Below are positions 1 through 38,743 of a stretch of 38,743 nt of DNA, piece after piece; position 1 is the first letter of the stretch, and each line of letters starts with the position of its first letter. Made by a program: the position numbers and the translations under genes. The stretch covers positions 1 through 38,743 of IMG/VR virus record IMGVR_UViG_3300022918_000024. One strand, 5' to 3'. The notes under the pieces were generated by a model. It was not told where the DNA came from, ran no database searches, and saw nothing but the letters and a program-made list of their open reading frames with translations. Source of the DNA: a virus.

Positions 1-149
1 CAGAAGACTGCCAATGACCTTTTACTTCATGCAGCTCGATGGAGTTATCGGCCATCATGACACTGAAGTCTGGCGTGTATGTGGTATTATCTGCCAACTT
101 GAATTTAAGACCTTCGAATTTGTACCACAGGATGTCGCCATGATGCTTT
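1..149. repeat. Left copy of terminal direct repeat
   Basis: These 149 bases recur at 38595-38743 with one mismatch (A at 127, T at 38721). The repeat lies wholly inside a coding sequence that is in frame across the join. It is therefore more likely the overlap of a circular or permuted assembly than a true packaging repeat, which usually lies outside genes. P22-like phages generally package by headful and have permuted ends. That is family knowledge, not shown here. Confidence 0.9.
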
Positions 150-235
150 AATCCATCAAGATAAGCATCATATGCCTGTTCTGTTTTATTCATCACACCG
201 CCTTTGAGACGGCCTACAGCAAAGGATTTATTCAT
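1..235 (-). CDS. DUF1064 PD-(D/E)xK nuclease, N-terminal part (continues at 38594)
   Basis: This is the 5' part of a 113-aa gene that leaves the window at base 1 and continues at 38594-38488. The pieces sum to 342 bases, exactly 114 codons. The joined protein has the DUF1064 layout: an MNKTEQAYDAYL helix, WYKFEG, then TPDF (D56) and HEVKG (E70, K72), which form a PD-(D/E)xK-like active site. DUF1064 proteins occur beside phage recombination genes and are regarded as nucleases, possibly junction-resolving. It follows the Sak4/SSB module in the leftward operon. An internal ATG at 193 could be an alternative start. The ATG at 235 overlaps the upstream stop as ATGA. Confidence 0.85.
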   Translation of the reverse strand, partial: MNKSFAVGRLKGGVMNKTEQAYDAYLDGLKHHGDILWYKFEGLKFKLADNTTYTPDFSVMMADNSIELHEVKGHWQSS

Positions 236-414
236 TTAGTATTCTCTGCTTGTTTGAGGCAGTATAGCATAAAAGATAGTCTATCAAAATCTCTCTTAAT
301 TGGGTCTATTAAATTACCCCAGTTATTGTCTGATTGATCTGGATCAATACCTTTCTGTTCACAATAAATTCTTGCAGCACGTTCCTCGATTGTCATCTGA
401 CCAACTTTATTCAT
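232..414 (-). CDS. Hypothetical protein, 60 aa
   Basis: A small acidic protein with no family I recognise. The middle contains NNWGNLIDPIKRDFDRLSF, and the start MTIEERAARIYCEQKGIDPD resembles many small phage early proteins with an E-x-AAR-IY helix. An internal ATG, the seventh codon, is a possible alternative start. It lies one base from the gene upstream (416-685), and its TGA overlaps the next start, so it sits in a tightly packed leftward operon. Function unknown. Confidence 0.7.
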   Translation of the reverse strand: MNKVGQMTIEERAARIYCEQKGIDPDQSDNNWGNLIDPIKRDFDRLSFMLYCLKQAENTK

Positions 415-415
415 C

Positions 416-685
416 TCACTCCCCCTTCTCTGTCAGGGCTTGGTAGCGGGATATAGCTTTCTTAGCATGATCACCATCGTCTTGATAAAATTCATTATCC
501 CATGAAGAGCTTGCTGCCATATTTATATAATACGTCAAAGCCTCCGCCAGCTCGTCAGCGATGGACTTGAGGATGTATCTATGCAATGGGAATATAGTTG
601 CTACAGGTGATTTACCTAGAAGCACTAATTCATCCATTTGGGTATTTTTAAATAATACCACAACATCGGGCATGTCGTTTGTCAT
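416..685 (-). CDS. Hypothetical protein, 89 aa
   Basis: I chose the ATG at 685 (MTNDMPDVVV) rather than the longer frame because AGGAAAG lies a few bases upstream. The protein is predicted to be soluble. It has a helical second half (IADELAEALTYYINMAASSSWDNEF) and a charged C-terminus ending in a short RYQALTEKGE helix. No domain recognised. It lies one base downstream of the 687-956 gene and belongs to the same leftward operon. Confidence 0.7.
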   Translation of the reverse strand: MTNDMPDVVVLFKNTQMDELVLLGKSPVATIFPLHRYILKSIADELAEALTYYINMAASSSWDNEFYQDDGDHAKKAISRYQALTEKGE

Positions 686-686
686 T

Positions 687-956
687 TTATACTCTTTCCT
701 TAAGATTCTCTTCAAACCATTTTAAATCTTTTTCCATTTTAAATTTTTCACGCATATCTTCTAACTCTTGTCTTTGTTTTTCTAATTCTTTTTGCTCTGG
801 TGTTAACCTATTTTCGATCATTGCATCAGCATACATATATGCACGTTTTGTATCACTATCTATATATTCTTGTACATTGGTTGAAGTTGCAATATGAGAT
901 AAAGCCATAGCAGCAAAGTAATCCCGCAATGTTAGTTCTTTTGGCATATCACTCAT
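687..956 (-). CDS. Conserved small phage protein, 89 aa
   Basis: The N-terminal half (LTLRDYFAAMALSHI, then KRAYMYADAMIENR) is a pattern seen in many small phage proteins of unknown function that start LTLRDYFA and contain a YxxADAM helix. The C-terminal half (about residues 50-85) is a strongly charged helix, probably a short coiled coil, rich in K/E/Q. The ATG at 956 overlaps the stop of the small membrane gene upstream, with GAGGGA in front as ribosome-binding site. Function unknown. Confidence 0.75.
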   Translation of the reverse strand: MSDMPKELTLRDYFAAMALSHIATSTNVQEYIDSDTKRAYMYADAMIENRLTPEQKELEKQRQELEDMREKFKMEKDLKWFEENLKERV

Positions 957-1063
957 CCCTCAATCTCCCCGTGTTTCGATGTGGTTAGTTTAATAAAAAT
1001 CATCAATGTAAAAATGAAAGAAACAAATAAAAAAATAAATCCTAAAATATCTCCTACACTCAT
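953..1063 (-). CDS. Small membrane protein, 36 aa
   Basis: A 36-codon reading frame below usual length cut-offs. Three ATG codons follow one another directly behind GAGGAG. The third (1063) has the best spacing (6 bases) and is my choice. The product is one hydrophobic helix (ILGFIFLFVSFIFTLMIFI, residues 6-24) with a short basic/polar tail, so it is a single-pass membrane peptide. Its stop overlaps the next ATG (GGATGAG). Such peptides are common in phage early operons. Function unknown. Confidence 0.6.
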   Translation of the reverse strand: MSVGDILGFIFLFVSFIFTLMIFIKLTTSKHGEIEG

Positions 1064-1088
1064 CATCATCTCCTCATTGTGTGAAAGC

Positions 1089-1104
1089 TCCCGCCGGAGC
1101 GGGA
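1089..1104 (-). terminator. GC hairpin between genes
   Basis: TCCCGC pairs with GCGGGA around a 4-base loop. It stands between the stop at 1111 and the next gene on the minus strand. Only a short T stretch (GCTTTC) follows, so it may be a weak terminator or an mRNA-stabilising hairpin. It is one of three such hairpins in 1089-2027. Confidence 0.45.
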
Positions 1105-1110
1105 ACGGGG

Positions 1111-1344
1111 TTATTCAGTACGCCAAATTCGAATCACTAGATTCTTGTTCTCATACAGCTTTTTCGTCTTAAAGCGAAGTTTACTGGCTGAATGATATAA
1201 ATAAATCTTTTGGCGTGCATGGTGAGCAAATTCCCAAGGAACACGAAAGCTATCACCAATATCCATATCTTCAAAAGGATATTTCTTTGGATAATTCTCT
1301 GGAATTTCAATGTATTTATCAATCTTAAAGTTTACCTCACTCAT
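1111..1344 (-). CDS. Small phage protein of the GDSF...WRTE family, 77 aa
   Basis: The protein carries MDIGDSFRVP (about residues 27-36), then a basic HHARQKIYLYHSASKLRF stretch, and ends VIRIWRTE. The same layout, including the WRTE end, occurs in the rightward gene at 7742-7945. Looser matches are at 32474-32695 and 36843-37046. These small domains are frequent in phages and have no assigned function that I can name with confidence; the basic residues would allow nucleic-acid binding, which is inference. It is flanked on both sides by GC hairpins, an isolated cassette-like arrangement. Confidence 0.75.
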   Translation of the reverse strand: MSEVNFKIDKYIEIPENYPKKYPFEDMDIGDSFRVPWEFAHHARQKIYLYHSASKLRFKTKKLYENKNLVIRIWRTE

Positions 1345-1372
1345 CCCATCTCTCCATCAGTTAAATCCACAG

Positions 1373-1386
1373 CCGCAGGATTGCGG
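1373..1386 (-). terminator. GC hairpin between genes
   Basis: CCGCA pairs with TGCGG around a 4-base loop, just after the stop (1390) of the cytosine-methylase-like gene on the minus strand. No T-run follows. It could be a processing or stability element. Confidence 0.4.
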
Positions 1387-1389
1387 GGG

Positions 1390-1977
1390 TTATTGCATTG
1401 CTTGTTTTGCCAGTAATAAAAGTTCATCTCTAAAACTAATGGGTGTTGCACTGGCTGCTTTCCCGCTAATTGTTGGTTTGTTTCTGTCTTTACCACGCTG
1501 GTCGAAACCTCCAATCTGATGAGTTCCATTTGGTCTATCCCAATTTAATTCAAATGGATCATTCTTACCGGAATATATCAACCATGTTCTTTTTCTTGCT
1601 TTGTGACCATATGCTGATTGCCAAACTTCACATATCCATATATCACCATGCTTTTGCCAACCTAAAACTTTAGGTCTAGGTAAATCATATTCATCCCAAG
1701 CATAAGAAAAAGCCGGATGTTCAAGTACACCACCGAATTTCTTTATCGATTGCAAAGCACTCTTAAAACATCCATTGTCATTCCGCGGTTTATTATGGTC
1801 ACCTCCCCATCTTATAAAATTAACAATTGCAAATCTTGTCCATAAATTACACGGAGGATGGGCGACAACCGGATAGGGTCCTAAATAATTTCTAGCATCA
1901 CGGTCTTTACACCATAAATCAATGTTATCTAATTTAGAATAACAACCATTCTTTTCTACAAATAAAGCCGCTATCAT
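1390..1977 (-). CDS. Cytosine-methylase-like phage protein (PPC motif), 195 aa
   Basis: The sequence resembles a phage family annotated variously as DNA cytosine methyltransferase or hypothetical. It begins with ALFVEKNGCYSKL, has VVAHPPCNLW with a PPC motif (residues 41-43) like the catalytic loop of C5 methylases, then GGVLEHPAFSYAWDEYDLPRP and YGHKARKRTWLIY. The family is about this length, far shorter than real C5 methylases. I see no FxGxG S-adenosylmethionine motif at the N-terminus and no target-recognition domain. Whether it methylates, or acts on a nucleotide or binds DNA, is open. It sits behind the SSB-like gene, flanked by hairpins. The ATG at 1977 has GAGGGAGA upstream. Confidence 0.75.
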   Translation of the reverse strand: MIAALFVEKNGCYSKLDNIDLWCKDRDARNYLGPYPVVAHPPCNLWTRFAIVNFIRWGGDHNKPRNDNGCFKSALQSIKKFGGVLEHPAFSYAWDEYDLPRPKVLGWQKHGDIWICEVWQSAYGHKARKRTWLIYSGKNDPFELNWDRPNGTHQIGGFDQRGKDRNKPTISGKAASATPISFRDELLLLAKQAMQ

Positions 1978-2002
1978 AACATCAATCTCCCTCAGAAAGT
2001 CA

Positions 2003-2027
2003 CAGCCGCCGGGGTGACGGCTGTGTA
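2003..2027 (-). terminator. Intergenic hairpin after the SSB-like gene
   Basis: CACAGCCG and CGGCTGTG are perfect 8-base arms around a 9-base loop. On the minus strand the hairpin lies between the SSB-like stop (2039) and the methylase-like start (1977). No real T-run follows, so partial termination or an mRNA end-protecting structure is more likely than a strong terminator. Confidence 0.5.
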
Positions 2028-2038
2028 TTATTTAAACC

Positions 2039-2503
2039 CTAAAATGGGATCTCATCATCCAGATCGTTAGACACTTGTTTAGGTGTCTTCTTAGCTACAG
2101 GCGCAGCGCCTACAATATAGTCCTTGATAATGTTCTTAGGTCCATACCCATTCTGTGCGGCTTGTCGTCCTACCAGAACTTTACCTGTTTGGCCGCTGAA
2201 CATATCACCATCCAAAGAACCAGCATTATATTCAGTCTCCAGTCCGCATGCTTGCGCGGCATGTTTAAACTTAAACATATAAGCCGGTGTGATGTAGTCA
2301 TAGATCGTGACAAATGTCCCATCATCCTTGAACACAAGCAATTGAAGCTTGATAGATTCCTTGCCTGATGTTGCGCTAACGTGGTTTGATCCAAGAGCAA
2401 TCTCGAAATCATATTCCCCCTCAACAAGCAAGTTTGCTTCCTTGCGCTCGTTAGCTTCTTTTTCCAACTGTTCGTCGGATGCTGGTGTGTAATTAAAAGC
2501 CAT
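2039..2503 (-). CDS. DUF669-type single-stranded-DNA-binding-like protein, 154 aa
   Basis: The N-terminus (MAFNYTPASDEQLE) and the GEYDFEIALGSNHVSATSGKESIKLQLLVF core fit phage DUF669 proteins, which sit with Sak4/RecT-type recombinases and are thought to bind single-stranded DNA. The C-terminus is acidic and ends DLDDEIPF, like the tail of bacterial SSB (DDDIPF), which recruits partner proteins. That supports an SSB role. The middle, residues about 30-120, should be an OB-like beta domain. It follows the Sak4-like gene by three bases. The start at 2503 is behind AGGAAA. Confidence 0.82.
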   Translation of the reverse strand: MAFNYTPASDEQLEKEANERKEANLLVEGEYDFEIALGSNHVSATSGKESIKLQLLVFKDDGTFVTIYDYITPAYMFKFKHAAQACGLETEYNAGSLDGDMFSGQTGKVLVGRQAAQNGYGPKNIIKDYIVGAAPVAKKTPKQVSNDLDDEIPF

Positions 2504-2506
2504 GTC

Positions 2507-3397
2507 TTATTTTCCTTGTTTCAAGTAAGTTTTTTTAATGTGGGTAATAGCACCCGCGATTGCATCGGTTGACATCTCGCTCCAGTTTTCAACCTGTTTG
2601 GCGTTCAACCATTTCTCGACCTGTCCCTCTGGCAGACGAACCATGTTGAGCAGATCATTCAACTCAATCAACTGATCCTCTGTTGCCAGAACAATTGCCT
2701 CGGACTGTTTCTCAATAACGGTCTTACCGTATTTATCGGCAAAATCGTTATAAGACCAGTCAAAGCTTGAACCATCTGGAAAGTCCTTTAGTCGGCTCTT
2801 GCGAACACGCGCCTTGCGGGAAGCACCAACCTTGATGATATTCAAGGCCAAGTCCAATTCGTATTCGAGCTTGTCCCATGCATCAAATGTTGAACCAATC
2901 TCGACACGCTCACCTTTGGCATTCAGACCCCATTCAGGTTTCTCATGTGCAATCAGGATGACATTCATGTCAATGTCTGACAGCCACTTCACCAGACGTC
3001 GCATGTAGGCAATGGCTGGTCGCTTATCGGCACCAAACGCATTCTTGTCACCCAAACGCTCTGCCTCGTTTGCCACAGCTGTGTTGAACAGCTTGGAAAT
3101 CGAGTCAATCACGATTGTTTTATAATCATGGTTTTCTGTTGCCAGAGCTTGAATTTGTCCAATGACGGTTTCAAAGTCCAAAGCACCATGATCTGGACCA
3201 AGATACACACCACCGGACGCAGCAAGCTTATCGGTATAGTGAGCCATAGTAGCCCCACCTTCAGTATCTATATAAAAGACACCGGGAAAATCTAAAGAAG
3301 CCCACGTCTTACCAACGCCCGGCTTGCCGTATATCAGGATCTTGGGTTTTTTTGGTTCTGCTGTTTTGGGTGCAACCGCTTTAAGCTTACTGGCCAT
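2507..3397 (-). CDS. Sak4-like AAA_24 ATPase, single-strand annealing recombinase, 296 aa
   Basis: A RecA-fold ATPase with Walker A GKPGVGKT (residues 24-31), FYIDTEGG after it, Walker B TIVIDS (94-99) and VILIAHE further on. This is the layout of phage AAA_24/Sak4 proteins, short RecA-core proteins that anneal single strands, often with the phage SSB encoded next to them. The SSB-like gene here is the next gene. I chose the ATG at 3397 because GGAGGT lies in front of it; a longer frame would start inside the upstream gene. The C-terminus from about residue 225 (DQLIELNDLLNMVRLPEGQVEKWL) is helical and may bind DNA or SSB. It probably drives phage recombination and recombination-dependent replication. 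Confidence 0.85.
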   Translation of the reverse strand: MASKLKAVAPKTAEPKKPKILIYGKPGVGKTWASLDFPGVFYIDTEGGATMAHYTDKLAASGGVYLGPDHGALDFETVIGQIQALATENHDYKTIVIDSISKLFNTAVANEAERLGDKNAFGADKRPAIAYMRRLVKWLSDIDMNVILIAHEKPEWGLNAKGERVEIGSTFDAWDKLEYELDLALNIIKVGASRKARVRKSRLKDFPDGSSFDWSYNDFADKYGKTVIEKQSEAIVLATEDQLIELNDLLNMVRLPEGQVEKWLNAKQVENWSEMSTDAIAGAITHIKKTYLKQGK

Positions 3398-3551
3398 TTT
3401 TAACCTCCAACACAACACGATCAATCAAGCGCGATAATTTACGCACCAGTGGATCATTATCATTTGAATGATTGGTTTTCTCGTTATGTTCGATATATGA
3501 TCTTGCGTCCACGAGCAGAGGCAAAATATCCATAGCTAATGAAACAGCCAT
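3387..3551 (-). CDS. Small first gene of the leftward operon, 54 aa
   Basis: A 54-codon frame with a clear AAGGAGA ribosome-binding site in front of the ATG at 3551. Its stop overlaps the first codons of the Sak4-like gene, so the two are translationally coupled. The protein (MAVSLAMDILPLLVDARSYI...) is predicted helical, with a polar asparagine/histidine-rich middle. No family recognised. As the first gene after the divergent control region it is the earliest leftward product. Confidence 0.65.
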   Translation of the reverse strand: MAVSLAMDILPLLVDARSYIEHNEKTNHSNDNDPLVRKLSRLIDRVVLEVKNGQ

Positions 3552-3570
3552 GCAGTTCTCCTTTGGTTGC

Positions 3571-3594
3571 TCACACTATTATAAGACCGTGTGA
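3571..3594 (-). promoter_or_regulatory. Leftward promoter with overlapping palindromic operator
   Basis: On the minus strand there is a perfect TATAAT (3583-3578) about 30 bases before the 54-aa gene. At 16-18 base spacing I find no good -35 hexamer. The -10 box lies inside the inverted repeat TCACAC (3571-3576) ... GTGTGA (3589-3594), spacer 12. This is the expected geometry for a repressor or activator site controlling the leftward operon. Confidence 0.55.
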
Positions 3595-3630
3595 AAATGT
3601 CTTGACATGTGCATATAAGCATAGTAAAAA
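3591..3630 (+). promoter_or_regulatory. Rightward promoter region for the RHH gene
   Basis: Two overlapping possibilities are visible: GTGAAA (3591-3596), 17 bases, TATAAG (3614-3619); or a perfect TTGACA (3602-3607), 17 bases, TAAAAA (3625-3630). The transcript would start about 20-50 bases before the ribbon-helix-helix gene. TGTGCATA and GCATAG in this stretch recur in the leftward promoter at 36803-36831. Confidence 0.5.
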
Positions 3631-3659
3631 CAGCAAGTCAACAGAAAAAAGGGGATGAC

Positions 3660-3818
3660 ATGAAAAAAATTTATGATACCGAACCTAAGCGGGTTCATTT
3701 CTTAACAAGTCCATTATGGTTTAAGAAAGTCCAGGCTTTCAAGATTAAACATGATTTTAAATCGTTAACAGATATTATTCATCAGGCTGTTAACAAATTC
3801 ATGAAGGAGTATAAATAA
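3660..3818 (+). CDS. Ribbon-helix-helix (Arc/CopG-like) regulator, 52 aa
   Basis: I chose the ATG at 3660 because GGGGA precedes it; a longer frame from 3609 would begin inside the promoter. The layout fits a ribbon-helix-helix repressor: a beta strand KRVHFLTS (residues 8-15), helix PLWFKKVQAFKIKHDF, the short turn KSL, and helix TDIIHQAVNKFMKEYK. The length is typical for Arc. These proteins bind palindromes as paired dimers. It is the first rightward gene, directly between the divergent promoter region and a promoter with a perfect palindrome in its spacer (3822-3851), so it could repress that promoter, its own, or both. Binding is inferred. Confidence 0.65.
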   Translation: MKKIYDTEPKRVHFLTSPLWFKKVQAFKIKHDFKSLTDIIHQAVNKFMKEYK

Positions 3819-3821
3819 AAC

Positions 3822-3851
3822 TTGACACATAGGTACATTGTACCTTATACA
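3822..3851 (+). promoter_or_regulatory. Promoter with perfect palindromic operator in the spacer
   Basis: TTGACA (3822-3827), 18 bases, TATACA (3846-3851). The spacer holds AGGTACA-T-TGTACCT (3831-3845), a perfect 7-base-arm palindrome, the classical place for a repressor. It drives the ParB-like gene at 3892. Related GGTA...TACC palindromes lie in the promoters at 10812 and 17429. Confidence 0.7.
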
Positions 3852-3891
3852 TGATTCGTGGTCAATTTGACCGATCTTACAGGAGATAAAA

Positions 3892-4704
3892 ATGTCCAAA
3901 CAAATCACTACTAAAATCGTAGATATTACCCCTACGGTAGCTAAAGACATCCTTGCTAAAAACAACCATAACCGCCCTATCAGTTCTGGGACTGTTTCAT
4001 CCTACTCTCGCATGATGAAAGATGGTAAATGGAACTTCAACGGAGAAAATATTATTATTGCTGAAGACGGTAGCTTGCTTGATGGACAACACCGCTTACA
4101 TGCAATTATCAATTCCAGTACAACACAAAAGATGGTTGTCGTATCAGGTGTTGAACGTTCTGCATTCTCTACTATCGACATTGGAAAAAAACGATCCGTT
4201 GGCGATGCTTTAGCAACCTATGATGAGAAGTATCGTAAAAGTGCTGCTATCATTGGTGCTGCAGTTATTACTATCATGCAATTTGATGAAAACTATGCTT
4301 TTGATGAAAAAGCTCGTGGTAAAAAACCATCACATGATGAAGTCATTGATTGGGTAAATAAAAACCGGGGAATATTGCGTTCTGTTGATCTGGTATCTCA
4401 CCTACATGGTGCAAAGAAACTTGTACCTTATTCAGCACTTTGTGCCATTCATTACCTGATGAGCAAACGCGACATCAATAAATGTGAATTATATTTTAAC
4501 AAGCTAAACAGCGGAGAGAATCTAAAGATTGGCGATCCCATCATGACTTTGCGCAATAAGCTCATTGAAATTCGTTATGCTGGTGGTATTTTCCGTACCC
4601 GTGAAGTTATGCCATATTTATTAAAGGCTTGGGAAGCTATGCGTAAAGAAAAGACAATGGAACGTATGCGTATTGATGCTGATTATATTCCAACCGTTAT
4701 TTAA
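3892..4704 (+). CDS. ParB-like nuclease-fold phage protein (DGQHRL), 270 aa
   Basis: Residues 1-75 resemble the ParB N-terminal fold: ITPTVAKDILAKN, NRPISSGTVSSYSRMMKDGKW and DGQHRLHA (residues 64-71), the box that binds nucleotide in ParB/sulfiredoxin-like proteins. The rest is helical and has no clear helix-turn-helix, so it is unlikely to be a partition ParB. Proteins of this form are common early phage genes of unknown function. The ATG follows AGGAG. The gene has its own palindrome-containing promoter and is followed by a terminator, so it is transcribed alone and early, which is inference. Confidence 0.75.
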   Translation: MSKQITTKIVDITPTVAKDILAKNNHNRPISSGTVSSYSRMMKDGKWNFNGENIIIAEDGSLLDGQHRLHAIINSSTTQKMVVVSGVERSAFSTIDIGKKRSVGDALATYDEKYRKSAAIIGAAVITIMQFDENYAFDEKARGKKPSHDEVIDWVNKNRGILRSVDLVSHLHGAKKLVPYSALCAIHYLMSKRDINKCELYFNKLNSGENLKIGDPIMTLRNKLIEIRYAGGIFRTREVMPYLLKAWEAMRKEKTMERMRIDADYIPTVI

Positions 4705-4712
4705 ATATGAAC

Positions 4713-4738
4713 GGCGGCTAGCAACCGCCTTTCTTTTT
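4713..4738 (+). terminator. Intrinsic terminator after the ParB-like gene
   Basis: GGCGG (4713-4717) pairs with CCGCC (4725-4729) and is followed by TTTCTTTTT. It lies 9 bases after the ParB-like stop and ends that transcript before the XRE/methyltransferase pair. Confidence 0.75.
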
Positions 4739-4786
4739 GATTAAGCCATGACCCCTACACAGGATTAAGCCATGACCCCTACACAG
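4739..4786 (+). repeat. Perfect 24-bp tandem duplication at a start codon
   Basis: Two identical 24-base units (4739-4762 and 4763-4786) each contain the ATG and first codons MTPTQ. In the first unit the frame stops after six codons. In the second, the end of unit one provides AGGA seven bases before the ATG at 4772, so the copy junction builds the Shine-Dalgarno of the XRE gene. Unit one has only T-rich sequence at that place. Confidence 0.9.
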
Positions 4787-4951
4787 TTTAAAAGATCTAG
4801 AAAGAAGCTTGGTTATTCTCAAAGCCAAATGGCAGAAATATTACGACTTAAAAGCTCCCGGTCTATCCGCCATTATGAATCTGGCACTCGTGCGATTAGT
4901 GGCCCTATTGAGTTACTGATTGAAAAACTTTTATCAGAATTAAAAAAATGA
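4772..4951 (+). CDS. XRE-family helix-turn-helix protein, 59 aa
   Basis: The frame encodes a one-domain Cro-type helix-turn-helix: FKRSRKKLGYSQSQMAEIL, then SSRSIRHYESGTRAISGPIELLIEKLL. The SQSQMAEIL and RSIRHYESG elements are the two HTH helices. It is shorter than phage repressors and has no second domain. The start at 4772 is supported by AGGA at 4761-4764. The TGA overlaps the ATG of the methyltransferase (ATGA), so the pair is co-translated. An XRE protein next to a methyltransferase resembles C-proteins or solitary-methylase regulators, but no restriction endonuclease is present. Its target is unknown. Confidence 0.8.
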   Translation: MTPTQFKRSRKKLGYSQSQMAEILRLKSSRSIRHYESGTRAISGPIELLIEKLLSELKK

Positions 4952-5679
4952 CATTCGAGTTTCAAAATATAGGAAACGCTACACTATACTGCGGTGATTG
5001 TATGGAAATACTTCCATCACTAGGCATGTGTGCTGACTTGTTAGTCACCGACCCTCCTTATACTTTAGCAAGTGGTGGAGGAAACCCAATAGAAGGTAGG
5101 CGTATGTCTGGTAAGTTCAATCCTAAAAATTATGTTAATGATGGAAATATTGTATCCTGTGATATTGATTGGCCTGATTTTATTCCACTCATGTACAAAT
5201 CCTTAAAAGAAAACACACATGCTTATATCATGTGTAACAATCGACATATTAAAAATATGATCACATCAGCAGATGATGCTGGTTTTAAATTTCATAACCT
5301 TCTTGTCTGGGACAAAGGGAACGCTACACCAAACCGTTGGTATATGAAGAATTGCGAGTTCACCGGGTTCTTTTATAAGGGTAAAGCAAAATTTATAAAT
5401 GATTGCGGTGCCCGTCAACTCCTCTACATCCCACAAGAACCATATAAAGATCATCCAACACCAAAGCCTGTTATGTTGATGAAACACTATATTGAACAAT
5501 CAAGTTCACCAGAGGATACTGTTATAGATCCATTTATGGGTGTTGGTTCTACAGGTGTAGCTGCAAAGTTAAGCAATCGTAAGTTTATCGGTATAGAACT
5601 TGATAAGAAATATTTCGATATAGCTTGCAAGCGCATTGAAAATTCAGAACAACATGCCGATTTATTCTTGACAACGTAA
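4948..5679 (+). CDS. N6-adenine/N4-cytosine DNA methyltransferase, 243 aa
   Basis: Catalytic motif IV DPPY (residues 35-38) comes first and the S-adenosylmethionine motif I DPFMGVGSTG (194-203) near the C-terminus. This is the beta-class order of the N6/N4 DNA methylase family. HPTPKPVMLM (169-178) is the usual motif before motif I. The target region between them is short, and the length fits a solitary phage methylase. No restriction partner is nearby, so it likely protects phage DNA from host restriction or marks it for regulation. DPPY is compatible with adenine-N6 methylation; the site cannot be told. Confidence 0.92.
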   Translation: MTFEFQNIGNATLYCGDCMEILPSLGMCADLLVTDPPYTLASGGGNPIEGRRMSGKFNPKNYVNDGNIVSCDIDWPDFIPLMYKSLKENTHAYIMCNNRHIKNMITSADDAGFKFHNLLVWDKGNATPNRWYMKNCEFTGFFYKGKAKFINDCGARQLLYIPQEPYKDHPTPKPVMLMKHYIEQSSSPEDTVIDPFMGVGSTGVAAKLSNRKFIGIELDKKYFDIACKRIENSEQHADLFLTT

Positions 5680-5701
5680 AAAATCAATGCGAATGTCACA
5701 T

Positions 5702-5778
5702 TGTTGGTTGAGCGCCGGTTGCAACGGTATGCTCTAACCTCTTTTTTCCTTTGCGGGTATGAGCTTGCTCAACCAACA
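5702..5778 (+). promoter_or_regulatory. Attenuator-like leader before the helicase gene
   Basis: GGTTGAGC (5706-5713) can pair with GCTC-T-AACC (5731-5739), followed at once by TCTTTTTT, which looks like an intrinsic terminator. The same arm, extended to TGTTGGTTGAGC (5702-5713), pairs perfectly over 12 bases with GCTCAACCAACA (5767-5778), which would break the first hairpin. This is terminator/antiterminator layout. The alternative is two halves of a distant protein-binding site. Confidence 0.5.
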
Positions 5779-5810
5779 CCTTACGGGGGAAAAGAAAGCA
5801 AAGGAAAGAA

Positions 5811-7433
5811 ATGAACTATCAAACAACACCAGCCGCACAGGCTTTCGACCAAGACATCGAACAGGCTTTGCTTGGCCTTCTGATCACACGAAATGATTTT
5901 TATTTACACATTTCAGACATATTAAAACCGGAAAACTTTTATTTCCCATTTCATAACCTTCTATACGAAACAATTTCACACCAATTAGACAACGGACAAT
6001 CTTCTACGCCTGAAATCCTTATCAAGCGTCTTAAGGACAATCCACTATTCATTGAAGCCAATGGCCGGGAATATATTTCTGGCTTGCTGACATCGTTTAT
6101 GGTAGGAACTGCTGGATCAATCCGTCAACACGCACAAGAGATAAAACTATATTATCTTAAGCGTACTATCTTTAATCTCTCACAGAATTGGTCACTCGCC
6201 GCCACCAGTGACACTGTTGACGTATCGGATCTGCTATCCCGAATCACTCTGGATATGTCAGAATTGCAGGCTGAGCAGAAAATTACCAAGATTCTCGAAG
6301 CTGGTCTGGTATCTGATTACAACTTCCAATCCATTCCCAAGCGACAATTCCTATACGGTAATTTCCTTATCCGCCGATTTTGCAGTGCAACAATCTCTCC
6401 CGGTGGTGTTGGTAAGACCCAGCTTGTTATGACGGACGCTGTATCTTTGGCAACAGGTCGTGCCCTGCTCAAAGACATGCCACATGAAACCGTTAAGGCA
6501 TGGCACTACAACCTTGAGGATCCAATAGACGAATTACAGCGCCGACTCGCCGCCATCTGTCTCAACTTCCATGTGAAGACGGAGGAACTTAAAGGGCAGC
6601 TATTCCTCAATTCAGGGCGTGATAGACGGCTTATCGTGCTAGAGAAGACCAAGGACGGCCAATATGCCAGACCCGATGCTGACGCGCTTTACAAGGCCAT
6701 TAAGGACAATGACATATCCTACCTGTCGATTGACCCCTTTGTTCGTGTCCATCAAGCATCCGAGAACGACAATAAGGACATTGATGAGGTTTTAAATATA
6801 TTTTCGCAAATTGCCAACGATACCAATTGTGCCATTGATCTTGTCCATCATACCAAGAAGATGGGTAAAGAGAGCATGGCTGGCAATATGGAAGCGGCAC
6901 GGGGTGCCAGTGCCATTGCCGGGGCTGTACGCTCCGCCCGGACACTTCAGGTTATGTCAGACAAGGAAGCTGACCTCTACGGCATCGAGCAGAAGCGCCG
7001 GACATGGTACGTCCGGGTTGACAGTGCCAAGGCTAACATGGCAGCCCCCAGCGAATCGGCTGACTGGTTCGAGCGCAAGTCTGTCACCCTGCCAAACGGC
7101 AATCCTGTCACACAAGAGGAGGGTGACAAGGTCGGGGTCTTGCAGTATTGGGAGCCACCTAAGATTGGTGATGGACTCGACCCAGCCAAGATCAAAGAAC
7201 TATTTAAGACTATCCAAGACGGTGATGAAGAACACGGCTTCTACTCAACCTCTGCCCAAGCGAGTAATTATATTATCCCGATCATGGAAAAATTGTTAGA
7301 AGTTAACTCTGTTGTCGCACGAACTTTGATCCGAAATTGGAAGAAAGATGGCTATCTGATCGAAGAGATGATGGTCAGTAATAAGGATCGCAAAGAGAAA
7401 AAAGCGCTCATTGTGATGAAAGACCCTGATTAA
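5811..7433 (+). CDS. DnaB-N/RepA-type replicative helicase-like ATPase, 540 aa
   Basis: Residues about 10-110 match the helical DnaB N-terminal domain (DIEQALLGLLI, HNLLYETI, YISGLL). From about 185 there is a RecA-fold AAA_25/RepA-like core with Walker A SPGGVGKTQ (196-204), a Walker B-like YLSIDPF (304-310) and LVHHTKK (344-350). The C-terminus is a charged winged-helix-like region. There is no zinc finger or TOPRIM, so no primase. With no phage polymerase seen, it should load on a phage origin and recruit host DnaG and DNA polymerase III. The presumptive origin lies directly downstream. AAGGAAAG stands before the ATG. Confidence 0.85.
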   Translation: MNYQTTPAAQAFDQDIEQALLGLLITRNDFYLHISDILKPENFYFPFHNLLYETISHQLDNGQSSTPEILIKRLKDNPLFIEANGREYISGLLTSFMVGTAGSIRQHAQEIKLYYLKRTIFNLSQNWSLAATSDTVDVSDLLSRITLDMSELQAEQKITKILEAGLVSDYNFQSIPKRQFLYGNFLIRRFCSATISPGGVGKTQLVMTDAVSLATGRALLKDMPHETVKAWHYNLEDPIDELQRRLAAICLNFHVKTEELKGQLFLNSGRDRRLIVLEKTKDGQYARPDADALYKAIKDNDISYLSIDPFVRVHQASENDNKDIDEVLNIFSQIANDTNCAIDLVHHTKKMGKESMAGNMEAARGASAIAGAVRSARTLQVMSDKEADLYGIEQKRRTWYVRVDSAKANMAAPSESADWFERKSVTLPNGNPVTQEEGDKVGVLQYWEPPKIGDGLDPAKIKELFKTIQDGDEEHGFYSTSAQASNYIIPIMEKLLEVNSVVARTLIRNWKKDGYLIEEMMVSNKDRKEKKALIVMKDPD

Positions 7434-7439
7434 TATAAT

Positions 7440-7640
7440 CAATAATGTAATATGATTATGGTTGCGCACTTCTCATTTTGTGATTTCCATATATAAGAAG
7501 GCAAAACCTTAAATAAGATTATGATTATATTAACAGATTTCATCTGCGCACTTTGCGCACTTCTCCTTTATAAGATTAGCTGCGCAAACTGCAACCCATC
7601 CCCTTACGGTGTCCCCTTGCTCAGTGGTGGGTTGCTAAAG
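7440..7640. other. Candidate replication origin with TGCGCA iterons
   Basis: About 300 bases without a gene follow the helicase. TTGCGCACTTCTC occurs twice (7462-7474 and 7553-7565), further TGCGCA boxes lie at 7545 and 7581, and AT-rich stretches with repeated ATGATTAT lie between. GCAACCCA (7591-7598) and TGGGTTGC (7628-7635) form a hairpin. Iterons, an AT-rich region and an adjacent RepA-like helicase suggest an origin. Function is inferred. Confidence 0.45.
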
Positions 7641-7682
7641 CAAACCCCTTCACTGCGCTTAGGGAGACTTAGTAAATTTTAT

Positions 7683-7712
7683 TTGACAACGAATAATAAT
7701 GATGTTTATATA
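7683..7712 (+). promoter_or_regulatory. Sigma70-type promoter for gene 7742
   Basis: TTGACA (7683-7688), 18 bases, TATATA (7707-7712), within strongly AT-rich sequence. The start would fall about 20 bases before the ribosome-binding site of the 7742 gene. No palindrome is seen in the spacer. Confidence 0.65.
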
Positions 7713-7741
7713 AATACGCTAAACAACTAATGGAGATTAAA

Positions 7742-7945
7742 ATGATTATCGATAAAAATGTACCCATGCCAAATAAAAGATTACGCAATATCTCTAAAAC
7801 AATGAAAGATATGGAAGTAGGGGATAGCTTTGTGATTGATACAAAGAAAAATAATATTCCTTACCAATACGCAAAACGTCATAATCTGACTATTGTTACT
7901 TCCAAAATATCCGAAACAGAGACGCGAGTATGGCGTACAGAATAA
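7742..7945 (+). CDS. Small phage protein of the GDSF...WRTE family, 67 aa
   Basis: It starts at 7742 behind TGGAGA; an ATG twelve bases earlier lacks a good site. It carries MEVGDSFVID, then a basic QYAKRHNLTIVTSK strand-helix, and ends RVWRTE. It is clearly the same family as the leftward gene at 1111-1344 (MDIGDSFRV ... RIWRTE), so the phage carries one copy on each side of the control region. Its own promoter and the hairpin behind it suggest a short independent transcript. Function unknown. Confidence 0.75.
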   Translation: MIIDKNVPMPNKRLRNISKTMKDMEVGDSFVIDTKKNNIPYQYAKRHNLTIVTSKISETETRVWRTE

Positions 7946-7986
7946 CCCCTCACTTTCGGCTGGACACAGCGCGAGCGTTGGGGTAA

Positions 7987-8012
7987 GATGATCATGCCTT
8001 CGGGCTATCATC
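7987..8012 (+). terminator. Strong hairpin with TTCG loop
   Basis: GATGAT-cat-GCC and GGC-t-ATCATC pair around TTCG, a very stable tetraloop. It lies after the 7742 gene and 20 bases before the next start. No U-run follows, so it may block processing or limit read-through rather than fully terminate. Confidence 0.5.
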
Positions 8013-8033
8013 ATTATCAACAGGAGTATTATT

Positions 8034-8330
8034 ATGCTTATTAAGTATTATGGCCTTGATGGCTGCGTTTATCTCATCGACGGTGTAACGGATGTTATGA
8101 TCGGCAGCACTTTGTCCGATATCGAAAAATATCCCCAACAGGAAAACGTAAATCACCTGATCCTTGAAGGTGTGGTCGAATCCGGGCGATTGGCTAAGAT
8201 TGTCTCATATGCAAAAGACGGCGCTCATAAGCTTTTTGTTTATGGTCTTGCCTATATCTGCAATGATGACGGCAAAACAATTCACAAGGTCGAGATGGAA
8301 CGCCCTGGAACGTCTGTCGTGGAAGCCTGA
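8034..8330 (+). CDS. Hypothetical protein, 98 aa
   Basis: The ATG at 8034 follows CAGGAG. The product is predicted as a mixed alpha/beta soluble domain: KYYGLDGCVYLIDGVTDVMIG, a middle VNHLILEGVVESGRL and a final HKLFVYGLAYICNDD. No family recognised. It lies between a stable hairpin and the structured gene-less region, so it is the last small gene before the packaging operon. Confidence 0.65.
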   Translation: MLIKYYGLDGCVYLIDGVTDVMIGSTLSDIEKYPQQENVNHLILEGVVESGRLAKIVSYAKDGAHKLFVYGLAYICNDDGKTIHKVEMERPGTSVVEA

Positions 8331-8336
8331 TAATCC

Positions 8337-8365
8337 TTGACACGCATCGCCGACTCGGGTAGCTT
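8337..8365 (+). promoter_or_regulatory. Promoter of the structured leader / packaging operon
   Basis: TTGACA (8337-8342), exactly 17 bases, TAGCTT (8360-8365, weak match). The predicted start, about 8372, coincides with the first base pair of the long helix at 8371-8466. A second TTGACA with the same CCTTGACAC context lies at 8729-8734 but has no recognisable -10. Confidence 0.5.
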
Positions 8366-8370
8366 GGGGA

Positions 8371-8696
8371 TGTTAGGTGACAGGCTAAATGTCAGTACGC
8401 GCCAAAGCATCCATATACCGCTTGACAGGTGGATGGCCTCGACGGGAGTTCCCGATGCACCTAACACACCGCGCCAGTCCGGTATAGGCTGGTTCCCTTG
8501 TGGAAAGGGATAATTCTTATCGTAAAACAATCTTACGCGCCGCCTAGCGTCACAAGGGCAATCTTTCTTTGATTGATATGTTGTAGTTGGAAGTTTATTG
8601 CCGCATATCAATCATGGACAGGTATGTAATCGGCGCGCATCGCAAGATGTCTAGATATATGTTTCAGAGCATGGCCGCTGTTATCTGAACCTGTCC
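8371..8696 (+). ncRNA. Structured leader or non-coding RNA upstream of the packaging operon
   Basis: No credible reading frame fills 8331-8840. Successive inverted repeats are: TGTTAGGTG/CACCTAACA (8371-8379 / 8458-8466), enclosing CATCC/GGATG (8408-8412 / 8431-8435) and CGGG/CCCG (8443-8446 / 8451-8454); CCAG/CTGG (8474-8492); CCCTTGTG/CACAAGGG (8495-8558), enclosing CGTAA/TTACG; TGATTGATATG/CATATCAATCA (8570-8614); GGACAGGT/ACCTGTCC (8616-8696). A promoter points at the first helix. It matches no RNA class I can name (not tRNA, tmRNA or RNase P). It could be a free RNA or the 5' leader of the terminase operon. Confidence 0.5.
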
Positions 8697-8771
8697 AACC
8701 AACACCAACGCCGGGGAGCGGATTGCCCTTGACACCCGCCCCCAATCCATGCCACACTGATCACATCAATC

Positions 8772-8834
8772 CTCCTCGGACTTGTTCGTCCAGCCTCTAG
8801 ACGTTAAACCAGAGGCATTCCATTCACCGAGGAG
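8772..8834 (+). promoter_or_regulatory. Leader helix hiding the ribosome-binding site of the DUF3309 gene
   Basis: CTCCTCGG (8772-8779) is perfectly complementary to CCGAGGAG (8827-8834), which contains the GAGGAG Shine-Dalgarno of the next gene. A second helix, GCCTCT/AGAGGC (8793-8798 / 8811-8816), nests inside. The fold would keep ribosomes off until opened. This is the 3' end of the structured region that starts at 8371. Confidence 0.55.
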
Positions 8835-8840
8835 CTAATT

Positions 8841-8999
8841 GTGAATATCATCGCCCTTCTAATCATCCTGCTCGTCATCTCAAGCGTATTCACCTTCCCA
8901 GCTTGGCCTCATGCTGCTAATTGGGGCCCGTATCCTTTTGGTGGTCTGATCGGTCTTGTTATCGTGTTGTTATTGCTACGTGCTTTTGGTTTGATCTAA
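8841..8999 (+). CDS. DUF3309-like small membrane protein, 52 aa (GTG start)
   Basis: It starts with GTG at 8841, six bases after GAGGAG. Two hydrophobic segments (IIALLIILLVISSVF, residues 3-17, and LIGLVIVLLLLRAF, 36-49) flank a conserved short loop, PAWPHAANWGPYPFGG. This is the layout of DUF3309, a family of about 50-aa membrane proteins frequent in proteobacteria (PTWPHSRGWGYxPSGG type). Function unknown. Its place at the head of the terminase operon, behind a closed ribosome-binding site, is unusual. It may have been picked up from a host. Confidence 0.75.
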   Translation: MNIIALLIILLVISSVFTFPAWPHAANWGPYPFGGLIGLVIVLLLLRAFGLI

Positions 9000-9016
9000 A
9001 CAGAGAACTTACAAAG

Positions 9017-9391
9017 ATGTCTGGGAACCCAAATCCTCCTCTTGAAAATCTGATTCCTTACCAGCCGGGGCAGTCTGGGAACCCCGCTGGACGACCTAAA
9101 GGTGCTCGCAGTAGGTCTACGGTACTTGCTGAGTATGCTGGCCTCAAAGTCAAGAAAAACGGCCTTAGCGGCGAAGAGCTAGAAGCAACTGCTGAAGAGT
9201 TTGCTATCATGGCTCTGATTAAGAAAGCTTGGGAAGGCGATGTCGCTGCTATTAAGGAAATTCAAGACACCCTCTATGGCAAAATCACAGACAAAACAGA
9301 ACTGACTGGCGCTGAAGGTTCACCACTTGGTCTGGCCGTTAAGTTCATTAACTCAGAGCCTGAGCTTGGCAATCCAAATGACATTGCTTGA
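9017..9391 (+). CDS. terS: Terminase small subunit-like DNA-binding protein (DUF5681 type), 124 aa
   Basis: Residues 15-40 (YQPGQSGNPAGRPKGARSRS) match the DUF5681 signature PGQSGNPAGRPKG found at the start of many phage small-terminase or terminase-associated proteins. A helical part follows (LSGEELEATAEEFAIMALIKKAWEGDVAAIKEIQDTLYGK). It immediately precedes the large subunit, as expected. I chose the ATG at 9017 because the longer frame overlaps the DUF3309 gene out of frame and shows no family match. The upstream ribosome-binding site is poor (ACAAAG). Confidence 0.78.
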   Translation: MSGNPNPPLENLIPYQPGQSGNPAGRPKGARSRSTVLAEYAGLKVKKNGLSGEELEATAEEFAIMALIKKAWEGDVAAIKEIQDTLYGKITDKTELTGAEGSPLGLAVKFINSEPELGNPNDIA

Positions 9392-9530
9392 GACCGTCAC
9401 CGAAATCCTGCAACGCCCTGTTCCAACATGGACAGAAGCTGACTACAAATGGCTTGATGAAGGCAACCGCAAGATTGGCCGTGACCAAATGAAAGACCTT
9501 ATGGCGAAAGTCGCCCCACAGGATCAATGA
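9378..9530 (+). CDS. Small protein between the terminase subunits, 50 aa
   Basis: The ATG at 9378 overlaps the end of the small-subunit gene, and the TGA overlaps the ATG of the large subunit (ATGA). The protein (MTLLETVTEILQRPVPTWTEADYKWLDEGNRKIGRDQ) is helical and soluble. Proteins of this size and WTEADYKWLDEG type occur in the same place in other phages, but no function is known to me. The tight overlap on both sides suggests it is translated together with the terminase. Confidence 0.65.
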   Translation: MTLLETVTEILQRPVPTWTEADYKWLDEGNRKIGRDQMKDLMAKVAPQDQ

Positions 9531-10807
9531 CATCCGAAATTATCATCCCCTCAGCTTTCAAAGAGCTATTCCAGCCTAAACGATACAAAGCATATTACGG
9601 TGGCCGTGGAAGCAGTAAGAGCCACTCAGTCGCCCGCGCTTTGCTCATCCTTGGCGCTCAAAGCAAGAAGCGCATTGTCTGCGCCCGTGAGATACAGAAA
9701 TCAATCAAGGACTCAGTTCACAAGCTTCTATCCGACATTATCCGAGAAAACGACACGTTCAAGGCTTTCTATCAGATCCTTGAGACCGAGATACGCGGCC
9801 TAAATGGTACAGAGATTATCTTCCGTGGTCTTAAGCATAACACACGCGATCTTAAATCACTTGAAGGATGTGATTATTGCTGGATTGAGGAAGCCGAGAG
9901 CGTATCGAATAACTCTTATGAAATCCTAATCCCCACAATCCGTAAGCCAAACTCTGAGATTTGGGCAACCTTCAACGTCAAGAATGTGACAGACCCAACC
10001 TATCGCCGCTTCATTACACAAGCCGACGAACATGTTTTTCACAAGAAAGTCTCATGGCGTGACAATCCATTTTTCCCTGATGTTCTGCGCCTTGAGATGG
10101 AAAAGCTTAAGAAGGATGACCATGAGGCTTATCTCCACATCTGGGAAGGTGAGCCAGACACACGCCGATCCGGCGCTGTATTTGCTAAGCAGATAGCTAA
10201 AGCCCGTGAGGAAGACCGCATTACCTTCGTGCCATACGATCCATCCTGTGAAGTCTTCACGGCTTGGGATTTAGGCTTTGGTGATGCAACGGCTATCTGG
10301 TGGTTGCAGTTTGTTGGCCGTGAGTTGCGTTGGCTCAAGTATTATGAGAATAGTGGCGAACAGCTTGATCACTATGCCAAGATCATCAAGGCTGAGAGTT
10401 ATAATTACATCCGAAAAGGTAATTTCCTGCCGCATGATGGTGGTCATGGTAACATTCGTGGCGATAGTGTAACCAAGCAACTTACATCACTTGGTGTTGA
10501 TAACACTGTTCTGACACGTGAGACAGATATTAATCCCGGCATTGAGCTGTTGCGCCAAACAATTGCATATTCAGTATTTGATGAGAAGAAATGCGCTGAT
10601 GGTATCCATGCCTTGACGCAATACGCTTACGAATGGGATGAGGATCGCGGCATATTCAAGAGCAAGCCTCGCCATGACTGGACTTCGCATGGTAGTTCTG
10701 CCGCCCGGTATGCTGCCATTGCTGCTGGTCAGGTGAAGGCTGGTCTCGGCAAGAAACCTATAACCCGAGAACCAGGTTCCTCCGCTGCTGGAATGGGTGC
10801 GTATTAA
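9527..10807 (+). CDS. terL: Terminase large subunit (ATPase-nuclease), 426 aa
   Basis: The motor that cuts and packages phage DNA into the procapsid through the portal. Walker A GGRGSSKS is at residues 25-32 and Walker B YCWIEE at 117-122, with the catalytic glutamate. The RNase H-like nuclease starts near 245 with FTAWDLGFGDATA, the first acidic site, and DGGHGNIRGDS follows. Length and motif order fit the Terminase_3/PBSX-type large subunits. It is directly followed by the P22-type portal gene behind its own promoter. Full length, no gaps seen. Confidence 0.95.
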   Translation: MTSEIIIPSAFKELFQPKRYKAYYGGRGSSKSHSVARALLILGAQSKKRIVCAREIQKSIKDSVHKLLSDIIRENDTFKAFYQILETEIRGLNGTEIIFRGLKHNTRDLKSLEGCDYCWIEEAESVSNNSYEILIPTIRKPNSEIWATFNVKNVTDPTYRRFITQADEHVFHKKVSWRDNPFFPDVLRLEMEKLKKDDHEAYLHIWEGEPDTRRSGAVFAKQIAKAREEDRITFVPYDPSCEVFTAWDLGFGDATAIWWLQFVGRELRWLKYYENSGEQLDHYAKIIKAESYNYIRKGNFLPHDGGHGNIRGDSVTKQLTSLGVDNTVLTRETDINPGIELLRQTIAYSVFDEKKCADGIHALTQYAYEWDEDRGIFKSKPRHDWTSHGSSAARYAAIAAGQVKAGLGKKPITREPGSSAAGMGAY

Positions 10808-10811
10808 TATC

Positions 10812-10840
10812 TTGACGCGGTACTCTGATACCGTTAAACT
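10812..10840 (+). promoter_or_regulatory. Promoter with GGTA...TACC palindrome before the portal gene
   Basis: TTGACG (10812-10817), 17 bases, TAAACT (10835-10840). The spacer contains CGGTACTCTGATACCGT (10818-10834), with arms CGGTA/TACCG. The same 17 bases occur at 17433-17449 before the scaffold gene, and a related palindrome at 3831-3845. Confidence 0.6.
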
Positions 10841-10860
10841 TTCCCTGAACCGGAGATAGC

Positions 10861-13218
10861 ATGGCCAGCCGCAAACCTGTAAACAATTCGGATGATCCCG
10901 TCATCCAACGTATGCTTGACAATTATCAGCTCTCCGCCGATGCATTCTCCGACGATAGAAGCCGTGGCCGCATTGCCCTCAAGTTCCGCCGTGGTGGTGC
11001 CGATCAATGGGATGCTGGCATGTATCGCCTCCGCAATGAAGGCAACCGCCCCACAGAGTCCTATAATCAAATCCCGCAGTTCCTTCATCAGGTCACCAAT
11101 GACCAGCGCATGAATATGCCGCAGACCCGCTTCATTGCTGGCAATGATGGCAGTGAGGAAGTCGCTGAAGCCTATGAAGACTATATCCGCAATGTGCAGG
11201 CTTCTTCTGAAGCTGAAGTTGCCTATGACGCGGCATGTGACAATCAGGTTACAATTGGCTGGGGTTACTGGCGTTATGTGACCGAATATGAGAGTGACAA
11301 CTCTTTCGACCAGAATATTGCCTTGCGCTGGTGTCCCAATGTCTTCAACATTTACGACGATCCTAATTGCGTACAACAGGATTTTCTTGATCGCCGCTTC
11401 CTTCTGGAGTGCTATGATCTGCCGTTGATCCAGTTTAATAAGGAAAATGACCGCCAGTATGATGATGGCGACACCAAGATGATTGGTGATAAGGCTCCTG
11501 ATTGGGCAACCAAAGACACCGTTCGCGTTGTTGAATATTGGGAACGCACCGACAAGATAGAGAAGCTTTATCGTGTCAATGGCAAGACAACCAAAGACAA
11601 GCCAAAGGGTGAGATTGACCCTTCTGATGTTCGTGATGTGGTTGTCCCCAAGATTACATGGTATAAATGCACAGCAACCGAAGTATTGGAAACCCGTGAA
11701 TGGCCGGGTAAATATATCCCTTATGTCCGTATTTCTGGTGAAATGCTGATCATCGACGGCAAGACCTATTACAGCGGTATGGTTGAAGGCATGATGTCAG
11801 CCCAACGCCAATATAACCATTGGTCGAATACCGCAACAGAGATTATGGGCATGGTGCCTCTTGCTCCTTACATCATGGATCCGCGCCAGATCGAGGGCTA
11901 TGAGAAGTTCTGGGACGCAGCCAACGTCAAGAAATATCCTTACCTCCCGGCTCTGGCAACGGTTGATGGTCTTCCCGGCACTGTATTGCCAATGCCACAG
12001 CGTAACTCGGCTTCTGCTGATATTTCAGGTGCCTTAGCTCTTGTTCAACAGGCACAGAACAATTTCTATACAACATCCGGTATTTTTCCCGCATCATTAG
12101 GCCAGCAGGGTAATGAGTCTTCTGGTAAGGCTATCAATGCGCGTAAGGTTGAAGGCGATGTTTCAACATTCCACTACACAGACAATTTAGCGCGTGGTCA
12201 GCGTGCTGGTGGGCGTATTTGTGCTGACCTGATCCCCAAGATCCTTGATGCCAGCCGCGTTATTAAAGGGCGTAAGGAAGATGGAACAACGCGTGAAATT
12301 AAAGTAAACCAGAAATTCAAGGACAAGAAGACAGGCGAGATGAAAGAACTTGACCTGACTGTTGGTACGTATGATGTTATGGTGACAACTGGACCAAGCT
12401 TCACAACACGCCGTCAGGAATCAGCGGATGCCATGCTGACACTGGCCAGCCAGACCAACTTGATGGAAATTGCTCCTGACCTGTTCTATCGCGCTCAAGA
12501 TTGGCCGGGTGCAGACAAGATTGCAGACCGCTATAAGGCTGCATTACCTGTTGCATTGACAGAAGAATCGGATGAAGAACCCATCCCGCCACAAGTCAAA
12601 AACCAACTTGCCCAACAAGAGAAGGCTATCCAGCAATTAACAGCTGGTATTCAGCAATTAGAGCAGCAGTTGGAAAGTAAGCAAGCTGATATTGCTAAAG
12701 CACAAGCCGATATTGATCTGAAGCGTCAAGAAATGGTGTTAAATGATCAACAAGATGCACGTCAAAAAGCTCTTGATATGCAAAAAATACAAGCACAGAG
12801 AGAACAGAGCGCTCTTGAACTTCTAAAATTGGAATTAACTTCCGTTGAAGGCGCTACACCAAAAGAGAGAAGTGCAGAGCCTGAGACAATTGAGCATGAA
12901 GCTGATGACGAGAATGTATTGCTGGCTAAAGTCAATCAGATCCGCCAGAAACGTGAGCAAGATGCGTTAAATCAGCAAGCTATGCAAGAAATGGCTATGC
13001 AAGAGCAAGCTATTCAGGTTCAAACAGCTGAAATGGAAATGCAGAACGAGCAAAACAAGATGCTTATTGCTCAAACAAACTTACAGAAGCTTGATGAGAT
13101 CCATACTGGCTTAATGATGCTGACAAAAGCTATTACTGCAGATAGGAAAGTTTTACGTGATCCAATCACTGGCATGACAACGGGAGTTGTGACGGTTGAT
13201 ACCGTAGGCAGCGCTTAA
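10861..13218 (+). CDS. Portal protein, P22 gp1-like, 785 aa
   Basis: Forms the dodecameric ring at one head vertex through which DNA enters and leaves. The N-terminal 550 residues match the P22-type portal: FRRGGADQWDAGMYRLRN, QIPQFLHQVTNDQRMNMP, GWGYWRYVTEY and LRWCPNVFNIYDDP in order. From about 570 to 770 follows a long Q/E/K-rich helical region (QQEKAIQQLTAGIQQLEQQ...), which fits the alpha-helical barrel that P22 portals extend into the capsid. It is slightly longer than P22 gp1 (725 aa). GGAG stands before the ATG. It ends in TAATG overlap with the fibre-like gene. Confidence 0.93.
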   Translation: MASRKPVNNSDDPVIQRMLDNYQLSADAFSDDRSRGRIALKFRRGGADQWDAGMYRLRNEGNRPTESYNQIPQFLHQVTNDQRMNMPQTRFIAGNDGSEEVAEAYEDYIRNVQASSEAEVAYDAACDNQVTIGWGYWRYVTEYESDNSFDQNIALRWCPNVFNIYDDPNCVQQDFLDRRFLLECYDLPLIQFNKENDRQYDDGDTKMIGDKAPDWATKDTVRVVEYWERTDKIEKLYRVNGKTTKDKPKGEIDPSDVRDVVVPKITWYKCTATEVLETREWPGKYIPYVRISGEMLIIDGKTYYSGMVEGMMSAQRQYNHWSNTATEIMGMVPLAPYIMDPRQIEGYEKFWDAANVKKYPYLPALATVDGLPGTVLPMPQRNSASADISGALALVQQAQNNFYTTSGIFPASLGQQGNESSGKAINARKVEGDVSTFHYTDNLARGQRAGGRICADLIPKILDASRVIKGRKEDGTTREIKVNQKFKDKKTGEMKELDLTVGTYDVMVTTGPSFTTRRQESADAMLTLASQTNLMEIAPDLFYRAQDWPGADKIADRYKAALPVALTEESDEEPIPPQVKNQLAQQEKAIQQLTAGIQQLEQQLESKQADIAKAQADIDLKRQEMVLNDQQDARQKALDMQKIQAQREQSALELLKLELTSVEGATPKERSAEPETIEHEADDENVLLAKVNQIRQKREQDALNQQAMQEMAMQEQAIQVQTAEMEMQNEQNKMLIAQTNLQKLDEIHTGLMMLTKAITADRKVLRDPITGMTTGVVTVDTVGSA

Positions 13219-15554
13219 TGGCTATCAAGATAAAGCATCCCAAGACAAACACAGTTCCAGCATGGACACAGACTGATCTTGATGCCGCAATTGCCGCAGG
13301 AACCGTGCCTCCGGGTACGTTGTTATCCGGTTTTGTTGTATCCACTGACTGGAACGCTGACCACACTGTTGATGCAACAGGTGTCCCAGATGGCTATGTT
13401 ATCATAGCAAATGGTGGAGCGGCTGATTGGGCACCTCCCTCTGCTGGTTCTGGGACAGTCACTTCTGTATCTGTAACAACTGCCAACGGTGTGTCAGGGA
13501 GTGTTGCTAACCCCACATCAACACCCGCCATCACATTAACATTAGGTGCTATCACGCCAACCACTGTTGTTGCATCGGGCAATATTCAGGGATTAAACCT
13601 TGTCTCCCAAGCAACCATTGCTGCTAGTAACACCGTTACGACAACACGCAATAACCTTGCTACCACGTCCGTGGATGGTTTTATTGAGACAAACATTACA
13701 GCAGCAACAGCTGGTGTTCCTGTTCAATATTCCCCACGCTTGCGTATGTCTGGTACAGCGTGGAACACCACGAGTTCAGCGTCCAATACATCCGACTGGA
13801 TCATTGAGAACCGTCCAGTATCAGGTGCAGCGCCATCATCGAACTTTAACTTCGGTCATAGCCTTAATGGTGGCGCTTTTGCAACTGTTATGACGCTGTC
13901 ATCGGGTGGTGCCTTATCGGGTATGAACACCATTAACTCTGTCAGCACCATTACAACAGGTGGTCGTCTGCAGGCCACGGCTGCTGGCATTAACAATGCT
14001 TTGAGCTTAAATGGTAGCCTGATCCAGACCAATACATCACATTTCGAGAATGATGTTGCAACGGCTGCGTCTGGTACGGTTGCCAACCAAGCTACCATTG
14101 GCTTCGGGAATGCGATATTAACCGCCAACAATACAGGCGTTACATACACCAATGTATCAACTGTCTATATCAACGGTCCACCCGTTGCGAGTACCAACGT
14201 AACAATTACGAATGCCTATTCGTTAAATGTTAACAGTGGTAACAGTCGTTTTGGTGGTAACATTACAGCAACTGGCGCTATCACAGCGGCAAGCTTTAAC
14301 GGCGTTGCACAGCCCGTGTCTGGTTCAGGTGCGGGGACGCGTGTTGCTTTCTGGTCTACATCAACAGACCTTTCAAGCAACCCCAACTTATATTGGGATA
14401 ATGTAAATAACCGTCTTGGTGTTGGTACACCTGTTACACCACAGGCATTGACAGTTAATGGTAGCATTGTTCAACCCTATGACGATGTTTATTATGCTAT
14501 AGGTAACAATGGCGACATTGGTCTGACAAAGAAACTAGGCGGACCGGGTTTCTTTGCCTGTGGATCGTCTGGTACGTTTGAGATAAAAAGATCAAGTGGT
14601 TTAACGATTGATCCTTCCAATACTTTCGCTCCTATATTTTCAATAGATCTAAATGGCACCACTTTCACGAGTGGTGGCTTTATGGGTGGTGGGGATAATA
14701 CAGGCTTTACGCTTGGCAATAAGAACCTTGGTATCATCAAGAAGTCAGGTGATAGCGAAGTTATCGCCTTTGGTTCTGGCGCCAATTGCCGTATCGGAGA
14801 ATGGTCTACCAGTAATTTCACTGGTTCAAATATTAGCACAGGTACATTTACGGAATATTTCCGTGTTGCGAGTGGTGGGGCAATCAGCGCCACGTCCTTA
14901 GCGGGTACTGGCACGCGCATGGTTGTTGCTTCGTCAACTGGTGCCTTGAGTACACAGACTATTCCAAGTAGCGGTACTGTTAATAACTTCAACACCACCA
15001 AGAACGATCAAACACCAGCTTCTGGCTCGACATATGGGACATTAGCTGGCTCGGTAAATGGATCGAACACGGTCTTTACTGTATCGAATGGCTCGTATGT
15101 TGCAGGTTCTTTGAAGGTTGTCTTGAATGGTCAGGATCAAAGCCAAGGTGCGTCCTATGATTTCGTTGAGACAACTCCGGCTTCGGGTACATTTACTTTC
15201 AATGTAGCACCGCCAACAGGTTCTATTGTTCAAGCGTCCTATGTGACGTCTAACACAGGCATGATGACCTCGCCTATCCGTGTAGTAACGGCTTCAGGTG
15301 CAGTTTCTGTCACATCGGCGGATGGTACAGTGATTATTAATAAAACAACAGGCGCTGCTACGGCTGTGAGCTTGGCAACACCACAGGTAGGACAAACATA
15401 CATCATCAAGGATGGTAAGGGTGACGCGAACGTGAATAACATCACGATAACGCCAGCCTCTGGCCTGATTGATGGATCAGCAACCTACGTTATATCAACT
15501 AACCGGGCATCTGTGACTATTCAGTATGACGGCAGCGCCTGGTGGGTACTGTAA
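13218..15554 (+). CDS. Large beta-rich fibre or head-appendage protein, 778 aa
   Basis: A Ser/Thr/Gly/Asn-rich protein with many short repeats of the type GTVTSVSV, SGNIQGLNL and NSGNSRFGGNITATGAI, typical of phage fibres and other trimeric beta-solenoid appendages. The start (MAIKIKHPKTNTVPAW) probably anchors it to the particle. The end (about 690-778, VGQTYIIKDGKGDANVNN ... YDGSAWWVL) is a domain often found at fibre C-termini. Its position between portal and scaffold, with three further beta proteins, is unlike a standard P22 tailspike locus and suggests a head-fibre or decoration role. Receptor binding is possible but unproven. Confidence 0.7.
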   Translation: MAIKIKHPKTNTVPAWTQTDLDAAIAAGTVPPGTLLSGFVVSTDWNADHTVDATGVPDGYVIIANGGAADWAPPSAGSGTVTSVSVTTANGVSGSVANPTSTPAITLTLGAITPTTVVASGNIQGLNLVSQATIAASNTVTTTRNNLATTSVDGFIETNITAATAGVPVQYSPRLRMSGTAWNTTSSASNTSDWIIENRPVSGAAPSSNFNFGHSLNGGAFATVMTLSSGGALSGMNTINSVSTITTGGRLQATAAGINNALSLNGSLIQTNTSHFENDVATAASGTVANQATIGFGNAILTANNTGVTYTNVSTVYINGPPVASTNVTITNAYSLNVNSGNSRFGGNITATGAITAASFNGVAQPVSGSGAGTRVAFWSTSTDLSSNPNLYWDNVNNRLGVGTPVTPQALTVNGSIVQPYDDVYYAIGNNGDIGLTKKLGGPGFFACGSSGTFEIKRSSGLTIDPSNTFAPIFSIDLNGTTFTSGGFMGGGDNTGFTLGNKNLGIIKKSGDSEVIAFGSGANCRIGEWSTSNFTGSNISTGTFTEYFRVASGGAISATSLAGTGTRMVVASSTGALSTQTIPSSGTVNNFNTTKNDQTPASGSTYGTLAGSVNGSNTVFTVSNGSYVAGSLKVVLNGQDQSQGASYDFVETTPASGTFTFNVAPPTGSIVQASYVTSNTGMMTSPIRVVTASGAVSVTSADGTVIINKTTGAATAVSLATPQVGQTYIIKDGKGDANVNNITITPASGLIDGSATYVISTNRASVTIQYDGSAWWVL

Positions 15555-15868
15555 TGGCTTATATACCAATTCCACAGAAATCATGGCAAAAGACTGTAAC
15601 AACTGGGTTCAATGAGACAATCCCGGATGGTATTACGATTGCTATTTTAAACAGTGCGATTGCATTGTTAGCCGGGACAATTGTTCTTCCCCCTAATCCA
15701 TTGGATGGACAGCCTTTAACTATCCTTGCCCAGCGTGGTATTGTTGCGGCTGTTGTCTCGCCCAACACTGGACAGTCTTATGCTGGCCCGGCATTGAGTG
15801 CAGCTGGCGTATGGGTTCCGATCAGATTAAAGTATTCCGGTATTAACTCTACGTGGTATCCTAATTAA
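15554..15868 (+). CDS. Small beta-rich head/fibre-associated protein, 104 aa
   Basis: The start at 15554 overlaps the upstream stop (TAATG). After MAYIPIPQKSWQKTV the chain has LPPNPLDGQPLTILAQRG and ends with IRLKYSGINSTWYPN. This matches the same fold type as the C-terminal domain of the 778-aa protein (GQxxxI...G, final aromatic strand). It is likely a stand-alone version of the appendage domain. Specific role unknown. Confidence 0.65.
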   Translation: MAYIPIPQKSWQKTVTTGFNETIPDGITIAILNSAIALLAGTIVLPPNPLDGQPLTILAQRGIVAAVVSPNTGQSYAGPALSAAGVWVPIRLKYSGINSTWYPN

Positions 15869-16272
15869 TGGCCCAAACCCGCACCCCAAAAGCACAGCTA
15901 GACACAACGCTTATTGATACATCAACGGCGCAAACGCTTACCACAAAGCGATTAAACCCGCGCATTAGCACCACGGCGTCAAGTTCAACACCAACGCCTA
16001 ACGCTGATACGGATGATATGTATACAGTTACAGCTTTGGCCGCTAATGCAACCTTTGGTGCGCCGACTGGTACGCCTGTTAATGGTCAGGCTATGATTAT
16101 ACGTGTCAAGGATAATGGGACAGCCAGAACGCTGGCTTTCAATGCGATCTATCGTGCGATTAGTGTTACCTTGCCGACTACGACTGTTATCAGCAAGACG
16201 ATCTATCTTGGCATGATTTACAACTCGAATGACACAAAATGGGATATTACTGGCTACAGTTTGGAGGCTTGA
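15868..16272 (+). CDS. Small beta-rich head/fibre-associated protein, 134 aa
   Basis: TAATG overlap with the previous gene. After a polar N-terminus, PNADTDDMYTVTALAANATFG leads into GTPVNGQAMIIRVKDNGTARTLAF and TVISKTIYLGMIYNSNDTKWDITGYS. This module is common in phage fibre and decoration proteins and parallels the GQ...KDG...W pattern in the neighbouring genes. Probably surface-exposed on the virion, possibly binding host or mucosal glycans. That is inference. Confidence 0.68.
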   Translation: MAQTRTPKAQLDTTLIDTSTAQTLTTKRLNPRISTTASSSTPTPNADTDDMYTVTALAANATFGAPTGTPVNGQAMIIRVKDNGTARTLAFNAIYRAISVTLPTTTVISKTIYLGMIYNSNDTKWDITGYSLEA

Positions 16273-16764
16273 GTGAGTTATTACCGCTTTCCCGGATTGT
16301 TGTTTAACAAGCCTGCTTCCAGTGGTGGTATTGGGATTGGATTATTTGAAGGTTTTGAAGTGTTCGCTGGTGGTGTTCCGACCACTCAGGCTTGGACACC
16401 AACTGGTTTCCCGGTTTTAACACAATCGACTTCTAATGTTACACAAGGCACATACAGCATGTCGTTTGATGCTGGTTTTAATGGGGTAAACATTAGAAAT
16501 ACAAACTTTCTTAATTTTTCTGCCATTACAAACATTCTTATGGATGTAAAACCATCTGGAGTATTTAATACAGCTATCACTTTATCTATTACAGATGGAA
16601 CAATAACAAATTCCGTAACAACAACCATATCAAGCGGAACTGCTACAACATTGACCTTGACACCTACAACTGTCAATAAAGCAGCTGCTAAAATAGCCAT
16701 TACATCTTATGACCCCGATGACAATACGCAAACATTTTACTGCGACAATCTACGTTGCACTTAA
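16273..16764 (+). CDS. Beta-sandwich virion protein, 163 aa (GTG start)
   Basis: The GTG at 16273 lies directly after the upstream TGA, with TTGGAGG as ribosome-binding site. The sequence from about residue 28 to 163 (FEGFEVFAGGV ... YSMSFDAGFNGVN ... AKIAITSYDPDDNTQTFYCDNLRCT) looks like a jelly-roll carbohydrate-binding-like domain: GFEVF start, a central SMSFD and a YCDNLR end. The fourth member of the appendage cluster. Ligand unknown. Confidence 0.62.
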   Translation: MSYYRFPGLLFNKPASSGGIGIGLFEGFEVFAGGVPTTQAWTPTGFPVLTQSTSNVTQGTYSMSFDAGFNGVNIRNTNFLNFSAITNILMDVKPSGVFNTAITLSITDGTITNSVTTTISSGTATTLTLTPTTVNKAAAKIAITSYDPDDNTQTFYCDNLRCT

Positions 16765-16785
16765 CAATAATCCAAGGAGTAAGTG

Positions 16786-17025
16786 ATGACTATCAAAGCC
16801 GAACGTATTGAATCTGAGTCCAGCACAGATGTTTACAAGCTGTTTGTCCCTCAATCTGCTGAAAAGATGGATGGCACCAAGGTTGAGATTAGCGTGTGCG
16901 AAACAGTTGATGTTAAAATGCTTGAGCTGCAACGTATGTATTTCATGGCTACTATTGAACGCGCACAGGAGGATCTGGAACAGGTTAACAAGAAACTCGC
17001 TGCCATTGAGGCTCTTGAGGGATAA
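16786..17025 (+). CDS. Hypothetical protein, 79 aa, coiled coil at C-terminus
   Basis: I chose ATG 16786 because AAGGAG is 6 bases upstream, rather than the GTG one codon earlier. A short beta-rich N-terminal half (YKLFVPQSAEKMDGTKVEISVCETVD) is followed by a helix (MLELQRMYFMATIERAQEDLEQVNKKLAAIEAL) of coiled-coil type. No family recognised. TAATG overlap with the next gene suggests coupled translation. Confidence 0.65.
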   Translation: MTIKAERIESESSTDVYKLFVPQSAEKMDGTKVEISVCETVDVKMLELQRMYFMATIERAQEDLEQVNKKLAAIEALEG

Positions 17026-17432
17026 TGTTCTCAGCTTTTCAACCCAATGCCTTTCAGTCTAGTGCATATCAGATTGTTTCGGTCTTTACGCCACCTGTGG
17101 TTGGTGGTGGGGGAAAAACAAGCCATGCCGCGTCTTATCACCTGTCCCGGCATGAATATGAAATTAAAGAATACAACCGTATTCAAGCTGAAAAGGTAGA
17201 TGCTGACAAACGTTTAGAGGCTAAAGAGGCTGAGATTACCGCATTGGAAGCGCGACGCCTGCAAATGGAAGCCTTGGCCGATATTGCGATGCAACAAGAG
17301 TTGATGGCTTTGTTCTTGGAAGCCCAGCGTTTGCAGGAAGAACGTCTCCAGTTAGAGGCGCAAATCCGGCGTTATATGATGGAGCAGGATGATATTATGG
17401 TCATTTTACTATCTTTGCCATTTTGTAGTTGA
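17025..17432 (+). CDS. Phage head-region protein with FQPNAFQ start, 135 aa
   Basis: It begins MFSAFQPNAFQSSAYQI, a motif found at the start of many phage proteins of unknown function near head genes. A glycine stretch follows, then a long charged helix from about residue 45 to 125 (NRIQAEKVDADKRLEAKEAEITALEARR...) predicted as coiled coil. It is followed by the second palindrome promoter. Function unknown, perhaps a head-assembly helper. Confidence 0.65.
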   Translation: MFSAFQPNAFQSSAYQIVSVFTPPVVGGGGKTSHAASYHLSRHEYEIKEYNRIQAEKVDADKRLEAKEAEITALEARRLQMEALADIAMQQELMALFLEAQRLQEERLQLEAQIRRYMMEQDDIMVILLSLPFCS

Positions 17433-17457
17433 CGGTACTCTGATACCGTGATATTGA
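17429..17457 (+). promoter_or_regulatory. Promoter with GGTA...TACC palindrome before scaffold/coat genes
   Basis: TTGACG (17429-17434), 17 bases, TATTGA (17452-17457, weak). It overlaps CGGTACTCTGATACCGT (17433-17449), identical to the palindrome before the portal gene but 2 bases closer to the -35. The palindrome is therefore conserved independently of the -35, as expected for a regulator site. Confidence 0.55.
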
Positions 17458-17489
17458 TTAATTATTCTGAACCTTGAAAGGTGTATCGA

Positions 17490-18356
17490 ATGACATTACC
17501 AGAACAATCCGGCGATTATTTTGCCGATGTATCTGCAAATTATACCCCGCCTGCCGATCCGGTGGAGACAGTTGAGGAAAAGCCTCCTGTCATTGAACCA
17601 GAAACGCAAGCACCGCCCGAAGGTGAAGCTGAAAAGCCCAAACCGGAGGATGATGGCAGTGACAAGGAAAAGCGTCCTGGTAGACGTGAACGTCAGATTG
17701 AACGAGAACGGCAAGAAAATCAGCGTTTACGCGCTGAATTAGATGCCCTCAGAAGTCAAGCTCCACCTTCACTAGATAAATCCAATACAGACACTGGTCC
17801 TAAAATAGAAGACTTTGCTGATGCTTTAGAATATGCAGAAGCCCGTGCTGAATGGAAAATGGAGCAAAAGCTCAAAGCCCGTGATGAAGCTCAGGTTCAA
17901 GCAATTCAACAAGCCAAACTTCAAGAATTAGTTGCCGATCATGAAGATCGTGAAATAGAATATGCGGAAACGGTTCCTGACTATGAAGAAAAGGTTACGT
18001 CCTTACTTAGAACTGGTCATGTAACACCTGAAATCCAAGTAGCTGTTTTACACTCTGAAATGAGTCCACAGATTGCCTATCATTTAGCTAATAACTATCA
18101 AAAAGCTGTTGAATTGGGCGTTGTTGGACAAAGCGATCTGGCTCAATTGCAAGCTTTGCAATCGAATCCACCCGCTTTCAAAATGGCAATTAAACAAATT
18201 GAAGCTTTCATCAAGTCAAACCCTATTGACACTGCGGTCAAGACGACAAAGGCCGCACCTCCTATTAATCCTGTAAAATCAACATCTGGCGGGTCTACAA
18301 AGGACCTTTCCACAATGAGTTTGCGGGAGCTTGATAAGGTGTGGAAACCCCTCTAA
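17490..18356 (+). CDS. Scaffolding-like protein, 288 aa
   Basis: It lies directly before the coat gene, as phage scaffolds do, and has the right make-up: an acidic, proline-rich, disordered N-terminus (residues 15-60), then a basic/charged coiled coil (GRRERQIERERQENQRLRAELDALR), more helix (FADALEYAEARAEWKMEQKLKARDEAQ) and a C-terminal DLSTMSLRELDKVWK helix-turn-helix, probably the coat-binding end. ATG at 17490, AAAGG upstream. It should guide coat assembly and leave the procapsid during packaging. The assignment rests on position and composition. Confidence 0.75.
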   Translation: MTLPEQSGDYFADVSANYTPPADPVETVEEKPPVIEPETQAPPEGEAEKPKPEDDGSDKEKRPGRRERQIERERQENQRLRAELDALRSQAPPSLDKSNTDTGPKIEDFADALEYAEARAEWKMEQKLKARDEAQVQAIQQAKLQELVADHEDREIEYAETVPDYEEKVTSLLRTGHVTPEIQVAVLHSEMSPQIAYHLANNYQKAVELGVVGQSDLAQLQALQSNPPAFKMAIKQIEAFIKSNPIDTAVKTTKAAPPINPVKSTSGGSTKDLSTMSLRELDKVWKPL

Positions 18357-18398
18357 ACGCCGCATCCCAAGACCTGTTTGCGGCGTTCCACAAACAGG
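18356..18398 (+). promoter_or_regulatory. Pseudoknot-like leader covering the coat-gene ribosome-binding site
   Basis: AACGCCG (18356-18362) pairs with CGGCGTT (18381-18387). CCTGTTTG (18373-18380) pairs with CAAACAGG (18391-18398). The arms interleave as in an H-type pseudoknot, although the 3-base last loop is tight, so they may instead be alternative hairpins. The second helix includes the GG of the GGAG Shine-Dalgarno (18397-18400). This could control coat synthesis. Confidence 0.5.
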
Positions 18399-18406
18399 AG
18401 ACTTAA

Positions 18407-19642
18407 GTGTCAAATAACTTTCCAATCAATACCCTTATCGCTAAACGGGCATTGATGATCCTGCGTAACTCTACGCCGATGATCGCCAATGTTAACCGTG
18501 ACTACCAGACCGACCTGAGCAATCAGCAAGCTCGTAATGGTGGTATTATCAACATCAAAAAACCACCGCGCTATAAAGGCCGTCGTGGTGAATTGATGAA
18601 GGTAGAATCAACTGTCATGCCAACAATCTCGACTCAGCTGCAACAAGCTGGTCAAGATGTTTCGTTCTCCCTGACCGATCTGCAATTATCGGCTGATGGC
18701 GTTCGTAACGGTGGTGCTGATATGTTCCTGAAGGCTGCTCTGGCGAGCGTTACCAGCCAGATCGAAGCTGATGGTACAGCTCTCTATCGCCAAGTGGCAA
18801 CGTCTGTTGGTTCCACATCTGTAGCCCCAACAACCACTACACCAATCTCACTGGCAAACGCTTACATTACCTCTGCTGGCTCCATGCCATCTCTGGATCG
18901 TGTAGCTTTGCTCGACCCGTTTGCTGATGCTGCTCTGGCTGATAGCTTGAAACTGGTATTCAACCCATCTTCCGAAATCTCAAACGCCTTCCTGAAAGGC
19001 CGTATGGGTAAAGGTTATGGCTTTGAATTCTTCGATGAAGCATTCATTCAGACCCACACAGCCGGCGTTTATGGCGGTACTCCGATTGTTACTACGGCAT
19101 CTGGTAACACCATTGTAACCTCAGGCTGGACCGCTGGTTCGATCCTGAACGCTGGTGATACCTTCACCCTTGCCAACGTGTTCACGATCAACCCACAGAC
19201 CCGTCAGTCCACTGGTAAATCAGCGTTCTTTGCTGTTGCCTCGACGGCTGTTGCAGATGGTTCCGGTAACATGATTATCACCACTGTCAGCCCGCTTGTT
19301 CCGGCAAACGTCACTGACAACCAGTTCGCTACTGTATCGACATTGCCAGCGGCTTCCGCTGCCTTGACCGTTACATCCGGTGCGTCTGGTGTTGCTTCCA
19401 AACAGTCTCTGCTGTTTGATCCGGGTGCATTTACGTTCGCGTGTGTACCAATGGCAACTGTTCCTGAAAAGGGCGTCATTTCTTCTGACACGGTTTCCGA
19501 TTCTGAATCGGGTCTGTCTCTGACAATGACACAGTTCTATGATGGCCCAACCAACCAGATCATGACACGTTTTGATGTGTTGTATGCATGGTTGGCGACC
19601 TATCCAGAATTGGCCGTTCGCTTCCAATCACCTGCTGCTTAA
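18407..19642 (+). CDS. Major capsid (coat) protein, P22 gp5-like, 411 aa (GTG start)
   Basis: Builds the icosahedral shell. The start (LIAKRALMILRNSTPMIANVNRDYQTD) and INIKKPPRYKGRRGELM resemble the N-arm and first strands of the P22 coat family, and the length is near P22 gp5 (430 aa). From about 215 to 345 a Ser/Thr/Val-rich stretch (GNTIVTSGWTAGSILNAGDTFTL ...) corresponds to the inserted beta domain of this family. The GTG at 18407 has CAGGAG six bases before it, partly locked in the leader structure. It follows the scaffold gene. Confidence 0.92.
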   Translation: MSNNFPINTLIAKRALMILRNSTPMIANVNRDYQTDLSNQQARNGGIINIKKPPRYKGRRGELMKVESTVMPTISTQLQQAGQDVSFSLTDLQLSADGVRNGGADMFLKAALASVTSQIEADGTALYRQVATSVGSTSVAPTTTTPISLANAYITSAGSMPSLDRVALLDPFADAALADSLKLVFNPSSEISNAFLKGRMGKGYGFEFFDEAFIQTHTAGVYGGTPIVTTASGNTIVTSGWTAGSILNAGDTFTLANVFTINPQTRQSTGKSAFFAVASTAVADGSGNMIITTVSPLVPANVTDNQFATVSTLPAASAALTVTSGASGVASKQSLLFDPGAFTFACVPMATVPEKGVISSDTVSDSESGLSLTMTQFYDGPTNQIMTRFDVLYAWLATYPELAVRFQSPAA

Positions 19643-19661
19643 TCTAAAGGAGATTTAGAAA

Positions 19662-20051
19662 ATGGCTAATGCTACAAACGCAAACAAAATTGGCAACCTG
19701 ATTAACAGTGCCAATCCATTGCCAGACGCTTCTGTCATCACCACGGCTGCAATTGCTACTGTTGCCGCTGCTGGTACGACACAAGCTACCGCAACCGCTA
19801 TCTCTGCCCAGCTTAATGTTATTACCAATAACACGGCTGCAAATGGTGTAATCTTGCCAATTGGTGTGCGCGGACAGGAAATCATTGTGTTTCCTCAACT
19901 CGCTACCAATGCTCCGAAAGTCTACCCTCCTGTGGGCGGTACGATCAACGGGACACCGGGACCCAATGCTATCAACGCAAGCGTTGCAGCGACTGCACAG
20001 GTCAAAACGGCTTACTATTGCATTGATGATACCGGTTTAAACTGGATTTAA
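19662..20051 (+). CDS. Small head protein after the coat gene, 129 aa
   Basis: AAAGGAGA precedes the ATG. An alanine/threonine-rich N-terminal 50 residues lead into NNTAANGVILPIGVRGQEIIVFPQLATNAPKVYPPVGGTING and a last YYCIDDTGLNWI. This beta module resembles the decoration/fibre modules at 15554-16272 and is found after phage coat genes. It is likely a capsid-decorating or cementing protein. That role comes from position and composition only. Confidence 0.65.
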   Translation: MANATNANKIGNLINSANPLPDASVITTAAIATVAAAGTTQATATAISAQLNVITNNTAANGVILPIGVRGQEIIVFPQLATNAPKVYPPVGGTINGTPGPNAINASVAATAQVKTAYYCIDDTGLNWI

Positions 20052-20058
20052 TGAACAC

Positions 20059-20082
20059 GGGAGGCTAAGAAATTGGCCTCCC
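20059..20082 (+). terminator. Terminator-like hairpin after the coat genes
   Basis: GGGAGGC (20059-20065) pairs with GCCTCCC (20076-20082), followed by ATTTACCCTTTT. The U-run is interrupted, so partial termination is likely. This would lower tail-gene expression relative to coat. Confidence 0.55.
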
Positions 20083-20104
20083 ATTTACCCTTTTGGAGTT
20101 AATC

Positions 20105-20419
20105 ATGTCAAAGAAAAATGATGAAAAAGAAGAGGTGAAGTTCGATGAAAATCGTCCGACACTCGAAACCAATGTTGCCACCAATGACGCTGTTCTGGCC
20201 CACAACTGGCAACCAAACAGCCCAGCTGTTGATCTGCGTTATTCAGGTGCTGAAAATGCAGTGAACACCGTTGCTGTTGCCGCTGCTTTGGAAGAAGTAA
20301 CTGAAGAAAAGAAAATAGCCAAGACCGTGAGCGAAGCTGAAATGGATCGCCGTAGCAAACTGGATGTATCCCATCCTGATTACCTGAATCCATCTCTTGG
20401 TCACGTAAAGGTTAAATAA
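20105..20419 (+). CDS. Hypothetical protein, 104 aa
   Basis: The ATG at 20105 is behind TTGGAG. The product is highly charged, starting MSKKNDEKEEVKFDENRP; it holds VATNDAVLAHNWQPNSPAVDLRYSG and ends DVSHPDYLNPSLGHVKVK. It is predicted mostly disordered with one helix (AVNTVAVAAALEEVTEEKK). Such short acidic proteins between coat and tail-accessory genes may be minor head parts. No family recognised. TAATG overlap with the next gene. Confidence 0.62.
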   Translation: MSKKNDEKEEVKFDENRPTLETNVATNDAVLAHNWQPNSPAVDLRYSGAENAVNTVAVAAALEEVTEEKKIAKTVSEAEMDRRSKLDVSHPDYLNPSLGHVKVK

Positions 20420-21213
20420 TGGCTGATACAGCACTCACAATTATCACGGACGCTCTCCTTGATCTTGGAGTGCTGGCAGAAGACGAAACCCCCTCTGCAT
20501 CACAAGTGCAGGGGGGATTGCGTAAACTGAATAACATGATTGATAGCTGGAATATCAGCAATCTCATGGTTTATGGCGCGACACCTATTACGCTGCCGTT
20601 GGTTGCCAATCAGGGTTCCTATACAATCGGACTTGGTGGCGATCTCAATATTCCACGTCCTGCTAACATTACTGCGGCTTTTATCCGTGATGTTACACAG
20701 GCCGGAAATAGCAGACAGGACATTCCTGTTTATATGTTCAACAATGAAGAATGGCAGAATGTTGCTTTTAAAGGGCAAACAGGGACATATCCTTATCAGG
20801 GTATTTGGGTTAATGAAACCTCTCCCTTGCTGACTGTTCATGTTACACCAATTCCCACAGGGTCTATTTATCAGTTGGTGTTGTGGGTTTCGGATATGAT
20901 TTCAAACCTGACCCAAAATGATGTTATTACCTTGGCACCGGGCTACAAACGGGCTTTGACTGCCAATCTTGCTGTTGAATGGGCTGGGTCATTTCAAGTA
21001 GAGGTTCCGGCTTCCGTTGCGGTTATTGCATCTTCATCGAAGGCGCAATTGAAAGCTAAAAACCTGCAGATCAATGAATTGAGATTGCCATGGGTTACAG
21101 GTGGCTATGGCTATTATGGTGCTGCATATCCCGGAGGTGGCGGTGTTGCTGTTGGACCCGGTGGGGATAATTTCTATTTTGTTGATAATGACGATTTTAT
21201 GTTTGTTGGATAG
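20419..21213 (+). CDS. Tail accessory factor, P22 gp4-like, 264 aa
   Basis: The start (MADTALTIITDALLDLGVLAEDETPSASQVQGGLRKLNNMIDSW) is the typical N-terminus of the P22 gp4-type head-completion family, which binds the portal after packaging and holds DNA in. The C-terminal third (about 190-264) has ALTANLAVEWAGSF and ends in a glycine/tyrosine-rich tail (GGYGYYGAAYPGGGGVAVGPGG). It is longer than P22 gp4 (166 aa). The gp10-like gene follows shortly, as in P22. Confidence 0.82.
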   Translation: MADTALTIITDALLDLGVLAEDETPSASQVQGGLRKLNNMIDSWNISNLMVYGATPITLPLVANQGSYTIGLGGDLNIPRPANITAAFIRDVTQAGNSRQDIPVYMFNNEEWQNVAFKGQTGTYPYQGIWVNETSPLLTVHVTPIPTGSIYQLVLWVSDMISNLTQNDVITLAPGYKRALTANLAVEWAGSFQVEVPASVAVIASSSKAQLKAKNLQINELRLPWVTGGYGYYGAAYPGGGGVAVGPGGDNFYFVDNDDFMFVG

Positions 21214-21223
21214 GTAATAGACA

Positions 21224-21532
21224 ATGGTTAACTCAACACTTTTGCAGAAAATTCAAGTCACATCTCTTTCGGATGGGGATTTCCTGTATGCCGTCCGTTC
21301 TCCTAATTCCAACCCTTACGATGCCAGAATCACCTTTTCAAACTTGAAAGCGGCTATCGGCACTTATTATGTGGCAAGTGATGCTGAGCGTGATGCCATA
21401 CAGGCTCTCTCACCCACAACCCCGAAGATCATTATTGTGAATAGTTCCGTCTCAAAAGGCGGTGTTCAGGTGCAATATAACTATAATTCAACAGGCAACC
21501 GTTATTGGGTTGCCAGTGTAGAGGATGTTTAG
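21224..21532 (+). CDS. Small tail-region protein, 102 aa
   Basis: The sequence STLLQKIQVTSLSDGDFLYAVRSPNSNPYDARITFSNLKAAIG resembles the short domain, often near phage tail or fibre genes, in which a DARITFSNLKA stretch follows a SDGDFLYA strand. The end is beta-rich (VQVQYNYNSTGNRYWVASVEDV). The gene overlaps the SGNH hydrolase start region. Probably an adaptor of the tail assembly; exact role unknown. Confidence 0.62.
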   Translation: MVNSTLLQKIQVTSLSDGDFLYAVRSPNSNPYDARITFSNLKAAIGTYYVASDAERDAIQALSPTTPKIIIVNSSVSKGGVQVQYNYNSTGNRYWVASVEDV

Positions 21533-21533
21533 A

Positions 21534-22901
21534 ATGGTTTCTTTTCCCGTAGTATCACAAGAGACATTAAAAGATCGTGTTATTCGTGAAGGCGATCCGT
21601 GGCTTGGCCAAAGTAACAGCAATATGCGCTGGACAGGTGTTACTGTTGGCGCTGGTCAGGGTGTTGGTGGTGGCAATACACAACCGAATATCAAAGCATT
21701 TTGGCTTGAAAGCTTAACATTGAGTGCATCTGAAGCTTGTTACATTCAATCTTTAGGGCCATTCCTGCAATATGTTTCACCAAACGGGACAGCGCCTATT
21801 GGTAGTACATTTGTTCAATCTGGCTCATACACAGTGCCTGCAGGCGGAACTATCGTTGTTCCAATTCAAGGTCTTTTTGATTCACAACACCAAGTGCCCG
21901 GCTTCTCTCTGATGCAGGTGTTTGAGCAAGACCCGAAAATGTCTATTCCTTCTCTTAGTGCCAATGTTGCATTAACCTATAATAAAAACGGTGGGCCAAG
22001 TAACCAGAATACAATCGTGGCTGGTGACAAATATTCCACTCTGTTTAATATTATTAATAACTCTGGTAGTCCAACGTCTGGTACAGTCACTGTTGTAGAT
22101 AAAGTTCCGTCCCAGTGCCGTGTTATATCTTCTTCTGGCACAGGCTGGACAATTGGTGTGGTTGGTGATGTTTTAACGGCTACCACATCTGACGTGATCG
22201 CTAATGGTGCAACCAAGCCGTTCACTGTTGTTTATGAGAACACAAAGCTTGTCCGTGCTGCAACTTCAATCTTCGGTTATTCTGTTGATGTTGATATTGC
22301 CGCTGACTTGCCGCCGATCTGGTGGTGTGGAACGTCTATCACGGCTGGATCAACCCCAACCAGTTATATCCAGCATTTCACATACAAGACACGTAACTGG
22401 TTACGTGATGTTAAAGGTATTTCAACACGCGTCTTTAACCGTGGCGTTGGTGGGGCATCTTCAATTGCTCAGGAATTACTTCGTGCAACAAATAACCGCT
22501 ATGAGACGCTGCAAAAGCCTCGTATGGCGGTTTATGAAGAAGGTATTAACGATAGCGCACAAGGCGTTCCAACAGCTACGACCATTGCAAATATGCAGGC
22601 ATATGTGGCTCATGTGCGCCGTAAATCAGCCACTTGTCCTATTTTCATCTGGGCACCATTGCCAACAGGAAATGTAGGTTATGAGGCCTTAAATCAGGCT
22701 TTGCATCTTGTATATGGCCCAGCTGTTGCGGCTCTTGGTGATTCAAAGGTTTACTATGTCTCTACATTGCGTACTGCATGGAACCCTGTCACGCAGGATG
22801 CAACATACACAACGGACACCATTCACCCGAATGATGCTGGTAACCAGAAGATTGTAGATGTGTTTACAGCCTTTATGGATACTGTGAATTTAGGGGAATA
22901 G
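21534..22901 (+). CDS. Tail-associated SGNH/GDSL esterase, 455 aa
   Basis: Residues about 263-455 hold the four SGNH blocks: GTSITAG (266-272, nucleophile serine), RGVGG (303-307), GIND (337-340) and DTIHPND (428-434, Asp-His). All catalytic residues are present. Residues about 145-240 look like a DUF11/Ig-like beta domain, and the first 140 are beta-rich. SGNH enzymes in phage tails usually remove acetyl groups from surface polysaccharides. It sits between the gp4-like and gp10-like genes, so it is probably part of the tail. I chose ATG 21534 because AGAGG is at useful spacing; an ATG at 21525 touches it. Confidence 0.85.
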   Translation: MVSFPVVSQETLKDRVIREGDPWLGQSNSNMRWTGVTVGAGQGVGGGNTQPNIKAFWLESLTLSASEACYIQSLGPFLQYVSPNGTAPIGSTFVQSGSYTVPAGGTIVVPIQGLFDSQHQVPGFSLMQVFEQDPKMSIPSLSANVALTYNKNGGPSNQNTIVAGDKYSTLFNIINNSGSPTSGTVTVVDKVPSQCRVISSSGTGWTIGVVGDVLTATTSDVIANGATKPFTVVYENTKLVRAATSIFGYSVDVDIAADLPPIWWCGTSITAGSTPTSYIQHFTYKTRNWLRDVKGISTRVFNRGVGGASSIAQELLRATNNRYETLQKPRMAVYEEGINDSAQGVPTATTIANMQAYVAHVRRKSATCPIFIWAPLPTGNVGYEALNQALHLVYGPAVAALGDSKVYYVSTLRTAWNPVTQDATYTTDTIHPNDAGNQKIVDVFTAFMDTVNLGE

Positions 22902-22905
22902 ACCA

Positions 22906-24309
22906 ATGCGCACAGGCGTCTCCGGCGGAACATCCAAGCAACGCTCTACAAGCTTTAACGACGAGCGTTCTATCAATATGTTCCCTGTGGTTGATCCACG
23001 GGGCAAGGATGGCGTGGCCATGTACGGCAGACCGGGTAACCTGTTACTTGCGACGGCAGGCTCTGGGCCGGGGCGTGGGGCTTATACAGCGTCTAATGGT
23101 CGCGCCTTCTTTGTGAGTGGCAATTCTTTGTATGAGTATGATGGTACGGCAACTGGTGTCTTGCGTGGTGCTTTAGGAACGAATACCGGATTGCTCATTA
23201 CAATGGATGAGAATGGTACTCAGTTAGCCGTTTGTGACGGTAGCAAGCTTTATATCTTTACTTATGCGACAAATGCGTTTGCGGTGGTTGCAAGTGCTAA
23301 TTTACCATCTGCATCGACTGTCACCTTTATCGGTGGTTACTTCGTTGTTAGCCGGGTGAATAGCGGCATATTCCAGATTTCAGCACTCTATGATGGTTTC
23401 ACATGGGGTGCATTAGACTTTGCCACGGCTGAATCTTCACCAGATAGCTTATTGTGCGTTAAGAACATTGCCGGGCAATTGGCTTTGGTTGGTGCTAAAT
23501 CCACCGAGTTTTACTCCAACACAGGAGCTCGTTTCCCGTTCCAGCGTATCAATGGCGCTGTTATTTCAACGGGTACGGTATCAGCCTATTCCGTGCTGCA
23601 GCTCGATAACTCGATGTTTCTGGTTAGCCGTGATGATAACGGTGCAGGCATTGTTTACCGTCTGCAAGGTTTCTCACCGCGCCGTATCTCGACAGAACCG
23701 ATTGAGCTATTGATTCAGGCTGCACCTGCACCAGCCACTCTGCGGTCGTGGTCGTATCAGGAAGACGGTCACACATTCTTTGTGTTGACTGGTGGCGGTA
23801 TGAATACAACACTTGTCTATGACCTTGCAACAGGCGTATGGCACGAACGTGCTTACCTTAACCAGTATGGTAATTATGAACCTGATATTTCCGCTTGTGG
23901 TACTTATGCCTTTAATAAGATTATTACGATTGACCGCCAAAGCGGCAACATCTACGAACAGTCACTAAAATACAACAGTGATAATGGCCGTGAGATTGCA
24001 GCAGACCGTATCTTTACGCAGATTCAGGATGAAGATAAGCCGATCATTATCAAGAACCTGACGGTTGGTATTGAGACAGGTTTAGGCACACAAACAGGTC
24101 AAGGTTTTGATCCGCAGATTATTCTGTTCGTGTCTAAGGACGGCGGCAAAACGTGGTCTGGTGGCCGTTCCAAGTCAGCTGGTAAAGCTGGTGAATACCG
24201 TAGCCGTGTCAAGTTTGATCGTTTAGGTCAGGCTCGGCAGTGGATGCTACGCTTAAGAATGACCGATCCATCGTCTCGTTATATCTCTGGCGCTTGGATA
24301 AACACATGA
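22906..24309 (+). CDS. Tail accessory factor, P22 gp10-like, 467 aa
   Basis: Residues 4-60 (GVSGGTSKQRSTSFNDERSINMFPVVDPRGKDGVAMYGRPG) and the repeated short blade-like motifs (GRAFFVSGNSLYEYDG, GYFVVSRVNSGIFQISALYDG) are typical of the gp10 family. The length is near P22 gp10 (472 aa). This protein forms the hexameric tail hub below gp4 and seals the filled head. The gene order gp4, enzyme, gp10 is P22-like with the esterase inserted. ATGA overlap with the following gene. Confidence 0.87.
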   Translation: MRTGVSGGTSKQRSTSFNDERSINMFPVVDPRGKDGVAMYGRPGNLLLATAGSGPGRGAYTASNGRAFFVSGNSLYEYDGTATGVLRGALGTNTGLLITMDENGTQLAVCDGSKLYIFTYATNAFAVVASANLPSASTVTFIGGYFVVSRVNSGIFQISALYDGFTWGALDFATAESSPDSLLCVKNIAGQLALVGAKSTEFYSNTGARFPFQRINGAVISTGTVSAYSVLQLDNSMFLVSRDDNGAGIVYRLQGFSPRRISTEPIELLIQAAPAPATLRSWSYQEDGHTFFVLTGGGMNTTLVYDLATGVWHERAYLNQYGNYEPDISACGTYAFNKIITIDRQSGNIYEQSLKYNSDNGREIAADRIFTQIQDEDKPIIIKNLTVGIETGLGTQTGQGFDPQIILFVSKDGGKTWSGGRSKSAGKAGEYRSRVKFDRLGQARQWMLRLRMTDPSSRYISGAWINT

Positions 24310-24764
24310 GCATTCCAGTATCACCAAGTCCACAGGAACCAATTCTGCAGACAGATGAGAACAACAAGCCATTGCCAGAAGGACTGATTGCATCCAGCTG
24401 GTACTTGTTCTTGCAGAATATCATTGTAGGCGATACCGGGCAGACATCTGCTTCGCCTTGGGTACCAGTTGCAACTAACCTGACATTTGCCGGTTCTCCA
24501 CCTGTCATTACGGGTAACTATTACCAGAATGAAGGCTTTACAGACTTCTGGATTCGCATTGTACCGGGGACAAGCACGACTTCGACCTCTGGCACAACGT
24601 ACTTTGATCTGCCATTCGCAGTCACAGTTGACGCAGCATGTATGGTGGGAGGTTTACCGGGTGCTTTGGGATTGATTGATGCGGCAACCAAGCGTTGTTT
24701 CCCGCCTGCTTGGTCTGCGGTGACGGCTGCTATTACCATCACTGGCCGGGTGGTGTCGATATGA
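24306..24764 (+). CDS. Phage tail-region protein, 152 aa
   Basis: The start at 24306 overlaps the gp10 stop. The sequence begins MSIPVSPSPQEPILQTDENNKPLPEGLIASSWYLFLQNII, then has beta strands with a Ser/Thr-rich loop (PGTSTTSTSGTTYFDLPF) and ends in VTAAITITGRVVSI. Similar proteins occur after gp10 in P22-like and other podoviruses and may be tail or fibre adaptors. No fold can be assigned. The TGA overlaps the GNAT start. Confidence 0.65.
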   Translation: MSIPVSPSPQEPILQTDENNKPLPEGLIASSWYLFLQNIIVGDTGQTSASPWVPVATNLTFAGSPPVITGNYYQNEGFTDFWIRIVPGTSTTSTSGTTYFDLPFAVTVDAACMVGGLPGALGLIDAATKRCFPPAWSAVTAAITITGRVVSI

Positions 24765-25228
24765 TCAAGCGCAATATTCAGTTGGTTGCGGCAAAGCCGG
24801 GTGACGAGGAGATTATCCTTGATCTGCTGTATCCCGGTTATTTCAATGAAACCACGTTTAGCAACATGGATTTTGACCATGACCAGTGCCTTGAGACAAT
24901 CAAAATGTGGCTGAATCATTCCATTGTTGGCGCTGCTTTGGTTGATGGTCAATTCGCCGGGTTTGGTGTTTTGACGCTCAGCAAGAGTTTCTACAAGCAG
25001 ATGGAAGCTGACATTGAGATGTTCTGTATCAAGCCGGAGTTTCGCGGTTCCGGTGCATCACGTGCCATTCGTGATGTGTTGATCGAAACAGCGAAAGCCA
25101 ACGAAGTTAAACTCATGTACGCGTCTTGTTTGTCGGGCATGGGTGAGAAGAACGAAAAATTATTTATTAACCTTTGGAAAAAAGCCGGGTTTAAGAAGCT
25201 CGGCACCATGATGATGGGGAGTCTCTAA
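24761..25228 (+). CDS. GNAT-family N-acetyltransferase, 155 aa
   Basis: Motif A is EMFCIKPEFRGSGASRAIRDVLIE (residues 86-109), with RGSGASRA as the acetyl-CoA pyrophosphate loop. Upstream is GAALVDGQFAGFGVLTLS (motif C/D strands), and near the end LFINLWKKAGFKKLG matches the usual C-terminal strand. This is a normal-length GNAT. Phage GNATs of this type are encoded in structural modules of many podoviruses, with unknown substrate. It could modify a virion protein or a host factor. The start at 24761 overlaps the upstream TGA. Confidence 0.85.
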   Translation: MIKRNIQLVAAKPGDEEIILDLLYPGYFNETTFSNMDFDHDQCLETIKMWLNHSIVGAALVDGQFAGFGVLTLSKSFYKQMEADIEMFCIKPEFRGSGASRAIRDVLIETAKANEVKLMYASCLSGMGEKNEKLFINLWKKAGFKKLGTMMMGSL

Positions 25229-25229
25229 A

Positions 25230-26384
25230 ATGGGTGGAATTACAGGTATCTTACGCACAGTCGCACCGTTGGCGGGTCTTATTCCGGGGATTGGTATTCC
25301 TGGCGCTGCTTTATTAGGTGCTGGTGCAGGCGCACTTGGTGGAGGTGGTATTCGTGGCGCTCTTGGTGGTGCTTTGGGTGCTGGCGGTCTTGCTGGTGGT
25401 GGCGGTGCTTTAGGTAGTTTCCTTGGTGCTGGCTCTGGTGCTGCAGGATCCGCGCTTGGTGGTGGCCTCTTAGGTGCAGCCGGTGGCGCTCTGAATGGTG
25501 GTACACAAGGCGCATTGCTTGGCGGTGCTTTAGGCGGTGCCGGTGGTTACATTCAAGGCTCTGGTGGTCTTGGCAATGCGTGGGATAATATCACAGGTGC
25601 AGCGGCTGGTTCTGCGGCTCCAGCAGGTGGTCTGGCTTCGAGCTATGGCAATGTTGCGTCTGGCAGTGACCCTAGCCTCTGGGATCGTGTCACGGGCGCT
25701 CTTGGTGGTGGCGGAGCTGATTACACAGGTGCACAGGCTGGTCAGGCTGTTTCCGGTTTTGGTCAATCGGCTGCTGAACGTTCCTTGCTTTCAAGTGCCA
25801 GTAGCATGTTAGCACCAGCTGCTGGAACTGCTGCATCTGGATCAAGCAACTGGTTAACTCCTTTAGCCTCTGCTGGTCTTGGTACGTTTACCAACCAACG
25901 TGCTCAAGACCAATTGATTAAAGGTCAAGAAAAGGCCTTTGGTCAACTTTCACCATTCCTGAACAGCTCATTTGATGCAAGAAATCTAGCATCTGATCCA
26001 GGCTATCAGTTCCAGTTACAACAGGGTGAGCAAGCCTTGGGTCGTCAGCAGGCTGCCAAGGGTAATTACTTCTCTGGTGAGGCTCTGCGTGAAGCTGCTG
26101 ACTTTAATAAAGGTCTGACAGATACCACGCTGCAAGATGCTTATAGCCGCTATGCTAATGACCAGAATCGTAAGATCGGGGTTGCTGGTGGTCTGGCTGA
26201 CATTTACGGTAATATCGGTAATACGCAAGCTGCTGCAACAACTGGCTTAGGTAATATCCTGACAGGATCTTTAGCTGCAGCGACTGGTCAACAGGGTGTT
26301 AATGCCAACGGTCAAATGATTGGTGGCGATAGCAATAACGATGCTGCTATGATACAGTATCTGCGTTCGAAAGGACTTATCTAA
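25230..26384 (+). CDS. Ejection/DNA-transfer-like protein with glycine-rich N-terminus, 384 aa
   Basis: Residues 20-125 are extraordinarily rich in Gly/Ala/Leu (LLGAGAGALGGGGIRGALGGALGAGG...), a low-complexity hydrophobic stretch that could enter membranes. The second half is helical (GQEKAFGQLSPFLNSSFDARNLASDPGYQFQLQQGEQALGRQQAAKG, ANDQNRKIGVAGGLADIYGNIG), a pattern common in DNA-transfer/ejection proteins coded after the tail accessory genes. It likely corresponds by position to P22 gp7. The assignment is positional plus compositional. Confidence 0.72.
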   Translation: MGGITGILRTVAPLAGLIPGIGIPGAALLGAGAGALGGGGIRGALGGALGAGGLAGGGGALGSFLGAGSGAAGSALGGGLLGAAGGALNGGTQGALLGGALGGAGGYIQGSGGLGNAWDNITGAAAGSAAPAGGLASSYGNVASGSDPSLWDRVTGALGGGGADYTGAQAGQAVSGFGQSAAERSLLSSASSMLAPAAGTAASGSSNWLTPLASAGLGTFTNQRAQDQLIKGQEKAFGQLSPFLNSSFDARNLASDPGYQFQLQQGEQALGRQQAAKGNYFSGEALREAADFNKGLTDTTLQDAYSRYANDQNRKIGVAGGLADIYGNIGNTQAAATTGLGNILTGSLAAATGQQGVNANGQMIGGDSNNDAAMIQYLRSKGLI

Positions 26385-27280
26385 TGGCGAGACCTGATAC
26401 CACGGTATTTGACAAGCAGAAGACGCTGATTGATCAGAAGGCGTTGCAGGCGGCTTTTGATTTAAAGAAACAGATGGTTGCAGCTCAAATGCAACAGGCT
26501 CAGGCACCATCAAATGTGCAGGAGTATCAATACTTCCAGAGTCTGCCACCTGAACAACAAAACCAATACCTAAACGTTAAACGTGCATCTCAAGTCTTGA
26601 ACTTGGGTGACCAAATGGCTATTCGTGCGCCTGGCGGTGGTATTGCTGAAACTTATGGTGTTAATGTTAATCCTAACAATGCACCTGAATTGAAGGGTTT
26701 GCAGGCAACTGCTGTTAATAATGCCAGAATTGCAGCAGCTGCACCAATTGCAGCAGCCACTACACAGGGTAAAGCACAAGGTGAAGCTAATGCTCTTGTT
26801 AACAATAAGTCTCGCCAAGCTGGTAATGTTATTGATTTGATTGGTCAGGCTGAAGCAATATTGCCACAGGCAACAAGCGGATATGCACAGAATGTCGGAT
26901 CATCTCTAAAGAGTGCATTTAATGTTAGTGATGAGAAAACCAAAGCAGATGCACAGCTTGATCTGTTATCTGGCGCTTTGACTTCCAATGTTCCTCGTTT
27001 TGAGGGGCCACAGGGCGTACTTGATGTAGAGCTTTATAAAAAGATGGCTGCTGATGTTGGTAATAAAAACAAGCCTACTGGTGACCGTTTAGCTGCTTTA
27101 AAAACAATGAAAACATTAAATCAGAAGTATGCCAGCGCTGGTCAAGGAAGCATGATGGTTGAAGTCAACCCTGCTGCATCGCAACAAATCATTGTTACAA
27201 ACCCACAAACGGGCGAATCTTTGATGATTGACCCTTCAGACTTTGGAGCAGCACAGGCGGAAGGATTTGTTAAACAATGA
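26384..27280 (+). CDS. Ejection-type internal virion protein, 298 aa
   Basis: TAATG overlap with the preceding gene. The start is helical and charged (DKQKTLIDQKALQAAFDLKKQMVAAQMQQAQ); the middle has YQYFQSLPPEQQNQYLNVKRASQVLNLGDQ. From about 120 to 230 it is alanine-rich helix (AAATTQGKAQGEANALVNNKSRQAGNVIDLIGQAEAILPQ). This is a widespread phage protein pattern near injection proteins. It probably corresponds by position to P22 gp20. No catalytic motif is seen. Confidence 0.68.
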   Translation: MARPDTTVFDKQKTLIDQKALQAAFDLKKQMVAAQMQQAQAPSNVQEYQYFQSLPPEQQNQYLNVKRASQVLNLGDQMAIRAPGGGIAETYGVNVNPNNAPELKGLQATAVNNARIAAAAPIAAATTQGKAQGEANALVNNKSRQAGNVIDLIGQAEAILPQATSGYAQNVGSSLKSAFNVSDEKTKADAQLDLLSGALTSNVPRFEGPQGVLDVELYKKMAADVGNKNKPTGDRLAALKTMKTLNQKYASAGQGSMMVEVNPAASQQIIVTNPQTGESLMIDPSDFGAAQAEGFVKQ

Positions 27281-28860
27281 GCGATTGGCGCACCAGAGCT
27301 AAACCTGTAAGTATCCCAGCTATGCCAGATGCCGCGGCAATGGCTTTACCAGCTTATGCAGATCCTGATGGTTTGGCTAATATTCAAATTGAGGGGTTTG
27401 CTCAGCCGCAAGTAGTGCAAGGTGATTGGCGTTCTCGCGCGCAACCTGTACAGGCGCAGCCAGTGGTTGATCCGATAACTGCAGCTTTCAATCAGAAGAA
27501 GGGTATTACAGACCGAATTGCAGACGATTACGTTAATCGGGTCAATAAGGCTGAAAACATCACCAATCTTGAGAATTCTGGCCAATTAGGCGGTACTGAG
27601 GCAACGATCTACCGTGGATTAAATGCGGCTGCTTTGCCTATTGATGCTACCGGGCAATTGATTAAAACTGTTGCAAGTCCTGTAGGTTCTGCCATAAACT
27701 GGACAGCAGATACTTTTACACCAAACCTGAAAGGGGCTATCAAAGATGGCTATTCTGCTGTTGCGAATTCTCCTGTCGGGGAGATGGCTTCAAATGCCGT
27801 TCAAGGGTTCCAAGATTACCGACAAAATCATCCAGTCGCCTCAGCCCGAATCGGGGGTGCGGTTGATCTTGGGAATATCGCGGCAGCTTTCGCCCCAGTC
27901 GGTAAAGGTAAAAGCGTGGCAGGTTCCACTTTGGAATCGGTTGCCGCGCCTATAGAGCGTGGAGCTGGAAAAGCTATTAATGCTGTCAATACAAGAACAG
28001 TTATCCCATCTGCCCAAGAAGTTCGTCAATATGCTGGTGGCTTATTTAAGAAAGCTGATGCAGAAGGTGGAATTATCGGCGCACCTGAAGCTGATGGTTT
28101 TTATAACCAAATCGCACAATTAGACAAGCAAACAGAGGCTGGAACTATTTTCGCAGGTGACAGCCCTGTCAAACAACTTATGCAGCGTATTAATGATGAG
28201 AAGACTGGTTTGCGTGGTAAGCCACTTACCTTTGAAGCTGCTAAAGAAGTTGATGAGGCTTTAGGCGAATTAGCTTATGGTACTATGGATATTAAAGGAA
28301 ACCTCGATTCCAACGGTACAAAGTTCCTTGATATGCAGCGTGCATTACGTGAGCGTGTAGCACAAACTGAAGGCGGCAAAACTCTTACAGATGCCCGTGA
28401 AGCATGGTCTGCATCAATCCGCATGTCGGATATTGAGCGAATTATTGCTAAAGCTGGACGTTCTGAGCAGCCAGCTACGGTTATCCGTAACGGTGCTAAG
28501 ACTCTTTTAGATCAAGCCAAGAAAACAAAAGGTGCGTCTAAAGAAGAAATAAAAGCATTAGAAAAAATGGCAGATACAGGAATTGTAACAGATTTCTTCC
28601 GGTTAGGTGGTAGTGGTCTTGTTCCTATTATTTCAACCATTGCAGGTGCGCCAGGTGGAGTTGTCGGTTCTGCATTAGCTGGAGCAGCTGGATATGGGAT
28701 ACAGCAAGGTTCCAAAGCCATTGGTGTTGCACGTCAGACTGGACGTGCCAATAAGGCATTAGAAGCATCATCTAACCGTCTTGGATTAACTAAAACGGTC
28801 AAACGCATCGACCTACAAAAAGCCTTCGAGGCTAAAAAACTCTTGAAAAAAGGTAAATAA
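27277..28860 (+). CDS. Ejection-type internal virion protein, 527 aa
   Basis: The ATG overlaps the upstream TGA. Two copies of a DWRTRAKPV/DWRSRAQPV motif (about residues 3-11 and 50-58) open the chain. A helical region follows, then IGGAVDLGNIAAAFAPVGKG and, near 440-485, a glycine/alanine-rich hydrophobic segment (GLVPIISTIAGAPGGVVGSALAGAAGYGIQQG) that could cross a membrane. This fits the third ejection protein (P22 gp16 position). No lytic transglycosylase motif found. Confidence 0.7.
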   Translation: MSDWRTRAKPVSIPAMPDAAAMALPAYADPDGLANIQIEGFAQPQVVQGDWRSRAQPVQAQPVVDPITAAFNQKKGITDRIADDYVNRVNKAENITNLENSGQLGGTEATIYRGLNAAALPIDATGQLIKTVASPVGSAINWTADTFTPNLKGAIKDGYSAVANSPVGEMASNAVQGFQDYRQNHPVASARIGGAVDLGNIAAAFAPVGKGKSVAGSTLESVAAPIERGAGKAINAVNTRTVIPSAQEVRQYAGGLFKKADAEGGIIGAPEADGFYNQIAQLDKQTEAGTIFAGDSPVKQLMQRINDEKTGLRGKPLTFEAAKEVDEALGELAYGTMDIKGNLDSNGTKFLDMQRALRERVAQTEGGKTLTDAREAWSASIRMSDIERIIAKAGRSEQPATVIRNGAKTLLDQAKKTKGASKEEIKALEKMADTGIVTDFFRLGGSGLVPIISTIAGAPGGVVGSALAGAAGYGIQQGSKAIGVARQTGRANKALEASSNRLGLTKTVKRIDLQKAFEAKKLLKKGK

Positions 28861-28862
28861 CC

Positions 28863-29807
28863 ATGGCGGTACTCCTCCCGGTCCCATTCCAATACTTCCC
28901 AAACCCTGTTACCGGGCTGCCCTTGGCGTTCGGTAAGATGTACACCTATGCCGCTGGCACCAACACGCCTAAAGCGGCCTACAGTGACCAAGCAGGGACA
29001 ATCCCCTTAACCAACCCGATTTACTTTGACGCTGAGGGATTTCCCCTGTCAAGCTTAGGTGGATCACGTGTCAACATCTGGGTTGATGGTTCTTATAAGT
29101 ATGTCTTGCAAGACCAGTTCAACGTACAGGTTGGCATCCCGGTTGATAACGTTACCAGCTTCTCAGCTGGTGGTGCCAATGCGCTTGATATTAACGGATT
29201 GACCGATAACCCATCCCCTGCAACGGATGATTATATTCCGACCTATGATACCAGCGCTGTTGCCAACCGTAAAATCAGCATTGCTAATCTGCTTGCTCTG
29301 GTTCCTGCGCCTACTTCAACTGCATCTACTATCTCTGTGGTTATACCTACAACATCAGGGACTTCGGTCAGTGCTGGTGCTAACAGTATCCCCACCGGAA
29401 CAAAGCAGATTTCAATCAACTTTATCGGTGTTTCAACAAGCGGCACGTCATTGCCCATTTTACGTTTTGTCACAAGTGGTGTAGCAGCAACCTCTGGATA
29501 TGTTGGATCAGGGACTAAAGTGAACGTTGCTAATACTCTCTATACAACGGGTCTTATTGTAAATACCAACCATGCCGCTGCTGATGTCATATGTGGGACG
29601 ATCATTCTTACCAAGGCTGATAACCTGACAGGATCGCCTCAATGGACATGTTCGGGCACTATCGGTTTGGCTAATACAGCACAAACATCTATTACAGGTG
29701 GTTATTTTACGTCTCCCAACACCCCTATCACAGAGATTATTTTAACGACTATAAACGGTACAGATACATTCGATGCCGGGGCTATTTCTCTCATGTATGC
29801 ACTGTAG
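28863..29807 (+). CDS. Tail fibre/spike head-binding-domain protein, 314 aa
   Basis: Residues 1-85 (FQYFPNPVTGLPLAFGKMYTYAAGTNTPKAAYSDQAGTIPLTNPIYFDAEGFP) are the common N-terminal virion-attachment domain of phage tail fibres and spikes. The rest is Ser/Thr-rich beta (about 150-314). It is short and has no depolymerase beta-helix. Enzymatic action on the host surface may therefore come from the SGNH protein instead. Likely the receptor-binding tail protein. Confidence 0.72.
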   Translation: MAVLLPVPFQYFPNPVTGLPLAFGKMYTYAAGTNTPKAAYSDQAGTIPLTNPIYFDAEGFPLSSLGGSRVNIWVDGSYKYVLQDQFNVQVGIPVDNVTSFSAGGANALDINGLTDNPSPATDDYIPTYDTSAVANRKISIANLLALVPAPTSTASTISVVIPTTSGTSVSAGANSIPTGTKQISINFIGVSTSGTSLPILRFVTSGVAATSGYVGSGTKVNVANTLYTTGLIVNTNHAAADVICGTIILTKADNLTGSPQWTCSGTIGLANTAQTSITGGYFTSPNTPITEIILTTINGTDTFDAGAISLMYAL

Positions 29808-29816
29808 GATCAGGTA

Positions 29817-30098
29817 GTGGAAATCAATGACTTCACACTAGGGCTACTCGGAACCATTGGGACAACCCTAGTCGGCGTCATTGGTAAGCTCTACTTTGAT
29901 AATAAGCAGCTATCGAGCGCCAATGATACAATTCGGGATAAGTATCAGGAGAAGTTTGAAGGCCTGCTTGTTAAGGTCATTGAATTAACAGGCAATAGCG
30001 CCAAACAGCTTGAGTCCTATAATACTTCTATTACAACGCTTACGGCTGCTTTTGCAACATTGCGTGATGATTTCTTACGCGGAAAGGGTAACCAGTAA
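29817..30098 (+). CDS. Small membrane-anchored protein, 93 aa (GTG start)
   Basis: GTG at 29817 behind an AGGT-like site. One hydrophobic segment near the start (TLGLLGTIGTTLVGVIGKLYF, residues 7-27) is followed by a helix of coiled-coil character (ANDTIRDKYQEKFEGLLVKVIELTGNSAKQLESYN). It lies at the start of the lysis cassette, so it may be a holin-related protein or antiholin. One-TM topology and position are the only evidence. Confidence 0.6.
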   Translation: MEINDFTLGLLGTIGTTLVGVIGKLYFDNKQLSSANDTIRDKYQEKFEGLLVKVIELTGNSAKQLESYNTSITTLTAAFATLRDDFLRGKGNQ

Positions 30099-30298
30099 TG
30101 GCATTCTTTCGTAAAAAAGATAAACCGTTTGTTGAGGTATCGGCACCTGAGCTTGAAAAACAGCTTGAAAACCAAGAGCGCCGTTTAGAACAAGCGGGCC
30201 GGGAGTTTCATAAAAAAAAAAGCGTTGTCAGCTTGACAGCTTTAGAGCTTCTTCTCAATGGTTTAGCGTCTGGCAAGCTTAAGAAAGAGGAAATCTGA
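30098..30298 (+). CDS. Hypothetical protein in the lysis cassette, 66 aa
   Basis: TAATG overlap with the gene before and a one-base junction with the next. The protein is very charged (FFRKKDKPFVEVSAPELEKQLENQERRLEQAGREFHKKKS) and helical, and ends in SLTALELLLNGLASGKLKKEEI. No membrane segment. Function unknown; position suggests a lysis or virion helper. Confidence 0.6.
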   Translation: MAFFRKKDKPFVEVSAPELEKQLENQERRLEQAGREFHKKKSVVSLTALELLLNGLASGKLKKEEI

Positions 30299-30753
30299 TG
30301 TTAAATTTTACCAATGCTTTTGCTGAGGATTTAAGATTTTCCTTTAGCGTTACCAACCTGCTACTTGGTTTTATTGTCCTGTTCTTTGCGAGCGGGACAA
30401 TCTTTATGTGGATCACAGATAAGCCGAAATCAGAACGATTCTGGTTTATATCCGGGATCGCCTGTCACTGGAGTGCTACAGTCATTGCCCGGATCATTGA
30501 CCTTATGCGTGAGAATGGTGGCATGCTGGTGCGCAACGCCCATCTGTTAACGACATTTAACATGTGTCTGGTCTTTGCAGCCGGGATATTCTATATCCGC
30601 GCATTGAGTCAGCATATCTGGCCCAATCTATGGCGCAATATGATGTATGCGCTCATGGGATTGTCTCTATTATTATATACCTGCAAATTCATGGTATGCG
30701 ATGATAAGCCTAAAAAAGAAGATATTTGTTTTATGAACCTGTGGGGAATGTAG
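30298..30753 (+). CDS. Membrane protein, candidate holin, 151 aa
   Basis: Four hydrophobic segments (residues about 19-38, 48-66, 80-101 and 108-126) with little between them, and a charged, cysteine-containing C-terminus. It stands directly before the endolysin and is therefore the best holin candidate, though four segments and 151 aa are more than most holins. Its ATG overlaps the upstream TGA (TGATG). No family recognised. Confidence 0.62.
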   Translation: MLNFTNAFAEDLRFSFSVTNLLLGFIVLFFASGTIFMWITDKPKSERFWFISGIACHWSATVIARIIDLMRENGGMLVRNAHLLTTFNMCLVFAAGIFYIRALSQHIWPNLWRNMMYALMGLSLLLYTCKFMVCDDKPKKEDICFMNLWGM

Positions 30754-30754
30754 A

Positions 30755-31213
30755 ATGTTTCAATTAGGTCGATTGTCTCTGGTTAATCTAGGCGGTGTTC
30801 ATCCTGATCTTGCGCGATTGGTTAAGACGGCTATTAATATGTCGGAAGTGGATTTCCGGGTTATTGAGGGTCTGCGTACTCTGGAGCGCCAAAAGCAGCT
30901 TGTGGCCTCTGGCGCTTCTCAAACGCTTAAATCACGCCATTTGACAGGCCACGCGGTTGATCTGGCTGCTTTGGTGGATGGTCGGATTGAGTGGGCTTGG
31001 CCGCTGTATTACAAGATTGCCGATGCCATGAAAAACGCTTCTAAAATACTCAACATTCCTGTAGAATGGGGAGCAATATGGGACAAGGAACTTTCCCAAT
31101 GCGGCGATCTTGATGAAGAAGTGGAAATGTATTCATCCCGGATGCGTGCTTTGGGTAAAAAACCATTTCTCGACGGCCCACATTTTCAAATACCATGGCA
31201 CGATTATCCCTAG
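30755..31213 (+). CDS. Endolysin, M15-type L,D/D,D-peptidase, 152 aa
   Basis: A zinc peptidase that cuts peptidoglycan cross-bridges. SRHLTGHAVDL (residues 60-70) provides the zinc ligands His62 and Asp69. DGPHFQIPW (140-148) gives the third histidine (His143). RTLERQKQLVASGASQT (41-57) is the conserved helix in front. Length fits phage M15 endolysins. No signal or anchor sequence, so it needs the holin to reach the wall. GGGGAATG stands before the ATG. Confidence 0.9.
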   Translation: MFQLGRLSLVNLGGVHPDLARLVKTAINMSEVDFRVIEGLRTLERQKQLVASGASQTLKSRHLTGHAVDLAALVDGRIEWAWPLYYKIADAMKNASKILNIPVEWGAIWDKELSQCGDLDEEVEMYSSRMRALGKKPFLDGPHFQIPWHDYP

Positions 31214-31222
31214 GGAGATATT

Positions 31223-31516
31223 ATGAATGCGCTCTATACGAAACTTGCCCTACTGGCCGCTGTACTCGCTGTTTTGGTTGGTGGCTACATCTATATCCAA
31301 AATCTGCAAGGCCGTCTGGAAAAGGCTAAAACGGACGCTTGGGCATATCGGGAAGTGGCTAAAGAGCAATGGCTCTATATAGACAGATTAGGAAAAGAGC
31401 AAGATATTGCTATGGCTAAGGACGCTAAAAACCAAGAGGGAGCTAAAAATGTTAAGAATGATGGTTGTGAGATACTTCCTCTTAGTTTTCGTGATTTTGT
31501 TACCGGGTTGCAGTAG
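31223..31516 (+). CDS. Inner-membrane spanin (Rz-like), 97 aa
   Basis: One N-terminal membrane anchor (LALLAAVLAVLVGGYIYI, residues 8-25) is followed by a periplasmic helical part (LQGRLEKAKTDAWAYREVAKEQWLYIDRLGKEQDIAMAKDAK). This is the i-spanin plan. The o-spanin starts inside its 3' end in another frame, as in lambda Rz/Rz1. The pair fuses inner and outer membrane in the last lysis step, so the host is Gram-negative. GGGAG before the ATG. Confidence 0.85.
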   Translation: MNALYTKLALLAAVLAVLVGGYIYIQNLQGRLEKAKTDAWAYREVAKEQWLYIDRLGKEQDIAMAKDAKNQEGAKNVKNDGCEILPLSFRDFVTGLQ

Positions 31517-31706
31517 TTTAAATTTTACGCAAAAGCCGTTACCCCCTGCCGCATATACGGCGAAATCATGGCCAGCCGCTCCAGTTGGCGCGTACGGACC
31601 GCAACGTCTGGCGGACTATATTGCCGATGCTCGTTCAGCTTACCTTGATGCGATTGCCAAGCTGAACGCGCTTAATCCTTATCTGGAAGTTCCTCCTGTC
31701 CCTTAA
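31449..31706 (+). CDS. Outer-membrane spanin lipoprotein (Rz1-like), 85 aa
   Basis: I chose the ATG at 31449 because GGGAG precedes it and because it gives a proper signal sequence: basic start, VVRYFLLVFVILLPGC with lipobox LLPG-C (residues about 18-21). Proline-rich sequence follows (PLPPAAYTAKSWPAAPVG), usual for o-spanins, and a helical end. The first 68 bases overlap the i-spanin gene. Its 3' end overlaps the convergent gene at 31672 and contains a 10-bp inverted repeat. Confidence 0.85.
   Translation: MLRMMVVRYFLLVFVILLPGCSSLNFTQKPLPPAAYTAKSWPAAPVGAYGPQRLADYIADARSAYLDAIAKLNALNPYLEVPPVP
31632..31668. terminator. Perfect 10-bp hairpin at the convergence point
   Basis: CGTTCAGCTT (31632-31641) and AAGCTGAACG (31659-31668), with a 17-base loop, lie inside the o-spanin gene. 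The hairpin stands just before the rightward stop and just after the leftward stop. It has no U-run on either strand, so it may work as a bidirectional pause or 3' end-protecting element rather than a full terminator. Confidence 0.5.
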
Positions 31707-31854
31707 CTAATAAATCCATATAAAAATACTCATGCTTACCATAAGAGTTGCATCTTATTTTATATGTCTGATAAAGTTTACCATCAATAAAAATAAAGTG
31801 TTCTGTAGCAATTCCATGGTATCGCATAATATCTTCTGTGGGTACATTAATCAT
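31672..31854 (-). CDS. Last gene of the leftward operon, 60 aa
   Basis: A small beta-rich protein: MINVPTEDIMRYHGIATEHFIFIDGKLYQTYKIRCNSYGKHEYFYMDLLV. It resembles the 36147-36329 gene only in style. No family. The start overlaps the stop of the 33-aa gene (TTATGATTAATG) and its end overlaps the o-spanin gene by 35 bases in convergent orientation. Confidence 0.6.
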   Translation of the reverse strand: MINVPTEDIMRYHGIATEHFIFIDGKLYQTYKIRCNSYGKHEYFYMDLLVKGQEELPDKD

Positions 31855-31952
31855 AATCCAGCCTCCACACCCTTAACATGCACCTGAACCCAAAACATAA
31901 TATCAAGCGGGTCAGTCAAAGTTAATAAGTGTTCTGTCTGTTCATCAGTCAT
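31851..31952 (-). CDS. Very small protein, 33 aa
   Basis: A 33-codon frame fits exactly between its neighbours: the ATG at 31952 overlaps the upstream stop and the TGA overlaps the downstream ATG. Sequence MTDEQTEHLLTLTDPLDIMFWVQVHVKGVEAGL, one amphipathic helix then a strand. No good ribosome-binding site, so it would be coupled. Existence rests on the overlap pattern. Confidence 0.5.
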   Translation of the reverse strand: MTDEQTEHLLTLTDPLDIMFWVQVHVKGVEAGL

Positions 31953-32371
31953 GACTTGCTCCGATCATATTCAATCGCCTGTATGATAGCGTGGAGTTCG
32001 GCTAGTTCTTCGGTTTGTAATTCTTCTGCCAAAGTCGAAAGTTTATTATCATATTTTGAATTTTCGGCTTCGGCTTCAACTTGCAAAAACCCACCGCCTA
32101 CAATCAAGTGTGGCATGATAGTAAAAAACCAACCCTCTGGCCGGATGGCTTTTAGAGCATCGCGGGAACGGGTGTATTTTGGTGTGGTTTCATAAAACGG
32201 CATAAATGACATTACACCAGGTATTTTATATTCAAATTGTCCAAGATGAGTTTCTAAAAACTCCCAACCCTGAATAAAACACATGGTACGCGCATCAATC
32301 TCGTCCAAATTCTCAGTGTCCTCTGGATCGACCTCCTCAATCATTTTGAGGATTGTTTCTGCATCAGTCAT
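31949..32371 (-). CDS. Phage protein with ABA-sandwich-like C-terminal part, 140 aa
   Basis: An acidic helical N-terminus (TILKMIEEVDPEDTENLDEIDARTMCFI) is followed by PKYTRSRDALKAIRPEGWFFTIMPHLIVGGGFLQVEAEAE. The stretch Y-T-x-S-x-DAL-x-x-x-x-PEGW is a known small phage module (ABA-sandwich type) in many early proteins of unknown function. The C-terminus is an acidic helix. The ATG overlaps the upstream small gene. Confidence 0.7.
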   Translation of the reverse strand: MTDAETILKMIEEVDPEDTENLDEIDARTMCFIQGWEFLETHLGQFEYKIPGVMSFMPFYETTPKYTRSRDALKAIRPEGWFFTIMPHLIVGGGFLQVEAEAENSKYDNKLSTLAEELQTEELAELHAIIQAIEYDRSKS

Positions 32372-32477
32372 GATTCATCCAATGCAAAACATGGTCAATG
32401 CCACCAGCCAACAAAGCAATAGGCATGATGATAAAGAAAAACACGATAGAGATGATAAGGATCGATAGGCGCGTCAT
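32364..32477 (-). CDS. Small membrane protein, 37 aa
   Basis: A frame of 37 codons that overlaps both neighbours. One membrane segment, SILIISIVFFFIIMPIALLAGG (residues 5-26), then a His/Trp-containing tail (DHVLHWMNHD). Looks like the other single-pass membrane peptides in this operon (953-1063, 34351-34539, 35360-35497). Function unknown. Confidence 0.58.
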   Translation of the reverse strand: MTRLSILIISIVFFFIIMPIALLAGGIDHVLHWMNHD

Positions 32478-32695
32478 TTTAATTCCTCTTTGCTGGCAAC
32501 TCTGGTTATAGTCATGCCTTCTTTGTTGCTTGTGCATTTAAAGTAATAAGTGCATTTCTTGCGCTTATGGTTGTATCTGTGATAACTATAAGCTGTTTGG
32601 CGCAAATTTTCAAAGCATTCGATCTCTGTGTCTTCTTTGCTAAAAAACTTAGGCTCGCCAACAGCAAGAGATTTTAGGCCGTATTTATCTGCCAT
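32474..32695 (-). CDS. Small basic phage protein, 73 aa, GDSF-family-like
   Basis: The protein has LAVGEPKFFSKEDTEIECFENLRQTAYSYHRYNHKRKKCTYYFKCTSNKEGMTITRVASKEE. A G-E-x-x-F start, an aromatic/basic helix and a final TRV strand match the plan of the GDSF...WRTE genes at 1111 and 7742, though weaker. The high basic charge suggests contact with nucleic acid (inference). One base separates it from the HNH gene. Confidence 0.65.
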   Translation of the reverse strand: MADKYGLKSLAVGEPKFFSKEDTEIECFENLRQTAYSYHRYNHKRKKCTYYFKCTSNKEGMTITRVASKEELK

Positions 32696-33226
32696 CTATT
32701 CCTCCCGCGCTGGCGATAGGTTATTGCTTGAATATTTTTCCTCACCTAAGGTTTTTAGACACTCAATATATTTATTGTGAGCATCTATTTCATTTTCAAA
32801 TATCCCAAGCGTTGTTTGAACGCCATTCAATCTTATGCGCGATTGGAATCTACCGCTTCTTAATTTTGTAACACCTTTTAAAGTGATTTTTCCTATATTA
32901 GAATGATTTATATTCTCTCTATGAGCAACATATTCCAAATTACTTACATGATTATTAACAGTATTTCTATCAATGTGATTAACCGATTTATCGCTTTTAC
33001 CCAAAAAAGCCGATGCAACAGCACGATGAACATACATCTTTCGCCATACGTTTTCTTTGTTTTTATAACCAATATATTTATAACCCCAATTATTAGTTGC
33101 AGGAGATAAAAGGCGATTGCTTATATTAGAAAATATACGACCCAAATTACTTACAAGATATTTTTCCTGCAATACTGGACAAGTCTTCCAAATTTCATCA
33201 GGTAATGTTATTGTCTCAACAGACAC
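32696..33226 (-). CDS. NUMOD4-HNH-AP2 homing endonuclease, 176 aa (GTG start)
   Basis: Three domains in order. NUMOD4 (residues about 8-40: PDEIWKTCPVLQEKYLVSNLGRIFS). HNH (about 60-105: MYVHRAVASAFLG ... VNHIDRNTVNNHVSNLEYVAHREN, with H67, H84 and N92/N96-type residues). AP2-like DNA-binding domain (about 113-160: KGVTKLRSGRFQSRIRLNGVQTTLGIFENEIDAHNKY). Free-standing mobile endonucleases of this type invade phage genomes by cutting related alleles. It is intact. GTG at 33226 behind AAGGAA. The 49 bases upstream to 33275 hold no gene. Confidence 0.9.
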   Translation of the reverse strand: MSVETITLPDEIWKTCPVLQEKYLVSNLGRIFSNISNRLLSPATNNWGYKYIGYKNKENVWRKMYVHRAVASAFLGKSDKSVNHIDRNTVNNHVSNLEYVAHRENINHSNIGKITLKGVTKLRSGRFQSRIRLNGVQTTLGIFENEIDAHNKYIECLKTLGEEKYSSNNLSPAREE

Positions 33227-33274
33227 GGCGAGTTCCTTTCGCTAGTGGGTAGAAGCGGGCGGTGTTGATAGCAC

Positions 33275-33508
33275 TTAGCCCGTTTCGTCTTTTATAGCGC
33301 ATTTGCACTTGGAACACAATACATCCGGCATCCCATCTGCACCCACGGTCTGTTTATCCGTATCTGATAAATGACGTATTTCCATCAGTTGATCCTTGAT
33401 TTCTTCAAGTTGGGAATACTGGTCTGGATTGAGACTTTCTGCACCCATCTCCATCACCATTTCAATCAGGTTTTTCTCAATGTATTTATGAATTTTTCTC
33501 TTAGACAT
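33275..33508 (-). CDS. Hypothetical protein with C-terminal CxxC, 77 aa
   Basis: I chose the ATG at 33508 (MSKRKIHKYIEKNLIEMVMEMG). It overlaps the upstream stop. The protein is helical (PDQYSQLEEIKDQLMEIRHLSD) and ends DVLCSKCKCAIKDETG, a short Cys-x-x-Cys-x-Cys tip that might bind one metal with a partner. No family recognised. Confidence 0.62.
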   Translation of the reverse strand: MSKRKIHKYIEKNLIEMVMEMGAESLNPDQYSQLEEIKDQLMEIRHLSDTDKQTVGADGMPDVLCSKCKCAIKDETG

Positions 33509-34028
33509 TTTTCTCAATCTCCTGCGCTTTTGTTTCTAAGGATGCAGCCTCACTATATAAATAGTAAAGGATATAATCATCATTTAGAGCGTCTGCATTT
33601 TTTCTGATATTCTTTGCGCATTCTCTAAGAGTTTTTGGACATAAATCATCTGCAACCACGGTCTGGCGCTGACCACGTTCAATTCCTGCATGCCATGCGT
33701 CTGATACTTGCTCGGCCACTTCGTGCAATTGCACACCTTGGCGCTGATTACTTGCATGTTGTGGTGTGGTGGGTTGATTATGTTTCAATACTGTATGCGG
33801 TGCATAACCACATTCACCACAGAACCACGGATGCGCTTTGTCTGGTACAAAATCATGGAGCACACCCTGCGCCGTTGCCGGGCTTTGCGGTTTACGTACC
33901 AGATCATATTCATCGCACAGATGATCTATATAAACCTCGCGTTCAATGTATTCTCTTTCAGCTTCGCGTCTTTGGCGTTCCTCCCATTCGCCTTGCTGGT
34001 GATATAATTCTTCTTCACGGCTATCCAT
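33501..34028 (-). CDS. Phage protein with a small zinc-finger-like CGECG, 175 aa
   Basis: The N-terminus is strongly charged helix (REEELYHQQGEWEERQRREAEREYIEREVYIDHLCDEYDLV). In the middle is HPWFCGECGYAPHTVLKHN, with Cys-x-x-Cys and a following His, a mini zinc-ribbon half. The C-terminus is helical (PKTLRECAKNIRKNADALNDDYILYYLYSEAASLE). No known family. ATG 34028 lies in the ATGA-like overlap with the gene above. Confidence 0.65.
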   Translation of the reverse strand: MDSREEELYHQQGEWEERQRREAEREYIEREVYIDHLCDEYDLVRKPQSPATAQGVLHDFVPDKAHPWFCGECGYAPHTVLKHNQPTTPQHASNQRQGVQLHEVAEQVSDAWHAGIERGQRQTVVADDLCPKTLRECAKNIRKNADALNDDYILYYLYSEAASLETKAQEIEKNV

Positions 34029-34354
34029 CACACATCTCCTGTTGGTTTCGGCGCGGCTGCGATCATCGCCTTGTAAACAGCTTGTGCTGGTCGTTTATAT
34101 CGGTTTTGACCAATAGGAGCATTGTCATTAAGCCATTCTGAATTGACGTATTCCCCTTTGTCTGACATCGCATCTGTCGGCTCCACTGGCACCAGCACCC
34201 AACCGTCCGGCACTTGATCGACCTTGGCGCGTTGCTGTTCGAGGTAGGCCATAGCAGCGTCATGGATTTCTCGGATATAGCTGCTTTGTTCATAAGGTTC
34301 GCATTTATAAGTATGGCGCAAAGCCGCTTCCAGTTTTTCTAAATCAATCGTCAT
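34028..34354 (-). CDS. Phage protein with VPxEPT/YKAMIAAAP module, 108 aa
   Basis: A helical start (LEKLEAALRHTY, YIREIHDAAMAYLEQQRAK), then PDGWVLVPVEPTDAMSDKGEYVN and VYKAMIAAAPKP. The second part is a short module very common in proteobacterial phage proteins (WVLVPxEPTxxM ... YxAMIAAAP), function unknown. The gene at 37708-38010 carries a second copy of the module. Overlaps at both ends by ATGA-type junctions. Confidence 0.75.
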   Translation of the reverse strand: MTIDLEKLEAALRHTYKCEPYEQSSYIREIHDAAMAYLEQQRAKVDQVPDGWVLVPVEPTDAMSDKGEYVNSEWLNDNAPIGQNRYKRPAQAVYKAMIAAAPKPTGDV

Positions 34355-34539
34355 GGGAATAGCTCCATAATAATCTGTAAAGAGACAAGCGGAAACCAGA
34401 GCATCGTCATTGCTAACGCAATAGGGACAACCAAATAGCTGCTGCTTATTTTATAGGGTGGAATAAAGAACAGTGCGAACGATGCACCGCCAAGCCACAT
34501 GTAAAGGAACGACCACAGGATAAGACTTGTCTGATCCAT
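34351..34539 (-). CDS. Small two-segment membrane protein, 62 aa
   Basis: Start at 34539, overlapping the upstream TGA. Two membrane helices (residues about 6-26 SLILWSFLYMWLGGASFALFF, and 36-58 YLVVPIALAMTMLWFPLVSLQII) with a short loop FIPPYKISSS. No family recognised. It could change the host inner membrane during infection (inference from class). Confidence 0.6.
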   Translation of the reverse strand: MDQTSLILWSFLYMWLGGASFALFFIPPYKISSSYLVVPIALAMTMLWFPLVSLQIIMELFP

Positions 34540-35363
34540 CACACACCCCCGGCGCGTTCAGCCAGCAGAGCGCGGATGGTTATCTTCATCTTCTCGGTAT
34601 CACCAAATTCGATTTCTGCTTTGCATCCACATTTGAATGTTTTAGGTGCTGCACATCCGTAATCATGAACTGGCTGGATCATGCTGTTAGTCTTCATCCA
34701 TAAGGCCAAAGCCGCCTGAGCATCCTCACTGCTGACGTTCGACGGGGCGGGGCGTTGCAGGGCTGCAGATCGCAAGATGCAAAGCGATTTCCAACCAAGC
34801 TCGGTCATGTCCTTTGTCGGTGCGTTCCAAAAGTCTGCGGCCTCTCGCACGTCCCCATCTGCGGCGGGTGGCAGGGTAAGGCGGCCTGTGGACGCGATCA
34901 TTTTAATGCGGTTCACAGTGTCATCAGCCGTGTGACCATCCCAGTCAGGGGCTTGCTCTAGCTCTTTGGCATGAACACAATCCCACCATGACATAGGCAG
35001 ATGATAGGTTGCTTGTCCGGCTGGTGTATTGATGCCAGCGATAAACCAACCATCAAACATTGTTCCGTCTGAGTGAAGTTTGGATTTCCAGCTATCAGTA
35101 AATTTGCAAAGAGCCGAGAACAAAGCATGACGATGTTCGTATAGCTCGTTGAAAGTATGATAGCCGTCTGACGTTTCGCCTGTAACCAGCGGCGGCGCTT
35201 CGACCGGGGCTGCGTGGATACCGTGGACAAGATAATCGCCAATGGATTCCAGCATTAGATGTGATTCATGTTTTATCCGATGGTTGCCAGATAATTCCTT
35301 GATCATCTTAAATGCCTTAGCGCATCGTTGCAGCAGTTCGGTTTGGTTCTCTTTGGTCATCAT
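34539..35363 (-). CDS. Conserved phage protein with WDGHT motif, 274 aa
   Basis: I chose the ATG at 35363 (or the adjacent 35360), since the longer frame runs through the upstream gene. Residues about 70-165 hold GYHTFNELYEHRHALFSALC, then MFDGWFIAGINTPAGQATYHLPMSWWD, then QAPDWDGHTADDTVNRI. This is a phage domain (WDGHT type) seen in many proteobacterial phages, with unknown role. The C-terminal part has paired cysteines (GCAAPKTFKCGCKAEIEFGD), perhaps a metal site. The product looks fused or multi-domain. Overlaps on both sides. Confidence 0.75.
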   Translation of the reverse strand: MMTKENQTELLQRCAKAFKMIKELSGNHRIKHESHLMLESIGDYLVHGIHAAPVEAPPLVTGETSDGYHTFNELYEHRHALFSALCKFTDSWKSKLHSDGTMFDGWFIAGINTPAGQATYHLPMSWWDCVHAKELEQAPDWDGHTADDTVNRIKMIASTGRLTLPPAADGDVREAADFWNAPTKDMTELGWKSLCILRSAALQRPAPSNVSSEDAQAALALWMKTNSMIQPVHDYGCAAPKTFKCGCKAEIEFGDTEKMKITIRALLAERAGGV

Positions 35364-35497
35364 ACACCCCAATCCTGATCGTTTAATGTATCTTGGCGCT
35401 TCACTTCCATCCAGACATTGTACATGCCATACGCAATGCCAATTGACATGCATAATCCGAGTATGGTTATGGCGGTGTTGTAGATTGTGTTTAGCAT
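35360..35497 (-). CDS. Small membrane protein, 45 aa
   Basis: A 45-codon frame that ends inside the start of the WDGHT gene (TGATG) and starts just after the stop of the 35499 gene. One membrane segment (NTAITILGLCMSIGIAYGMYNVW, residues 7-29), then a charged tail (MEVKRQDTLNDQDWGV). GAGAAA stands in front. Function unknown. Confidence 0.58.
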   Translation of the reverse strand: MLNTIYNTAITILGLCMSIGIAYGMYNVWMEVKRQDTLNDQDWGV

Positions 35498-35498
35498 G

Positions 35499-35780
35499 TT
35501 ATTTCTCCATCTGCTTCATTGTACCTTCACAGGTCTTATTGTTTCCGCACATAACCGGGGCATAGTCGAGAACTTCGGTCAATGCTGCTACACGCAACAT
35601 CTGGGGTGTCTGTTCCTGCTGCATCATGGCTTCATAACGATCATGGAAATAGCGGGATACCTTAATGTCACGGTCTACAAGGAAAGGTTTCCAAGAAACA
35701 ATATCATATGCCACTTGGATTGACCCGAGCATAATAATAATGGTAATGGTTTTCCAGTTGGTTTTAGTTTTCTCGGTCAT
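35499..35780 (-). CDS. Membrane-anchored protein, 93 aa
   Basis: One N-terminal hydrophobic segment (TITIIIMLGSIQVAYDI, residues 11-27), then a soluble part with helices (RDIKVSRYFHDRYEAMMQQ) and two cysteines (MCGNNKTCEGTM) near the end that could form a disulfide in the periplasm. The ATG overlaps the stop of the lipoprotein gene upstream. Function unknown. Confidence 0.62.
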   Translation of the reverse strand: MTEKTKTNWKTITIIIMLGSIQVAYDIVSWKPFLVDRDIKVSRYFHDRYEAMMQQEQTPQMLRVAALTEVLDYAPVMCGNNKTCEGTMKQMEK

Positions 35781-35965
35781 TTTGACTTTCTTTCATATTT
35801 AACACATGTACGTGATGGAACCATTACTTTACCGGCAGAAATCATTGTTGTTACATGTTCTGTGCAAGACCATTCCGAATCATCTAATGTTATATTATTA
35901 ACTTTTCTTTCATCACATGAAATGAGAAAAAGAGATATAACTATGATTGCAAGATATTTAATCAT
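35777..35965 (-). CDS. Small lipoprotein, 62 aa
   Basis: The start MIKYLAIIVISLFLISC is a lipoprotein signal: a basic residue, a hydrophobic core and lipobox LIS-C with Cys17 to be lipidated. The mature part has two cysteines (SEWSCTEH, SRTCVKYE). A phage lipoprotein expressed early may sit in the outer membrane and block re-infection; that is a common role but is inference here. ATGA overlap with neighbours. Confidence 0.65.
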   Translation of the reverse strand: MIKYLAIIVISLFLISCDERKVNNITLDDSEWSCTEHVTTMISAGKVMVPSRTCVKYERKSK

Positions 35966-36150
35966 TTCGTCACCTTCACAAACTTGCCGTTTTTTCCTCG
36001 TGGTGTTAATTTAACGTATCCATGATTGCGTAACAGTTGATTCATTTCAAGTAATGCGGATTTCCATTGGTTAAGTTCAAGATAAACCCAGTATAGAGCG
36101 ATAACCAGCACAACAATCACCGCAATAAGCGTATAGGTTAAAGGTGTCAT
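35962..36150 (-). CDS. Small membrane protein, 62 aa
   Basis: One membrane segment (YTLIAVIVVLVIALYWVYL, residues 6-24) followed by an amphipathic helix (ELNQWKSALLEMNQLLRNHG) and a basic end (KLTPRGKNGKFVKVTK). ATGA overlap on both sides. No family recognised. Confidence 0.6.
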   Translation of the reverse strand: MTPLTYTLIAVIVVLVIALYWVYLELNQWKSALLEMNQLLRNHGYVKLTPRGKNGKFVKVTK

Positions 36151-36329
36151 AACGAAAACCCCGCTTTTGCTTCTTCCAGCGTGTCGAATGACTCTACCGG
36201 GTAGAAGTTATATTCTTGAAAAACATTATTATGATCTGTAATGCAATGCACTGAGTGCAGCACACCATTAATCATGACCAATCGACCAAGTGGCTCTGAG
36301 TATAATACTTCTTGGATTCTAGTGATCAT
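36147..36329 (-). CDS. Small beta-rich protein, 60 aa
   Basis: The protein (MITRIQEVLYSEPLGRLVMINGVLHSVHCITDHNNVFQEYNFYPVESFDTLEEAKAGFSL) is mostly strands with one C-terminal helix. Its start overlaps the stop of the 49-aa gene, and its stop overlaps the next start. Similar in style to 31672-31854. Function unknown. Confidence 0.62.
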   Translation of the reverse strand: MITRIQEVLYSEPLGRLVMINGVLHSVHCITDHNNVFQEYNFYPVESFDTLEEAKAGFSL

Positions 36330-36475
36330 AACGATTTCTCCAGTCTTTCTAAAGTATCAAGGATACGACACATAGCATTGGCATTATGCGTACGCAGCAT
36401 TTCCTGATGGCATTTTTCAATAAGACGCTTGGTGTGTTTGCGCTTGCGGTAGGCTGTGATGAGGCGTTTTAGCAT
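36326..36475 (-). CDS. Small basic helical protein, 49 aa
   Basis: A 49-codon frame with GGAGATTG before the ATG at 36475. Sequence MLKRLITAYRKRKHTKRLIEKCHQEMLRTHNANAMCRILDTLERLEKSL is nearly all helix with a very basic first half, so nucleic-acid or membrane-surface binding is conceivable. Its start overlaps the end of the upstream gene by seven bases, and its TGA overlaps the next ATG. Confidence 0.62.
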   Translation of the reverse strand: MLKRLITAYRKRKHTKRLIEKCHQEMLRTHNANAMCRILDTLERLEKSL

Positions 36476-36774
36476 ACTGCAATCTCCTTTGCTTTATCCA
36501 TGATCTTGTACAGGGCTGGCAGATCAACATAATCATTGTTGAAACGTTTGTTATTGGATGCAATGCTGTTAGCGATTGATTCGTGTACCTTGCTCATATT
36601 GCGGTCATTGAGGTTGTTGATTTCATATGTACCGCGTGTGGTATAACCATTATCGGTTTTAATATCTGTTGCAGCTCTCATACGAACAATAGTGAAGCCT
36701 TCTGGCTTGCTCTGATATGTAACCCATAAGCTGGTTTTGTCTGATATAACGATTTTGTTGCTGTCGATGAACAT
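36469..36774 (-). CDS. Hypothetical protein, 101 aa, first after a promoter
   Basis: The start at 36774 (MFIDSNKIVISDKTSLWVTYQSKPEGFTIVRMRAATD) is set by GAGGAG six bases or so upstream; the longer frame would run into the promoter. Beta-rich first half, then helices (NDRNMSKVHESIANSIASNN, ALYKIMDKAKEIAV). No family recognised. It is first in the transcript from the TTGACA promoter at 36831. Confidence 0.68.
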   Translation of the reverse strand: MFIDSNKIVISDKTSLWVTYQSKPEGFTIVRMRAATDIKTDNGYTTRGTYEINNLNDRNMSKVHESIANSIASNNKRFNNDYVDLPALYKIMDKAKEIAVC

Positions 36775-36802
36775 TAGTATCTCCTCGGTGGTTGGTATCC
36801 CT

Positions 36803-36831
36803 AGTATGCACACACTATGCGAGTCTGTCAA
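36803..36831 (-). promoter_or_regulatory. Leftward sigma70 promoter
   Basis: On the minus strand TTGACA (36831-36826), 17 bases, CATACT (36808-36803). The start falls about 20 bases before gene 36469-36774. The spacer contains GCATAG and TGTGTGCATA, parts of which recur near 3608-3624. Confidence 0.65.
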
Positions 36832-36842
36832 CAGAAAAGAGG

Positions 36843-37046
36843 TTAATTTTCTATTTTTATTCGCTCAATCTGGCAATACTTAGTTCCATCGGCTTTTGTC
36901 TTGATATTAAGGTTAAATTTACCTTCAAAATGCTTGTTGGCATGTTCTCTAGCACCCTTCAAACCCTGATAATTCTCAAACGGATAGCGTTTCGGTTTGT
37001 TGTAAGGCATATCGCGGAGGTTGTAGTAGGTTAGGCGTTTGGTCAT
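36843..37046 (-). CDS. Small basic phage protein, 67 aa, GDSF-family-like
   Basis: MTKRLTYYNLRDMPYNKPKRYPFENYQGLKGAREHANKHFEGKFNLNIKTKADGTKYCQIERIKIEN. Pattern: a basic strand with KRYPF, helix LKGAREHANKHF, then FNLNIKTK and a final strand. This matches the plan of the 32474 gene and, less closely, those at 1111 (KKYPFEDM) and 7742. The ATG overlaps the upstream TGA. Function unknown. Confidence 0.65.
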   Translation of the reverse strand: MTKRLTYYNLRDMPYNKPKRYPFENYQGLKGAREHANKHFEGKFNLNIKTKADGTKYCQIERIKIEN

Positions 37047-37249
37047 TTTAATCTCTTTCTGTTTTTACGTCTTGCAATACTTGCTTCTATACGTCTTTGT
37101 TTTCTTGTCTTTAGTGGTGTAGGATATTCTGCCCAAGCATCTGTACCTGTAACTGGGTTAGAATCTTTAATATGAATGGTTATCGTTCTGCTACGTATGT
37201 CACATTGGTTTGCTGTACATTTACACTCAGTAACACACCCTGGAACCAT
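37043..37249 (-). CDS. Small cysteine-containing basic protein, 68 aa
   Basis: I chose the ATG at 37249 behind GGGGGA, because the longer frame covers the end of the upstream gene in another frame. MVPGCVTECKCTANQCDIRSRTITIHIKD has four cysteines in 16 residues, possibly a metal knuckle. The end is very basic (RKQRRIEASIARRKNRKRLK). DNA or RNA binding is plausible but not shown. Confidence 0.6.
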   Translation of the reverse strand: MVPGCVTECKCTANQCDIRSRTITIHIKDSNPVTGTDAWAEYPTPLKTRKQRRIEASIARRKNRKRLK

Positions 37250-37250
37250 C

Positions 37251-37553
37251 TCATTCCCCCTTGATCGCGGCAAGCTTATCTTCATGATCTTCTTCAAATT
37301 TAAATATTGCATCCCACATGTGACTTTCACCTTCACTCATATATTTACAAGCTTCTAGGATAGGCAAAACATCCTCCAGCGGAATTAGGACAGGATCAGG
37401 TTCTGGCAAAAGGTTTAAAGCGACCTGCTCATGATTGATACTTGTAAATCCATTTGAATGCCTATTCCAACCATGACATGATGCATGGCAAAGCAAATGT
37501 CTCACAGCTTGTCTCTGCTCTTCCGTCAGGCTCGCTAATACGTCTTTGGTCAT
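37251..37553 (-). CDS. Hypothetical phage protein, 100 aa
   Basis: Sequence MTKDVLASLTEEQRQAVRHLLCHASCHGWNRHSNGFTSINHEQVALNLLPEPDPVLIPLEDVLPILEACKYMSEGESHMWDAIFKFEEDHEDKLAAIKGE, soluble and mostly helical. The HLLCHASCHGWNRH segment has Cys/His that could bind a metal. No family named. The ATG overlaps the TGA of the 51-aa gene upstream and has GGAGG before it. Confidence 0.68.
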   Translation of the reverse strand: MTKDVLASLTEEQRQAVRHLLCHASCHGWNRHSNGFTSINHEQVALNLLPEPDPVLIPLEDVLPILEACKYMSEGESHMWDAIFKFEEDHEDKLAAIKGE

Positions 37554-37705
37554 TGGTTTTCCTCCTGATCTTTAATCTCTTGCAACATTCTTTCTTTAAA
37601 TGCCTGATACATTTCTTCTACAGTGCAACTGTATTCCATAAAATGATAAAACATCTGTATATTATTAGTCCCATTCTTTTTAAAGAAGTTTATCCATTCA
37701 AACAT
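37550..37705 (-). CDS. Small protein, 51 aa
   Basis: A frame of 51 codons starting two bases after the stop of the 37708 gene and ending in ATGA overlap with the next. MFEWINFFKKNGTNNIQMFYHFMEYSCTVEEMYQAFKERMLQEIKDQEENQ is helical and soluble. No clear ribosome-binding site except TTTAGAAA, so it is likely coupled to the upstream gene. Confidence 0.55.
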   Translation of the reverse strand: MFEWINFFKKNGTNNIQMFYHFMEYSCTVEEMYQAFKERMLQEIKDQEENQ

Positions 37706-37707
37706 TT

Positions 37708-38010
37708 CTAAATCCCATCTTCTGAAGGTTTATAGGCAGCAATCATGGCTTTATAAATATCTGCATGAGTTGAATAAATCCACTCACCGCGCTTATCTTT
37801 TTTATCTGTAGAGTATCCAGCATCAATCATATTTCGATTCGGCTCCCGTGGCACCGTCACAAACCGCTCGTCAAGGGCGTTGGCGATGAGGGTGCGGATG
37901 GTTTCTGATGTTTTGTCGATTAAATCCTGCTCTGGCAATGTTTTGTGTATCTTTACAAAGTCCAGAACATTAAGTGCAGCTCTAATATCATCTCTACTAA
38001 TCTGATTCAT
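37708..38010 (-). CDS. Phage protein with VPxEP/YKAMIAA module, 100 aa
   Basis: A helical first half (RDDIRAALNVLDFVKIHKTLPEQDLIDKTSETIRTLIANAL) precedes FVTVPREPNRNMIDAGYSTDKKDKRGEWIYSTHADIYKAMIAAYKP. The second half is the same module as at 34028-34354. The two genes share only this C-terminal module. Its start overlaps the 3' end of the 51-aa gene at 37997. Confidence 0.75.
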   Translation of the reverse strand: MNQISRDDIRAALNVLDFVKIHKTLPEQDLIDKTSETIRTLIANALDERFVTVPREPNRNMIDAGYSTDKKDKRGEWIYSTHADIYKAMIAAYKPSEDGI

Positions 38011-38152
38011 CCGGCGCTCCTGTTGGTAAAGATGCGATATAATCCATCATCTGCTTTTCTAAGGATCTAATCATGCATTCCGCATAATACTTCTCCAATC
38101 CCTCTGGTGGAACATATTGAGAACCTAACAATTGATTTCTATTTCCAAACAT
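37997..38152 (-). CDS. Small first gene behind a leftward promoter, 51 aa
   Basis: AGAGGAGA lies before the ATG at 38152. MFGNRNQLLGSQYVPPEGLEKYYAECMIRSLEKQMMDYIASLPTGAPDESD is a short helical protein without a known family. It is the first gene after the TTGACA promoter at 38203, and its 3' end overlaps the start of 37708-38010 by 14 bases. Confidence 0.65.
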   Translation of the reverse strand: MFGNRNQLLGSQYVPPEGLEKYYAECMIRSLEKQMMDYIASLPTGAPDESD

Positions 38153-38174
38153 AATAAATCTCCTCTTCTAGATT

Positions 38175-38203
38175 AGTCTATGCGTTTATTGACCGGTTGT
38201 CAA
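38175..38203 (-). promoter_or_regulatory. Leftward sigma70 promoter with short palindrome at the -35
   Basis: On the minus strand TTGACA (38203-38198), 17 bases, TAGACT (38180-38175). TTGAC and GTCAA around AACCG make a small inverted repeat over the -35. The -35 lies in the last codons of the 84-aa gene. Confidence 0.6.
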
Positions 38204-38454
38204 GGATTAATTCTATAACCATCTTCTTCTTTAATGAGCAATCCTTTATCAACTGCCAGCATTGCAGAAATTACCCCATTGTTATGTTTTAATTTACATG
38301 GATCACCCCATCCAACTAATGTCCCTGTACACGGACGATACACCTTAGGATCAGCATATAATTTATCATATTCTTCAAATTGCGCATAACCACCATTATC
38401 CTTAACTATATTAAATGCGGTCATAGCGCATGTATCTTTTATTTGATCATCCAT
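38200..38454 (-). CDS. Hypothetical protein, 84 aa
   Basis: Sequence MDDQIKDTCAMTAFNIVKDNGGYAQFEEYDKLYADPKVYRPCTGTLVGWGDPCKLKHNNGVISAMLAVDKGLLIKEEDGYRINP. The end (VISAMLAVDKGLLIKEEDGYRINP) looks like the wing of a winged-helix domain, but that is a weak guess. Three cysteines. No family recognised. It follows the DUF1064 gene by 33 bases. Confidence 0.62.
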   Translation of the reverse strand: MDDQIKDTCAMTAFNIVKDNGGYAQFEEYDKLYADPKVYRPCTGTLVGWGDPCKLKHNNGVISAMLAVDKGLLIKEEDGYRINP

Positions 38455-38487
38455 CTCTCACTCCGTTCCTATGCGCACGATGACGCG

Positions 38488-38743
38488 TTAAAATTCTTCC
38501 ACTGACCAACCGCCGCCGTTCTTCTTGGCATTGGCTTTGATGGCGACAAACTTGAATGGATACATATCAGCAGCAACCTTGATCTTGACACGAGCAGAAG
38601 ACTGCCAATGACCTTTTACTTCATGCAGCTCGATGGAGTTATCGGCCATCATGACACTGAAGTCTGGCGTGTATGTGGTATTATCTGCCAACTTGAATTT
38701 AAGACCTTCGAATTTGTACCTCAGGATGTCGCCATGATGCTTT
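38488..38743 (-). CDS. DUF1064 nuclease, C-terminal part (N-terminal part at 1-235)
   Basis: The part from 38594 down to 38488 completes the DUF1064 gene that starts at 235. In this copy the sequence runs on to the window end inside the terminal repeat. It carries YTPDFSVMMADNSIELHEVKGHWQSSARVKIKVAADMYPFKFVAIK, the active-site part. In this end copy the base at 38721 changes the conserved tryptophan of LWYKFEG to arginine. A frame start at the TTG of LADNT (38691) is an artefact of the cut. Confidence 0.85.
   Translation of the reverse strand, partial: KHHGDILRYKFEGLKFKLADNTTYTPDFSVMMADNSIELHEVKGHWQSSARVKIKVAADMYPFKFVAIKANAKKNGGGWSVEEF
38595..38743. repeat. Right copy of terminal direct repeat
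   Basis: Repeats bases 1-149 with one mismatch (T at 38721 against A at 127). See the left copy. Removing this copy gives a circle of 38,594 bases in which no gene is broken. Confidence 0.9.

Follow-up and report, generated by a model that had tools for sequence, protein, structure and literature searches.

A probable structured RNA and a second promoter with its own leader ahead of the packaging genes of a phage with a P22-type portal

The region ahead of the packaging operon

The window, that is, the whole stretch of 38,743 nucleotides analysed here, is a 38.7-kb virus record whose two ends carry a 149-bp direct repeat (1-149 and 38595-38743) with one mismatch. Such a repeat may mark a complete genome or real terminal redundancy, and because it is common to both ends, the window is probably a complete genome. 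The phage has a P22-type portal, no integrase was recognised among the window genes searched, and the window holds no tRNA genes. The region 8337-8840 lies between a gene for a 98-aa protein (8034-8330) and the first gene of the packaging operon, which encodes a 52-aa DUF3309 membrane protein (8841-8999, plus strand, GTG start at 8841; Pfam PF11752, E 1.5e-8). It is followed by the gene of a probable small terminase subunit (DUF5681; 9017-9391, plus strand), which was assigned by Pfam PF18932 (E 1.9e-14) and by its position ahead of the large terminase gene. The large terminase subunit (9527-10807, plus strand) was identified with PHROGs, and the portal gene (10861-13218) comes after it.

An earlier note on this DNA had described the region as lacking a credible gene in a packed genome, and indeed no credible reading frame crosses 8337-8840. 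The same note took the region for a single long leader or non-coding RNA. Its non-coding character, the promoter at its start and the series of helices were all found again, but the single unit was not, because a second conserved promoter, P2 (8729-8758), divides the region. Read from the sequence, it comprises two units: RNA1 (8371-8696), which would start from promoter P1, and a separate leader of about 75 nt behind promoter P2.

P1 (TTGACA-17-TAGCTT; 8337-8365, plus strand) stands upstream of the first helix, as had been proposed, with a predicted start near 8372. It fails a 9-of-12 consensus scan, but a counterpart occupies the same place in a related phage, L026 (TTGACC-17-TAGGGT at L026:4309-4337), and a second related phage, L034, has another (TTGCAA-16-TACAAT at L034:3135-3162). 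The helices listed earlier are all present, at 8372-8379/8458-8465, 8473-8492, 8495-8502/8551-8558, 8570-8580/8604-8614, 8616-8623/8689-8696 and 8772-8779/8827-8834. When 330 nt were folded, the pair probabilities of the 5' helix, the 8473 hairpin, the 8495 helix and the 8616 helix were 0.80-0.99 and mostly above 0.9. RNA1, on the plus strand throughout, begins with a 5' domain (8371-8466) closed by the helix 8372-8379/8458-8465 (pair probability 0.97-0.99). Motif A (8465-8493) is a bulged hairpin, GCCAGUCC-GGUAUA-GGCUGG, and is the most conserved element of RNA1. Helix P3 (CCCUUGUG/CACAAGGG; 8495-8558) has pair probabilities of 0.94-0.99, helix P4 (UGAUUGAUAUG/CAUAUCAAUCA; 8570-8614) appears in both the MFE and the centroid structure, and the terminal helix P5 (GGACAGGU/ACCUGUCC; 8616-8696) shows double changes among the phages and was examined against shuffles and controls. 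No G+C-rich hairpin followed by a U run, as in an intrinsic terminator, stands at the end of RNA1, and one weak terminator candidate lies inside it (8494-8510), overlapping P3.

P2 (TTGACA-18-CACACT, plus strand) has a collinear counterpart in L026 (TTGACA-18-CAGACT at L026:4702-4731), and P2 with its leader is 81% identical over 107 nt in that phage, a stretch that takes in some of the spacer separating the promoter hexamers. For this reason the last helix, which the earlier note had seen as the end of one leader closing over the Shine-Dalgarno sequence, does cover the ribosome site but belongs to a separate leader (8766-8840, plus strand; z -2.69, and -2.16 in L026). In this leader CUCCUCGG (8772-8779) pairs with the Shine-Dalgarno stretch (8827-8834) as an anti-Shine-Dalgarno helix, and the masking is kept in both the window and L026; in L034 the P2 leader is absent. 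Inside the helix lies CGUC-CA-GCCUCU-A-GACG-UUAAACC-AGAGGC, which could form an H-type pseudoknot (8787-8790/8800-8803 and 8793-8798/8811-8816). We offer it as a proposal only, because the sequence is conserved without covariation.

Counterparts in two related phages and the pairing they preserve

L026 was reached through the protein of the upstream gene 8034-8330 (59% identity) and is a collinear phage, with a portal 52% identical to that of the window; L034 was found by a portal search (59% identity). In L026, the stretch between the upstream gene and the packaging genes holds the P1 counterpart, motif A, a helix CCCUUAGCUG/CAGCUAAGGG in place of P3, and a helix GGAUAGA/UCUAUCC in place of the window P5 GGACAGG/CCUGUCC. 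Motif A is 97% identical over its 29 nt while its flanks have diverged, and between RNA1 and P2 lies a small open frame that has a promoter-like sequence of its own. In L034 the RNA starts at motif A immediately after the promoter and is the direct 5' leader of the operon. Its motif A, GCUAGUCC...GGUCUGGC, has diverged yet is paired, with an extra hairpin in the loop, and the RNA ends in the helix GGACUGGU/ACCAGUCC just 5' of the ribosome site of a small membrane gene. The order of promoter, motif A, P3, P5 and packaging operon is therefore common to the three phages, and only motif A, P3 and P5 are shared by all. The distance of motif A from the predicted transcription start varies among them (about 100, 35 and 0 nt). 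The 5' domain is peculiar to the window phage, being about 40 nt of other sequence in L026 and absent in L034, and P4 occurs only in the window phage, with no counterpart in L026 or L034. No intrinsic terminator ending RNA1 was seen in any of the three sequences inspected.

Automatic alignment of the three RNAs misplaced L034, so an alignment anchored on the helices served to count base pairs. In P5, double (compensatory) changes occur at pairs 4, 5 and 7 (3/8), a single change occurs at pair 8, and no pair is broken in the three phages. Motif A pairs 1 and 3 each carry a one-sided change with pairing kept, and G-U pairs are found at these two pairs and at P5 pair 8 in L026. P5 thus shows the compensatory changes expected of a conserved structured RNA, a modest result from few sequences. 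The earlier note had proposed looking for compensating changes in related phages; P5 has them in this three-member comparison, and the 5' domain and the 8570-8614 helix are not shared.

Because the L034 resemblance was spotted by eye before any test was run, the tests are post hoc. Shuffles of the 1.1-kb upstream region of L034 produced a perfect 8-bp helix with a 5' arm at most one mismatch from GGACAGGU in 1/20,000 cases, and no match of this type was found in 838 kb of other phage sequence used as a control (counting both strands). The L026 case, a 7-bp helix with up to two mismatches, is reached by 252/20,000 shuffles. A descriptor scan of 1.64 Mb, counting both strands, found motif A combined with a P5 of at least 8 bp only in the window, L026 and L034. 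Position and length support P3 for the window (reached by 10/4000 shuffles) and for L026 (1/4000), and do so weakly for L034 (292/4000); its sequence is different in L026 and L034, with pairing kept in the former and weakly kept in the latter. The comparison suggests that the shape of RNA1 is kept, and its sequence hardly, in two distantly related phages. RNA1 is non-coding, its helices are collinear in related phages behind promoter-like sequences and carry compensatory changes, and we hold it very probable that it is a real structured RNA.

Folding energy and searches for relatives

The stretch 8371-8840 folds at -149.3 kcal/mol (z -2.82), and 0/100 shuffles folded as well. It beats shuffled sequence, as the earlier note had suggested it should, but is not distinctive within its own genome: 12/84 windows of the same length (470 nt) are more extreme than z -2.82, and 21/483 windows of 160 nt exceed the region's best z of -2.9. 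Folding energy by itself is therefore weak evidence. The claim that the layout goes beyond chance holds against shuffles and not, by folding, against the genome; conservation in two other phages is what places the region above chance. The L034 RNA as a whole is no more stable than shuffles (z -0.13; -0.63). Left unconstrained, the folds of the window and L034 show motif A, P3 and P5. An extended P3 outcompetes P5 in L026, by 4.2 kcal/mol, so the RNA of that phage could be bistable or the model could be wrong there.

Several other stretches of the window are structured or shared with other phages. The 470-nt window most stable against shuffles is 20201-20670 (z -7.8), which spans the start of the gene 20419-21213, and the lowest z of the genome among 160-nt windows (-8.5) is found at the leader of the major capsid gene (18336-18400). 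There CCTGTTT can pair with AAACAGG, which adjoins the ribosome site; an overlapping CGCCGC/GCGGCG hairpin makes a pseudoknot possible. Right after a primase/helicase-like gene, 7434-7729 is strongly structured and repeat-rich (z -5.25), with three TGCGCACTT repeats and inverted copies; the same place in another phage (L028 6300-6470) has AATCACACGC repeats and a GATCCCCTGTATACAGGGATC palindrome. The stretch looks like an iteron-type replication origin, and the ORF 7521-7730 over it is doubtful. On the minus strand (1040-1130, 1290-1400 and 1960-2060), a short G+C-rich hairpin stands just 5' of the ribosome site of several leftward genes, and these hairpins are nearly identical in L028 though the genes have diverged. 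Finally, a block at 16040-17043 is 77% identical overall to L085 1-1019, with the last 250 nt nearly identical, in phages that have otherwise diverged, which points to recent recombination.

The earlier note knew of no RNA class with such a layout, and the searches agree. No family of Rfam 15 reached its gathering score in the window, and the GOLLD and ROOL models gave no match; the weak matches (E 0.1 or higher) were to microRNA or snoRNA models and were not common to the three homologues. BLAST of RNA1 and of the P2 leader against phage and plasmid records found no relative, although records very close to the window were perhaps outside the search; one match to a Phyllobacterium plasmid was due to chance. 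No similar sequence occurs at the 24 loci of large-terminase relatives (up to 76% identity), and in L003 the upstream gene adjoins the small terminase gene with no such RNA in between. When viral contigs were scanned for the patterns of motif A, the P2 leader and P5 (31 matches for P5), L026 and L034 were the only true relatives; the others are without motif A, and those inspected seem unrelated. Two motif A matches in bacterial genomes were chance matches, the portal search returned nothing from bacterial genomes, and GenBank phages with P22-type portals did not have motif A together with the P5 helix. In the isolated Rhodoferax phage P26218 (L080), a 508-nt unannotated gap (2663-3170), rich in inverted repeats and without motif A, precedes the gene upstream of the large terminase gene. 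A search of the literature gave no description of such an element. Structured phage leaders are a known kind, and as a family RNA1 appears to be new.

Possible roles of RNA1

With the promoter first, RNA1 next and the packaging operon last, the arrangement suggests a leader of the late transcript that acts in cis. Read-through and action in cis are favoured by L034, where the RNA itself forms the operon's 5' leader, and by the absence of an intrinsic terminator at the end of RNA1 in all three phages. RNA1 need not be the operon's leader, because the operons of the window and L026 have their own P2 after it. In our best explanation, RNA1 would be transcribed from P1 as a conserved, non-coding structured leader that opens the late (packaging) transcript, and it would act in cis. 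As it leaves RNA polymerase, motif A, framed by P3 and P5, would be bound either by that enzyme itself or by a factor of phage or host origin, and the binding would alter elongation or expression of the late operon. P2 would restart transcription with its own short leader, which would mask the first gene's ribosome site and tune translation of that gene. We infer transcription from the promoter-like sequences, and likewise infer the cis action and the identity of the binder. To us, a cis-acting leader of the late transcript has about an even chance of being right. Against the whole explanation stand the loss of P5 to the extended P3 in L026, the ordinary fold of the L034 RNA, the undistinctive z within the genome, the large-terminase relatives that have no such element, and a membership of three.

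Known systems offer partial parallels. The packaging RNA (pRNA) of phi29 is a structured phage RNA associated with packaging; the packaging machinery differs from the P22-type portal phage described here, Rfam gave no match, and RNA1 is linked to packaging by position only. The late leader of lambda (6S RNA/qut region) is non-coding and lies between the late promoter and the packaging genes, a placement similar by description, but no Q-like gene was recognised in the window. The HK022-type put antiterminator suppresses termination in cis via the beta' zinc-binding domain of the polymerase. HK022 put is a phage non-coding RNA near a promoter, with bulged stem-loops at variable distance from the start, and acts in cis on RNA polymerase; it is about 70 nt long, has two stems and lies in early operons (PMC9378689). 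RNA1 is likewise non-coding, with a bulged hairpin at variable distance from its predicted start, but it is about 190-330 nt long and lies before late genes, and so differs from put, by description, in size and place. A polymerase-modifying (antitermination-type) action is our most specific guess, because put likewise works at variable promoter distance, and by this analogy it may be entertained tentatively. GOLLD and ROOL are large structured non-coding phage RNAs that frequently lie close to tRNA islands, and many GOLLD RNAs are longer than 800 nt (PMC12286853). RNA1 shares their structured, non-coding nature, but its genome has no tRNA and it has no Rfam match.

RNA1 might instead be a separate small RNA of about 200-330 nt acting in trans, for example by sequestering a host protein or base-pairing to messages, with its position incidental. 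P2 frees the operon from P1 in two phages, and the sequence of motif A is far better kept than its surroundings, as for a binding site; yet RNA1 ends without a terminator, the RNA of L034 leads the operon directly, and antisense pairing to the phage's own messages is not above chance, so we consider this unlikely, though worth keeping in view. It is rather less probable that the inverted repeats are DNA sites, such as a pac or cos packaging start or a region bound by the small terminase, with the RNA fold incidental. The place directly 5' of the small-terminase operon would suit such a site, inverted repeats suit a DNA-binding protein equally, and compensatory changes are expected in DNA palindromes too. 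However, arms 45-90 nt apart are unusual for a DNA palindrome, the G-U pairs of motif A and of the L026 P5 preserve RNA and not DNA pairing, and the L034 element starts at the promoter start.

A translational or ligand sensor, that is, a riboswitch-like leader for the first membrane protein gene, would fit the position of P5 just 5' of the ribosome site in L034, the masking by the P2 leader in the window and L026, and the two competing folds of L026 within about 4 kcal/mol. In the window and L026, however, a promoter and at least 70 nt separate RNA1 from the ribosome site, and no Rfam riboswitch matches, which leaves a sensor improbable. The least probable reading in our judgement, at a small chance indeed, is a structured-looking spacer with no function whose likeness between phages comes from recombination or chance. 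The phages compared are mosaic, as the block near 16040-17043 (77% overall, up to 98%) illustrates, and similar z values are common in the window genome; but P5 carries compensatory changes between phages otherwise diverged in sequence, and these speak against such a spacer because recombination would not produce them.

In its boldest form, the cis-acting leader would represent a new family of elements that, as nascent RNA, bind the host polymerase directly and need no phage protein to control transcription of the late packaging genes in P22-portal-type phages, and we put this forward as a conjecture that is more probably wrong than right by a wide measure. Few systems are known in which structured RNAs control phage late genes, and hardly any beyond model phages. 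Motif A together with P5 is a small, concrete object that may be tested for polymerase binding, antitermination and protein binding.
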